DNA from: Rubripirellula sp.
Lineage (GTDB): Bacteria; Planctomycetota; Planctomycetia; Pirellulales; Pirellulaceae
DNA: 51,145 bases
Direction of reading: 5' to 3'
NCBI GenBank assembly: GCA_022425745.1
Contig: JAKMEW010000484.1
Coordinates: forward strand, 1 to 51,145
Positions within the stretch are counted from its first letter, which is position 1, and the number at the start of each line of letters is the position of its first letter. A program made the translations under genes and the position numbers. The notes under the pieces were generated by a model. It saw only the letters and a list, made by a program, of their open reading frames with translations. It was not told where the DNA came from and searched no databases. This document shows, one piece after another, positions 1 to 51,145 of the stretch.

Positions 1-447
1 CCGATGGCCACCGGTGGCAAACATGAACGCACTAATAAAAACACCAACAAAGACCGCAATGAGAGGCATTGGCTGAGCGTCACCTGGGGCGACTCCGCTA
101 CCAAGTTGCAACCCGCTCGCGTTCGACATCAATTCACCACCAAGCTGCAGTCCAGTCACTAGCAATTGAACCACTGAACCAATCAAGAGGCCAACTATCC
201 CCTCCTTCAATAAACTGACGACAAACGCCTGAATACCCATAGCAGCAAGACCTAAGCGAGCAGCTTGGATTGGGTACACCGTCGGCAATATCACCAGCGT
301 GATCGCCAAGGGTAAAAAAATCTTAAAATGGCGAGGCAATGTCGATCCCATGATCGGCATTGCAAACAGCATCATTGCTAGCCGCACGAAAACCAACAGT
401 GCGAATAGCAATTGCTCGACATACCAGGCAGTGATGATTTCACTCAC
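1..447 (-). CDS. fliR: Flagellar biosynthesis protein FliR (N-terminal part, cut by window edge)
   Basis: FliR is an inner-membrane subunit of the FliPQR export gate of the flagellar type III secretion apparatus. The window holds the first 149 codons and the gene runs off the left edge. I read it directly from the minus strand: it opens with a GTG at 447-445 that shares four bases (GTGA) with the fliQ stop, a usual sign of translational coupling. The peptide is strongly hydrophobic, with spans at about residues 10-30, 40-60 and 75-95, followed by the FliR-like stretch GLQLGGELMSNASGLQLGS and another span. Gene order fliP-fliQ-fliR supports the call. The homologous SctT of injectisomes is possible in principle, but nothing else here suggests a virulence-type system. 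Confidence 0.88.
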   Translation of the reverse strand, partial: MSEIITAWYVEQLLFALLVFVRLAMMLFAMPIMGSTLPRHFKIFLPLAITLVILPTVYPIQAARLGLAAMGIQAFVVSLLKEGIVGLLIGSVVQLLVTGLQLGGELMSNASGLQLGSGVAPGDAQPMPLIAVFVGVFISAFMFATGGHR

Positions 448-707
448 ATCGCACCTGCAGACAGAAACACCCCACGCGTAAATTCAACTATTCGATTAAC
501 CAACCAAGGAAATGACAACACGAGCACCAGTGCCATGACAACTAACTTTGGCACAAAGGCGACGGTCTGATCTTGGATCTGTGTCAAAGCTTGAAGTAAG
601 CCTACAATCAGCCCGACAATCAACCCAGCGACTAACATCGGAGCGGCCATCACAACCGCCGACATCAATGCGTAGCGACACAGATCTACGACCGTGTTTG
701 CGTCCAT
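444..707 (-). CDS. fliQ: Flagellar biosynthesis protein FliQ
   Basis: This is the small two-span subunit of the FliPQR flagellar export gate in the inner membrane. The 87-residue length is normal for FliQ. Two hydrophobic hairpin helices are visible at about residues 13-38 and 52-70, joined by the family-typical stretch LLQALTQIQDQTVAFVPKL. It starts with ATG at 707-705, 28 bases after the fliP stop, and its TGA overlaps the GTG of fliR. The overlapping frame at 496-723 is a shadow. Position between fliP and fliR and the conserved motif make the call secure. Confidence 0.95.
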   Translation of the reverse strand: MDANTVVDLCRYALMSAVVMAAPMLVAGLIVGLIVGLLQALTQIQDQTVAFVPKLVVMALVLVLSFPWLVNRIVEFTRGVFLSAGAM

Positions 708-735
708 GAAACTCCGAACTCAACTAACAGGTGAT

Positions 736-1653
736 CTAAAATATCGTGCCGAAACTATCCATCAGCATCTGCACGACTAAACGCCATCCGTCGACCAAAA
801 CAAACAGCAACAACTTGAAAGGCAATGAGACAACCTGAGGTGGAAGCATTAACATGCCCATCGAAATCGTCACACTTGCAACCACCAAATCAACAACTAA
901 AAAGGGCAAAAAAATCTGAAACCCCATTAGGAAAGCGGTCTTCAACTCACTCAACAAAAATGCCGGAAGCAAGACACGCATCGGCACTTCCTCGAAGCCT
1001 TTTGGCCGTTGAACTTCTTGTCCCATGTAGTCGTAAAACAGATGAACATCATCATGATTCCCCGTCACGTCAATTTGCTTCGACATAAAACGACGAATCG
1101 GTACCACTCCAGCGGCATATGCATCCTCGAGGGACATCGGCACTTCTTGGGATGTATATGGCTCGATGGCATCTTTGTAAACTGAATTCCAAACAGGAGT
1201 CATGACGAACAAAGTCATAAACAAAGCGATGCTGGTCATAACTTGACCCGGCGGCAAAGCCTGTAAACCAATTGCCTGCTTGAGAATACCGAGCACGATG
1301 ACAATTCTGACATAGCAAGTCGTCATCAGGAGGATCGCTGGTGCCATACTCAAGACGGTCAAGACGATCACCGTTTGCACGCTCCCCGTTAGACCCTCTG
1401 GGCTAACCCAAGCATTTCTGCCCTCCCCAAGAGTCTCAAGACTTAATCCTTTTGGGAGCACACTTTCCGTATTTGCATCGCTGCCAATTCGCATAGACTC
1501 GGAAGCGTCGGCACGGCCATCACTCTGAACTTCAATTGGTTCTGAGATCGAAATCTGCTGTTGGTTAACCTCAGTGGCAATCGGTGTTTGAGCACTGCTA
1601 GATGCAGGGGCTACGACGCTCAACAAAATTGAAATACAAAGCTGATACCACAT
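736..1653 (-). CDS. fliP: Flagellar biosynthesis protein FliP
   Basis: FliP is the main pore-forming subunit of the flagellar export gate. The protein has 305 residues, about 60 more than the usual 245. The extra length lies after a cleavable signal peptide (cut probably after ASSSAQ near residue 22), as a polar linker to about residue 85. The conserved core follows, with the family-like stretch RIVIVLGILKQAIGLQALPP and a C-terminal pair of membrane helices ending at VDGWRLVVQMLMDSF. fliQ and fliR follow directly. No fliO, fliN or fliM lies upstream; the gene before it is a cytochrome oxidase assembly gene 188 bases away. Whether fliP has its own promoter in that gap cannot be told from the sequence. 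Confidence 0.95.
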   Translation of the reverse strand: MWYQLCISILLSVVAPASSSAQTPIATEVNQQQISISEPIEVQSDGRADASESMRIGSDANTESVLPKGLSLETLGEGRNAWVSPEGLTGSVQTVIVLTVLSMAPAILLMTTCYVRIVIVLGILKQAIGLQALPPGQVMTSIALFMTLFVMTPVWNSVYKDAIEPYTSQEVPMSLEDAYAAGVVPIRRFMSKQIDVTGNHDDVHLFYDYMGQEVQRPKGFEEVPMRVLLPAFLLSELKTAFLMGFQIFLPFLVVDLVVASVTISMGMLMLPPQVVSLPFKLLLFVLVDGWRLVVQMLMDSFGTIF

Positions 1654-1841
1654 TCAACCACTACCGCTCCATTGACTGGTTCAATAATGGGGAAAGGTAG
1701 AGAAAATCTCAGCCAATGTGAATGCGAGAAATCACATAGGAAGCACTGGGTGCCGACACATCCGCCCACAGTGTAGTTTCACGAAAGTTTCCCGCGGCAG
1801 TCTGATGCCTTCTTGCGCGATACCTAAAACCGCACGGTTCA

Positions 1842-2312
1842 TCATCTCGACGGATATAACTGGTAAAGCATTAGGTAGACCATCACACCAGTTATCGAAA
1901 CATACATCCAAATCGGATACGCGTATTTTACGAGGCGTAGATGCTCTTCTATCCGATCTTTCATTGCCAAGTAAATCGACCTGAGGGCGAAATATGGAAC
2001 AGAAATGGCTAGAACCAAGTGAGACGCAAGCAATGCGTAATAGAAGTAGCGAGCCCACACAGGTGCCACATTTTCATCAGTTGAAAATCGCTGATTTGGT
2101 TCGCCTGTTACTAAGAACAATGCCACTTTGTGCAGCAAATACAGTAGCAAGAAAAGCCCACTCACCGTTAACGCAGATAGCATTAATCGCTTATGTGCCT
2201 CTCGGTTTCCCTTACGAATCATTGCACGAGCGATGAGCAACAGAATGATAGCAAGTGTGTTCAATCCGGCGGTCACATGTGGGAGATTACCCGCCAGTAA
2301 TTGCCAAGTCAT
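1842..2312 (-). CDS. DUF420 membrane protein (CtaM/YozB-like oxidase assembly factor)
   Basis: This is a 156-residue protein with four predicted membrane helices and several conserved-looking histidines: His in NLPHVTAG, in AHKRLML, in LLHKVAL, in ASHLV and in EEHLRL. That pattern fits DUF420; relatives (CtaM in Firmicutes) are needed to make active aa3-type cytochrome oxidase. I set the start at ATG 2312-2310, which overlaps the SCO stop by one base (TGATG); a TTG one codon earlier would also be in frame. It is the last gene of the heme A, heme O and SCO run, so a role in assembling the haem-copper centre is inferred from both family and context. Its stop is overlapped by a possible 37-codon frame described under findings. 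Confidence 0.82.
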   Translation of the reverse strand: MTWQLLAGNLPHVTAGLNTLAIILLLIARAMIRKGNREAHKRLMLSALTVSGLFLLLYLLHKVALFLVTGEPNQRFSTDENVAPVWARYFYYALLASHLVLAISVPYFALRSIYLAMKDRIEEHLRLVKYAYPIWMYVSITGVMVYLMLYQLYPSR

Positions 2313-2992
2313 CAAGCCTTCTCCGCTTCAAGGTAATCATTGATTTTTTGTTTCAGTTTCTCGAATTGCACGGGCTCGGGCCAGTTATAAAACCCTTCTA
2401 TTTCCCCGGCAGGATCAACTAACACAAATCGCTCGGTGTGAAATTGCTTATTCACTGGTTGACGATAAACCTCCGCACCGACTCGACGGATGTAATTCAA
2501 ATCACCAGTCAAGAAGAGCCACTGCTCTGCATCAGCGTTAAACCTCGCCGCATACTCCCGCAATTGCTCGGGTGTGTCGCGTTCGGGATCGACGGAAATC
2601 GCTATGAAACGGACGCCTTTGCCTTCGAACTCTTCCTGCAGCTCTTTAACCTTCTGATTCTGCTGAACGCAGATACTTGGACAGGTACTGAAAAAGAAAC
2701 TAACCACATACGGTGAACCGAGTAGATCATCACTCGACACCAGTTCACCACTTCTTTCTATCAGTTCGAAACGACTCAACCAAGTTTCCCCATCAGGAGG
2801 ATGGCTAACCTCGGGGTTTTCGATGCCCTCGACCTCCTCCTGTGTTAGCCCATCAGCAGCAAGATCATTCGAATAAATGACTTCCGCATCAGATGGCCCG
2901 ATTGTCTTCGATGACCCACCTATAAACCTGACTAACAGGCCGAGAACGACACCGGTCATCAAAATCAGACCGACATGCACGATCGTTTTCAT
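2312..2992 (-). CDS. SCO1/SenC-family copper chaperone
   Basis: SCO proteins deliver copper to the CuA site of cytochrome c oxidase, or act as thiol reductants there. The 226-residue protein has an N-terminal membrane anchor (about residues 5-23) and a thioredoxin-like domain. The copper ligands are visible: C104 and C108 in the CxxxC motif STCPSICV, and H185 in KQFHTERFVLVD. The peptide FIAISVDPERDTPEQL is also typical of the family. It sits between ctaB and the DUF420 gene and overlaps the latter by one base. All key residues are present, so it should be functional. Presumably it acts on the periplasmic face of the inner membrane. Confidence 0.93.
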   Translation of the reverse strand: MKTIVHVGLILMTGVVLGLLVRFIGGSSKTIGPSDAEVIYSNDLAADGLTQEEVEGIENPEVSHPPDGETWLSRFELIERSGELVSSDDLLGSPYVVSFFFSTCPSICVQQNQKVKELQEEFEGKGVRFIAISVDPERDTPEQLREYAARFNADAEQWLFLTGDLNYIRRVGAEVYRQPVNKQFHTERFVLVDPAGEIEGFYNWPEPVQFEKLKQKINDYLEAEKA

Positions 2993-3178
2993 TTTTGATT
3001 CTCCATCCGAAGATGCAAGACGCGGATCTTACCATCAAACTAAACCAAACACTCGCTCAGTCTACTTGTGATCTTTTCTAGTCCATCCAGAAGACTAGGG
3101 GACTCAGCTAATCAATCATCGAAATAAAGTAACAAGATCATGGTAGGCTCGAGATTCGATACCCCACCAACAAAAACA

Positions 3179-4273
3179 TCACCAGAGCAACGTCGCAGTA
3201 ACAACAGCGAGGACCAACGGCAAAACGAGCAGAGACCTTCTGAGCAGAGATCTAGCTATTTGGTCGTTGGGGCAAGCGGCAAAGCGAATCGATGCGTTCA
3301 ACATCGGCCAAGCAAACAACAGAGTTAGAAGCGTTGAGAAGATAGCCCCCATCAGATTCGAACGCATCCAACAGAGACCCACCGCACAGACAATCAGAAC
3401 CAAAGATCCTGAAACACTCTGAATTCCAGCACTTCTCCCGCTTGGATCAACGGTGGTCGACATTTTGAAACCCGCCTGCTCATATTGCTCGCGGTACATC
3501 CATGCGATTGCCATGAAATGTGGGTATTGCCACGCCGCCAAAATCCCGAAAAGCAGCCAGCCGGTAAGTTCTGTCAATTGTCCCCCAGTTGCCGTGTAGC
3601 CAATCAGCATAGGCAAAGCCCCCGCCACAGCACCAAGGGTAGTGTTCCAAGATGTACGAGTTTTCATCGGTGTATAGAACAGCACGTACAAAAGCCACGT
3701 GGATGCGCCAACTGCTGCTGGAGCCAAGCCAAACTCTGTGAGGATTAAACCGCAACCTAGAATCCCAAGAGATCCTGCGTAAAGGCTTCCATGAAACCAA
3801 TGCAACCTTCCGGATGAAATCGGACGTTTCGCAGTCCTGCTCATCTTGCCATCAATTTCTCGTTCCCAAATCTGATTAGCTGCCCCAGCACTAGCTGCTA
3901 CTAAACCGGTGCCGATTAATAATAAAAATAGATCAATCAATTGCACAGGTTGCCCTGCCCCGATGAAAGCAGTGGCTAGAGTTGTGACTAAAATCATTAC
4001 CACGATTCGGGGCTTGGTCAGCTCAATCAGGTCTCTGCAAAGCTGACTCAATGTGAAGCCCTCAGTATTTTCTGAGCAAGGAAACATGACATCTCTGGAT
4101 AGTTGCTCAGAAGTTCGCTCAGGCTGGAAAGTGATGGGATATTCGATTCCCAAGTCACAGAGTTGCTCAGCCTGCGGTGCGATTTCTTTTGTATCGCCAA
4201 TGGAGGCAGACTCCCGAGATACCGCATCTCGGTATTTTGCCTCCCCTTCGATCATCAATGTATCAGTAGTCAT
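3179..4273 (-). CDS. ctaB: Protoheme IX farnesyltransferase (heme O synthase)
   Basis: CtaB transfers a farnesyl group to heme b to give heme O, the precursor of heme A for cytochrome oxidase. It is a UbiA-family integral membrane enzyme. The first prenyl-diphosphate binding motif is seen around N133-D141 with the following MSRTAKRP. The second conserved region is near YTPMKTRTSWNTTLGAVAG. At 364 residues it is longer than the usual 280-310, because about 80 polar residues precede the first helix, including Cys39, Cys66 and Cys79. The start is ATG 4273. It follows ctaA with three bases between them, so the two are surely one transcript. The function of the extension is unknown. Confidence 0.94.
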   Translation of the reverse strand: MTTDTLMIEGEAKYRDAVSRESASIGDTKEIAPQAEQLCDLGIEYPITFQPERTSEQLSRDVMFPCSENTEGFTLSQLCRDLIELTKPRIVVMILVTTLATAFIGAGQPVQLIDLFLLLIGTGLVAASAGAANQIWEREIDGKMSRTAKRPISSGRLHWFHGSLYAGSLGILGCGLILTEFGLAPAAVGASTWLLYVLFYTPMKTRTSWNTTLGAVAGALPMLIGYTATGGQLTELTGWLLFGILAAWQYPHFMAIAWMYREQYEQAGFKMSTTVDPSGRSAGIQSVSGSLVLIVCAVGLCWMRSNLMGAIFSTLLTLLFAWPMLNASIRFAACPNDQIARSLLRRSLLVLPLVLAVVTATLLW

Positions 4274-4276
4274 CTT

Positions 4277-5350
4277 TCAGGAAAACGCTTTACTCGCTGA
4301 AACGATCGCGTTCTCGGCTTCCGGTAAGGATTTTGTGGTCGTGGATTGATTTAGTAGATGGCGAGTTCGTATCACTCGCAAAGCTAACATCGTTGAAATG
4401 GCCAAAATCAGTGAGCCAACTGCCACATGTGCCGTGACGATCACTGAGTCCCAAAAACCCTTGGCGTGGATTAAATATTCAGCAGCTCCCGGAATTGATC
4501 GAATAAAACTCGTTCCCAAAATCCCCGGCCAGCCATAATTAACGACCCATGTGCCGATTCCGAGCGTCATCTGCAACGTCACTGATAGTAACAACGCAAA
4601 CACGGGGCGGAACAGTGTCAAATCGCCGCACCTACGAAACCCAACGAAAGCACAGACACTGAGGAGCCATAAAAGCATGCCAACCGTGATATGCATTGCA
4701 ACGGTCAGGGTGAAATGAGCGGCTAATGCGTCCGGTAGCACGTGCCTCACCTTCGCACCAAGCAAAATTTGCGTGTAACTCAATGCGAAAATCACACCCG
4801 CCAAAAACAGATGACTCTTGGCGAGTTTTATGGAGAGAATGTTCCCATCTAACGATCTCCACCAGAGACGGCTTGTGATCACCGACACCGCTACACAAAG
4901 TGAAAAAAAAGCAGGACCAACGCAGCCATGAACCATTGCCAGGGTTCGATCGCTCAGAACAACACGCATGCCGCCCAGCAAACCTTGGCAGATCACCATT
5001 AGCAAGAGGCCAACCGACAAAGCTCGAACCCAACTTCGCGGCTCATGGCGTAATGATGCAATCACAATCAGGATTGCCACAAGCCCGACAAATGCGCCCA
5101 AAAGGCGATGCCCGTGCTCGATGAATAGATCAAAGGGACCCAAAACCCAAGTATCAAGTGGATAAAGGAAAAGATTATAGCCGTAGGTACCTGGCCAATC
5201 CGGCACGGCCATACCCGCGTCGTAGGTGGTCACGAGACCGCCGACCCAAATCAAAGGCCAAACCATGCACACCGCTAGAACGGACAAACGATGAGCCGTC
5301 CGCGCTGGCGGATGAATGCCTTCGGTTAAGTAACTACTTGATGACACCAC
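4277..5350 (-). CDS. ctaA: Heme A synthase (CtaA/COX15 family)
   Basis: This enzyme oxidises the C8 methyl of heme O to a formyl group, giving heme A. The 357-residue protein has eight likely membrane helices. It carries family signatures: GGLVTTYDAGMAVPDWPGT near residues 37-55, the haem-ligand type motif EHGHRLLG with H79 and H81, and further histidines in AMVHGC, AAHFTL and TAHVAVG. The start is GTG 5350-5348; the next codon is also GTG. ctaB follows after three bases. The long, COX15-like form agrees with an alphaproteobacterial or mitochondrial type more than with the short Bacillus CtaA, but this was judged by eye only. Confidence 0.93.
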   Translation of the reverse strand: MVSSSSYLTEGIHPPARTAHRLSVLAVCMVWPLIWVGGLVTTYDAGMAVPDWPGTYGYNLFLYPLDTWVLGPFDLFIEHGHRLLGAFVGLVAILIVIASLRHEPRSWVRALSVGLLLMVICQGLLGGMRVVLSDRTLAMVHGCVGPAFFSLCVAVSVITSRLWWRSLDGNILSIKLAKSHLFLAGVIFALSYTQILLGAKVRHVLPDALAAHFTLTVAMHITVGMLLWLLSVCAFVGFRRCGDLTLFRPVFALLLSVTLQMTLGIGTWVVNYGWPGILGTSFIRSIPGAAEYLIHAKGFWDSVIVTAHVAVGSLILAISTMLALRVIRTRHLLNQSTTTKSLPEAENAIVSASKAFS

Positions 5351-5363
5351 AATACGCCTCTTA

Positions 5364-5558
5364 TTAACCGCACTTCCACTTATAGATTCGCTGACCGAAA
5401 ATCCCTCCGATCACGGTTGCCATTGCCCAAAGAGCGGCCAAATACGTTACCCCACTGATCCCGATAAAGGATGAAAAAACATACGAAGACAGCAGTCCTG
5501 TCACCGCACCAGCTGACCGAAAATACTGCTCTGTTTTCATCGATCTTCCATCTACCAT
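5364..5558 (-). CDS. Small membrane protein in the oxidase-assembly operon
   Basis: This is a predicted 64-residue protein with one or two hydrophobic helices (about residues 14-33 and 35-54) and a basic C-terminus ending WKCG. It lies in line between the cytochrome c gene (33 bases upstream) and ctaA (13 bases downstream), so co-expression with the oxidase assembly genes is likely. I do not recognise the family. ATG 5558 is used here; an in-frame ATG six codons later is an alternative. Small hydrophobic proteins are common in respiratory operons and may be assembly or subunit proteins, but no motif supports a particular job. Confidence 0.6.
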   Translation of the reverse strand: MVDGRSMKTEQYFRSAGAVTGLLSSYVFSSFIGISGVTYLAALWAMATVIGGIFGQRIYKWKCG

Positions 5559-5591
5559 CCGCTACGCTTCAAGACAAGTGTTCCCATAGAT

Positions 5592-6812
5592 CTACTCTGA
5601 TCCATTCAGTGAACGTAAGAAACTTACGAGGTCCCAAACTTGATCCTCACTCAAACCTCTCCCGTCGCCCTCTTCAACAATCGCTACTCCAGGCATTGGC
5701 GTTCCCGCTATCCCATGATTGATCAGATGAAATAGCCGTTCTGGATCATTTCCTCCACGCAATGTCCCTCCTCGAAGCTTCCTCGGCAAAATCGGACGAG
5801 GCTTATGGGCGCCTAAATCCCTAAATGGCTGTAGAGCCACTTGATCTTCTGGGGAAATCCCCAACTTTGTCGTGTATTCTTTGGTCCAATCGTCGTAATC
5901 CAAAGTCTCGATTCCACCATCTCCTTCAGCACCGTGGCAACCGACGCAGTTCGCAGTTTTGCTGTGGAACCATTTTCGACCTCGCTCCACTGAACTTGAG
6001 GTGTCTAAATCCTCGGGCCCTGAAAGAGTCTTCGCTTGGGCATTAACAGTGTCTTGAGCAGACTCCCACTGCTGAACCACTCTCTGAACGGTATCAACAA
6101 TGATTTCCGCATCATCACGATCCCCTTTGTAGACCAGCCGTTCCTCCGCAGGCAACGGCTCGCCCCCGTACCCCATAACGGATACGGAGCCCATCAGTAA
6201 CCGCCGCTCTACTTCACCACGGACGGCCAGATAGATCACATAGTCGACCAAAGCATCGATATCTTCACCGGGCAGAAGCGAAAAAGACGGCATTCCTGTT
6301 CCCGGAAGTCCCCTGATTAAAACATTTCGCAAATCCTCGCGTCTTGGCTTCTCTGAACGTTCTGTCAACTTCCATTTAAAAACGCCCGCGCGAAAGTCAC
6401 GCGGATAAGGAAGCTGAAACTGACTCGCTGGCCCCTGACCATCACCTGAGATTCCATGGCAAACCACACAGTGCTCACGAAACAGACCCAAATGAGTGCC
6501 ATCTTTTTCACTGCTCACACTACCGGCCGCACGTCTCAGTGACTCAAGGTTCACCAAGTCAATATCCGGCAATATCTCTAACGGCCAGGCAGGTTCGCTG
6601 GGTGTACCAAAGAGAGCACGCATCACATCAGCAACATCCGACTCCGCCTGTCGCATGTTGGAGGACTCTGACGTTGCCAAGGTCAGAGAGAATACTTGAT
6701 TTGAGCTAAATCTCTCAATTTCCGAGTCACACCCCAACAAGCAGGCACATGCGACCGTGAAGCTGAAAAGGCCCAGGCGATTCACAAATCTATCCAATCT
6801 TATACATGGCAA
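5592..6812 (-). CDS. Dihaem cytochrome c lipoprotein
   Basis: This is an exported electron-transfer protein with two c-type haem sites. The first is C115-VV-C118-H119, with a likely Met ligand at M174 in GTGMPSF. The second is C289-VG-C292-H293, with M373 in TPMPG. A lipobox ending LLGC (Cys28) suggests anchoring as a lipoprotein. The frame has no ATG near its beginning: TTG 6812 gives 406 residues, while GTG 6785 would give a shorter, more typical lipoprotein signal, so the start is uncertain. It heads the heme A/SCO gene run and may feed electrons to a haem-copper oxidase or belong to its donor complex. The precise partner is inference. Confidence 0.85.
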   Translation of the reverse strand: MPCIRLDRFVNRLGLFSFTVACACLLGCDSEIERFSSNQVFSLTLATSESSNMRQAESDVADVMRALFGTPSEPAWPLEILPDIDLVNLESLRRAAGSVSSEKDGTHLGLFREHCVVCHGISGDGQGPASQFQLPYPRDFRAGVFKWKLTERSEKPRREDLRNVLIRGLPGTGMPSFSLLPGEDIDALVDYVIYLAVRGEVERRLLMGSVSVMGYGGEPLPAEERLVYKGDRDDAEIIVDTVQRVVQQWESAQDTVNAQAKTLSGPEDLDTSSSVERGRKWFHSKTANCVGCHGAEGDGGIETLDYDDWTKEYTTKLGISPEDQVALQPFRDLGAHKPRPILPRKLRGGTLRGGNDPERLFHLINHGIAGTPMPGVAIVEEGDGRGLSEDQVWDLVSFLRSLNGSE

Positions 6813-6903
6813 TTTGACCGACGGTTACGTTTTAAGAACCGTAGAAGGCAGCCGTTGCTAACCTCGTAGCCAGCCTCGTCCTGACGGGACTGATCCAATG
6901 GAT

Positions 6904-6928
6904 AACGGCCAGCAAAAAGCTGGCCGTT
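6904..6928 (-). terminator. Strong hairpin after the cupredoxin gene
   Basis: A perfect 10-base inverted repeat, AACGGCCAGC and GCTGGCCGTT, flanks a five-base loop (AAAAA on the plus strand). It lies about 50 bases past the cupredoxin stop and upstream of the cytochrome c gene on the same strand. No clear T tract follows, so it could be a transcription stop, an RNA 3' end stabiliser, or both. Confidence 0.55.
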
Positions 6929-6979
6929 CAAAATCACTCTTCAGTCGGGGGACGTAGCCTTCGCTCAGCTCACCCCTTC

Positions 6980-7756
6980 TTAATTTCCAGAAAATGAATC
7001 GGCTGGAATAACAACTGTTCCAAGATCGTTCATTCCAGGCTTGATCTCAAACTCAAAGCGACTTCTGCTCCATTTATCTTCTTCGCCGTTGATTGATACA
7101 TCACCGATACGAGCAGACTCATGGTTCACACGGAATGTGTGCTCACCAACAGGCATCCCTTTAATAATAATTTCGCCTTTCTCGTTACTCACGGCAGCAA
7201 ATGGATGGTCCAAAACGAGCAGCAAAGCTTTCATCCACGGATGAATGTTACACCGAACTTCAACGATACCTGGCTCGCTGTCAGTGAGTTCAACTTTCAC
7301 ATCTTGGTTTGGCGGAATCATCGGATTTTTAGCAGCATTATTGAAAAACTGAAGGTTAGCGTTATGACCGACTGAATCGGAGTTCACAACCTTCAGAGTA
7401 TCTCCAACCTGAGCGATCACCACATGCGGTTCGAATCGGCATGAATCGTTGTCTAAAGTGATTTCGTTCTTTGCCGGAGCGACCGGATCAATCTTCGAAC
7501 CACCACGTCCGGTGTAAAGCTGAACCACAACGTTCTTAATTCCCTTGGTTTCGGCATCAACAATCAATGATTCATCAACCAAGCCTTGCTTACCGCAAAA
7601 AGCCACATCTGCAGTAACTTTCACTTCGCCTTGTTTCGGCACATCACCGCCATACTCGAAACGAATCTTCAAGTCACCGGTATCGGCTGCAGTACCCACA
7701 ATTGGAAAAAGCAGAATGCCTAGGGTCACGGTCAGTTTTTGAATTGTCTTTTTCAA
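6980..7756 (-). CDS. Exported cupredoxin-domain protein
   Basis: This is a secreted protein with a plastocyanin/methylamine-utilisation-type copper domain. I chose the TTG at 7756-7754 because GGAG lies seven bases upstream and the product then begins with a classic signal peptide, MKKTIQKLTVTLGILL, cut near GTAA. This gives 258 residues; the open frame runs to 7888 but its extra N-terminus looks non-coding. Probable type 1 copper ligands are H131 (in VGHNANLQ) and the C169-x-x-H172-x-x-M175 set. The C-terminal third (about residues 187-258) resembles a carboxypeptidase-regulatory-like beta fold. It lies next to cytochrome genes and may carry electrons or bind copper in the periplasm. Confidence 0.82.
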   Translation of the reverse strand: MKKTIQKLTVTLGILLFPIVGTAADTGDLKIRFEYGGDVPKQGEVKVTADVAFCGKQGLVDESLIVDAETKGIKNVVVQLYTGRGGSKIDPVAPAKNEITLDNDSCRFEPHVVIAQVGDTLKVVNSDSVGHNANLQFFNNAAKNPMIPPNQDVKVELTDSEPGIVEVRCNIHPWMKALLLVLDHPFAAVSNEKGEIIIKGMPVGEHTFRVNHESARIGDVSINGEEDKWSRSRFEFEIKPGMNDLGTVVIPADSFSGN

Positions 7757-7794
7757 AGGACGCACTCCATAATTCTTGTCGTTGTTGCCTACGC

Positions 7795-7824
7795 CGTATC
7801 TGACCTCGGAGGCCTTCAGATACG
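7795..7824. promoter_or_regulatory. Perfect inverted repeat, operator-like, before the cupredoxin gene
   Basis: CGTATCTGA and TCAGATACG form a perfect 9-base inverted repeat separated by 12 bases. It sits 38 bases upstream of the proposed TTG start. On the minus strand it touches the -10 element of the candidate promoter at 7824-7851, so it covers the expected transcription start. This is where a repressor would bind; an RNA hairpin at the 5' end of the message is the alternative. Confidence 0.45.
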
Positions 7825-7851
7825 TACTAGGAAGTGTAACCCCGCAGTCAA
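7824..7851 (-). promoter_or_regulatory. Candidate sigma-70-type promoter for the cupredoxin gene
   Basis: On the minus strand TTGACT (7851-7846) is followed after 16 bases by TAGTAC (7829-7824). These match the -35 consensus in five of six positions and the -10 consensus in three of six. The position gives a leader of about 60 bases before the TTG start. It is a prediction by eye only. Confidence 0.3.
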
Positions 7852-7856
7852 TTATT

Positions 7857-8306
7857 TGGACCGGGTGCGATGAAATTACACATGTCATTCCCTGTTATTT
7901 CTTCGATCCCACGGCAAAATCCGGAACATTACCGTCATGCTGCAAATAGAATTGTGCCGCGAATTGCCATCCCCCCCCCAATGAGCCATCTCGGCAAACT
8001 CCGTTAACCACCGCTAGCATCTCAGATGCAGCTAACTAAGACCTTCGGGTCAAACCGGCATTTTGCCCAGTCCATATAACCGCTTGGACGCAGGAAACAA
8101 AGATTGCGGAATTGCCATACCGTTCATAGAGCTTACTAAGCAATCTCTGAGATGGCGGACACTTATGCCCCTTGTGCGGTGTCGAGATCGTCGTTCAATG
8201 CTTACATTTCTCTTTGAATAGCAAACAATAACTCAGCAAATCTAACCAAATAAAACAGTAGCCGCCCGAATCGGCTGTCAAGACACATCAGGCCTAGGTT
8301 GAATTC
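7857..8306. other. Intergenic region between the divergent cupredoxin gene and purD
   Basis: About 450 bases with no convincing gene. It holds a run of nine C at 7971-7979 and several short AT-rich stretches. I see no tRNA and no known riboswitch pattern. The purD promoter should lie here, but no good pair of promoter boxes stands out. Confidence 0.5.
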
Positions 8307-9620
8307 ATGAAGGTTTTAGTAATTGGAAATGGTGGTAGAGAACATGCATTGGCGTGGAAAATCTCTCAAAGCCCACGAGTCACTAACGTCTATGTCGCAC
8401 CGGGTAACGCTGGCACGGCGAAAGATGCAACGAACGTTCCAATCGCTGTTACGGACCAAGAAGGACTGCTGCGTTTCGCAAAAGAAAACGACATCGGCCT
8501 GACGGTCGTTGGCCCCGAGGCACCACTAGTCGATGGCCTCGTTGATCTCTTTGGAGCAGAAGGCCTGAAGGTTTTTGGTCCGTCCAAGGCTGCGGCAGAG
8601 CTAGAAGGAAGCAAAGTATTTTGCAAGAACCTGCTCCACATGGCCAATGTTCCTACCGCAACCTACCAAAGCTTTCGAACTGCCGAGGAAGCTAGTCGCT
8701 ACATCAAAGAACGTTACCCAGAACCAGAAGACTCAGCAAATGTGGTTGTAAAGGCTGACGGCCTTGCCGCCGGCAAGGGAGTGATTGTCTGTGACACACG
8801 ATCAGAGGCACTCGAAGCGATCGATCGAATCGCAGCTCGCAAAGAGTTTGGAACTGCAGGTAACGAACTGATCATTGAGGAAAAATTAATTGGTATGGAG
8901 GCCAGCGTCTTGGCGATTACTGATGGTGAAACCATCGTCACGCTTCCCGCGGCCCAAGACCATAAACCTGCCTATGATGGTGACCTCGGTCCTAATACTG
9001 GCGGCATGGGAGCCTATTGCCCAACGCCCATCGTCTCTCCAGAAATGATGGAGAAGATTGAGTCAGAAGTATTGGTCCCTGTCGTCCACGCCATGAAACG
9101 GGCTCGTAGACCCTTTAAAGGCGTTCTTTACGCGGGCCTCATGCTGACCTCTTCCGGCCCGAAGGTGCTTGAATTCAATGTGCGGTTTGGTGACCCAGAA
9201 TGCCAGCCCCTTCTCATGCGCCTCAAGACCGATATCGTTGATCTGCTTGAAGCGACTGCAGAGGGGAAACTTTCAGAGATTGAGCCATTACAGTGGGACG
9301 AGAGACCCAGCATCTGTGTTGTCATGGCCAGCGAGGGCTACCCAGACAACTACGAAAAAGGGCGTGTCATCACAGGAATCGACTCGGCTGATGAACTTGA
9401 AAACGTAAAAGTATTTCACGCCGGCACTAGCCTTGAAAATAACGAGGTGGTTAATGACGGTGGCCGAGTACTAGGCGTGACCGCGTTGGGAACAACCATC
9501 AGCACCGCGAAGCTTCAAGCCTACAAGGCAGTAAAAGAAATTCGTTGGCGCGGCGGTTGGTGCCGGAAAGACATCAGTGATAAGGCTTTAGATGCCCGCA
9601 CTAACAACAGCAATAACTAA
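8307..9620 (+). CDS. purD: Phosphoribosylamine-glycine ligase
   Basis: PurD joins glycine to 5-phosphoribosylamine with ATP, the second step of purine synthesis, in the cytoplasm. The 437-residue length is normal. The N-terminal domain opens with KVLVIGNGGREHALAWK, the ATP-grasp domain contains VVKADGLAAGKGVIV and the DHKPAYDGDLGPNTGGMGA stretch, and the metal-binding region EFNVRFGDPECQ is present near residues 291-302. The C-terminal domain ends shortly after the Lys/Arg-rich VKEIRWRGGWCRKD. The gene stands alone; no other pur gene is nearby. It converges with prmC, and a hairpin follows the stop. Confidence 0.97.
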   Translation: MKVLVIGNGGREHALAWKISQSPRVTNVYVAPGNAGTAKDATNVPIAVTDQEGLLRFAKENDIGLTVVGPEAPLVDGLVDLFGAEGLKVFGPSKAAAELEGSKVFCKNLLHMANVPTATYQSFRTAEEASRYIKERYPEPEDSANVVVKADGLAAGKGVIVCDTRSEALEAIDRIAARKEFGTAGNELIIEEKLIGMEASVLAITDGETIVTLPAAQDHKPAYDGDLGPNTGGMGAYCPTPIVSPEMMEKIESEVLVPVVHAMKRARRPFKGVLYAGLMLTSSGPKVLEFNVRFGDPECQPLLMRLKTDIVDLLEATAEGKLSEIEPLQWDERPSICVVMASEGYPDNYEKGRVITGIDSADELENVKVFHAGTSLENNEVVNDGGRVLGVTALGTTISTAKLQAYKAVKEIRWRGGWCRKDISDKALDARTNNSNN

Positions 9621-9626
9621 TTGAAT

Positions 9627-9653
9627 CATCAAACGACCTCAGGGAGTTTGATG
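9627..9653 (+). terminator. Hairpin after purD
   Basis: CATCAAAC and GTTTGATG form a perfect 8-base stem around an 11-base loop, starting seven bases after the purD stop. No T tract follows. It is a likely transcription end or message 3' end for purD, and may also serve the converging prmC. Confidence 0.5.
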
Positions 9654-9751
9654 GTACGGCTTTATGCCCGTTTTGCACTGCCAATCACAAAGCGAGTGGA
9701 TTCGTGCAAGTTGTTCATTTGAGGACTCTCAAGAATAAACAGCTAAGGTCC

Positions 9752-10660
9752 TTATCGCCGACGCATTGAAAGCAAGCGTCGATGACCGGCTAAATCTTTG
9801 ACAAATTTCAACTCGGCAAAAATCTCCGCTTCCTCGGCGATCGCCATAGCTGAATCAGCAATCATTGGGCTCATTTCCACAATACACCAACCGCCTGACA
9901 TAAGGCGGTCACGGCAAAGTTCGATGACTCGCTCAATGATCTCCGTACCCTTTGGGCCAGATACTAAAGCGGTCTTGGGTTCAAAATCTCGAACCGACCG
10001 ATCAAGCTCGCTGTACTCATCCACAGTAATGTAGGGCGGGTTACTACAGATGAGAGAAAAATGTTGAGGCTGGGTTACCACACTGAGCAAATCAGATTGC
10101 ACAAAATCTGATCTTTCGCTTACGCCATGCTTCTCCGCATTCCATTTTGCAATTTGCAATGCATCGACACTGATATCAGTTGCGACAATCTTTGATTGTG
10201 GTAGGTGCTTCGCGAGCGTAATCGCTATGACACCGCTTCCGGTTCCCAAATCTGCGATCCACGGATTGGACTCGAATGAGCCCATTGCATTCACGCAATC
10301 AATGGCCTCGACGATCAGATGCTCCGTCTCTGGTCTCGGTATCAGAGTTGCTTCACTGACACGAAATGAAAGCGAATAAAATTCCCGATAACCAACGATC
10401 TGCGCGACGGGCATACCACTGCCTCGTCGACGCACCATCTCACGAAACGCAACACGTTCGTCGTCGCCCGGAACAGAAGCATACGCCGTGTAGAGCTCAA
10501 CGCGACTGCAGGAACGTGCGTGCGCCAGCAATATTTCAGCATCTAAACGAGGTGAGTCACTGCCCTTGGACCGAAAGAAATCCGTCGTCCACTGCAACAA
10601 TCGGAGCACAGTCCATGGTGCATCATCGCTTTCTGAATTGTGGTTTCCAGTCTGATTCAC
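9752..10660 (-). CDS. prmC: Release factor glutamine methyltransferase PrmC
   Basis: PrmC methylates the glutamine of the GGQ motif in peptide release factors, using S-adenosylmethionine. The protein has 302 residues. The SAM-binding motif DLGTGSG is at about 137-143 and the catalytic NPPY motif at 207-210, as expected for this family. The N-terminal helical domain (about 15-95) carries the family-like SPRLDAEILLAHA. The start is GTG 10660-10658; a TGA of a possible 14-codon leader frame abuts it directly. Its substrate gene prfA is immediately upstream on the same strand, the classic prfA-prmC arrangement, though here 139 bases apart. Confidence 0.95.
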   Translation of the reverse strand: MNQTGNHNSESDDAPWTVLRLLQWTTDFFRSKGSDSPRLDAEILLAHARSCSRVELYTAYASVPGDDERVAFREMVRRRGSGMPVAQIVGYREFYSLSFRVSEATLIPRPETEHLIVEAIDCVNAMGSFESNPWIADLGTGSGVIAITLAKHLPQSKIVATDISVDALQIAKWNAEKHGVSERSDFVQSDLLSVVTQPQHFSLICSNPPYITVDEYSELDRSVRDFEPKTALVSGPKGTEIIERVIELCRDRLMSGGWCIVEMSPMIADSAMAIAEEAEIFAELKFVKDLAGHRRLLSMRRR

Positions 10661-10688
10661 TCAAGCTTCCTGAAGGTGGTCGTGCAGT

Positions 10689-10722
10689 AATTCTATGAGC
10701 TCCACAATTCTATGAGCTCCAC
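10689..10722. repeat. Perfect 17-base tandem duplication upstream of prmC
   Basis: The 17-base unit AATTCTATGAGCTCCAC occurs twice, head to tail and without mismatch, in the gap between prfA and prmC. Exact short tandem copies of this kind usually come from recent replication slippage. It changes the reading frames ahead of prmC; see findings. Confidence 0.9.
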
Positions 10723-10799
10723 CAAAAGTGGCTCTTCTTCATGAAAGCCCTTCATATGCCTTCAAAACTCACTCATGCAGCTACAAAATCTATATAGAC

Positions 10800-11882
10800 C
10801 TAGTCGATCATATCACCACGGAGCTGATCGCGGTCGTATTCGATTAATGCATCGGTCACTGAATCCATATCACCAGTCATGATCTGATCCAATTTGTAAA
10901 TAGTCAAATTGATCCGATGATCGGTAAGTCGGTTCTGAGGAAAATTATATGTCCGAATTCGTTGCGATCGATCGCCAGAACCGATCAGACCTTTTCGAGC
11001 CTGAGCTTGCTTAGCAGCCTCTTCTTCACGCTTCTTTTCGTAGATTCTCGCCTTAAGCACACGCAAGGCTTTCGCTAAGTTCTTGTGCTGACTTTTCTCA
11101 TCCTGACACTGAACCACAATACCCGTCTCATGGTGAGTTAACCGGATTGCAGATTCAGTCTTATTAACGTGCTGCCCACCTGGACCCGACGCGCCAAATT
11201 TATCAACTCGGTAGTCGTCGGATTTTAGTTCAACTTCAACATCCTCAGGTTCTGGCATCACCGCAACCGTAGCAGCGGAGGTGTGCACTCGACCCTGCGT
11301 TTCTGTCTCGGGAACTCGCTGCACTCGGTGTCCCCCTGACTCATATTGCAGGTCCCTAAAGACGCCCTCTCCCTCAAGCGTGAGCGTCAACTCTTTGAAG
11401 CCACCCATCTCCGTGGCGCTTGCATCCATGATCTCCGTTTTCCAACCTCGCTTCTCAGCGTAGCGGCGATACATCTCAAACAAGTCACGAGCAAACAGTG
11501 CTGCCTCGTCACCTCCAGTGCCAGCGCGAATCTCCATCACGCACCGCGTACGATGGCTATCCTCACCACCCACGGTGAGTGATAAAAGCTCCTCCCACAA
11601 TGCTTCCCGCTTAGAACGTAATGTCTCAATTTCAGCCTCTGCCATCTCACGTTCTTCGATGTCCTCAGCCGCCGCAGCCATCTCCTTGCAGCCCTTGATC
11701 TCATCTGTGAGACGCTTGAACTCGCGATACTTGGTCGCAATTTTCGCAAGTCCTCCGTGCTCTCGGGCTGTTGCGCTCATCCGAGCACCATCCCCCAAGA
11801 CTTCAGGGTCAGACATATCACGCTCCAACTGCAAGAAGCGTGCTAGTTTTTCCTCAAGTGTGTCACGTATCGTTGAGCTCAT
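10800..11882 (-). CDS. prfA: Peptide chain release factor 1
   Basis: RF1 recognises UAA and UAG stop codons and triggers release of the finished peptide from the ribosome. The 360-residue length is standard. The catalytic GGQ is at residues 235-237 within [21 protein letters not shown]-type sequence. The codon-recognition PxT tripeptide of RF1 is present as Pro191-Glu-Thr193 in [15 protein letters not shown], which separates it from RF2 (SPF). A coiled N-terminal domain covers about 1-100. It follows rpmE, with a terminator hairpin between them, and precedes prmC, which encodes its modifying enzyme. Confidence 0.97.
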
Positions 11883-11933
11883 GCGTTTTCTTCAAACAAG
11901 ATTAGCGAGTACCTCAATCAAGGCACTTATTCA

Positions 11934-11975
11934 CAAAAAGAGCCGCGCCGTCTGAGATCCTCAAACGACGCGGCC
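11934..11975 (-). terminator. Intrinsic terminator after rpmE
   Basis: On the minus strand a GC-rich stem (arms around GCCGCG-CGTC and GACG-CGGC, with an inner TGAG/CTCA pairing) is followed by CTTTTTG. It lies about 27 bases past the rpmE stop. The structure fits a factor-independent terminator, so rpmE and prfA are probably not fully co-transcribed. Confidence 0.7.
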
Positions 11976-12001
11976 ATGGGTTTCTCAAGTAGCTTTTCGA
12001 A

Positions 12002-12244
12002 CTACTTCGTTGCAGTTTTCTTCTTCTTGGCCAAGCTTCCGTACGATCCTGCAGCAAACTTCTTCTGGAACTTGTCAATACGTCCAGCAGTGTCAACAAA
12101 CTTGAGCTTACCCGTGTAGTACGGATGACACTCATTGCAAATGTCGATCTTCAACTCAGGTTGGACGCTTCGCGTTGTGAACGAATTCCCGCAACCGCAG
12201 GAAACCTGTGTGTCTTGATAATTTGGATGGATGCCGTCTTTCAT
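12002..12244 (-). CDS. rpmE: 50S ribosomal protein L31
   Basis: L31 is a zinc-binding protein of the large ribosomal subunit. The 80 residues open with [10 protein letters not shown], and the cysteines of the C+ (zinc) form are present: C16 and C18 in SCGCGN, C36 and C39 in ICNECH. The [20 protein letters not shown] block is standard for the family. A Lys-rich tail AKKKKTATK closes it. The order rpmE, prfA, prmC is widespread in bacteria. No paralogue lacking cysteines is visible in the window. Confidence 0.97.
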
Positions 12245-12430
12245 GGCGTTTTATCTATCAAAAATGGTTGAGGAAGACGCGATCTGGCGTGTGTACAGCC
12301 GCGAAGATCGAGAAGCCTACTCCAGAACCCATCGATAATTCAAGGGCTATGGAGAAGAAAACAAAGCAGAAATGACTCGCAAAGCGCAATCGAAGCAATT
12401 CAGATCGCTAACCGGCAAGCCACACCCCCC

Positions 12431-13396
12431 TCACGGGGATCGGCCTGCATCTCCGTGACCCAGCCTTAATTTCCATCGATCAGCTATCACCGTATCAACC
12501 AGAAGCTGTCCTAGATGATAAATGACCATCGGTAGGATGCTCACTCCACAATCAATCGCGATTTGAAGGCCGACCATTAGTGTCTTCTGACTACCTGCAA
12601 ACCCAATCGCAATTTGCTTATCGGGACCGAGGCCGATCCTGCGAGCAAGCCCCACGCCTATTCGTAAAGAAACCCAATGCACCAGTAGCGCACACACAGT
12701 CAATGTGAGCATCATGGCGAAGCCACCAAATCCTTTTGTGTCTGATTCAGAGGTGACACCACTGGAAATGGCTCCCCAAAAGACCATTGATAGGATGCCG
12801 AACTGTGTAGCTAAGCCTAACTTGGCTTTATTGCGATCAGCCCAACTTGAAGCCCCCAAAGACCTCATCGCCTGGGCAAGAATCAAAGGGAATGCGACCA
12901 ACCATGACAACTTTGAAACCTGTAGCCAAGGATTCACTTGGATCTGTTGCTCTAAAACCAACCAAATCCCAATCGGAACAATGACAACACACCCAAGGTT
13001 CGTCACAACTGTGGTCATCATCGAAATGGAATCGTCTCCACCCGCTCGCCTCGTCCACACCGAGGCCGAAGCCAAAGTACTGGGAACAATTGCAGTCACA
13101 AACAGCCCCCCAAACAACTCATCGGTCAATAAGTAACAGGTAGGCAGTACCAAAACTGGAACTGCAAAGATGTTCACAAATATTGCTAGCAAGGATGGCT
13201 TAGGATGCCTCAGGCTTTGACCAATCTGGCCAGCTGGCAGGGTTACCCCCATCGCCCACATCACTCCAAAGACAATGCTATCCCGAGCCACGCTCCACTG
13301 GAGAATGAAGTCAAACTTAGCGGACAGGCAATAACCGACCAAGAAACTGCAGGCAAGCAAGACAAGAAACCAGTGACGCCTAATAGCAGAACTCAT
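12431..13396 (-). CDS. SBF-like (bile acid:sodium symporter fold) transporter
   Basis: This is a 321-residue integral membrane protein with about ten predicted helices. Near the end it has FAGSQKTLMVGLQIA followed by LPMVIYHLGQLLVD, which fits the SBF-like/CPA family and resembles human SLC10A7 more than classic bile acid carriers. The central VPSTLASASVWTRRAGGDD matches the cross-over region of that fold. Substrate cannot be read from sequence; members move organic anions with sodium or affect calcium handling. It is a single gene, transcribed away from the AsmA-like gene with a 200-base divergent gap, and shares no operon with rpmE downstream. Confidence 0.8.
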   Translation of the reverse strand: MSSAIRRHWFLVLLACSFLVGYCLSAKFDFILQWSVARDSIVFGVMWAMGVTLPAGQIGQSLRHPKPSLLAIFVNIFAVPVLVLPTCYLLTDELFGGLFVTAIVPSTLASASVWTRRAGGDDSISMMTTVVTNLGCVVIVPIGIWLVLEQQIQVNPWLQVSKLSWLVAFPLILAQAMRSLGASSWADRNKAKLGLATQFGILSMVFWGAISSGVTSESDTKGFGGFAMMLTLTVCALLVHWVSLRIGVGLARRIGLGPDKQIAIGFAGSQKTLMVGLQIAIDCGVSILPMVIYHLGQLLVDTVIADRWKLRLGHGDAGRSP

Positions 13397-13598
13397 CTCG
13401 CAATTTCCCGGAACGCTCTTTCGTCGAACTGTTCGCTCTACCTAATATGGAATTAGTCCAAGCTTGCATAGTGATGTTACGTTTTACTAGCAACCACTTC
13501 CGATGTTAATCGCAAAGCTTGGATCGATGTTGCTAACGATTCCAGACTACTAGACAACTCCGGATCGCGGCCGGTGCCACCGACTTGTGAGAACGCTC

Positions 13599-14963
13599 AT
13601 GCATGAACGAACCCAGCAAGCAATTGCTAGGCTGTTGTTCGTTCTATGCTGCGCAGGCCCCAGTTGCCTAACACTAGGCTGGATCACGCTCACCAACAGC
13701 GACTGGTATCAGTCCCGCACGACTGAGAGACTGGAAGCCTCAATCCAACATTCACTGGGTTTAATTGTTGAATTCGAAGAACATCAGCACCCGGCCCCTA
13801 ATCGTTGGATCCTCTCGAACGTCACACTTAGACACCCAGAGACTTTGGTGAAAATTGGCAGAGTACGGGAGATCCATTGGGTAAACAACTCCGATGAGTC
13901 AAGGATCCTACTTGAGCAACCAGAGATTGAAGCCAGACACCTCACCATGTTTTGGGAATCCATCCACAATGAAATTCTACGTCGTCCTCAGGAGTTTACA
14001 TCCCCTATTTCGATTGCGGCCAATGACCTAACGATCCAAAACGGCAATCAAGCATTCACACTCAGCGATCTCGACGCGAGACTCGCTAATTCAGGAAATA
14101 ACTCATCCTTGTCAGCTCAGCTACAACTAGCAGATCAACTCGGTCAGTCTCCGATGATGTTGGAAATCCTTAGAGACCGGGGTGATCACCAAGACAAACA
14201 ATCACCAGCGTTGATAACCACCGTCACACTGAACACCAACGGAACCCCCCTTCCCTGCTCCGTATTAGCCGATTTCGCGACACCTTTTGAGCAGCTCGGC
14301 CAAACAGCAAGCTTCACGGGTCAACTTCGATGTCAGTGGACCGTGGATCAATGGCAACTAGACCTTAGTGGCTCTCGATTCGAATCACTTGAACTGGATC
14401 GACTTTTCGAGAATCAATCTCATCGGCTATCTGGTACCGCATCAATACAGCTTGATCACTGCTTAATTGCGCCACACCTAAACCAGAGTGAAATCTATGG
14501 GATGCTAAAAGCGAGCGAAGGACTGATCGGAAAAAACCTACTGCACCAGGCGAGCGATCACTTAAAACTCAGATTGTTGCAAACTGAGTTGTGGAGCCAA
14601 TATTCGGGTGACGTACCGTACGACATTTTTTCCATCGGATTCACCATAAGTGGAACGCAGCTTCAACTCGATGGAATTTGTCAAAACTACGCGGGTTACG
14701 AGAATTATCCCAAAGGTACAGCGATCATCCTTAATGGATATCCGCTTGCTCAGACCACCGATGAATCACTTGAATCATTGCGACTACTTACGACAATCGC
14801 ACCAACTCATAGTGTCCCAGTACCACTATCTCAGCAAACTCATTGGCTGACAAACATCCTTTTACCTCCGAGCCGACTATCACCACCATCTTTAACTACT
14901 CCGCCGCGGATTCGCTCAGCGCGTCTGTGGCAAGGTGGCCCGGCGGTTAAACAACCGCAATAA
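13599..14963 (+). CDS. AsmA-like exported/membrane protein, function unknown
   Basis: The product has 454 residues from ATG 13599 (GTG 13587 is an in-frame alternative). It has one N-terminal membrane span (about residues 8-30) and a long extracytoplasmic part. The repeating beta-strand character, with pieces such as WQLDLSGSRFESLELDRLF, LSGTASIQLDHC and a late GMLKASEGLIGKNLL, recalls AsmA/TamB-type envelope proteins that carry lipids between membranes. That is a weak fold-level resemblance, not a motif match. A Pro/Ser-rich tail ends the protein. It stands alone, divergent from the SBF-like gene and convergent with the cytochrome c maturation gene. Confidence 0.6.
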   Translation: MHERTQQAIARLLFVLCCAGPSCLTLGWITLTNSDWYQSRTTERLEASIQHSLGLIVEFEEHQHPAPNRWILSNVTLRHPETLVKIGRVREIHWVNNSDESRILLEQPEIEARHLTMFWESIHNEILRRPQEFTSPISIAANDLTIQNGNQAFTLSDLDARLANSGNNSSLSAQLQLADQLGQSPMMLEILRDRGDHQDKQSPALITTVTLNTNGTPLPCSVLADFATPFEQLGQTASFTGQLRCQWTVDQWQLDLSGSRFESLELDRLFENQSHRLSGTASIQLDHCLIAPHLNQSEIYGMLKASEGLIGKNLLHQASDHLKLRLLQTELWSQYSGDVPYDIFSIGFTISGTQLQLDGICQNYAGYENYPKGTAIILNGYPLAQTTDESLESLRLLTTIAPTHSVPVPLSQQTHWLTNILLPPSRLSPPSLTTPPRIRSARLWQGGPAVKQPQ

Positions 14964-14992
14964 AACAAATCGGTCTATCAGCCTCGAGACTC

Positions 14993-17900
14993 CTAGGTTG
15001 CCTTGCCGAAGGGCATTCGGAGCCAGCGGAATAGAGAATCGACTGCAATCATCGCTATTTGACTTGCAATGAAAATTGACAGCCACATCAAGACACCAGA
15101 TGTAAATCCGTAACTGTGTAGACCAATCCCTAATTCATTGGTTCCAAACCAACTCCATGCAGTCACAATATTGCCACCAATCGCCAGCAGTGAGAAACCC
15201 CTTGCCCCAACAAGGCCATCCCAACGGGCGTGCAACATCAGTGCGTTCCATATGACAATCAGCAAAGCACCGTTTTCCTTAGGATCCCATCCCCAGAATC
15301 GCCCCCAACTATCATCAGCCCACAAACCTCCGAGAACCGTTCCAACGAAGCTGAAAAGGATCCCAAAACAGGCGATACCGTAACAGCAGCGGTACAAATC
15401 CCTGAGGGTCTTTTCACTGCCTCGCAACCATCCCGCAACGAGATAAGCAATGCCTAAGGTTCCTGCAACCATCGTTGCAACATACCCGAGAGTCACACTA
15501 ATCACGTGCGTAGCAAGCCAAAACTGTGTATCCAAGACAGCTTCGAGAACGGGCATCGTATCACCCGTGTTCAAGCCGTAAGCCACCAAAAGTGTTAACA
15601 CTCCCGCGGCGGCTGCCAATACATTGCCAATTCCATAGCGAAACAGCTTTTCCAAAACCAAAGAAAACAGCACTGCCGCCCAACCAATGAATACGGCTGA
15701 AGAATAAATATTAATAACCGGCGCTCTGCCTGTGATCGCAATCCGACAGACAATAGCAATGGTATGAATTAGTAACGCAACGACCAGCGCGCCCCAAACT
15801 CCCTGCCGCAATCGAGGCATGTTCTTAGCAAAGCAGGCTAAACCTAGCACCAACGCGATTAAGTAAAGAACCAAAGCCGTACCCGTTGGCCAATTGGATT
15901 GCATCCAACGCTCCAGCGAAACCATACTTTTTCGATAGCCCGGTACTGGGTAAGCGGCAACCAGCTCAAGATGCTTATCAACCGCACCATTGAAAGCCTC
16001 CGAATCATTTTCGCTGTAAGCATTAATCATGTTCGAAAATGTCTCGACACCTGGCTTTGCCACAACCACTTTCGGGTCATCTGCCGAGGCCTGCTCACGC
16101 AGATGATCAAACCTCGCTGAAGCAAAAGCCATCCATGAGGGATCTACAGGATCCAGTTCGATGTCCTCTGGAGATGGGCTAACGATAGCTGGTGCATTCA
16201 TGCTTTTCAGAGCGCTCATTCGATTCTCCAGCTGTCTCAATGCAAAGAGCAATCGAGTTTGCTCGTCAGCACCAGGGAACATCTGCTCAAACTGCTCGGC
16301 TGGGATTTCTTGGAGCGACTGCTCAGGCAGCCCAAAAGTCGCAGCGGTGAGCGTGTATTGTCGGGTGCGACTATCTAACTCAACTAGTTTTCGTTCCTTG
16401 AATGATCGATCTCGTGGCTCTTTCTTCATTGCCGCTTCCACTTGAGGGCTGACGGCATCCCACTTAGCTAGGATTTCGTTAAGGGAGTAGAGCTTGCTCT
16501 TCCTCCTTTCAAGATCAAGTTCACTGCGTACCTCTTCAGCATCGATTCGAAACATCTTCAAATGCCTCAAATCAGGACTATCAATCGCTACCTCCATTAA
16601 CCACTGCATTGCCGACAACTTTGAGGAAGATGCTTTTTCCCTAGAAGTATCGATGAGCTTACCTGTACCAGCGACCCGCTTCTTGATCTCAGGAGTCGAA
16701 GCATCGAGTGGTAAACTTTCTCGATTGCTTATCGCTTTGAGGGCTTGCCGAGCGTATGAGTCCAATGGCATGACGCGTCCGCGGAAACTGGCTGGGATCG
16801 ACCCCGCAGTGTAGAAATCAAATTCCATTTGCCGGGCCTGTGGTCTCATTGAATAAGTTACCGCCTGCCAAGGCACCATCATGTAGACGCCAAGCAAAAC
16901 AAAAGCACCGATAGTTATCCAAGATGGCGAGAGCCAGAATTTTGGACCAGTCTGTTTCTCAGAAGCAATATCAGCCGAATCGGCAGTGGCAAGCTGAGTC
17001 GCGTGCTTCGCCTCTCGTTCTCGACGTCTCAGAAATCTTGTCAGTGTTCCCATGAAATGAGCAAGCATTCCGAGAGCAGTGATGCTGCATGCCACATACG
17101 GAATCAACCAGCCTGAATTACGTACCACCTGGATCCCGGTCATTTCCTTGCCACCGGGTAACGCCGAGTAGTTTGACTGGTAGAAGGTTTCGCCTCGATA
17201 ACGCAACGGATTGTTCATCCAAACTCTCTCACGACGATCTTCACCAGTCTCCGGATCGATGATTCGAATGAAGGATGAGTAATCTCTTGGCGTTGCCGTA
17301 CCGCTGTAAGTCACTTGCCGCACGTCTTCAAGCTGTACCCAATACGGCTTGACCTCGCGATGCAACTTCAAACCGAATTCATATTTCTTGCCAGCAACGT
17401 CGACCGAATCATAGAGATCCTTGGAAGTACTACTGGGCACTAAAATCTCACGATCGGAAATGATCTGACTAACAAGGAACACGCCTAGCGATTCCTTGGA
17501 ATCTTTATCCAAGAGTTCAATGTAAGCTGAGGCTAGGTTAATTTCTGAATCTGCTCCGCCAGACTTACTCGCCTCTCTTGCAATCACCTCAAGTCCAATA
17601 CCTTTGGTTGCAAGGTTCTGCTCTTCTTTTGGATCCTCGAGGCTCGAATTCTCATAGAACGCTTTCACCCGAACATCAACGGGAAGCTGAGTATCCTGAA
17701 TGAGCTCTCCCGATCTCTCTGCCGCCACCAGCATCGATGCAGGAATCGGCGCAACGACGATTTCCTGATTCTGCTCATCCTCTTGAAGAAAGGCCAATTC
17801 GATCTCGTCAAGATTTACCAAAGTGTTCGCGGATTGCCCCTCCACCAAAGTCAAACGCTGCTCCAGCTGGCGGTCACCAAAAACAAACTGACCGAACATC

Positions 17901-18673
17901 AGTAACCCCACGCCCAAATGCAACAGGACATTTCCTCCTTGCTTCCCAAACACCATCAGGCAACCAATCAGCATCACGATGCCAGCTCCAAGCCCTTTGG
18001 TTAACTGCCAAACAATGCGCAAGCCTGGATCCCCAACGCGAAACCCTGTGATCAAGCAATACCCAATAAAGGCTGCAGAGATGAGAACAATCGAATAACC
18101 AATTACTCTGACTGTGGAATTACCCACTCGGCTAGACGCGGCCCCAACCATGAAGGTGAATATCGTTAAAGAAGCTAACACAACCGCCCACAGAACTTGA
18201 TAACTGATCGGTGGTACGCCTTGCAGACCATCGCTGCTGTGCCCCGCTGAAATCACCAGCCCAGCCAAGACGCCTCCTAAAGCAATGAGACCCCAACCTG
18301 CTTGGGCCCTAGTTCCCTTTGCCTGAATACGAAAGCGGGTAGCTTTGGCCGCTACCAAATTGATCATTAACAGCATCCCGATCATCGCACCCCCAGGGAT
18401 AGGAATCACTCCCGGTATTGGCGTGTCATGTCGATAGAATGCTTGGGGAAAGAAATCGTCGAGATGAAGAGGAGCAATCCACGACAAAAAATATCGTTGC
18501 TTCACCTCGAGCATATTCAGCTCATCCTGGGCCAAGGTACCGACCATGACGATCACGAGTGAAAGTGCAAAAAGGATGACCGTCAAGCGAAGCGAACCCA
18601 ACACCTTGATAATCGTGGCTGGACTAATTGTAGATTCGGATGAGACGGCGACAGGTGGTGTTGTTGTTGACAT
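14993..18673 (-). CDS. Fused ResB-CcsA cytochrome c maturation protein (system II)
   Basis: The 1226-residue protein joins both halves of the system II cytochrome c synthase, which exports haem and attaches it to CxxCH motifs of apocytochromes. The ResB-like part (about 1-560) begins with membrane helices around residues 25-50, 95-110 and 125-145 and a large periplasmic domain. The CcsA part (about 880-1226) carries the haem-binding WGWDPKE at 1127-1133 and flanking histidines in ATHVISVTLGYVA, LMLHARWDG and GLHSYGF. Between them lies an extracytoplasmic insert of roughly 300 residues. A lipoprotein gene precedes it by 35 bases. It probably matures the many c-type cytochromes of this cell, including the one at 5592-6812. 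Confidence 0.93.
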   Translation of the reverse strand: MSTTTPPVAVSSESTISPATIIKVLGSLRLTVILFALSLVIVMVGTLAQDELNMLEVKQRYFLSWIAPLHLDDFFPQAFYRHDTPIPGVIPIPGGAMIGMLLMINLVAAKATRFRIQAKGTRAQAGWGLIALGGVLAGLVISAGHSSDGLQGVPPISYQVLWAVVLASLTIFTFMVGAASSRVGNSTVRVIGYSIVLISAAFIGYCLITGFRVGDPGLRIVWQLTKGLGAGIVMLIGCLMVFGKQGGNVLLHLGVGLLMFGQFVFGDRQLEQRLTLVEGQSANTLVNLDEIELAFLQEDEQNQEIVVAPIPASMLVAAERSGELIQDTQLPVDVRVKAFYENSSLEDPKEEQNLATKGIGLEVIAREASKSGGADSEINLASAYIELLDKDSKESLGVFLVSQIISDREILVPSSTSKDLYDSVDVAGKKYEFGLKLHREVKPYWVQLEDVRQVTYSGTATPRDYSSFIRIIDPETGEDRRERVWMNNPLRYRGETFYQSNYSALPGGKEMTGIQVVRNSGWLIPYVACSITALGMLAHFMGTLTRFLRRREREAKHATQLATADSADIASEKQTGPKFWLSPSWITIGAFVLLGVYMMVPWQAVTYSMRPQARQMEFDFYTAGSIPASFRGRVMPLDSYARQALKAISNRESLPLDASTPEIKKRVAGTGKLIDTSREKASSSKLSAMQWLMEVAIDSPDLRHLKMFRIDAEEVRSELDLERRKSKLYSLNEILAKWDAVSPQVEAAMKKEPRDRSFKERKLVELDSRTRQYTLTAATFGLPEQSLQEIPAEQFEQMFPGADEQTRLLFALRQLENRMSALKSMNAPAIVSPSPEDIELDPVDPSWMAFASARFDHLREQASADDPKVVVAKPGVETFSNMINAYSENDSEAFNGAVDKHLELVAAYPVPGYRKSMVSLERWMQSNWPTGTALVLYLIALVLGLACFAKNMPRLRQGVWGALVVALLIHTIAIVCRIAITGRAPVINIYSSAVFIGWAAVLFSLVLEKLFRYGIGNVLAAAAGVLTLLVAYGLNTGDTMPVLEAVLDTQFWLATHVISVTLGYVATMVAGTLGIAYLVAGWLRGSEKTLRDLYRCCYGIACFGILFSFVGTVLGGLWADDSWGRFWGWDPKENGALLIVIWNALMLHARWDGLVGARGFSLLAIGGNIVTAWSWFGTNELGIGLHSYGFTSGVLMWLSIFIASQIAMIAVDSLFRWLRMPFGKAT

Positions 18674-18708
18674 TGATTTTTTGTTTTGCGGAACGAAAAC
18701 CTGGCGAC

Positions 18709-19806
18709 TTAAAATTTAAACTGAAGGCTCTCTAGGAAGTCGCGAATCGTATCACCTTGAGACTCAACCGTTTTCACAGGGCCAGTCATTTTAATAAATA
18801 CGTTTTGTTGTTCATCTAGAGGAACAATCGTTGCATCAATGCAAATCGCCGCCTCATCGCCCTCATCCAGCATTAAGAACCGCTGTGCATCTCGACCATC
18901 AACTTGGATTTGAGCAGACTCTTCAATCGCCTGGTCAACCATCTCTTCTGATGCTTCCCCCTGAATGACCTGACCGAGCCAGCGTTTTACATTGCCCCTC
19001 AAATCTCCGCCTGCCACAATGACCGTCATCTCAGCAACTGAGTCTTCGGGGCCGACGTCAAAAGAGGCTAACCGCATCGAGCTCGCCCGACCGTCACGCC
19101 AGTCACGCGGACGCTTGTATTGAAGTCGAGAATCGTTGTTCGAAGCTCGATTTTTGGTTGCCCCCGTGGTCTCGGCGGACTGGCTCAAAGTTGCCGCGGG
19201 CGTCATTGGATTTGATCCCGCAAATGGTGGTGTCATGGGCGCTGACGCGTTTGAAGACTCACCAGTAAGATCCACCCACACTCCCAGCCCGTCCGAGGAC
19301 GCCGCCGCAAAAACCTCACCACCCGCCATTGGCTCCGAAGACGCTTCAAGCCCTAACTGACCTCGCCAGCGATTCACGTTTGCGAGGACCTGTTGATCCC
19401 AATCCTCCTGACGTGTCAGTGAAGAGACACTTACGTCAAGTTGCTTCTCCGGGGTCTCGACGGACAAACTCGCAAATCTCATTGGCTTATCAGCTGCTCG
19501 CCTCCAACCTTCTGGGAGTTCGTTCAGCAGTGGTCCTTGGTCAGCAAAAGAGATTCCCTCAACAAATTTCTTGAAATCGCTCCCAATCACCGCGATCGAT
19601 GATTCAGGACCGGTCACCTTGAAGAACCAAACTTGATCTCCTCGTGGGAACATCGCCCCAAGCATTCTCTGTTTCTTAGGCATCAACTCCGATGGTACTT
19701 CGGTAGAGATCACATAGCTCTCTATGGACGCCGGTTTGCCACATCCACCGCTAGCCGTCAGTAACATAGCCATCACGATAGATGCGAAAAAAATGGGATT
19801 TTTCAT
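18709..19806 (-). CDS. Putative lipoprotein with an internal duplication, upstream of ResB-CcsA
   Basis: This is a 365-residue exported protein. I chose ATG 19806 because it opens a lipoprotein-type signal, MKNPIFFASIVMAMLLTASG followed by GC (Cys22); the longer frame to 19872 begins without a signal. Two similar halves are visible: VWFFKVTGPESSIAVIG then FASLSVETPEKQLDVSV in the first, and MRLASFDVGPEDSVAEMTV then VFIKMTGPVKTVES in the second. A Ser/Thr/Pro-rich linker (about 185-225) separates them. The family is unknown to me. Direct coupling to the cytochrome c maturation gene (35-base gap) suggests a helper role in that process, which is inference from position. Confidence 0.72.
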   Translation of the reverse strand: MKNPIFFASIVMAMLLTASGGCGKPASIESYVISTEVPSELMPKKQRMLGAMFPRGDQVWFFKVTGPESSIAVIGSDFKKFVEGISFADQGPLLNELPEGWRRAADKPMRFASLSVETPEKQLDVSVSSLTRQEDWDQQVLANVNRWRGQLGLEASSEPMAGGEVFAAASSDGLGVWVDLTGESSNASAPMTPPFAGSNPMTPAATLSQSAETTGATKNRASNNDSRLQYKRPRDWRDGRASSMRLASFDVGPEDSVAEMTVIVAGGDLRGNVKRWLGQVIQGEASEEMVDQAIEESAQIQVDGRDAQRFLMLDEGDEAAICIDATIVPLDEQQNVFIKMTGPVKTVESQGDTIRDFLESLQFKF

Positions 19807-20091
19807 CTGGGTTTGATTTAGTAACGCATGGATCGGAGCGATCTTTGGATCGACCCAAATGGAAAAAGGCAATAAGAGAGGATGCGAGGGATTCGTCCGA
19901 ACGAGTCGAACTTGCGCCCAAACAACCTGTTGAAAGAATTATCGCCGGCCGTGGCCATACTATAAACCGCCGATAAGTTCAGTTCGTACCCAACCTGAGC
20001 CTAATAGAGATGCGACGCGTAAAGCTGCGCGAAAATAGGAACTGTAGGGACTATAGAGCCTTGCGTAATTAGCAGGCGCAAAGAAGCTGAT
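19807..20091. other. Intergenic region before the lipoprotein gene
   Basis: About 285 bases without a supported gene. It should hold the promoter of the lipoprotein/ResB-CcsA operon. On the minus strand a TATAGT-like box is seen in GGTTTATAGTATGG near 19960, with no good -35 partner. A 5-base stem TTGCG/CGCAA occurs at 20061-20081. Confidence 0.4.
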
Positions 20092-20117
20092 GATGAACAC
20101 GCAAATTAATGTTCATC
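20092..20117 (-). terminator. Hairpin after the HTH gene
   Basis: GATGAACA and TGTTCATC form a perfect 8-base inverted repeat around a 10-base AT-rich loop. It begins seven bases beyond the stop of the membrane HTH gene on the minus strand. There is only a weak T-rich stretch after it, so it is a probable but not certain terminator. Confidence 0.45.
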
Positions 20118-20123
20118 TTGGCC

Positions 20124-21368
20124 CTACCAACCCATCATATCGATCAAGGTGTCCGTGAGCGAACTGACCGGTGCGGTTGGCTCAGCGTAAGCCCAAAGAT
20201 TTCGCACAAGATCGGTCATCAGCATTCCTCCCAAACTCATCACACAGATGATGAGAACAAGCGTGACACATTGAAGAAGCGTAAAAGGAACCTCGTATAC
20301 CATACCAGCTCGAGGTGCCACTACTTGTCCGCCGAGGTCATCGGAGTCGTCTAGGGCGATTGCCTCATCGTCTGCATCCAACGCGAGTGCATCACCGGCG
20401 TCAGAAGCCTCTCCAAAGACGCCCTCGTCCAATGCATCGGCTGCTCCAAAGGCATCATCAGCGGCAAATTCAACCGCATCACCAATTGCCTCTGATTCTT
20501 CCACTTCGATAACTTGCGAACCGCTATCGAGATCGGTGTCCAACCCGATTCCCGAAGGTGAAAGTTGGAACTCTTCGTCTGCCTCAAAATCAACCGCTAG
20601 ATCACCTGACTTGGAACCGCTGTTACTACCGTCAGCTAGCTCAACATCAAGATCCAGCGACGAAATACTGCTCCCCGCAAGGTCTAGAGGCTCACTCTCA
20701 AGTGAAAGTCCGCTGTCGGATGGACTCATCAAGTTGATACCACTATCCCCAGCAATCGAAATATCACTGCCGGCACTACCCAACATTAGATCATCATCAT
20801 CAGCCGCAATAACTAAATCATCGTCCTCTGCGAGCGCATCATCTGCCTCGCCAGCTGAATCTACACCACTTTCTGCTAGCAAATCCGATCCAACACCATC
20901 CGGATCACCCGCCCCGAGCAGGTCCAACTCGCTGAGCACACCACTACTGGGACTACTGCCTGATGGAACGTCTGAGCCACTCAGCACATCAAGATCATCC
21001 ATCAATTCGAGACTGCTCGCTCCCGAACCTCCATCACTTGCCTGATCGCTTGAGAGATCAATTTCAGCTGAATCATGGGAAATGGCGGCATCCGCGAGCT
21101 TGAGCTCTGAAGAATCAATCTCTAACAGATCCTCGCCCTCACTCTCTAGCAACAAATCACCCGATTCCATGAGGTCATTGGATGGACCTGATGAATCGAG
21201 CTCATCAGCCAAATCATCAGCCAATTGTGCAATAGCATCCTCTGGGAATTTCCAGCTTGAGCCGTCCTTAAATCCTCTGACCTGCCCCTGACTTCGAAGA
21301 TCCACTAGGCGATCCGTTGAAATACCCAGTTTTTTGGCGGCTTCTTCAAGCGATAGGTAATTTGCCAT
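20124..21368 (-). CDS. Membrane-anchored helix-turn-helix protein with long Asp/Ser-rich region
   Basis: The protein has 414 residues from ATG 21368; the frame to 21422 adds an unlikely N-terminus. Residues 1-50 form an excisionase/MerR-type helix-turn-helix (YLSLEEAAKKLGIST, then a wing with GSSWKFPEDAI). About 300 residues follow that are almost only Asp, Ser, Glu, Gly, Ala and Leu, with repeated short pieces such as DSGINL, DSGLSL and GSDISI. One membrane span is at about 363-385, with a short tail outside. The DNA-binding-type domain should therefore sit in the cytoplasm, tethered to the membrane. Target and signal are unknown. The HTH could also bind protein instead of DNA. Confidence 0.75.
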   Translation of the reverse strand: MANYLSLEEAAKKLGISTDRLVDLRSQGQVRGFKDGSSWKFPEDAIAQLADDLADELDSSGPSNDLMESGDLLLESEGEDLLEIDSSELKLADAAISHDSAEIDLSSDQASDGGSGASSLELMDDLDVLSGSDVPSGSSPSSGVLSELDLLGAGDPDGVGSDLLAESGVDSAGEADDALAEDDDLVIAADDDDLMLGSAGSDISIAGDSGINLMSPSDSGLSLESEPLDLAGSSISSLDLDVELADGSNSGSKSGDLAVDFEADEEFQLSPSGIGLDTDLDSGSQVIEVEESEAIGDAVEFAADDAFGAADALDEGVFGEASDAGDALALDADDEAIALDDSDDLGGQVVAPRAGMVYEVPFTLLQCVTLVLIICVMSLGGMLMTDLVRNLWAYAEPTAPVSSLTDTLIDMMGW

Positions 21369-21489
21369 GTGATTTCTTACTAAGCGTTGAGCTGATTGAG
21401 ATTTGGAGTGATCAACACCCAAAATTCGATTGGGAAACTCAAAAACCCGGTGTTCCGAGAGATTGGAAGGTCAAAGCGAGCACAAATCG

Positions 21490-21936
21490 CTAATCACTTA
21501 ACCCCCGAATCTCATCGGGTCGTGGGTCGGTAACGTTTAACTGAAGTGAAAAGTCAGCGTCGATTGGTCGGCTGCTGACGAGATTAATCTCGCCTTCAGA
21601 ATCAATATGATACACAGCCATCCAAAATTTTTCGGTATTAACTAGGGTAATTGTCTGAGTTCCTGTGGCGGTGGAACCGGAGAAACCGATCACGGATCCC
21701 GCAGCCCCGACGCGAGCTACCGTTGCGTTCTGAGATGAATTATTGGGGGAGCTCCCTGACGAAGCACCTCCCTCGGAGAGGGGTGCATACTGCCCGACAC
21801 CGGAGGAAATGAGCATGAGCAACACTGCCATGGAAAACCAAAATCTGGCGTAATTCCCAACGAAACCCAATGCCTTTCGAAGGTAGAACGTGCAGCGTTG
21901 GGTGATCCTGCAGTGATGATTGAGGCCAAAGAACAT
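21490..21936 (-). CDS. Small exported protein, unknown family
   Basis: This is a 148-residue product from ATG 21936; TTG 21948 and ATG 21831 are other in-frame starts. A hydrophobic segment at about residues 30-46 (SMAVLLMLISSGVG) could be a signal peptide cut before QYAPLSEG. This is followed by a Gly/Ser/Asn-rich linker and a compact C-terminal domain with GSVIGFSGSTATGTQTITLV and KFWMAVYHIDSEGEINLV. I do not recognise it. It lies 120 bases upstream of the HTH gene on the same strand and divergent from the ExbB-like operon, so it may be controlled together with either. No catalytic motif is visible. Confidence 0.6.
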   Translation of the reverse strand: MFFGLNHHCRITQRCTFYLRKALGFVGNYARFWFSMAVLLMLISSGVGQYAPLSEGGASSGSSPNNSSQNATVARVGAAGSVIGFSGSTATGTQTITLVNTEKFWMAVYHIDSEGEINLVSSRPIDADFSLQLNVTDPRPDEIRGLSD

Positions 21937-22343
21937 CGCGTTAGCCAAAAAAAGTGTGTTGTGAGCGTCTTTGAGAACATCGATCCAGGCAACTTGACGC
22001 CGAGCAACATCGATGCAGTTCGGATATTAGGAACCGAGGCTTGTTCGTCGCAAGAGAAGAAACTCCAACCCGTTTTCCCGATTTGAACCTTCCCCTTTGA
22101 AGGAATATAGGCTTTTGGGCCAATAGAAATGCTGATTTGGACGCACCGCCTCTAACTAGCCTGTCCCCCATCAACCTTTAACGAACAGGCCTCTTCCATC
22201 GACTTAGTGTCAAAATATAGCGATTGAATGGATTGTTCGGTTCGATTTGTCCGATATCTCAGACACGTTCCGTCGTAGGCAAATCAATAAAACCATCCTG
22301 CGGCCGGTCAATTTCTCTTTCTTGTATTGCAAGGTCCGTCACC
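21937..22343. other. Divergent intergenic region before the ExbB-like operon
   Basis: About 400 bases with no convincing gene; one open frame continues upstream from the ExbB-like gene to TTG 22224, but its sequence looks non-coding. A TATAGC box at 22216-22221 with a weak CTTCCA 17 bases upstream could be the operon promoter. Otherwise I see nothing in it. Confidence 0.35.
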
Positions 22344-23942
22344 GTGTTCCGATCCGTCGAAACCGAGAGACTGAATGAAGAATCCAACAACATTCAGAAA
22401 AATCCAGATCAGGCCGAACAGAAGAAGCTGCAATACACAGCAAATTCGGAATCCACTTTCCTGACTGCTTTGTTTCTCGGATCTGCACTCTCTAGTGCCT
22501 TCCTGACGATAGCAAGCCTGTCTCCTGAAGGATCGGCTCTACAGCGTTATTTCTTAGGTCATCCAATTGCGATGACTGCAACAGTGCTGTTTTGGTTTGC
22601 TTTTTCAGTACTCATGCTCAAGTCGCTTTGGTTGATCAGCCAAAAACGACAATTGACCATCCTTCGAGACGACGACCTATCCCCGGAAATGTTGAATAGG
22701 TCGCCATCAGAGATTTGGCATAACGAAAATCACGCTGGATATGTGGCATCGGCATGGATAGAGACGCTGGAGCAACTACCATCAACACTTACCAAAAACC
22801 TGTTTATCCAACGTCTCGTTGAAGTCGTTCACCGCCAGAGCCAGCGTGGCTCTTCAAAACTCCTCGCGGATGACCTAAGAGAACTTTCTTATCGAGATGC
22901 TGATGCGGCACATGACTCGTACGGGTTGGTGCGGATCATCAGTTGGGCAATTCCGATGCTCGGCTTTCTAGGTACGGTGATTGGAATCACCCAAACCTTG
23001 GGTGGACTTGATTTTTCAAATGGCACGGCCGCCGTCGAGAACCTGAAAAGCGGTCTTTATGTCGCCTTCGATACGACCGCTGTCGGGCTAGTTCTTTCGG
23101 TTCTCGCAATCTTTATTCAGTTTCCAATCGAGCGTGCTGAACAAAAGTTCTTGGCAACAGTCGATTCGCGAGTGGGGAACCTTGTTTCATCGCATCTACC
23201 TAACTCTGATGAGGACAGAGACCAGTCGGAAGTAATCTCCTACCTAATCAATGGAGTGAAAACTGCAATCGCGGAATCAATGAATCAGCAAGTAAGCCTT
23301 TGGCGAAACACAATCTCCGAAGCAGATCAACACTGGAAGAACACTCAAACCAGTCATGCAGATCAAATCGGGAATGCGATTCAGTCTGCACTATCGCCAA
23401 TGATCATTCAGTTTTCTGACGGCGCAACCAAAGCATTCCGGGCGTTCAGCGAGGGACTAGAAGTTCACTCAAAAAACATGGGCGATACCTCAGAGAGGTT
23501 CGAAAAGAATACTCAGCAACTGTTCCTCGCTTCACATCAGGACATGGCTGAACAACTCTCCCAATCATTCTCGTTGAGCCATGAACGTCAGGAGCACATC
23601 TTCAACGAAGCTCTCAACCGCCTTCACGAACTCAACCAAGAATGGTCTTCCTCAGTTAACTCACTCCAATCTGCTACCAATGCAGCAGAAGCTACTCACC
23701 AGCGAGAACAAGAAAAGACAACGCGTGAGCACACCGAATCTCTTCTTCTGCTCCAAGAAACTTTGAATGCAAACCTAGCACAAATCAGCGAAAGCAATAA
23801 AGCAATCAAACATCAACTGTCCAATGACTTAAACGCCAACCTCACTGAAGCGATGCGTTACTTGGCGAGATCGGTTGATCAACTATCAAAACAACTCAGT
23901 GACGAACAGGATCGAAACCGTTCAGTGAGGCCAGCAGCATGA
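22344..23942 (+). CDS. MotA/TolQ/ExbB-like proton channel protein with long coiled-coil tail
   Basis: From GTG 22344 the product has 532 residues; the frame has no ATG near its start and TTG 22224 is the longest alternative. Four membrane spans are predicted at about 38-59, 74-98, 199-219 and 238-260. The last two carry the MotA/TolQ/ExbB signature: PMLGFLGTVIGITQTLGG with Thr211, and YVAFDTTAVGLVLSV with Thr244 and Thr245. Residues 285-532 form a long Gln/Glu-rich, probably coiled-coil tail. The family couples ion flow to force in the envelope. The two following genes encode single-span partners and overlap or nearly overlap, so all three should form one complex. A similar long-tailed channel is known in ZorA, but the other Zorya genes are absent. 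Confidence 0.85.
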   Translation: MFRSVETERLNEESNNIQKNPDQAEQKKLQYTANSESTFLTALFLGSALSSAFLTIASLSPEGSALQRYFLGHPIAMTATVLFWFAFSVLMLKSLWLISQKRQLTILRDDDLSPEMLNRSPSEIWHNENHAGYVASAWIETLEQLPSTLTKNLFIQRLVEVVHRQSQRGSSKLLADDLRELSYRDADAAHDSYGLVRIISWAIPMLGFLGTVIGITQTLGGLDFSNGTAAVENLKSGLYVAFDTTAVGLVLSVLAIFIQFPIERAEQKFLATVDSRVGNLVSSHLPNSDEDRDQSEVISYLINGVKTAIAESMNQQVSLWRNTISEADQHWKNTQTSHADQIGNAIQSALSPMIIQFSDGATKAFRAFSEGLEVHSKNMGDTSERFEKNTQQLFLASHQDMAEQLSQSFSLSHERQEHIFNEALNRLHELNQEWSSSVNSLQSATNAAEATHQREQEKTTREHTESLLLLQETLNANLAQISESNKAIKHQLSNDLNANLTEAMRYLARSVDQLSKQLSDEQDRNRSVRPAA

Positions 23943-26020
23943 GCAGGCGCAAGCGTGGACTCTCACCAACCTTGTTCCCGTTCCTCGCGGTCCTCGTGTG
24001 CACACTTGGTACCCTCATTCTGCTTCTCGCGCTGGTGTCGCAGAACGCAACTGCAAATGTCTCGACAACAAGTCCCCCGAACAGTGCCCAAGAAAATCCA
24101 GCATCACTGACTCAATCGCAGGCTGATCAGCTAATACGCGAAGAATCTTTCAAGCTCGGTGAACTCATTGCAGCGAGAGAATTGCAGACGAAAGATCTCG
24201 AGCAAACACGAGACCAGAGAACCCATCTGGAAAATCACATCCAGAAAATCAATGACAGAATCAACTATCTCAAAGCTGAAATCGACACAGCCACCAATCA
24301 AGAACCTCAGCCGGAAATTAAAGACCAACAACTAGCCAGTGCGATCGATCATTCAAATTCTCTAGCAGAGACCCTCAAGAAGCTAAAAAACGACAGCCAG
24401 AACACGACACCAAAGCTGGTCATCGTTCCACATCAGGGACCCAACGGCACTGACCGACGCGCCATCTATCTGGAATGCAAACCGGATGGGTTAACAATCT
24501 GGCCGGAAGGATCAACCATCACCCTTGATCAACTCATGCGTTCGAATGACACCGGCAATCCGCTCGACGCCGCTCTCCGAACCATTCGACTTCATGCACT
24601 GCAAGTCTACGAAGACGAGAATGCGCCCTACCCTCTTTTGATTGTCCGGCCAAATGGAATTGAGTGTTACGCCGCAGCTCGTCGTTGTATGGAGTCATGG
24701 GATGATCAATTTGGTTACGAACTAATCGAAAGCAGCGTTGAACTGGCGTTCCCACCCCGAGACGAAATACTTGGTCAAAAAGTGGAAAAATCAATCGCTG
24801 CTGCAATCCAATTGCAGCGACACCATGTTGCTGGATCAAGTGAAACACCAAATGATCGACGACGACACAGAACGGCTAACACCAAGAACCTACCCACGCT
24901 CTCGGCTGCCGCAATGGAACGATCCAGTCGTGCCAATGGCTATCGTCAATTGAGCGATGCACCATACGCTAACTCCCAGTTCCAACCAACATCCGATGCA
25001 TCCAACTCAGAAGCCCGGGGGCACTACGCGGATCGTAACGATCCGATCACCCCCAGCAACATCTCTTACCCACCTAAACCGCCAGCAAAGCCTTCTGATT
25101 CCATAACTAACACTAATGATCTAAGGCAGCGTCCGAACATCTCGAAGCGTCCAAGCTACACCACACCATTGCCTGAAGTGTTCAACGACACAGATCAGGA
25201 CATCACATCGCATCCAAAAACAACCACCCCGAATTCATTGCCGGAAGGGAGCGTCAATGAATCATCAACCAACAACCCGTATCCCAAACAATCTGCAACC
25301 CCATCGCCAATCTCACAATTAGGAATCACTAATAGCACCCAGAGCTCGACAACCAATGAGAACCAGAACAACCCCAACACGGAACAAACGACCGGCAGCG
25401 ATTTGGGAAGTAGTGAGACGACACATGGGTCAAAAGCATCCCAAACTTACACCTCAAAAGACGGAACACCACAGGTAATAACTAGGGATAAAGGCGGATC
25501 CGCTACGTATGCTCCCTCGCTATCACAGGGACAAATGAACGGCTCTTCGTCGTCGATTGGATCCGCGATGGAACTCCCAAACCAAGAACTTGACGAAAGA
25601 ATGCCGGAACTGGCAATCCAACCTCAAGCTACCGTACCGCCTTCGATCCCCAAAAAACTCTTGAGTAAAATCGGAAGCAACTGGGCAATACCACCTTCTG
25701 CAGCTCGAATAAGAGGGACCGCGATCGTGCGCAAACTACGGGTCGAGGCACACGAAAATCGCTTCATTCTCCTACCCAGTAGACAAGTCAGCTCCATTGA
25801 AATTTTTTCCTTTTTCGATGGCAACATTGACCGAGCATCGCTGCAACTTGCCACTGCAATTCATGACCGTATCATGCTTTGGGGACCTGCTTTGCCGGGA
25901 GGCAGATGGCAACCGACCATAGAAGTTTTGGTGGAATCAAATGCAGAAGAGGCATTTTCAATGCTGCAGCGAAACTTCGCCCGGAGCGGCCTTTATCTCG
26001 AGCAAGCCGCATCAAAATGA
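23939..26020 (+). CDS. Single-span ExbD/MotB-like partner lacking the membrane Asp, low-complexity middle
   Basis: This is a 693-residue protein whose ATG overlaps the stop of the channel gene (ATGA). One membrane span lies at about 11-33 in FPFLAVLVCTLGTLILLLAL. Aligned with the next protein, the position of the ion-carrying Asp is Ala. A coiled coil covers about 65-100. A first folded domain lies at about 155-290 (with RAIYLECKPDGLTIWPEGS). A 270-residue Ser/Thr/Asn/Pro-rich stretch follows, and a second conserved-looking domain occupies the last 120 residues. The family is not known to me. Topology (short cytoplasmic start, long extracytoplasmic part) matches ExbD and MotB. It is translationally coupled to both neighbours. 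Confidence 0.8.
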   Translation: MSRRKRGLSPTLFPFLAVLVCTLGTLILLLALVSQNATANVSTTSPPNSAQENPASLTQSQADQLIREESFKLGELIAARELQTKDLEQTRDQRTHLENHIQKINDRINYLKAEIDTATNQEPQPEIKDQQLASAIDHSNSLAETLKKLKNDSQNTTPKLVIVPHQGPNGTDRRAIYLECKPDGLTIWPEGSTITLDQLMRSNDTGNPLDAALRTIRLHALQVYEDENAPYPLLIVRPNGIECYAAARRCMESWDDQFGYELIESSVELAFPPRDEILGQKVEKSIAAAIQLQRHHVAGSSETPNDRRRHRTANTKNLPTLSAAAMERSSRANGYRQLSDAPYANSQFQPTSDASNSEARGHYADRNDPITPSNISYPPKPPAKPSDSITNTNDLRQRPNISKRPSYTTPLPEVFNDTDQDITSHPKTTTPNSLPEGSVNESSTNNPYPKQSATPSPISQLGITNSTQSSTTNENQNNPNTEQTTGSDLGSSETTHGSKASQTYTSKDGTPQVITRDKGGSATYAPSLSQGQMNGSSSSIGSAMELPNQELDERMPELAIQPQATVPPSIPKKLLSKIGSNWAIPPSAARIRGTAIVRKLRVEAHENRFILLPSRQVSSIEIFSFFDGNIDRASLQLATAIHDRIMLWGPALPGGRWQPTIEVLVESNAEEAFSMLQRNFARSGLYLEQAASK

Positions 26021-27051
26021 ACATCGAACGAAAAAAGCGTCAGACCGTTGAATTGGGATACGATTCTTTTCTAGATATCGTTGCGAATCTTGTCGGTATT
26101 TTAATCATCCTCGTGGTAGTTCTTGGTGCTCAGTCATCTTCAAGAATAGAAGAGATCAAGCAACAAACCGATGCAATCAACACATCTCGCACCGCAAGCC
26201 CCGACCTCATAGAGCGGTTAAATGACCAAGCGAGACGTTCATCAGCAGCTCAACAAGACTCAGATCGCCTCGAGCAGCTTATTGTTAAACAGCAACAAAT
26301 CGTGAACCAACGAGTGCGTGAGCGTGATTTGCTGTTGGATTTACTGAATCAAGCTGAAGCAACCTGGAAAGAGGCTAAAACAAGCTTCGATGATAAACGC
26401 GTAGCTAATGCAGAGCGTCTCTCTGATTACCAAGAAGAACTCAATCGCATCGCGCAACTCGAGAGAGAGATTGAGAGACTATCAAATCAACCTCAAACAG
26501 TCACCGAATTACAGCATCTCCCTACTCCGATGGCAAAGACAGTCTTTGGTGATGAAATTCATTTCAGATTGAAAGGAAACAATCTCTCTGTCGTGCCTGT
26601 TGAACAATTACTCGCCGAAATAAAAAACAACTTTGAACGTATTTCTTTTGGATCTAAAGAGGGCAAACAGGAATCCGCGGTGGGCCCCTTACGAGGCTAC
26701 ATCGCAAGATATGAGCTAGAAAAAACGAAAGGTACGATCAATCGAGGAGGACAGATCCAAACTGCTACGAGAATCCAACTATTGAATCTCAGTATCGAAC
26801 CACTTCAGGAACCCTACGGAACCCCGTTTGCCCACATATCTAAGCCGGGGGAACTTCTCGATGTTGAACTTGCCGGAAGAGACCCTGCCTCAACCACAAT
26901 CACAGTGTGGGTTTACCCTGACAGCTTCCGAGCCTTCCGATCATTGAAAGAAATTCTTTATCAAAAAGGCTTCGCAACCGCTGCCCGGCCTCTTCCAATG
27001 GAGCATGTCATTAGTGGTGGCCCTGACGGCACGCGTTCTCAAGCCCAATAA
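26017..27051 (+). CDS. Single-span ExbD/MotB-like partner with the membrane Asp
   Basis: The product has 344 residues from ATG 26017, which overlaps the previous stop by four bases (ATGA); the open frame back to 25879 is inside the upstream gene. The N-terminus carries DSFLDIVANLVGILIILVVV at 16-35. Asp20 lies at the mouth of the span where ExbD and MotB have their proton-binding Asp. A coiled coil follows (about 42-165, with LEREIERLSNQ), then a C-terminal domain of about 180 residues without a peptidoglycan-binding OmpA motif that I can recognise. Together with the two upstream genes it should build an ion-driven stator-like complex. The force target is unknown. Confidence 0.8.
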   Translation: MNIERKKRQTVELGYDSFLDIVANLVGILIILVVVLGAQSSSRIEEIKQQTDAINTSRTASPDLIERLNDQARRSSAAQQDSDRLEQLIVKQQQIVNQRVRERDLLLDLLNQAEATWKEAKTSFDDKRVANAERLSDYQEELNRIAQLEREIERLSNQPQTVTELQHLPTPMAKTVFGDEIHFRLKGNNLSVVPVEQLLAEIKNNFERISFGSKEGKQESAVGPLRGYIARYELEKTKGTINRGGQIQTATRIQLLNLSIEPLQEPYGTPFAHISKPGELLDVELAGRDPASTTITVWVYPDSFRAFRSLKEILYQKGFATAARPLPMEHVISGGPDGTRSQAQ

Positions 27052-27088
27052 ATCTCTTCTCAAAGTAATCGATAACTACCCACACTCC

Positions 27089-28066
27089 TCAACTCAATTC
27101 ACGACGAGCCCAAGCAGCAGCGCCCATCACCCCGGCATCGTCACCAAGTTGAGCCGGAACGATTTCGAATCGATCACGATAAACATCCATGACGTGCCGG
27201 CGGGCGGTGTCAACCACTGTCCCAACCATTAATTCCTCCATCGCTTCAACCAGACCACCTCCTAGGACTATTCGATCTGGGGCTAGGAGATGAACCAGAT
27301 TCACAACGGCAAACCCTATCGACTCGCACGCATTGACGACGATATCGCGGATTACCGTGTCACCATGCTCAATCGCATCGGCAATTGCTCCACTACGAAT
27401 ATCAGCTAAATCAGTACCGTACTTCCGCAAAAGGTAGGGTGCATCACCACGATGAGCGGCTTTACAAACCTCTGCCGCAATAGCGAGCCGACTTGCCTCT
27501 GATTCAACGGTTCCGCCCAGAGAAATTCCACTGACTCGATTTGAACTAGCAATTCGCGTATGGCCGATCTCCATGCAGCTTACTCCTGCTCCATGGAGAA
27601 TCTGACCGTTATAAACACAACCGCCGCCAATGCCGGTCCCAGGAAATACTCCTACTGCGCATCTAGCTTTCTCGGCGGCTCCAAATCGATACTCCGCATA
27701 GACTCCAGCATCGACATCGTTAAGCACAACCACGGAACAGTCAAAGTATCTACTAAGTTCGCTTTGTACTTGCACATTATCCCAGCCGAGATTGGGAGTG
27801 GTGAGAATACATCCCGCATCCAGATCTATCGGTCCCGGACAACCGATTCCAATCCCTGCGATCGCCGTCTTTGAGAGGCCTGAATCCTCTAGCAAACGCT
27901 CGATTGTCGAAATAATCCTTTGAATCCCAGAATCGCTTCCATCACGCCCTTTGGTCTTACGACGACGCCTTCCCAGCTCCTTCCATTGAGCGTCATAAGC
28001 AGCGGTAAGCATTTTGGTGCCGCCAAGATCGAATCCCACCCATACCGAGCGATTGCCACGGGTCAT
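27089..28066 (-). CDS. ROK-family sugar kinase-like protein without the zinc cysteines
   Basis: The product has 325 residues from ATG 28066; the frame to 28192 has no plausible extra N-terminus. The ATP-binding phosphate loop is clear (VGFDLGGTKM, residues 9-19), as are the ROK core pieces IGIGCPGPID, VLNDVDAGVYAEYRFG and FPGTGIGGGCVYNG. The catalytic Asp is the one in LNDVDAG. The usual CxCGxxGC zinc site after the GH motif is missing: the sequence reads EIGHTRIASSNRVSGISLGG with no cysteine. Glucokinase is the likeliest activity, but substrate choice in ROK proteins depends on this region. It has no N-terminal HTH, so it is not a repressor type. It converges with the ExbD-like gene. Confidence 0.88.
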   Translation of the reverse strand: MTRGNRSVWVGFDLGGTKMLTAAYDAQWKELGRRRRKTKGRDGSDSGIQRIISTIERLLEDSGLSKTAIAGIGIGCPGPIDLDAGCILTTPNLGWDNVQVQSELSRYFDCSVVVLNDVDAGVYAEYRFGAAEKARCAVGVFPGTGIGGGCVYNGQILHGAGVSCMEIGHTRIASSNRVSGISLGGTVESEASRLAIAAEVCKAAHRGDAPYLLRKYGTDLADIRSGAIADAIEHGDTVIRDIVVNACESIGFAVVNLVHLLAPDRIVLGGGLVEAMEELMVGTVVDTARRHVMDVYRDRFEIVPAQLGDDAGVMGAAAWARRELS

Positions 28067-28351
28067 CTCGTGCCTCTGATTAGTACAAATGAAACCATCG
28101 CAGAAATCAGCCAAATGGAAAAACGGCTCCCTGCACGTGCATTCATCATGTTCTAGTGATGTCTGCCACCAAACAAGATAAGGCCCCAACAATTTCGCAA
28201 CTTTTGCCGCAACGCGGCGTTAAACTGGGGGCGTTCTCGGCTCACTGAGATCGACACGGGCTGCAATGCTCGTTTTAATCTGAATAAACCTCAGCGTCTG
28301 CATGATGACGTGGGGGAAACAAAACGCAACCTCGCCCCTGACAATTTTGCA

Positions 28352-31153
28352 ATGTACCCAATAACACTGCGTGTGACTTTTATCCTGACTTTTGTGTCTG
28401 GTGTGTGGATCGGTACACAGAACTCCGAAGCAAAGGAGCCTCGACTGCTTGTCAGGGGTCAATCAACTACGAATGTAATCCCCCCCATCAATACAAGATT
28501 CGCCGCATCGCCCGAGGGTGAATCCCCCGATTTCCAGAAGCACATCATCCCACTGCTCGGGAAACTTGGCTGTAATGGTCGAGCATGTCACGGCTCATTT
28601 CAGGGTCGCGGAGGCTTTCAATTATCCCTTTTTGGATACGACTTCCGCGCTGACCACGGAGCGATGCTTGATGACTCTACGGGGAGGATCGATCTTCAAG
28701 ATCCAGATGAAAGTCTTGTGCTAGCCAAACCGCTTAATGGCGATTTTCATGAAGGTGGTAAACGATTCGACAAAAACAGTTGGCAGCACCACGTGCTAAG
28801 AACATGGATTCACCAAGGTGCATTGAATCACTCACCGGAACCCATGCAACTTGAACGACTCGACGTTCAACCTAAGGAAATTGAATTTACCGAGTCCAAG
28901 CAAGAAACAAACCTACGTGTCCTAGCACATTGGGAAGATGGATCCGTAGAGGATGTCACAATTCTATGCCGATTCAAATCCAATGATGACTCGATCGCAA
29001 GTGTCACTGAAGATGGGATCGTGGCCGATGGGACTGCGGGTGATACACACATCATCGTTTCTTACGATAACGCCGTGATTCCTGTTTCTATTGTCAAACC
29101 TTTTCCGGCGAGTAAGTCGTTCCCATTAACCTCCTCAAAACATCCTATCGATCGATTGGTAGATCAGAAACTCCGCAAGCTCAACATACAAGCTTCGGGT
29201 AAATGCTCTGATGCGGAATTCATTCGTCGTGCTTCTCTCGACATCTCAGGAATCCTCCCTTCACCGAAGAGTGTAGAAGATTTTCTATCCAACACGGAGC
29301 CAATGAAACGGGAACATCTCATTGATGAGCTCTTGCAATCGGATGGATATGCTGCGTGGTGGGCAACTCGATTCTCGGATTGGACGGGGAATAGTGATGA
29401 ACAACTCAACAACGTACTACCCGTCAGAAATGTAGCAACTGAAATGTGGTTTGAATGGCTTCGCGCAAGACTCGAAAACAATGTGCCTTATGATGAAATT
29501 GTCGAAGGTATTGTTAACGCGCAAAGCCGAAACCCAAATGAAACCTACTTAGAATACTGCCAGGAGATGACCGAGTCCTGTAAGCCCGGCCAAGCATCAC
29601 GCTTCGCAGATCGCGAGGGAATGCCTTTGTACTGGGCGCGTCGGAACTTCCAATCGCCGGAAGATCGAGCAATCGGGTTTTCTTACACATTCTTAGGTGT
29701 TCGCATCGAGTGTGCTCAATGTCATAAACACCCGTTCGACCGTTGGTCTAAAGATGATTTCGCGCAGTTCGCAAAACTATTCACTCCTATTCGTGTCAAT
29801 CAAAACCTTGTCGCTCAAGATGCCAAGAAAGAACGAGACACTCTGTTAACCGCCATCACTGGTGATGAAAAACTGCGTGGTGCAGACCTGAGACGTGCTT
29901 TATACGGAGCTGCGCGTGAAGGAAAAACAATTCCATTCGGGGAATTATTGGTTAATGTGCGTCAACTTACTGAAAAACAGAAGCGAGCAATCGAGCTCGC
30001 TAAGAAACGGGTTCGCGACACGACTTCTACTACGATCCCTTCAGGGAAAATATTAGGGCAAACCACCAACATCTCTTTGGATCATGATCCAAGGAACGAG
30101 CTGATGGAATGGCTGCGAGAGCCCAGCAATCCTTACTTTGCTAAGGCGATCGTTAATCGCGTGTGGAGCAACTACTTTGGCATCGGCCTTGTTGACCCCA
30201 CCGATGATATGAACCTCGCCAATCCTCCAAGCAATGGGCCTTTGATGGACTATTTGGCCGATGAATTCATCAAAAACCAATTTGACCTGAAATGGTTACA
30301 CCGTGCGATTACCACCAGCGATACCTATCAACGTAGCGTTGAACCCAATGAATCAAATCGACTAGACCAGAAGAATTTCGCTCGCCATATCCCACGCCGC
30401 CTTCCTGCAGAAGTGATCTACGATGCTGTGATGCTTGCCACAGGTTCTGATGCGAAAGCGAGCCTGCTTCGTGATGAATTAAACGCAATGGCGATAGCGG
30501 ATGGAAAACCAAAACGTCGCAATCAGCAAGACTTTGCCCTCGAAGTCTTTGGTCAATCGATTCGTGAATCAAATTGCGATTGCGACCGAAGCGACTCACC
30601 AAGCTTACTTCAATCCGTTTATCTTCGAAATGATTCCGAGATGCATCAACGAATCATGGATAGTAGTGGGTGGGTTACACAAGCCTGCAAAGAGATAGGA
30701 GTCCAAGGTCCTGTCCAAATGAATGATGCGCAATACCGCACAGCTTTCAATCGCGCAAACACGATACGTAAGCAAGTCGTCAACCAAGCATCTCGCTTCC
30801 GCCAAGCGTCGGATCAGCAGCAACTGAAAATGAGAAAAACAATCGCTTCTGAATTACAACGCGCATCTCAAAAGATTGAGTCGCTCGGTTTTCAAATGCC
30901 ACCGATCAATGGAATACTTTCAGGCAAACAAAAATGGGAATCCCTCGAGCCACTACCGCCCAAAACGGCCAAACATGAGGATCTTCAGAACCTTGTTGAA
31001 CAAGCTTACCTAAGAACGTTAAGCCGATACCCTGATATCGATGAGGTGAACGTCTCGGTTGATTACATCACACAATCGGAATCGCCTGCCGACGGCGTGG
31101 CTTCACTTCTGTGGGCGCTGGTCAACACAAAAGAATTCATCATCACGCATTAA
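28352..31153 (+). CDS. Exported DUF1549/DUF1553 planctomycete protein with Big_2-like domain and CX4CH site
   Basis: The product has 933 residues from ATG 28352, which opens a signal peptide (MYPITLRVTFILTFVSG); GTG 28310 is an alternative. An N-terminal haem-type site reads C74-NGRA-C79-H80 within a planctomycete cytochrome-like stretch. A bacterial Ig-like (Big_2) domain follows at about 185-255. Next come DUF1549 (with DAEFIRRASLDISGILPSP) and DUF1553, with a second C-x-x-CH in ECAQCHKHPFDRWSK. Such proteins are greatly expanded in planctomycetes and are always found beside DUF1501 genes, as here. A role in extracytoplasmic polymer or sulfatase-linked metabolism has been proposed but not shown. 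No sulfatase gene is next to this pair. Confidence 0.88.
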   Translation: MYPITLRVTFILTFVSGVWIGTQNSEAKEPRLLVRGQSTTNVIPPINTRFAASPEGESPDFQKHIIPLLGKLGCNGRACHGSFQGRGGFQLSLFGYDFRADHGAMLDDSTGRIDLQDPDESLVLAKPLNGDFHEGGKRFDKNSWQHHVLRTWIHQGALNHSPEPMQLERLDVQPKEIEFTESKQETNLRVLAHWEDGSVEDVTILCRFKSNDDSIASVTEDGIVADGTAGDTHIIVSYDNAVIPVSIVKPFPASKSFPLTSSKHPIDRLVDQKLRKLNIQASGKCSDAEFIRRASLDISGILPSPKSVEDFLSNTEPMKREHLIDELLQSDGYAAWWATRFSDWTGNSDEQLNNVLPVRNVATEMWFEWLRARLENNVPYDEIVEGIVNAQSRNPNETYLEYCQEMTESCKPGQASRFADREGMPLYWARRNFQSPEDRAIGFSYTFLGVRIECAQCHKHPFDRWSKDDFAQFAKLFTPIRVNQNLVAQDAKKERDTLLTAITGDEKLRGADLRRALYGAAREGKTIPFGELLVNVRQLTEKQKRAIELAKKRVRDTTSTTIPSGKILGQTTNISLDHDPRNELMEWLREPSNPYFAKAIVNRVWSNYFGIGLVDPTDDMNLANPPSNGPLMDYLADEFIKNQFDLKWLHRAITTSDTYQRSVEPNESNRLDQKNFARHIPRRLPAEVIYDAVMLATGSDAKASLLRDELNAMAIADGKPKRRNQQDFALEVFGQSIRESNCDCDRSDSPSLLQSVYLRNDSEMHQRIMDSSGWVTQACKEIGVQGPVQMNDAQYRTAFNRANTIRKQVVNQASRFRQASDQQQLKMRKTIASELQRASQKIESLGFQMPPINGILSGKQKWESLEPLPPKTAKHEDLQNLVEQAYLRTLSRYPDIDEVNVSVDYITQSESPADGVASLLWALVNTKEFIITH

Positions 31154-31211
31154 ATACAACCAAAGCATTCACGCCTCCACAACAATAAACTTAGTAGACA
31201 AAGCGATACCC

Positions 31212-32516
31212 ATGCAATTAAACCGAACCTGTGATGGCGTAAAACGCCGAGACATGCTCAAGATTGGATCATTGAGCTTTGGTGGGCTAACCCTACCCAA
31301 CTACCTTGCGATGGCGAATAACGGCCAAGCTACCCAGGGCAGAGCGGATCGAGCTATTTTCATTGAACTACCAGGTGGCCCATCCCATATAGACACATTC
31401 GATTTAAAGCCAAATGCTCCTAGTGAGATACGCGGCAGCTTCAATCCAATCAAAACCAATGTCCCTGGAATTGAGATCTCGGAACACCTACCAAAACTAG
31501 CAAAAGTTGCGGATAAGTTTTGCATTCTACGAGGAGTAAGCCATACGCTTGCAGCACATCGCTTAGGCCAAGAGTACGTCAACACAGGTAGCAAACCGAT
31601 TCCCGCGCTTGAATATCCCAGCTTCGGCGCCGTGTTAGCAAAAGAACGACCAAGTGATGCTGAGATCCCTAGCTTGGTAGCGGTACCAAAAGCGGCACAA
31701 GGCCCTGGCTTTCTTGGAATACGTTACGCTGCCTTGGAAACCAACTCCACGCCCACCCAAGGGCAACCGTACTCTGTTCGTGGGATCTCACTCCCTGACG
31801 GCATCGGTGTTCATGAAGTCAACCGCCGTCAAGCTTTGCTCAAAAAACTTGACCGTAGATTTGGTGAGTTAGAACAATCGGATCAACTCATCGAAGGACT
31901 CGATCAGTTTGGGGCTCAAGCATATTCAATGATCACATCTTCTAGAGCGAGGCAGGCATTCGACATTGGCCAAGAGCCGGAAAGTTTTTCACGGCAGTTT
32001 GGCGATGATTCTTTTGGCCAAAGCTGTCTTCTTGCGCTCAGGCTTGTTGAGTCTGGCGTTCGTCTCGTCAGCGTACAACTCGGGGGCTGGGATACTCATC
32101 AAGACAACTTCACTCGACTCAAAAGCAATAACCTGCCCAAGCTAGATGCAGGACTGAGTGGACTTCTCAATGGACTTGAACAACGAGGATTGCTTGGGAC
32201 TACGGCGGTCTACGTCACAGGAGAATTCGGGCGCACCCCGAAGATCAATCAACGTAGTGCTGAAGGTGGTAGAGATCATTACCCACGTTGTATGTTCATG
32301 CTGATGGCAGGTGGTGCGGTCCAAGGCGGCCAAGTGATTGGCGAAAGCGATGAAAAAGCTGCCGGGCCGCGAAATGAAACGATAACGCCTGACGATGTCG
32401 CCGCAAGCTTCTACTACAATCTCGGTATCGACCCAACGACTGAGTTTAATAGCATGACCGGCCGTCCTATCACTCTCGTGCGTGACGGAAACGTCATCAA
32501 AGAACTGTTTTCGTGA
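31212..32516 (+). CDS. DUF1501 exported protein
   Basis: The product has 434 residues from ATG 31212; the open frame back to 31059 overlaps the upstream gene and is not needed. A Tat-type signal is seen (R12-R13-DMLKIGSLSFGG), so export of a folded protein is likely. The DUF1501 body carries IFIELPGGPSHIDTFDLKP, QLGGWDTHQDNF and GEFGRTPKINQRSAEGGRDH, placing it in the alkaline-phosphatase/sulfatase superfamily fold. Asp and His residues in these pieces could bind metal. The gene follows its usual DUF1549 partner after 58 bases, surely in the same transcript. The enzymatic activity is not established for the family. Confidence 0.9.
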   Translation: MQLNRTCDGVKRRDMLKIGSLSFGGLTLPNYLAMANNGQATQGRADRAIFIELPGGPSHIDTFDLKPNAPSEIRGSFNPIKTNVPGIEISEHLPKLAKVADKFCILRGVSHTLAAHRLGQEYVNTGSKPIPALEYPSFGAVLAKERPSDAEIPSLVAVPKAAQGPGFLGIRYAALETNSTPTQGQPYSVRGISLPDGIGVHEVNRRQALLKKLDRRFGELEQSDQLIEGLDQFGAQAYSMITSSRARQAFDIGQEPESFSRQFGDDSFGQSCLLALRLVESGVRLVSVQLGGWDTHQDNFTRLKSNNLPKLDAGLSGLLNGLEQRGLLGTTAVYVTGEFGRTPKINQRSAEGGRDHYPRCMFMLMAGGAVQGGQVIGESDEKAAGPRNETITPDDVAASFYYNLGIDPTTEFNSMTGRPITLVRDGNVIKELFS

Positions 32517-32596
32517 AATAAACCCATGTCCTGATTCGGTTGGAAGTGATTGGCAAGCAAAGCTCAATCGACCTACTTTCCTCAGCGCATAAAGAA

Positions 32597-32633
32597 GGGC
32601 CATGGTGAAGCCCTCCCTGCCTCACCATAGCCC
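32597..32633. terminator. Stem-loop between convergent DUF1501 gene and glnD
   Basis: GGGC-C-ATGGTGA pairs with TCACCAT-A-GCCC: eleven pairs with one mismatch and a 13-base loop. It lies 80 bases beyond the DUF1501 stop in a region where two genes converge. There is no T tract on the plus side. It may end transcription from either side. Confidence 0.45.
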
Positions 32634-32921
32634 ATCAAGCTGGAACGATGGCACCAATCGTTCCACCCTCCCAATCCATGGTGTTGTAAATATCGACAAA
32701 CCTTGCACCTATCTGGAGAACATCCTCAATTTTGCAGCCATTTTTTTTAAAGTGGGACGTTTAGAAAGCGTGATCGTTCATCAAGATGTTCTGATGCAGA
32801 AAAAAGAAGGAAGTCAACTGATTACTGTCGATGTCGGTACTGCTGTTTCATGGTTCAGTTTCACGCAACCGAGAAGCTTTCTTCTGATTGAATCAACGTT
32901 CATCTGAAGCATCGCTCGGTG
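32634..32921. other. Gene-poor stretch between convergent genes
   Basis: About 290 bases following the stem-loop. An open frame of 101 codons (32602-32907) runs through it, but it begins inside the stem-loop, shows no recognisable domain and has no ribosome site. I see no other structure. Confidence 0.4.
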
Positions 32922-35537
32922 TCACGCGGAAACGATTCCCAATAGAGTTTGTCGTATCTCTGCTTTCCGTGACTCGTCTGTCAGTTTCGATCCATCAACT
33001 TCGGTCAAATAAAAGACATCTGCAACTTGATCAAGGTGCGTGTCGATTTTGGCGAAATGCAACACAATCTGTTTTTCGGATAGTGCTGTAGCGATGTGAT
33101 AAAGAAGCCCCACCGAATCGTATGCAAAGTACGAGAGGATGGTGTAACGATCAACCGTATCGTTATCGATCACCACCTTGGTCGGCAAAAGATTGACCGA
33201 GTCAGGTTCAATTTCCTGCTGCAGTGCCCACTTCTTACGATAAGGCGGCAATGGTGTTTCCGGACTGTCAAGCAACTGGCAAAGTCTCTGACAGATTTTC
33301 TCGGTCTCAGCAGGCGGGATGCCGCCTGGTTTTGTGGAATCGACGGCCCAAAAATAATCCCACGCAACGTCTCCCACCGTCTCAATTCTGGCCCTTAATA
33401 TGGAAAGGCCACATGTACTCAATGCCCCAGTGGCACGTGCAAATGTACCAATGGAGTGCGATGTTTCTTGTCGGATCACGGTGAAGCGGGTGGCTTGTAC
33501 CTCGGAGTCGTAATGTGCTTTACAGAGTGTCCGCGTCTCGGTGGTGTTGACCTCTTGAAATATCTCGATTTCGTCAACGAGGCAAGCGGGGTCACACCGA
33601 TCCAAGAGAGACAGAGGAAGATGATTTAAAACCACAAAGCTATCTTGCGGTGCTTGCCGTCGATGCAATTCATCCCGTACGGCCTGGCGACCGCTCTCCA
33701 ATTCTGGGTCGTCTGGACTTCCCGGAAGATTACCAGAATCAAAGTAACGCCGAGTTCGTCGGTACAAGTCATCTATCAGATTAATTTTCCAGTCGCTGGC
33801 TACCCCTGGGCCCACCGCAACTAAATCTGCGTAGGTGTGCACCACCAATAACTCCAAGCGACGAATGGACCCGACTTCAGAGGCAAAAGCGAGGACGATT
33901 TCAGGATCCGTAAGATCATGACGAAACGCGATCACATTCACGGCAAGATGTTTGAGAACCAACCACTCTAGAATCTCAGAATCTTCTGCGTTCAATCTCA
34001 AACGCTCTGCAGTGGCTCTGGCAATCCTTGCACCAACAATGCAGTGATCTTCTTCGTGGCCTTTACCAATATCATGAATCAGCAATGCCAAATGCAACAA
34101 ACGCTTATCGGCAATTCGACGATACCTACGTCCCATGCCCTCTTGGTTTTCAATTAGGTCCGTAGCGGCTTCGACGGCTCGAATACTGTGCGCATCAACG
34201 GTATATTGGTGATAAGCGTTGAACTGTAACAGTCCCCGCATCCGCTTAAACTCAGGAATCAACTGTTCAAGTACTCTAAGTTCGTGCAGGCGTCGCAGAA
34301 GGGGCGCAAGTCGACCCGAACTACCCAGTAGATTCAAGAACTCATCGATCGCATCGCGATCAGGTGTGGAAATTTCACGATCTTGCATCGCAAGCCGAAT
34401 TGCTTGCCAGGTTGGGTGAGAAATACGCTTACTGTGCTCATTGGCAAGCCTCATTAGCCGGAGCACATCTGTAAGGTTGGAAGCAAATTCTTCAACCTTC
34501 TCTTTTCGAACCCATATATGTGACGGCCCCATCAAGATTGACTCGTCAACCTTTTTGGATCTCAACCACTCGTATGAACGGGCAAGCATCGGACGGGAAA
34601 CGGCATCATCAACGAAGAATTTTGAAGAATAGCGAACATCTCTCGTGTGAGCAAAATAGTCCTGCATGAACTGCTCGACCGCTAATAAACTACCATCTCC
34701 GCGGTAGCCCCACGCCTCTGCTATTTCCATCTGCATTGCACGATCCAAGACGTCCTGACTCTTCTGCTCGCGAAAATGCAGCTCGTTTCGAAGCCTCAAT
34801 AGGAAAGAATACGCTGCTCGGACTGATCGGAAATCTTCTTCAGAGAGCACTCCCAATTTTACCAGTCGCTCGAGATCCGTCTCGCCAACACGCGCGAATC
34901 CCAACCAGCGAATCAACTGAATATCACGGAGAGCACCACGAGAACGCTTCACATTTGGACGCAGCAGATAAATTGTCTCACCCCACTTGCGGCGTTCTTC
35001 CACTCGCGATTGAGTGACCTCTCGGATCAATCGCTTTGCTCTCCGATTTGCGCCACGACTAAACTGATAGAAGTATTTTGAGTAGAGTTGCAAACTCCCA
35101 GCAAGAAGCCGTGACTCAGCAAGCGATGAATACACCACCGGATCAGACCAAGACATTCTGCACGCTTCATCCGGCAAACGAATCGATAGGCCGGGGGTAA
35201 TTCCAGCGTCTGCAAGATCACGAGTTAGATTACCAGCGATTTTATTGGCCAGTGACTCACTCGAGCGAGTCGTTAGGATCATCAGATCGGCATCAGAATA
35301 TGGAGCCAAATCTCGACGGCCAAAACCACCGTGAGCAACTAATGACAGACTAACAATGCGTTGATCGTCGGAGTGCTCTTTGATTGCAGCATTCCAAATC
35401 TCTAGGACAACATCATCATAGACATCCGCAAGCAACGTGCATACTTGCATAGCGGGTGTGCCGGAGTCGTGGCTCTCATGCGCTTTGATGCGCCCCTGAC
35501 GCAGCAAGTCTCGGCATTGGAGAACAATCGATCTCAT
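32922..35537 (-). CDS. glnD: Bifunctional uridylyltransferase/uridylyl-removing enzyme GlnD
   Basis: GlnD adds UMP to, and removes it from, the PII signal protein in answer to glutamine, and so sets nitrogen metabolism. The 871-residue protein has the expected parts in order: nucleotidyltransferase with GG at 70-71 and the metal-binding Asp pair D82/D84 in YSDADL, a helical linker, an HD domain with LHLALLIHDIGKGHEEDH for UMP removal, and two C-terminal ACT domains (about 690-871) for glutamine sensing. Catalytic residues of both activities are present. It lies 93 bases after glnB on the same strand, so enzyme and substrate are probably co-expressed. No amtB or glnA is in the window. Confidence 0.95.
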   Translation of the reverse strand: MRSIVLQCRDLLRQGRIKAHESHDSGTPAMQVCTLLADVYDDVVLEIWNAAIKEHSDDQRIVSLSLVAHGGFGRRDLAPYSDADLMILTTRSSESLANKIAGNLTRDLADAGITPGLSIRLPDEACRMSWSDPVVYSSLAESRLLAGSLQLYSKYFYQFSRGANRRAKRLIREVTQSRVEERRKWGETIYLLRPNVKRSRGALRDIQLIRWLGFARVGETDLERLVKLGVLSEEDFRSVRAAYSFLLRLRNELHFREQKSQDVLDRAMQMEIAEAWGYRGDGSLLAVEQFMQDYFAHTRDVRYSSKFFVDDAVSRPMLARSYEWLRSKKVDESILMGPSHIWVRKEKVEEFASNLTDVLRLMRLANEHSKRISHPTWQAIRLAMQDREISTPDRDAIDEFLNLLGSSGRLAPLLRRLHELRVLEQLIPEFKRMRGLLQFNAYHQYTVDAHSIRAVEAATDLIENQEGMGRRYRRIADKRLLHLALLIHDIGKGHEEDHCIVGARIARATAERLRLNAEDSEILEWLVLKHLAVNVIAFRHDLTDPEIVLAFASEVGSIRRLELLVVHTYADLVAVGPGVASDWKINLIDDLYRRTRRYFDSGNLPGSPDDPELESGRQAVRDELHRRQAPQDSFVVLNHLPLSLLDRCDPACLVDEIEIFQEVNTTETRTLCKAHYDSEVQATRFTVIRQETSHSIGTFARATGALSTCGLSILRARIETVGDVAWDYFWAVDSTKPGGIPPAETEKICQRLCQLLDSPETPLPPYRKKWALQQEIEPDSVNLLPTKVVIDNDTVDRYTILSYFAYDSVGLLYHIATALSEKQIVLHFAKIDTHLDQVADVFYLTEVDGSKLTDESRKAEIRQTLLGIVSA

Positions 35538-35630
35538 GATTGGTCACCATTTCGCAGATGCCCCACGTGTAGCGAAGTCAAGACAGGCAGAGAGCGATTT
35601 TGAGTGAGTGGGAAGCCCACATCGATAAGC

Positions 35631-36008
<378 letters not shown>

Positions 36009-36140
36009 TCATGTCGAATTGTACACCACTTGGATAGACAGGCCACAGGGGTTGAAACCTAGAACTTTGCGTGCAAAAAATGCGGTGGGAACCCTAACCT
36101 ACAGTGTGAGCCAAAACGACTGCACTAGCCGCTAATCACT

Positions 36141-36713
36141 CTATTTTTTCGCCTCTCTGAGAGCTTCGAGGCCAATCCACGTTACCTCCCGATCACCTGC
36201 CGTGGCATTGGCAACGCGTGACAGCACGAAGAGCAGATCGCTCAAACGATTTAAATAAACGGCCAATTCATCTGAGACCGACTGATCAGGTAACTGACAA
36301 AGCGTCACAATCCTTCGTTCCGCTCGACGACAAATCCCCCTCGCCAAATGCAGTGCACAGGCTCCTCGATTGCCGGAAGGGAGAATAAAGTGGGTGAGCG
36401 GGTCCAACCCCTTCTCATGCCCGTCAATCCATTGCTCTAGTCTCTCGGTGTGTGGCGCACCGAGCACACGGGTGCCGTGCTTTTCTGGATCCGGTGTCGC
36501 TAACTCTGCCCCCATGGCAAATAACTCGTGCTGAATCTGCTCGAGTTGAGAATCAATGATTTCTCCTACCCCGGCATTCCTCGCAACCCCAAGTGCTGCA
36601 TTCAATTCATCCACAGTTCCATAAGCTTCGATCCTAGCATCGTCTTTGGACACTCTCGGCCCACCAAACAATCCAGTACTACCTCGATCACCGGTTCGGG
36701 TATAAATCTTCAT
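36141..36713 (-). CDS. Cob(I)alamin adenosyltransferase, PduO type
   Basis: This enzyme moves an adenosyl group from ATP to cob(I)alamin, giving coenzyme B12. The 190-residue protein begins MKIYTRTGDRGSTGLFGG, the ATP-binding N-terminus of the PduO/MMAB family, followed by AYGTVDELNAALGVA. The later RGACALHLARGICRRAERR and LNRLSDLLFVLSRVAN pieces complete the five-helix bundle. It is cytoplasmic and trimeric in relatives. It is divergent from the Nudix gene, with a 107-base shared promoter region. No B12-dependent enzyme or cob gene is nearby, so it probably serves B12 salvaged from outside or made elsewhere. Confidence 0.94.
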   Translation of the reverse strand: MKIYTRTGDRGSTGLFGGPRVSKDDARIEAYGTVDELNAALGVARNAGVGEIIDSQLEQIQHELFAMGAELATPDPEKHGTRVLGAPHTERLEQWIDGHEKGLDPLTHFILPSGNRGACALHLARGICRRAERRIVTLCQLPDQSVSDELAVYLNRLSDLLFVLSRVANATAGDREVTWIGLEALREAKK

Positions 36714-36820
36714 CAGTATTCATTTCATATAGTGGACGAACGACCTGCAGCAATCATCACAGAAGTAGACTACCTGTCGGATTCGATCTCTTCTATGCCA
36801 CTGTCTCCATCAGGCAAGTC

Positions 36821-37261
36821 ATGTCCGAGCAAATTAGCGGAAAGGTCAACGCTGGCGGTTTTTTTCTACTGCTGGAAGATGGCGAACATAGGCGTTTTCT
36901 TTTGCTGCGGCACGCCAACCGATGGGATCTACCAAAGGGACACTGCGAACCAGACGAAAGTTTTCTGGATGCAGCAATCCGTGAACTGCAAGAAGAAACG
37001 GGAATTCGGCGAGAGATGATCGCATTAGACCCTGACTTCATGTTTGAACTGAGCTACACGGTCCAATACAGGGCGCAAACGCCACAAACGTCCCAAAAAG
37101 TGGTCCGCTACTTCTTAGCTTACCTAAGAAAAAAGCCGCAAATTACACTCACAGAACATCTCTCCGCTCACTGGATGGAGTGGAACCCCTCCAAACAAAT
37201 TCAGACAGAAACTATTGATTCTGTGATATCGGCCGTGGCAAGTCATTTGGAGTCCCGATAA
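36821..37261 (+). CDS. Nudix hydrolase (diadenosine tetraphosphatase-like)
   Basis: This is a 146-residue cytoplasmic hydrolase. The Nudix box is complete: G40-x5-E46-x7-R54-E55-L56-Q57-E58-E59-T60-G61-I62, with all magnesium-binding glutamates. The preceding RWDLPKGHCEPDE and the later RYFLAYL agree with the bis(5'-nucleosyl)-tetraphosphatase (Ap4A) subgroup, but other dinucleotide or nucleotide substrates are possible. The start ATG 36821 lies 107 bases from the divergent cobalamin adenosyltransferase gene. A stretch without genes follows it. The overlapping frame at 36528-37019 is a shadow. Confidence 0.88.
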   Translation: MSEQISGKVNAGGFFLLLEDGEHRRFLLLRHANRWDLPKGHCEPDESFLDAAIRELQEETGIRREMIALDPDFMFELSYTVQYRAQTPQTSQKVVRYFLAYLRKKPQITLTEHLSAHWMEWNPSKQIQTETIDSVISAVASHLESR

Positions 37262-37581
37262 AGCAGTCACTGGGGGCAGCCTCCTGAGTCACAAATACGA
37301 AAACCTGTGCCACCCCAGTTGTGTTGCCAAAAGCGAACGAATCGTTGCCAGAAATCAACCGAATCACCCAGCCCAACAAGCTCGGATTGTAACGATTATC
37401 TCGATTTCACCGCTCGAATCACTTATGCCGATTAAGTTTAGATTGCTTGCGTGAAAGTCTCGCCAGATTTAATCCCTCATCCAGAGAACTGACCTACGGT
37501 TCATGTGTCATCGCGAGAGCAATGCTCCTCTCAATGACGCTCGCTAATTGACAGAACCATGAGAACACGGTTAGAGACAGA
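37262..37581. other. Intergenic region after the Nudix gene
   Basis: About 320 bases with no supported gene, RNA or repeat. It presumably carries the promoter of the 226-residue gene that follows. A TTGACA hexamer occurs at 37549-37554 but has no fitting -10 box and is too close to the start codon to be convincing. Confidence 0.4.
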
Positions 37582-38262
37582 ATGGGATTTCTAAAACGCA
37601 TCCTTCGTAGCAACCTGACTGAATCAGAATCGACCCGACCTAGCTACGGAAGCTTTGAAACTTTAAGTCAGGATGAATTACAGTCCCACATGGGAATTCG
37701 GACCTACGGATCCTTTGATCTGACCGATGCAATCCGCCCGTCATATGACTTGCAAGTTGTCCCAAAACAAGGATTTCGATTCGACGAGTATGTAGATGAT
37801 TCCACCGGCATCAAAACTCCAGCGATCATGGCTTCTGTAACAGGTCATCGCCTGCTGGAAATTTTCTTCGAATTGATCGACCAATTGGGGTCAGTCGTAG
37901 ATGTTGTCCTAGAGTCTAGCCATCGAGCTCAAAATTCACACCAAGACCTTTATCGTGAACACATCGACACCGCTGTCCTGAAGAGCATTTTGCTGGATTT
38001 CGAAGACCTTCTTTTGAATGATGGTTGCACAGGCATTGCGGTGATCAACCCTGCAAAGCGTCAGGAAGTTCAACTTGACGAGCACAAACTGCTCGTCATG
38101 TATGGCCGCCCCCTAGATCAATTTGTAGCAACATTGATCCAAGAAGATGTGTACCCAGATAAAAACATCCGATTCATCACCGAGGCCGAGCACGTTCATA
38201 GCAGCAGCGAGCGTATGCACGACAGATTCAATATTCTGAAGAACCGTCTTGGTATTGATTAG
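37582..38262 (+). CDS. Conserved-looking cytoplasmic protein, family not recognised
   Basis: This is a 226-residue soluble protein with no signal peptide or membrane span. It has two short similar pieces near the start, PSYGSFETLSQDEL and RTYGSFDLTDAIRPSY, then a region rich in Asp, Leu and Val (about 95-200) with mixed helix and strand character (HRLLEIFFELIDQLGSVVDV, LLDFEDLLLNDGCTGIAVIN). No catalytic motif stands out. Base composition and codon use look like the neighbours. It stands alone between the Nudix and FMN reductase genes. I can offer no function. Confidence 0.6.
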   Translation: MGFLKRILRSNLTESESTRPSYGSFETLSQDELQSHMGIRTYGSFDLTDAIRPSYDLQVVPKQGFRFDEYVDDSTGIKTPAIMASVTGHRLLEIFFELIDQLGSVVDVVLESSHRAQNSHQDLYREHIDTAVLKSILLDFEDLLLNDGCTGIAVINPAKRQEVQLDEHKLLVMYGRPLDQFVATLIQEDVYPDKNIRFITEAEHVHSSSERMHDRFNILKNRLGID

Positions 38263-38491
38263 GGCTTCCTCGATTTTTGCCATCAGCTCTGTTTACTTGA
38301 ACCAAAAACGATCCTTCTTTGAACCGTGGCCGACTTCCGCTTATGCGTTAGCCTCCCGGTCGACCCTGCCATACCTTGGTATCTTTTGTGCGGAATCGTG
38401 GCTATTGCGGGCGTCTCCTCGACAATGAGCACGTGGTGTGGCACGATGTGGTTGCAACTATACAGCCCTATATTTTGCTGCAGTCTCAACA

Positions 38492-39013
38492 ATGATCCTT
38501 GTACTTAGCGCCAGCTTACATCCGGATAGTCGTAGCCGGATTCTTGCAAACGTGGCAAAATCGAAGCTAGAAGAAATAAGTCAAAATGTTGTCATGTTTG
38601 ATCTAGCAAACAAGCCGCTACCGATGTGCGATGGCATGACGTGTTATGGAGATCCCAATGCCCAGGAACTGGCTTCTCTAATTGAACAAGCAGACGCCGT
38701 ACTCCTTGCATCTCCCGTTTACAACTATGACGTGAATGCCGCTGCAAAAAATGCGATTGAGCTGACCGGCAAAGCCTGGACCAATAAGCTGGTCGGAATC
38801 TTGCTTGCAGCCGGCGGCCCGGGAAGCTACATGTCGGCAATGGGAGTTGCTAACAGCCTGATGTTAGATTTTCGCTGCCTGGTGGTCCCAAGATTCATTT
38901 ATGCACTTGGCGACTCGTTTCAAGGCAATGCGCTCGTTGATCCGCAGATCGACGAAAGAGTAAACGAATTAATAGAAGAAATCATCCGCCTCAAGACTGC
39001 AATCACGAGCTGA
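38492..39013 (+). CDS. NADPH-dependent FMN reductase-like flavoprotein
   Basis: From ATG 38492 the protein has 173 residues; the frame back to 38438 adds no plausible start. It has the flavodoxin-like fold of NAD(P)H-dependent FMN reductases: an FMN phosphate-binding loop SASLHPDSRSRILA near residues 5-18, the LLASPVYNYDVNAAAKNAIEL motif that holds the flavin ring, and LLAAGGPGSYM. Relatives reduce FMN, quinones, azo dyes or chromate, so the natural substrate is open. It ends 41 bases from the convergent nadD. A single cytoplasmic gene with no evident operon partner. Confidence 0.85.
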   Translation: MILVLSASLHPDSRSRILANVAKSKLEEISQNVVMFDLANKPLPMCDGMTCYGDPNAQELASLIEQADAVLLASPVYNYDVNAAAKNAIELTGKAWTNKLVGILLAAGGPGSYMSAMGVANSLMLDFRCLVVPRFIYALGDSFQGNALVDPQIDERVNELIEEIIRLKTAITS

Positions 39014-39054
39014 TGGAATTTCAACCCTCCCGGTCTTGAAGGCAACCATAGGAT

Positions 39055-39669
39055 TTAGATGCGAGCCGAATACAAGCTCTCTGAGCGAATGTATTCATTA
39101 ACTGATGCCGGTATGCGGTAACGAACGCTAAGACCTTTGCTAATCCTGTCTCGCACTTCCGAACTGGAAATCTCAATCGCGGGAACAACCACTTCTGCAG
39201 ATCGGATTCGTTCAATTACCTTCGCGTCCACGATTCCCTCTAATACAGAATAATCGGGCCTCCCCTGCCCTCCCCTGATGACAACCGCTAGGGTCACTAA
39301 TCCCAGAAGATCCTGCGGACGAAACCAATCTGGCATGGATGCCAATGAATCTCCACCAACAATGAGAAAATAGTCATTGTGGGGACTTTCCTCTGTGATT
39401 TCTTTAATCGTGTCTATCGTGTAACTGACACTCCCACGTCTTAACTCACGCTCATCAATGATGTGATTCGGTGTCCCAGCGATTGCTAAACGAATCATCG
39501 TCAAGCGTTGTTCATCAGAGGCAATTGGTGAAAAATTTTTCAATGGAGATTGCGACGCTGGAATCCACCATATCTCATCAAGTCCCAAATGCTCGCGAGC
39601 GGATTCAGCGATCCACAAGTGACCTAAATGCACTGGATCAAAGGACCCTCCAAATATTCCAATCTTCAT
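39055..39669 (-). CDS. nadD: Nicotinate-nucleotide adenylyltransferase
   Basis: NadD joins nicotinate mononucleotide and ATP to give deamido-NAD, an essential step in NAD synthesis. The 204-residue protein opens with KIGIFGGSFDPVHLGHLWIA, the nucleotidyltransferase GxFDPxHxGH motif. It contains WWIPASQSPLK for substrate contact, and ends with the second ATP-binding motif SSSEVRDRISKGLSVRYRIP. These place it firmly in NadD and not in pantetheine-phosphate adenylyltransferase. The gene stands alone; the usual partners obgE, proA or rsfS are not adjacent. It is divergent from priA across 240 bases. Confidence 0.95.
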   Translation of the reverse strand: MKIGIFGGSFDPVHLGHLWIAESAREHLGLDEIWWIPASQSPLKNFSPIASDEQRLTMIRLAIAGTPNHIIDERELRRGSVSYTIDTIKEITEESPHNDYFLIVGGDSLASMPDWFRPQDLLGLVTLAVVIRGGQGRPDYSVLEGIVDAKVIERIRSAEVVVPAIEISSSEVRDRISKGLSVRYRIPASVNEYIRSESLYSARI

Positions 39670-39814
39670 TGTCTTTCCTTAACCAACAACACTTTGATCA
39701 CGACATTTAATACTAAACCACTCCGCTAAGGCCAATCAGTGGATGCAGCAATTAAGGCTACAATGTTGATTGTTGTTTGAGCAACCAGCTAACTACACCC
39801 AAGTTTTTCGGGGC

Positions 39815-39820
39815 TATAAA
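39815..39820 (+). promoter_or_regulatory. Candidate -10 box before priA
   Basis: TATAAA lies 90 bases upstream of the priA start in the nadD-priA divergent gap. A weak ACTACA at the right distance upstream matches the -35 consensus in three of six positions. Low-confidence prediction by eye. Confidence 0.22.
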
Positions 39821-39909
39821 ATACCCGATTGCCCTGAAACCATTTCCTGAGAACAATTTCTTAGATTCGAATTGTCATTCATCTCGCCGGTCATTCACCA
39901 GATTAGCTC

Positions 39910-42312
39910 ATGTCAAAGCGAACAGATAAAGCGAACGGTGAAAAGATCAAACATGTTCATGCCGCCAATCCGCCCACTACACCTCATAAGAACAACGATT
40001 CGGATAGTGACAGCAGTCTTGCTCAGCAGACAGAGTTGTTTGACTTGTCACCACCACCCTGGGAAGTTCGAGACAGCGATCCCGTCACTGTGGCGACGGT
40101 TGTTTTCAGTGAGGCGCCACATGGGCCATACGACTACTCCGTTAAAGCAGACGACCGCCATCGAATCCAACCCGGCATGCGAGTGAAAGTACCACTTGGT
40201 AAGCGGCGGCAGCCTCTGATCGCATGGTGCACGCATGTCGAATCCAAAACCAATTCCGATCGGTCGCTGAGAGGTATCACCGAGATCATTGACGAACAAC
40301 CCTTGTGTGACCAATCTCTCGTAAGACTAGTCCTTTGGATGAGTCATTATTACCAAGCGCCAGCAGGGCAAGTCTTTGACACACTCATTCCCTCAAGCGT
40401 ACGTGCTATGGCGGGAACGCGAGAGAAAATCTATTACAGCCCAACGGGAAAAGCAAAGAAAGCTGAGATCATTGAATCGCTCCCAGTAAAACAGAAAGCC
40501 GCTTTATTAGCCTTAATAAGAGCCGGCAAGCCAATGACAGCAGCAGAACTAATGCTAACTGCCCAATGCTCTCAGGATCCAATCAAGCGTTTAAGTCAGA
40601 AGGATCTAGTCAGTACTGAAACACGGAGGGAGCTTTCGCGCTCGAGCAGTAATCGCTGGCAGCTTGACGATGGCGAAGCAGAGCGAAAACTCACATTAAC
40701 ACCTGACCAATCATCTGCTCTTAAACAAATCATTGGGGTAATTGACCAAGATGCACATAAGACTTTCTTGGTGCATGGCGTTACCGGAAGCGGCAAAACT
40801 GAAATCTATATTCGAGCCATTGAACACCTGATTCAATTTGGCCGCGGCGCGATCGTGCTGGTTCCGGAGATCAGCTTAACACCACAAACCAGAGGACGTT
40901 TTGAGCGTCGATTTGAGTCAGTTGCCGTTCTTCACAGCCAGATGACTCCCGCTGAACGTCATCATCAATGGCAAAGGATTAAGAACGGTGATGTGCAGGT
41001 TGTTATTGGTCCACGAAGTGCCGTCTTTGCACCGTTTCCGAGATTAGGTTTGATCATTTTAGACGAAGAACATGACTCTTCTTTCAAGCAAGACACGCAA
41101 CCTCGCTACCACGCTAGGAAAGTAGCTCACGCTCGCGCTAAATCGCTAGGCATTCCGCTCCTGCTGGGATCAGCAACACCCTCCTTGGAATCGTGGCAAG
41201 CCGCCTCATCTGGCTACGCGGAATTGATCTCACTTTCTGGTCGAGTGAACACACTACCCATGCCTGATGTTCAACTAGTGGATCTAAGATTAAGAGAAGA
41301 ACGCACTAGCGGTGCCATTTCCCGACCTTTGCATCATGCAATCCAAGAGACGATCAAAGAAAAGGGGCAGGTGATGCTACTTCTGAATCGCCGAGGATTT
41401 GCTACCAGCATTCAGTGCCCAGCGTGTGGACATGTAGTTGCGTGCCCCGACTGTGATCTCCCTCTCACACACCACCGAGATGGAAGTAAAGCCGTATGCC
41501 ATTACTGCGATTACACGATTGCCTCACCACCGTGGTGTCCCGCGTGCAGATTTGATGGAATTCGCTTTGGCGGCTTAGGAACACAGAAACTTGAAGTCGA
41601 AATACAAAATCGTTTTCCAAGTTGCAAAATCGCCCGCATGGATAGCGATACCATGCGTCGTCCAGGAAGTCACCAAAAAGTGCTATCCATGTTTCGCCGC
41701 GGCGAAATTGACATCCTCCTCGGGACTCAAATGATCGCGAAGGGTCTCGACTTTCCTAATGTCTTGCTCGTTGGTGTAATCAATGCTGACAGCGCACTGC
41801 ACTTCCCAGACTTTCGAGCGGCTGAACGAACCTTCCAACTAGTCACACAGGTCGCTGGCAGAACTGGCCGCGGAAACCGTCCTGGGCGAGTGGTGGTACA
41901 GACATTCACACCAGAGCATCCAGCAATCCAAGCGGCGTCGAGACACGATTACATCAAATTTGCTAAGGATGAGCTAAGCAATCGGAGACGCTTCAACTAC
42001 CCGCCCTTCGGCTGTGTTGGGCGACTAATTATACGAGGTCCCGATGAAGACCTTACGGAAGCTTTTGCGCACACCCTAGCCAAGCGACTCGAATCGACAA
42101 AGTCGAAACTCGGAGTTGAGGTACGTATCTTGGGACCCGCCCCACCGCCTATCACTCGATTAAGGGGGAAATATCGCTTTCATATCCTCCTTCAATCAAC
42201 CAACTCGGCGCATTTAGGTGAAACCATCCGGAAAGCAACGGATCAGCTAAAAGCACCGGATCATAGTGCAATTCAATTTGTAGTTGATATCGATCCGGTG
42301 GATATGCTTTGA
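39910..42312 (+). CDS. priA: Primosomal replication restart helicase PriA
   Basis: PriA recognises stalled forks and reloads the replicative helicase. The 800-residue protein has the expected parts: N-terminal DNA-binding domain (about 60-160), a superfamily 2 helicase with Walker A GVTGSGKT at 290-297 and the DEEH box at 385-388, four pairs of zinc-binding cysteines (CPACGH, CPDC, CHYCDY, CPAC), and the C-terminal domain with RRFNYPPFGCVGRLI. About 55 polar residues precede the conserved part and include QTELF at 40-44, which fits a sliding-clamp binding peptide. All catalytic residues are present. It is a single gene with the cold-shock-type gene 120 bases downstream. Confidence 0.96.
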   Translation: MSKRTDKANGEKIKHVHAANPPTTPHKNNDSDSDSSLAQQTELFDLSPPPWEVRDSDPVTVATVVFSEAPHGPYDYSVKADDRHRIQPGMRVKVPLGKRRQPLIAWCTHVESKTNSDRSLRGITEIIDEQPLCDQSLVRLVLWMSHYYQAPAGQVFDTLIPSSVRAMAGTREKIYYSPTGKAKKAEIIESLPVKQKAALLALIRAGKPMTAAELMLTAQCSQDPIKRLSQKDLVSTETRRELSRSSSNRWQLDDGEAERKLTLTPDQSSALKQIIGVIDQDAHKTFLVHGVTGSGKTEIYIRAIEHLIQFGRGAIVLVPEISLTPQTRGRFERRFESVAVLHSQMTPAERHHQWQRIKNGDVQVVIGPRSAVFAPFPRLGLIILDEEHDSSFKQDTQPRYHARKVAHARAKSLGIPLLLGSATPSLESWQAASSGYAELISLSGRVNTLPMPDVQLVDLRLREERTSGAISRPLHHAIQETIKEKGQVMLLLNRRGFATSIQCPACGHVVACPDCDLPLTHHRDGSKAVCHYCDYTIASPPWCPACRFDGIRFGGLGTQKLEVEIQNRFPSCKIARMDSDTMRRPGSHQKVLSMFRRGEIDILLGTQMIAKGLDFPNVLLVGVINADSALHFPDFRAAERTFQLVTQVAGRTGRGNRPGRVVVQTFTPEHPAIQAASRHDYIKFAKDELSNRRRFNYPPFGCVGRLIIRGPDEDLTEAFAHTLAKRLESTKSKLGVEVRILGPAPPPITRLRGKYRFHILLQSTNSAHLGETIRKATDQLKAPDHSAIQFVVDIDPVDML

Positions 42313-42432
42313 AAGAACTCTTTTTAACGCTAATCAAAATCAGGGGGATTGGTTATGCTTAGCCGCACTGCTCAGGCATACTTTCAATTTTGAGAGTATG
42401 AATCGCCACATCGTTTTCATCGGAACGTTTGA

Positions 42433-42834
42433 ATGCCATTGCCAACAGATGGACAACCGGAACCCAAAAAGAAGTTCAGAATACAAAGAAGACGCTTGGG
42501 GCAAATAAAATTTGTTGCGGAACAAGGCGACTACGGATTCATTACAGCGGAAGACTATCGCGACGACGTTTTCTTTCACATGTCAACGTGGCAACCCAAC
42601 ACGCCTGAAGAAGAACAATCAACCGAGACTGAATTAATCGAGGGGCTTTGGGTTGAATTTGAACTCGATGATGATCAATTCGACGAGGATAAGCGTTTAA
42701 GAGCCAAAGTCGTTCGGCCAACCACTCGCCCCATTGGACGAAAACTTTCGGGACGTGATGCGACGTTTCAGATCATCACTCATCATCCAAAAGCAAAACG
42801 CCGACGTCCATCATGGCGAGGACAGCAGGAATAG
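42433..42834 (+). CDS. Cold-shock-domain nucleic-acid-binding protein with extended tails
   Basis: The 133-residue protein contains one cold-shock (OB-fold) domain at about 22-90. It shows the RNA-binding pieces GDYGFI (RNP1-like) and DVFFH (RNP2-like). It differs from standard 70-residue Csp proteins by a basic N-terminal lead (KKKFRIQRRR), an acidic loop (TPEEEQSTETE), and a basic tail (AKRRRPSWRG). This suggests an RNA- or DNA-binding role, perhaps with partner contacts through the tails. It follows priA by 120 bases and may share its transcript. The function beyond nucleic acid binding is not known. Confidence 0.8.
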   Translation: MPLPTDGQPEPKKKFRIQRRRLGQIKFVAEQGDYGFITAEDYRDDVFFHMSTWQPNTPEEEQSTETELIEGLWVEFELDDDQFDEDKRLRAKVVRPTTRPIGRKLSGRDATFQIITHHPKAKRRRPSWRGQQE

Positions 42835-42907
42835 CAACGGTTCCTAGTCTTCACCAACGACAACTGACTTGAAGCAAATAAACCTTGAATAAGCTAGTGG
42901 TGTGATC

Positions 42908-44917
42908 TTAGTCAGCGATTGGCTCACTAGAGGTTTCTTCCGTTGATTCACCATCAGCCGAATTATCAACTTTGGGCTCCTTTGCTCGAGGTGGTAACTT
43001 GCCACCATTCTTCTCCGCCTCGATGTAAGCACTCTCCAAATCCTGGACTAACTTCGGAGTAATGTGCTTTTGCAAAAGCTCTCGAGTATTCGTGAACATC
43101 TCATCAACTTTACGACTTTGATTAGCATTTTTTGTTCCAAGAAGATTGATAAAATCCTGCTGTTTTTTGCCAATCTCTCCATACAGCGCTTCGCTATTCG
43201 GCTGGTCACGCAAGGCGGTTAAAAGTTCTTCCGCCTTCTCCATCTCGCCCCGCTCTAACCGAAGCAGAATCCTTGCCTTAAATAGCTCACGAATAGCAAC
43301 CAAATCAATGATTGAGTTTTGAGCTCCTCGAACGTACGCCTCTGCTTGAAGTCGAATATCGTCGCCAGATAAGTCAGCGACCACCTTCGAGTACAACCCA
43401 GGCACAAGAGGCAACCTCGCGAGGATCGCGCCACCATTTTTCACATAGAGGAGCCGTAAAGGATCGTCTGTTGGCTCAACTTGAAGGACGCCATTCCAAT
43501 TGGTTCGACCAACAAACGTCATGTCTCCAGACTCTAGGTCTTTCTGATATAGTTCGTAACCGATTAACGGGAAACCTGGATCCTTTTGCAAATGAAGACG
43601 CACCTCTGTTGAATCAAGTTCAGGGCGAACCCTCAAAGCGGTTTTGAATGTTCGCTTATTCTTTCGACCCTGCAAACCGCCGCCGCGACCTGAATAAAAA
43701 TCCATTTGGACGTTTCTCTCTTTGTAACCATCTAATTCAGTTACATGTAAGTACGCCCAGTCCAACGCCCCAATCATGATCGGGTTTCCGTTGCGATCAT
43801 TCTTCCTAGTCATCGGCTCCAAGACGTCTCCAACCCGAATCCATGCGGGCGAGTGGTCACGATCCTTATCTCTAACGAGACCGCCTGCTCGCAGCAAACC
43901 AAGAGCCGATCGCTGACCTGCATTTTCAATTCTGACCATTGGTCCGAACGCCTTAGTCAAGCAAATGCTGATCCCTCTCGGAAGAAAACTCGCGCCGTTT
44001 GAATTCACGGACGCAACAGGACCAAAGTGTCGCATCAAGGTATCGAACTCAACAGCTTCAATCCGATTGGGAACTTGATTGGTTTTCACAGAAACGATGA
44101 AAACCTTGTCATACTGCTCGACTGTCTGCCCCACCAAGCCCGCAACTTCTGGAATGATCAGCTTAGCTTCAGGACTCAGTGTGTTAGCAATGCCTCGAGA
44201 AACGAGTATCGCCTCGATTCCTTTGTCGTCACTCTCAGCTTGGGCTTCAGTGTCGATAGAGTCTGATTTTTGATTGTCAGCAAGATTCGTGTCGTCTGGT
44301 GCGACTGCTGATTGATTCCACAAGTCTCTGATTAGGGATTCGTCACCGGAAACCGCTTTGAACTTGTCCTTGATTCCATTGAAACCATCATTGCCAATGG
44401 CCTCGGCTCGACTGAGCACTTCGGCGGCGCGGTCCCCGGTAACATAGACCTCGCTTACAAACTCACCAACATTTTTGGCGACGCGAATCCGAACGGCATC
44501 GGGATGATCACGCTTGACAGCCAGTACTGGATCAGACGCTGTTAAGCGGTCGTAAGTTAAATCTGATAAGCCGCGCTGCGCTGCAGTCACCACGACCGGA
44601 GGTGCGACGGCTAAATCAAGTCTCCATACTGCTTCAAAATCTCGAGCTAGGTACGCCCGTATTGCCGGCTCCAATGAATCAAGAGAAACACGATCATCAT
44701 CCGTAACATACCAAACCAATACTCGATACGGATCATAATCCCAAGAAACCTCTTCCTCGACTGTCTCATTCGTTGTTGCCGAGTCGCCGACCATCGCAAC
44801 CAGCCCCGACTCATTTGCCTGAGAGAGTTCTTGAGTGACAGTTGTGCTGTCCTGAGCGTCTACCAATTGAGCAAGCATTAAGACGATAACAAACGTCACT
44901 ACGGATTGCCTTTTCAT
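42908..44917 (-). CDS. Large exported protein of the ExbD-propeller operon, unknown family
   Basis: The 669-residue protein starts with a signal peptide (MKRQSVVTFVIVLMLAQL, cut near VDAQ). A first domain spans about 60-190 (with RVLVWYVTDDDRVSLDS). A second block at about 225-430 holds GISICLTKAFGPMVRIENAG and a WIRVGDVLEP piece. A beta-rich section follows, then a helical C-terminal part (about 560-640), and a charged tail. No known enzyme motif is seen. It starts five bases after the solute-binding gene and is the last gene of the operon, so it most probably works in the envelope with the other products. Family unknown to me. Confidence 0.75.
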   Translation of the reverse strand: MKRQSVVTFVIVLMLAQLVDAQDSTTVTQELSQANESGLVAMVGDSATTNETVEEEVSWDYDPYRVLVWYVTDDDRVSLDSLEPAIRAYLARDFEAVWRLDLAVAPPVVVTAAQRGLSDLTYDRLTASDPVLAVKRDHPDAVRIRVAKNVGEFVSEVYVTGDRAAEVLSRAEAIGNDGFNGIKDKFKAVSGDESLIRDLWNQSAVAPDDTNLADNQKSDSIDTEAQAESDDKGIEAILVSRGIANTLSPEAKLIIPEVAGLVGQTVEQYDKVFIVSVKTNQVPNRIEAVEFDTLMRHFGPVASVNSNGASFLPRGISICLTKAFGPMVRIENAGQRSALGLLRAGGLVRDKDRDHSPAWIRVGDVLEPMTRKNDRNGNPIMIGALDWAYLHVTELDGYKERNVQMDFYSGRGGGLQGRKNKRTFKTALRVRPELDSTEVRLHLQKDPGFPLIGYELYQKDLESGDMTFVGRTNWNGVLQVEPTDDPLRLLYVKNGGAILARLPLVPGLYSKVVADLSGDDIRLQAEAYVRGAQNSIIDLVAIRELFKARILLRLERGEMEKAEELLTALRDQPNSEALYGEIGKKQQDFINLLGTKNANQSRKVDEMFTNTRELLQKHITPKLVQDLESAYIEAEKNGGKLPPRAKEPKVDNSADGESTEETSSEPIAD

Positions 44918-44922
44918 ATTTT

Positions 44923-47289
44923 TTATTGCCCCAATCGCCAGTTATCCGCATTCTGATACAACGAAACAATGTCAGAACCCATCCCGATCAAGTCGCGTCT
45001 GTAAGCGTAGGAATCAACCATCTGCCACAACGGAAGAACTGGCAATTCATGATGGACGGTTGAGTGTAAATCCAACAAACGGTCTCTTACCTCTCGCCAA
45101 TTTTTAGCCTCTTCGAGTCGACGCAAACCAAGGCCAACCAATTGATCTTCGCAACGAGCCAATCCACTCGGCCCAAGTAAACGACCAGCATCAATTACTG
45201 GCTCCCAGACCGCCGCTGAGACATAGACGATGTCCGCGATATTCTTCTCACGATCTGGAAAAGTTTCACCGACCTCGAGTTCAACTAACTCAACCTGCAA
45301 ACCCAATAGTTCCCACTGTGTGCGAATTCCTTCGCAGGCAACTCGCGATAAGTTGTCAGGTGGATAAGCGAGCCTGATTGGAGTCATCTCGGGCATGGTC
45401 TCTTTTTTTCGCTCGGCTTCAGATTTCATCTGATTGGCGTTCATTGCTATAAGCAACTGTGCCAAGGGAGGCTCGTAGGGTCGAGGCTCTATATTCTGGT
45501 CATACGCGTATCCCAATGGATCATTCAGCTCGATACCCGCAGGGAATGGACCGGATAGGACCCTGCAGCCCTCTGATTCCAAACCTTCAAGCAACTCACC
45601 AGTGAGGATATCTTGTCGGTTGATTCCGTAAAGTAAAGCTCTGCGGAAGGTCCGCTCAGCAAGATACGGATGTTCGGAACATGGAATGAGCATGTGCACT
45701 GTTGGTAAGGGATAGTTAGCAACTTTAATATCCCTACTCTTACTCAATCGCACCGCATCAGCAGGAAAGAGCTGATCCAATACGTCAATCCTCCCTTGCA
45801 GTAGTGCGCTGACCCCATCGGACGCAGATGCACTCCGAATCTCAACAATCTCTCGGGGCTGTGTGGGAACTTTGGGAGAGCCGGACAAGACATAGCGAAC
45901 TAAATCTTTTTCAACTGCGTCGCGTCGGTAGTCACCGGTTGGTGATCGCGGTTCACCTCCGAACCAACTTCCGTCTACAGGGATCTGAAGGAGGCAAATG
46001 GGCAAGACATGGGGTCGCCTCAGATTGAACGTAACTTGCTGAGGCCCCTGCAAAGCAATCGACTTCACCGCGGAAGCCCAAGGAGCAAAATATGTCTTCG
46101 ATTCCGGCTTGGCCCGATCAGCCATGACATCGGCTAAGTAGAACGCCTGTACTTTATCAAGCGGTGGGACCACTTCGTTGGGCTGGAGAAATAGGTCAAA
46201 CTGCATTCTGTCAGGACTAGTCTCCACCTCGCCAAAGATGAAGTCGTATTCACCCCCCTCCGGGCCCGCTCCTTGTATCTCAAACAGAGTTCGGTAAATC
46301 AGCCGCCCTGCTCTTCTAGCTCCCCAGTTGTCCAACCGCGTTGGATCCAACGCGGTTGCACTCTGCAATACACCCACATTAACTAGTGGGTAAATGGTAT
46401 CAATCTCTCGTATTAGCTCTTGTCCACCCTCGATATCGGGTTTGAGATAAACACTTTCACGAGCAAGCAATCGAGCTTTTCGATAATCCTTAGCATCTCT
46501 CGCTGCGATGGCCTCATCCCTTTTGACTTGAGCCATCCCAAGAAACTGGTCATTCCATTTGGTGATGGACTCCAACGTATTACCGGGGTAGTCCTTTGTA
46601 AGCCGAGCGAGCAATTGCTGCGCTAAATCCAATTCTTGCTCGTTCATCAACTGCTGCATCAGCTCATCTGTCACTTTGGAGATGGCTTGGAGCACGGTGG
46701 ACTGCTTATACTCGGGCGCGTAGCGTCTCAACTCCTCAAGCATCGCCAGTGTCGATTCGAATTCACCGCGATTGGCTCTACCTACAGCATCTTGATAGAG
46801 GTAATCGCATCGTAACTCTCTCAGACCAGGCCTTGCGGGATAATCACGAATCAGAATCGATAAGAATGGGTATGCACCCACGAAGTCTCCTGCAGCGATT
46901 CGTTCTTTCGTCTCTCGCTCGAGGCGAATCTCCCACAGATCAAACCTCTCTATCTCGGTCCACTTGGTAGCAAACTCTTTCCCCTCGATCCCCAAAACCT
47001 GAAACCGCAATGAGCCAGTCGGATTACTTGGTGGTGTCCGGCCTGGGAAACTAATGGGAAATACCTTGGCCCATCCGCCGCCCGATGCTTCAGTGAAAAA
47101 AACGAGGTCATGAGGCTCCTCTTGCAACAAACCTAATCCAAGATCAGGGGGATTCCCAGTCTGTGCGTAGTTAACGGATTGCGCTTCAACTTGGCTAACC
47201 AATAAGCTAGCGGCTACCACTACCCATAGTCCGAAAAGGTGTGAGCAGTTATGCATCGATCGTTTCACCGTAGAAAAGAAATAACTCAC
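44923..47289 (-). CDS. TPR-solute-binding protein family 5 fusion, exported
   Basis: The 788-residue protein has an N-terminal signal or anchor (about 15-36). A helical TPR-like section (about 115-285) follows, with repeats such as ERIAAGDFVGAYPFLSILI and AIAARDAKDYRKARLLARES. Residues 300-788 match the family 5 (peptide/nickel) extracellular solute-binding fold: ALDPTRLDNWGARRAGRLIY, FRRALLYGINRQDIL and a C-terminal LPVLPLWQMVDSYAYRRDL. GTG 47289 overlaps the upstream stop by one base; ATG 47256 is an alternative. No ABC permease or ATPase gene is adjacent. It may therefore act as a sensor or scaffold in the ExbD-containing complex rather than in import. Confidence 0.8.
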   Translation of the reverse strand: MSYFFSTVKRSMHNCSHLFGLWVVVAASLLVSQVEAQSVNYAQTGNPPDLGLGLLQEEPHDLVFFTEASGGGWAKVFPISFPGRTPPSNPTGSLRFQVLGIEGKEFATKWTEIERFDLWEIRLERETKERIAAGDFVGAYPFLSILIRDYPARPGLRELRCDYLYQDAVGRANRGEFESTLAMLEELRRYAPEYKQSTVLQAISKVTDELMQQLMNEQELDLAQQLLARLTKDYPGNTLESITKWNDQFLGMAQVKRDEAIAARDAKDYRKARLLARESVYLKPDIEGGQELIREIDTIYPLVNVGVLQSATALDPTRLDNWGARRAGRLIYRTLFEIQGAGPEGGEYDFIFGEVETSPDRMQFDLFLQPNEVVPPLDKVQAFYLADVMADRAKPESKTYFAPWASAVKSIALQGPQQVTFNLRRPHVLPICLLQIPVDGSWFGGEPRSPTGDYRRDAVEKDLVRYVLSGSPKVPTQPREIVEIRSASASDGVSALLQGRIDVLDQLFPADAVRLSKSRDIKVANYPLPTVHMLIPCSEHPYLAERTFRRALLYGINRQDILTGELLEGLESEGCRVLSGPFPAGIELNDPLGYAYDQNIEPRPYEPPLAQLLIAMNANQMKSEAERKKETMPEMTPIRLAYPPDNLSRVACEGIRTQWELLGLQVELVELEVGETFPDREKNIADIVYVSAAVWEPVIDAGRLLGPSGLARCEDQLVGLGLRRLEEAKNWREVRDRLLDLHSTVHHELPVLPLWQMVDSYAYRRDLIGMGSDIVSLYQNADNWRLGQ

Positions 47290-50200
47290 TATTTCGGCAC
47301 CTCGACTGAATAAACAACACCCTCTGCACCTGGTACCAGAAGTGTTCCACCGCCATAAATAATCGGTGTCGATGAAATTGGCTGTCCAAGATCAATTTGG
47401 TTCAATAGATCTCCACTGCGGCTATCGATAACGACGATCCACCCGGAACGACCAGCCAAGATAATTTGCTCACCATTTAGCAATGGTTCACCAACAATCC
47501 CTCCCGTAGGTACTGCAACTTCAAAACGCTGCGTACCATCGCTTTCATGGGCACGCAGATTTCCGTCGTCAGTTCGTATCAAAGCAATATCACCGGCCGC
47601 ACTGGGACCCCAATTGATTCTGCCATTAAGAAGAGTTCGGAAAGTCTCCGACAGGTTGGTCAGATCGAAACCAACCAAGAAATCAGCCGCAGGCCCCGCC
47701 GTACTTGCAACCATTGCGTTTTCTAAGCGTGTTGAAGGACCAATCAACTGAAACTCAAGATCCTTCGATTGCAGTTCACGAATTTGTTCTCCAACTCGCA
47801 ATCGATAAATCTTCTTACGACTATCAGCAAGCACAACCTGATCCGCATCATCTGGTAATGCAATCGGCTTTGTCCACTGCACCTTTCCTACAGGATCACT
47901 CGGTGGCTGGAAGGGCGTCGCACTCTCGGCACCGGTGCGCCAATCCACTAGCGAGACACGCCCGCTATCAAGGGGCAAAAGCAAACCGCCCCCTGATGCC
48001 ACTCCACCAGATGTGGGTAAGGCTGAATCAAGTCGCATGGTTACCCGCCGGAGTTTTTCAGTCTCGCGGTTCGGATCATATATCAAAAGAGATGGATCAC
48101 CCACTTCATTGAGCATCACACTGCGATTCTCGTCGATTTTAATGGGATCGCTGAAACGAATGGCCACCGCGCGATCACCAGGGTTTTCAAGCGGCTTTTG
48201 TCCGCCGTTGAATTTGCTATCACCGGCATCAAACTGTAGATCAAAAAGTGCCGCTTGAGTCGTTACGACATGAATTCCGTCTGCAGTGGGCTGCAGCAAT
48301 GAAACGGGAACACCCACATCGGTTCGCCAAATCTCTTCTCCTGTCTTTGGATTAGCAGCAGTGATTCGGATAGCAGACGTATCACGAAGTACCCGAGCAT
48401 GCACCAATGCTTCATCACTGGCGTAAGGCTTTCCAAGGAACGTGTCTAACTCGTGGATTGACCAGTCTCGAATCACACGCCCTGTATTAATTTGCAATTC
48501 ATATCGGCCGAGACGTGTTCCTGTGATCCACATTTGACTTTTTCCGACAGCCATCTGAGTTGCCGTAGGCTCTTCATAAAATGCCGGTAGCGTTGCTGCG
48601 ACAGTCACCTGCTCACGTTCAGCCGTGGGTTCAATGTCGTAGACCGTCACTTCGCCGCGGTCAGTAAGAACGATCAAGCGGCGCCCATTCACAATCGGAT
48701 CAACAATCACGTTTCCAATCAAGCGAAACGGCGCCTGTGCCTGCACGAGGCTCTCACCACGTTCATCAACCCGAAGCACATGGACGTTCGCGTAATCTGC
48801 ACCCGCATTCTCAATCACAAAAACGTGCCCCAATAGCGGTACTGGAGCGACCGATATCGTTGAGGATTCATGTCCTAGGTAATAGCTCTCGACACAACTG
48901 CCGTCGCGACTGTTCAGGACGTAGAGGTTACTGTGCCCTCCCGCCAAATAGGCCTTCCGAAGGCGATCATCGATGCCTGGCCCAACATTCAACTCCTGAG
49001 GTAATTGCGTCGCCCACTTGGCATCACCCGAAATGGCATCGAATGCGATTAATCTTCCAGACTCTGTTGCAACAAAGATGTCATCTTTTACCGCGATCGG
49101 CTCGCTAAAGTTCTCATCGATTCCCGATCGCCAAGCAACGCTTCCGTCGCTCTCGCTGCAGCGGAGAATTTCCAAAGTGGATGACTGACTCAATAGAACA
49201 CCATCTTCCAACTGCACGGGCGGTAGATCCTTAGCCGCACCCACATACTTCCGCCAAGCCAGTCGGCCGCTTTCACCATCAATGGCCAGAATGGAACCGC
49301 CTGCTCGGAAATACAAAGTTTCCCCACGCAAATCCGGAATCGAACCTCCTGCGAGCGATGTCAGAACGACATTACCCGTGGTCACACTCTCGGACTCATC
49401 TGTGGTCACTTTTGGTAATTGACTTGATGCATTGACCAACGTCTGCTGAATTTCACTTGCACGTTTGATCAATGTCTCTAACCGCTCATTGTCATACAAC
49501 TCAGGAAATGACTGCAGCAGTTGCTTTCGAGTATCGTATGCCGCCTTGGTATCACTCTGATCCAGAGAACCAATCATCGACGCTTCGGCTTCATCGAGTC
49601 GCATGTTGCGACTAATATCTCTTTGCACTCTGGCGCGAGACTCTACGACATTCTGAATTTGGGAAGCCAGCGTCACTTTCATCGATGACATCATGTACTG
49701 CGGGTTTTCCATCAGCAGCAACTGCTCATCGAGCACCGTCAGGAGACTTTGCTTTTTCTCCGTCTCACTCGCTCGGCTTGCAGAGTCCGCTAAATTCGCA
49801 GCAATATCCACCATTAAGGCGGCCAGATTCCCGCGTTCCTCATTCATTCCCTCTTCATCCGCAATTAGCGGTAACTTTTCTTTTTCTAGCTCAACCGCTT
49901 GCCAGGGCTCCTGCTTGAAGGTTGCAGCTTTATATAGCTCCGTCATCGTGATTCTTGCACGAGCCATCGACGAATACTGGTGCTGGTCACCGAAGCTTTC
50001 GAGAAAACCGACGTACATCTTTTGGGCCGCATCGTAGTTCTGATTATCGTACTGCTCATTGGCGTTTGTAATCACCTGATCTGCGTCTTCACGCGTCAAT
50101 ACAAATGTGATTCCGCTTCCAATCAAGAGCAGTGCAACAATGATCCCGATATAGCCGTAAATCTTGAAAGAGTCGTACTGAGACTTATTCGAATCCGCTT

Positions 50201-50654
50201 TTTTATGACTCGATCTTGGTCGAGCCTCTACATCAACTTCGGATGCTTCTTCTTCGAAGCCTCCCGCCTCGACAGCTACTACTGCTACTGTTTCAGCATC
50301 CACTGAATCAGCTTCGTAAAACTCACCCGACGCTTCATAGACCGGTGCAGCATCTTCCGGCTCAACTTCAACGACCTCCACTTCCTCGTCAGACAAGATT
50401 TCGAGTTCGCCAACTTCCTCAGTCAACGCACTCGCCTCATCTTCTGCCGACTCATATTCGCCACTACGCAATTCACCGATTAGCTTTGTTGCTTGAAAGC
50501 GTGTCAGGTGTCCGTTATCCACCAGCAACTTTGCTACCGCCTCTGGTGTAACACGAGTTCCGCCCTGGACTAACTGCTCACGCAACGCTTCGATAATCTC
50601 TTGGTCGAGTAGACCGAGCCTCTCCAATCGATCGATCAATTCATTTGCTAACAT
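47289..50654 (-). CDS. Membrane-anchored TPR and PQQ-type beta-propeller protein
   Basis: The 1121-residue protein has four parts. Residues 1-65 form a helical domain ending in LVDNGHLTRFQATKLIGE, similar to a piece found ahead of planctomycete Ser/Thr kinases. A Glu/Val-rich acidic linker (67-150) follows. One membrane span lies at about 166-186. Outside are TPR-like helices (about 192-420), then a WD/PQQ-like beta-propeller (about 430-1121) with blades such as GSILAIDGESGRLAWRKYVG and GRLIAFDAISGDAKWATQLP. It lacks the residues of PQQ dehydrogenases as far as I can tell, so a BamB-like scaffold role is more likely than catalysis. It lies between exbD and the solute-binding gene. Confidence 0.85.
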   Translation of the reverse strand: MLANELIDRLERLGLLDQEIIEALREQLVQGGTRVTPEAVAKLLVDNGHLTRFQATKLIGELRSGEYESAEDEASALTEEVGELEILSDEEVEVVEVEPEDAAPVYEASGEFYEADSVDAETVAVVAVEAGGFEEEASEVDVEARPRSSHKKADSNKSQYDSFKIYGYIGIIVALLLIGSGITFVLTREDADQVITNANEQYDNQNYDAAQKMYVGFLESFGDQHQYSSMARARITMTELYKAATFKQEPWQAVELEKEKLPLIADEEGMNEERGNLAALMVDIAANLADSASRASETEKKQSLLTVLDEQLLLMENPQYMMSSMKVTLASQIQNVVESRARVQRDISRNMRLDEAEASMIGSLDQSDTKAAYDTRKQLLQSFPELYDNERLETLIKRASEIQQTLVNASSQLPKVTTDESESVTTGNVVLTSLAGGSIPDLRGETLYFRAGGSILAIDGESGRLAWRKYVGAAKDLPPVQLEDGVLLSQSSTLEILRCSESDGSVAWRSGIDENFSEPIAVKDDIFVATESGRLIAFDAISGDAKWATQLPQELNVGPGIDDRLRKAYLAGGHSNLYVLNSRDGSCVESYYLGHESSTISVAPVPLLGHVFVIENAGADYANVHVLRVDERGESLVQAQAPFRLIGNVIVDPIVNGRRLIVLTDRGEVTVYDIEPTAEREQVTVAATLPAFYEEPTATQMAVGKSQMWITGTRLGRYELQINTGRVIRDWSIHELDTFLGKPYASDEALVHARVLRDTSAIRITAANPKTGEEIWRTDVGVPVSLLQPTADGIHVVTTQAALFDLQFDAGDSKFNGGQKPLENPGDRAVAIRFSDPIKIDENRSVMLNEVGDPSLLIYDPNRETEKLRRVTMRLDSALPTSGGVASGGGLLLPLDSGRVSLVDWRTGAESATPFQPPSDPVGKVQWTKPIALPDDADQVVLADSRKKIYRLRVGEQIRELQSKDLEFQLIGPSTRLENAMVASTAGPAADFLVGFDLTNLSETFRTLLNGRINWGPSAAGDIALIRTDDGNLRAHESDGTQRFEVAVPTGGIVGEPLLNGEQIILAGRSGWIVVIDSRSGDLLNQIDLGQPISSTPIIYGGGTLLVPGAEGVVYSVEVPK

Positions 50655-50704
50655 GATTCGTAAACGTCTGAGAATAAAAAGGGCAATAAACTATCTGACA
50701 AACA

Positions 50705-50718
50705 CCACTTTGCAGTGG
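50705..50718 (-). other. Short hairpin with GCAA tetraloop between exbD and the propeller gene
   Basis: On the minus strand CCACT-GCAA-AGTGG forms a 5-pair stem closed by a GNRA-type tetraloop. It lies 27 bases after the ExbD stop and 50 bases before the next start. It could mark an RNA processing point or partial terminator that sets different levels of the two proteins. Confidence 0.4.
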
Positions 50719-50745
50719 CTGGTAAAAAAATGAAGAGCAGAAGAC

Positions 50746-51145
50746 TTAATCAAATTCCTCAACTTGCGTCACCTCCAACTGCGCATAACCCGCAATTGTT
50801 CCCGCATCCATCGCATCCACGAGTGACTTCAATTTTGCCATCTCGTGTACCTTAACAACCAACCTCATCCCATCACTATTTCCAGCAATCGCTTCGCGAA
50901 GAGCTGAGATCAAATTCTGCTTTCCGGGTGTTTCTCTTTCCCACTCAGGTGCCATTACAAGAAACGAGCCAAACTCATCTACCTGCAACTCAACCATATC
51001 CAACTCTTCAACCTCTTCCTCCTGCACGCTTGTACTCGGAGCATCGGTCTGCTGCCTTGGCATCTCAATTGACTTCTGCAAACTGAACGCAGCCGTCACC
51101 ATGAAGAAAATCAACAGCAAGAAGGTGACGTCAACCATCGGCGTC
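50746..51145 (-). CDS. ExbD/TolR-family protein (N-terminus beyond window)
   Basis: This is the C-terminal 133 residues of an ExbD/TolR-type proton-channel subunit; its beginning lies past the right edge. The membrane span TPMVDVTFLLLIFFMVTAAF holds the conserved proton-carrying Asp of the family, four residues into the read part. A short acidic linker (SVQEEEVEELD) and a periplasmic domain follow, ending at TAA 50746. An ExbB partner is expected upstream, outside the window. It is followed after 91 bases by the propeller gene. The family uses the proton gradient to drive envelope partners, which here would be the exported proteins of this operon. Confidence 0.9.
   Translation of the reverse strand, partial: TPMVDVTFLLLIFFMVTAAFSLQKSIEMPRQQTDAPSTSVQEEEVEELDMVELQVDEFGSFLVMAPEWERETPGKQNLISALREAIAGNSDGMRLVVKVHEMAKLKSLVDAMDAGTIAGYAQLEVTQVEEFD

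Follow-up and report, generated by a model that had tools for sequence, protein, structure and literature searches.

A three-gene operon, spread within one bacterial class, appears to encode a proton-driven membrane motor with two differing axle subunits. We give a probability of about 60% to the reading that its products, A, B and C, form a proton-driven 5:1:1 relative of the ExbBD and MotAB motors, in which C would be the proton partner and B a passive half of the axle with a long arm. The operon lies in a window of 51,145 nucleotides, the whole stretch of Rubripirellula DNA analysed here (Table 1). A preliminary description of this DNA had seen an ExbB-like three-gene set with two different single-span partners, the Asp being on the second and not the first, and this holds in the window genome and in most of the relatives read.

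Table 1. Positions of the A, B and C genes and of their main features in the window
Feature	Position	Strand	Description
Gene A	22344-23942	+	Start GTG, stop TGA; MotA/TolQ/ExbB-type channel subunit, 532 aa, long coiled-coil-like C-terminal tail
A motif GFLGTVIG	22962-22985	+	Last G is His in the other wheel clade
A Asp243 in span motif AFDTTA	23070-23072	+	Membrane Asp, invariant in 20/20
Gene B	23939-26020	+	Start ATG; first partner, 693 aa, one span, coiled coil, globular domain 1, long linker, globular domain 2
B span	23972-24067	+	Ala17 where C has Asp
B domain 1	24413-24838	+	AlphaFold2 model; common to the short B of the sister triad (profile comparison 96.7%)
B linker, aa 309-568	24863-25642	+	Presumably disordered (pLDDT <50); length varies among relatives
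B domain 2	25721-26005	+	AlphaFold2 model: strand-strand-strand-helix-strand-helix-strand; fold matches generic
Gene C	26017-27051	+	Start ATG; second partner, 344 aa, one span, long coiled coil, alpha/beta domain
C Asp20	26074-26076	+	Presumed proton site; Asp in 169/169 distinct loci with a readable span
C coiled coil, aa 62-156	26200-26484	+	AlphaFold2 model

The operon, its products and their distribution

The product of A, hereafter the wheel, matches the Pfam family MotA_ExbB (PF01618, E 1.2e-12 in the window), as do all 20 members of the A alignment. Its closest solved relatives by sequence are 8VVN (5.1e-9) and 8VVI (2e-7), with the match extending into the tail; the part of the source available to us assigns them to ZorA of Zorya types I and II (PMC11890865). 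A scores far below the cut-off of the NCBIfam model for ZorA (24.4 bits against 700), and its best PADLOC match has an E of 8.9e-11, PADLOC showing no cut-off. The two partners in the window have no Pfam family above its cut-off, PF02472 (ExbD) is absent from their full Pfam lists at E up to 1, and a vWA domain was not found in either by Pfam; nor is PF02472 among the 25 families listed (of 92 and 64) for alignments A1 and A2, of 20 members each. The AlphaFold2 models of B and C likewise gave no PDB match below 0.001 by Foldseek. The B model, with a mean pLDDT of 65, has clear segments, namely a span helix (aa 15-43), a coiled coil (59-155), a domain (159-300) and a second domain (595-689), for which the VIA-align rows are generic and TolR 5BY4 appears at rank 50 (E 0.67) among generic matches. 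The C model (pLDDT 85.7) comprises a span helix (aa 15-53), the coiled coil and an alpha/beta domain. VIA-align ranks 8PEK, the periplasmic domain of ExbD, first for it (Z 6.9, with the tool's caution line at 8; 87 residues, rmsd 2.8), which is suggestive of an ExbD-like periplasmic fold on the modelled C. A recognisable relationship between domain 2 of B and the end domain of C is unsupported (1.4% in profile comparison). The large variable spacer attributed to the first partner was confirmed: between two conserved blocks of B it measures 237-645 aa, with a median of 361, in 84 loci.

The ATGA overlaps described at both junctions are indeed present in the window (A/B at 23939-23942, B/C at 26017-26020). 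The A/B overlap of 4 nt is not general, being found in only 4 of 19 relatives; in the remaining 15 the nearest B start lies 40-172 nt behind A. The gene order itself, for which a search of planctomycete genomes had been proposed, recurs: long B and C lie side by side with A upstream on the same strand in 20 of 294 genomes of the phylum, the window genome included, and all 20 genomes in this search that hold long B and C have the order A-B-C on one strand. A profile of C matches 335 of the 397 genomes of the class that were searched, and part of the matching loci were fetched. Moreover, among the best 80 of at least 400 confirmed stretches from the genome collection, all 80 loci are in planctomycete-titled records. 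Residues were counted in 169 of 182 distinct loci, which were picked by likeness to C and include many close relatives, so that locus counts are not counts of events. Dropped were L115, L160 and L171 (C cut or without a readable span), L308 (missed by the pattern, reading FLD) and nine loci of family f108 (L303, L305, L307, L310-L314, L316), all nine of that family that were opened, in which the A-B-C set was not recognised; these match the outer domain of C and have no recognised B or C span.

Clustering of the neighbours at the 182 loci (181 plus the window) yielded no general conserved neighbour as a functional clue, the largest cluster being found at 36 of the 182 and on the opposite strand. 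In the window, the divergent gene upstream (20124-21422, minus strand) encodes an HTH_17 domain and a long acidic stretch, and relatives of it lie upstream in 20 loci.

The two spans and the residue at the Asp position

The span of B reads SPTLFPFLAVLVCTLGTLILLL (also given as LFPFLAVLVCTLGTLILLL), with FLA and Ala17 (GCG, 23987-23989), and that of C reads GYDSFLDIVANLVGILIILVVV (also given as DSFLDIVANLVGILIILVVV), with FLD and Asp20 (GAT). Profile comparison pairs the two at 97.7% (96.7% in an initial run), with FLA lying over FLD, and each reaches at most 1.7% against the four A spans. This yardstick calls for caution: the span of the short B in the sister triad gave 55.8% with one A span and, in different runs, 50 or 91% with C. 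Judged from these profiles, a chance pairing of the B and C spans is unlikely. Around Asp20 (window 26062-26088), C has a further Asp16 one helix turn ahead, kept in 167 of 169 loci; four residues past Asp20 it has Asn in 169/169, where B has Cys in 143/150.

In the first 20 triads C has Asp at this position in all 20, and B has Ala in 19 and Thr in one. Across the 151 loci in which B could be read (it was unread in 18 of 169), the residue is Ala in 131, Asp in 14, Thr in 4 and Ser in 2; adding L380 and L385 brings B-Asp to 16 of 153. The conservation of the Asp/Ala pair, raised as a check in the preliminary description, is complete for the C Asp, whereas Ala is kept in 131 of 151 B proteins. 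The 14 loci with B-Asp, which are scattered, are homologues of the kind named there as refuting its interpretation, and they make Ala the usual state of B, not a fixed one. Ala is therefore neither unique to this genome, being the common B state, nor is it true that B never has Asp. As a control within the same genome, all eight ordinary ExbD places (PF02472) carry the Asp (TPMIDV, TPLIDV, TSMIDI, TPMVDV and similar), including both members of the two tandem exbD pairs among them. An ordinary ExbD gene with TPMVDV lies at the window end (50767-51144, minus strand).

In L178 (4083-7001) the body of B is joined to a span of C type, SFLDVLANMVG. The C profile (positions 1-153 and 1-154) also matches inside ORFs of 879 and 893 aa, at G375:C136:143292-143750 and G669:C332:44748-45203, a hint from the profile that these ORFs too may combine a C-type span with a B body.

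In a sister triad all 11 aligned short B proteins (~270 aa) read Ser where C has its Asp, and C has that Asp wherever its span was read. The sister-triad loci are L087-L104 and L388-L398; in some of the genomes C lies apart from A and B, and several of the A proteins start with a CxxC motif resembling a zinc ribbon.

Wheel type and the B residue

B-Asp loci mostly have an A reading GTVxHF and AFNTT (H-type wheel), whereas B non-Asp loci mostly have GTVxGI and, mostly, AFDTT. Among 150 loci, 129 combine a non-H wheel with B non-Asp and 15 an H wheel with B-Asp, against five with an H wheel and B non-Asp and one with a non-H wheel and B-Asp. On the trees, which are quick ones with many open forks, B-Asp needs 8-10 changes on the C tree and 8 on the B tree, 6 being forced by starred branches in each. 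In the A tree a single starred branch sets the H-type wheels (12 rows) apart from the rest; on the C tree they require five wheel changes, and every H-type A in or beside the operon goes with B-Asp. One wheel clade is therefore combined with several separate B/C lineages, most of them B-Asp. Of six independent pairs on starred branches, a small number, 5.6 run in the same direction and 0 in the opposite one (p 0.031, range 0.031-0.0625); there had been 5 pairs (p 0.0625-0.125) before wheels were assigned at seven loci and two loci were added. The seven (L125, L130, L139, L176, L178, L213, L220) have no operon A and received their wheels from genome searches, matched by contig number and coordinates; the two additions, L380 and L385, both B-Asp, came through the search for H-type wheels.

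A prediction set beforehand was that B-Asp operons without A would have an H-type A elsewhere in the genome, and both L178 and L213 do. The converse prediction, of a usual wheel elsewhere in the genome for Ala-B operons without A, did not hold: in G425, G453 and G409 the only long-system wheel found was of H type. Ala-B occurs with an H wheel at L125, L130, L139, L176 and L220, and B-Asp with a non-H wheel at L121, so the wheel type does not strictly set the B residue. Overall, the association of the B residue with the type of A is strong but not strict. Since the two tend to change together, the B span would lie against the wheel, which bears by a different path on the second refuting condition of the preliminary description, spans that do not enter the channel pentamer; this coupling and the homology of the spans suggest that the spans of B and C may both sit in the A ring.

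Close relatives of the H wheel (>380 bits) are found in 29 of 397 genomes of the class. Twenty stretches opened around them comprise 19 with GTVxHF and one (L382) with GTVxYF; motif patterns had missed the wheels of L378, L379 and L382, and a profile search found all three. In 18 of these stretches (3-18 kb; L364, L369-L379, L381-L384, L386, L387) no B or C was recognised within the stretch, and L380 and L385 have both. Some of the genomes also score for the usual wheel, and G445, G468, G634 and G640 hold both kinds by score. The usual wheel elsewhere was sought in 24 of the genomes; those in which an H-like wheel occurs without the usual one, at least seven (among them G375, G669, G383, G533, G488, G462 and G528), fall outside the 150 loci. 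An H-like wheel without partners is perhaps an exchangeable second wheel.

The proposed motor, its alternatives and known systems

In models of ExbBD, TolQR and MotAB, two Asps take turns while the axle rotates inside a ring of five-fold symmetry, and in ExbB-ExbD and TolQ-TolR the partners are identical, each with the Asp, and work with TonB or TolA. In the motor proposed here, a ring of presumably five A subunits would enclose one span of B and one of C, giving 5:1:1. C, whose Asp alone among these sites is never missing in the loci read, would carry the proton, and B would be the passive half of the axle in most lineages. The long linker and outer domain of B would extend through the envelope, leaving the proton donor on one protein and the arm on another. 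With the C Asp alone, each turn of the ring would take ~5 protons, not 10. At loci with the second wheel clade (GTVxHF, AFNTT) in place of the usual wheel, B mostly carries a second Asp. The preliminary description had spoken of a possible 'one-stroke' motor, for which nothing found gives support; one Asp could still pass five identical A sites per turn. It is a tentative proposal, to which we give slightly less than even odds, that this is a naturally asymmetric rotary motor: two unlike axle halves would share a single wheel, one half bearing the only obligatory proton site and the other a further site that is gained or lost when the wheel subunit is exchanged. As for its role in the envelope, our guess is a force transducer without a separate TonB or TolA protein.

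The wheel has a conserved membrane Asp of its own (AFDTT), absent from the preliminary description, and the proton path could run through a ring of these residues, B-Ala being what such a wheel needs and the C Asp acting together with the five ring Asps. The residue is Asp in 124 of the 129 loci with B non-Asp in which the position is aligned, Asn (AFNTT) in 11 of the 12 B-Asp loci with A in or beside the operon, and F, V, V, R and T in five ordinary ExbB of the same genome. However, five loci (L223, L260, L323, L324, L326) have neither the wheel Asp nor a B Asp, and thus the former is no simple replacement for the latter; L121 has both, and a distant triad (L097, 6754-9364; L100, 3941-7795) has Asp in both partners (FAFQDI or LFVFQDI, LLLDTI) with a wheel Glu (AFETT). 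We regard this path as rather unlikely.

The motor could also be A5C2, with a homodimer of C as the axle and B as an arm of the TonB/TolA kind, its span packed against the outside of the ring. This would fit the presence of Asp in every locus read on C alone and the longer reach of B, and a third, peripheral subunit of this sort is part of the Ton and Tol complexes, according to the available part of PMC12204202. It is nevertheless unlikely, given that the B span is homologous to that of C, that Asp occurs at exactly the aligned position of B in scattered lineages, that one B (L178) has a C-type span and that the B residue is associated with the wheel type. Furthermore, the B span has no His in the window, and among 150 loci His is not one of the four commonest residues at any span position; B is thus without the motor-binding motif SxHxLxS reported in the same portion of that source.

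Two alternative homodimeric motors might instead share one wheel, A5C2 being active and A5B2 inactive or regulatory, the latter becoming active in Asp-B lineages. Each B-Asp lineage would then have two competent axles, and the existence of wheel genes without neighbouring partners makes an exchange of subunits plausible; but in the loci read the B and C genes adjoin within a single operon, and an axle unable to take a proton would have to persist across a class, which makes this reading improbable. That B is a decaying subunit and Ala a loss of function agrees with the variation of the residue (Ala, Thr, Ser, Asp) and is hardly credible, as the rest of the span (FPFL, Cys, Gly) is among the best-conserved parts of B and the state is kept across many lineages.

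A-B-C, in our preferred reading a 5:1:1 motor, resembles ExbB-ExbD and TolQ-TolR in its PF01618 wheel, in a single-span partner with a mid-span Asp and possibly in an ExbD-like periplasmic domain on C. It differs from them in that B and C are not identical and the Asp is usually on C alone. ZorA-ZorB of Zorya shares with A the long tail behind the channel spans, but has one partner instead of two; it is described as a 5:2 motor with the Asp on ZorB in the accessible part of PMC11890865. Mixed partner pairs are already known, and the statement that the subunits of known complexes are identical was in this respect incomplete. The AglR-AglQ-AglS gliding motor of Myxococcus xanthus likewise combines a single MotA-like gene with those of two distinct single-span partners in the same cluster, as far as the consulted sections of PMC3169522 and PMC9389320 go; both AglQ and AglS have the conserved Asp, with homo- or heterodimer unknown (PMC9389320, in part), and the mixed pair also appears in the available text of PMC9120999. 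By the Pfam assignments in these sections, AglQ and AglS belong to the ExbD/TolR family, whereas neither B nor C matches that family and usually only one of the two has the Asp; Asp on both partners is absent in the window and in 137 of 151 loci. The vWA transpore proteins form heterologous pairs, and the PVC group has heterologous tolR-like pairs, with arm and axle in one protein; unlike the usual B, each vWA partner is described with an Asp, one per monomer, in the part of PMC12204202 seen. A partner without the Asp was not found in the available portions of the open-access literature searched, preprints and subscription papers being outside that search.

If A-B-C is such an asymmetric motor, it would show that a motor of the 5:2 type can work with a single Asp on its axle, and that evolution can reset how many proton sites there are. 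A conserved one-Asp motor, together with its two-Asp relatives, would provide a natural test of whether two Asps are needed, what determines the number of protons per turn and whether the jobs of the axle can be divided between two proteins. Moreover, the repeated link between wheel type and B residue points to positions of interest in any motor of the family.
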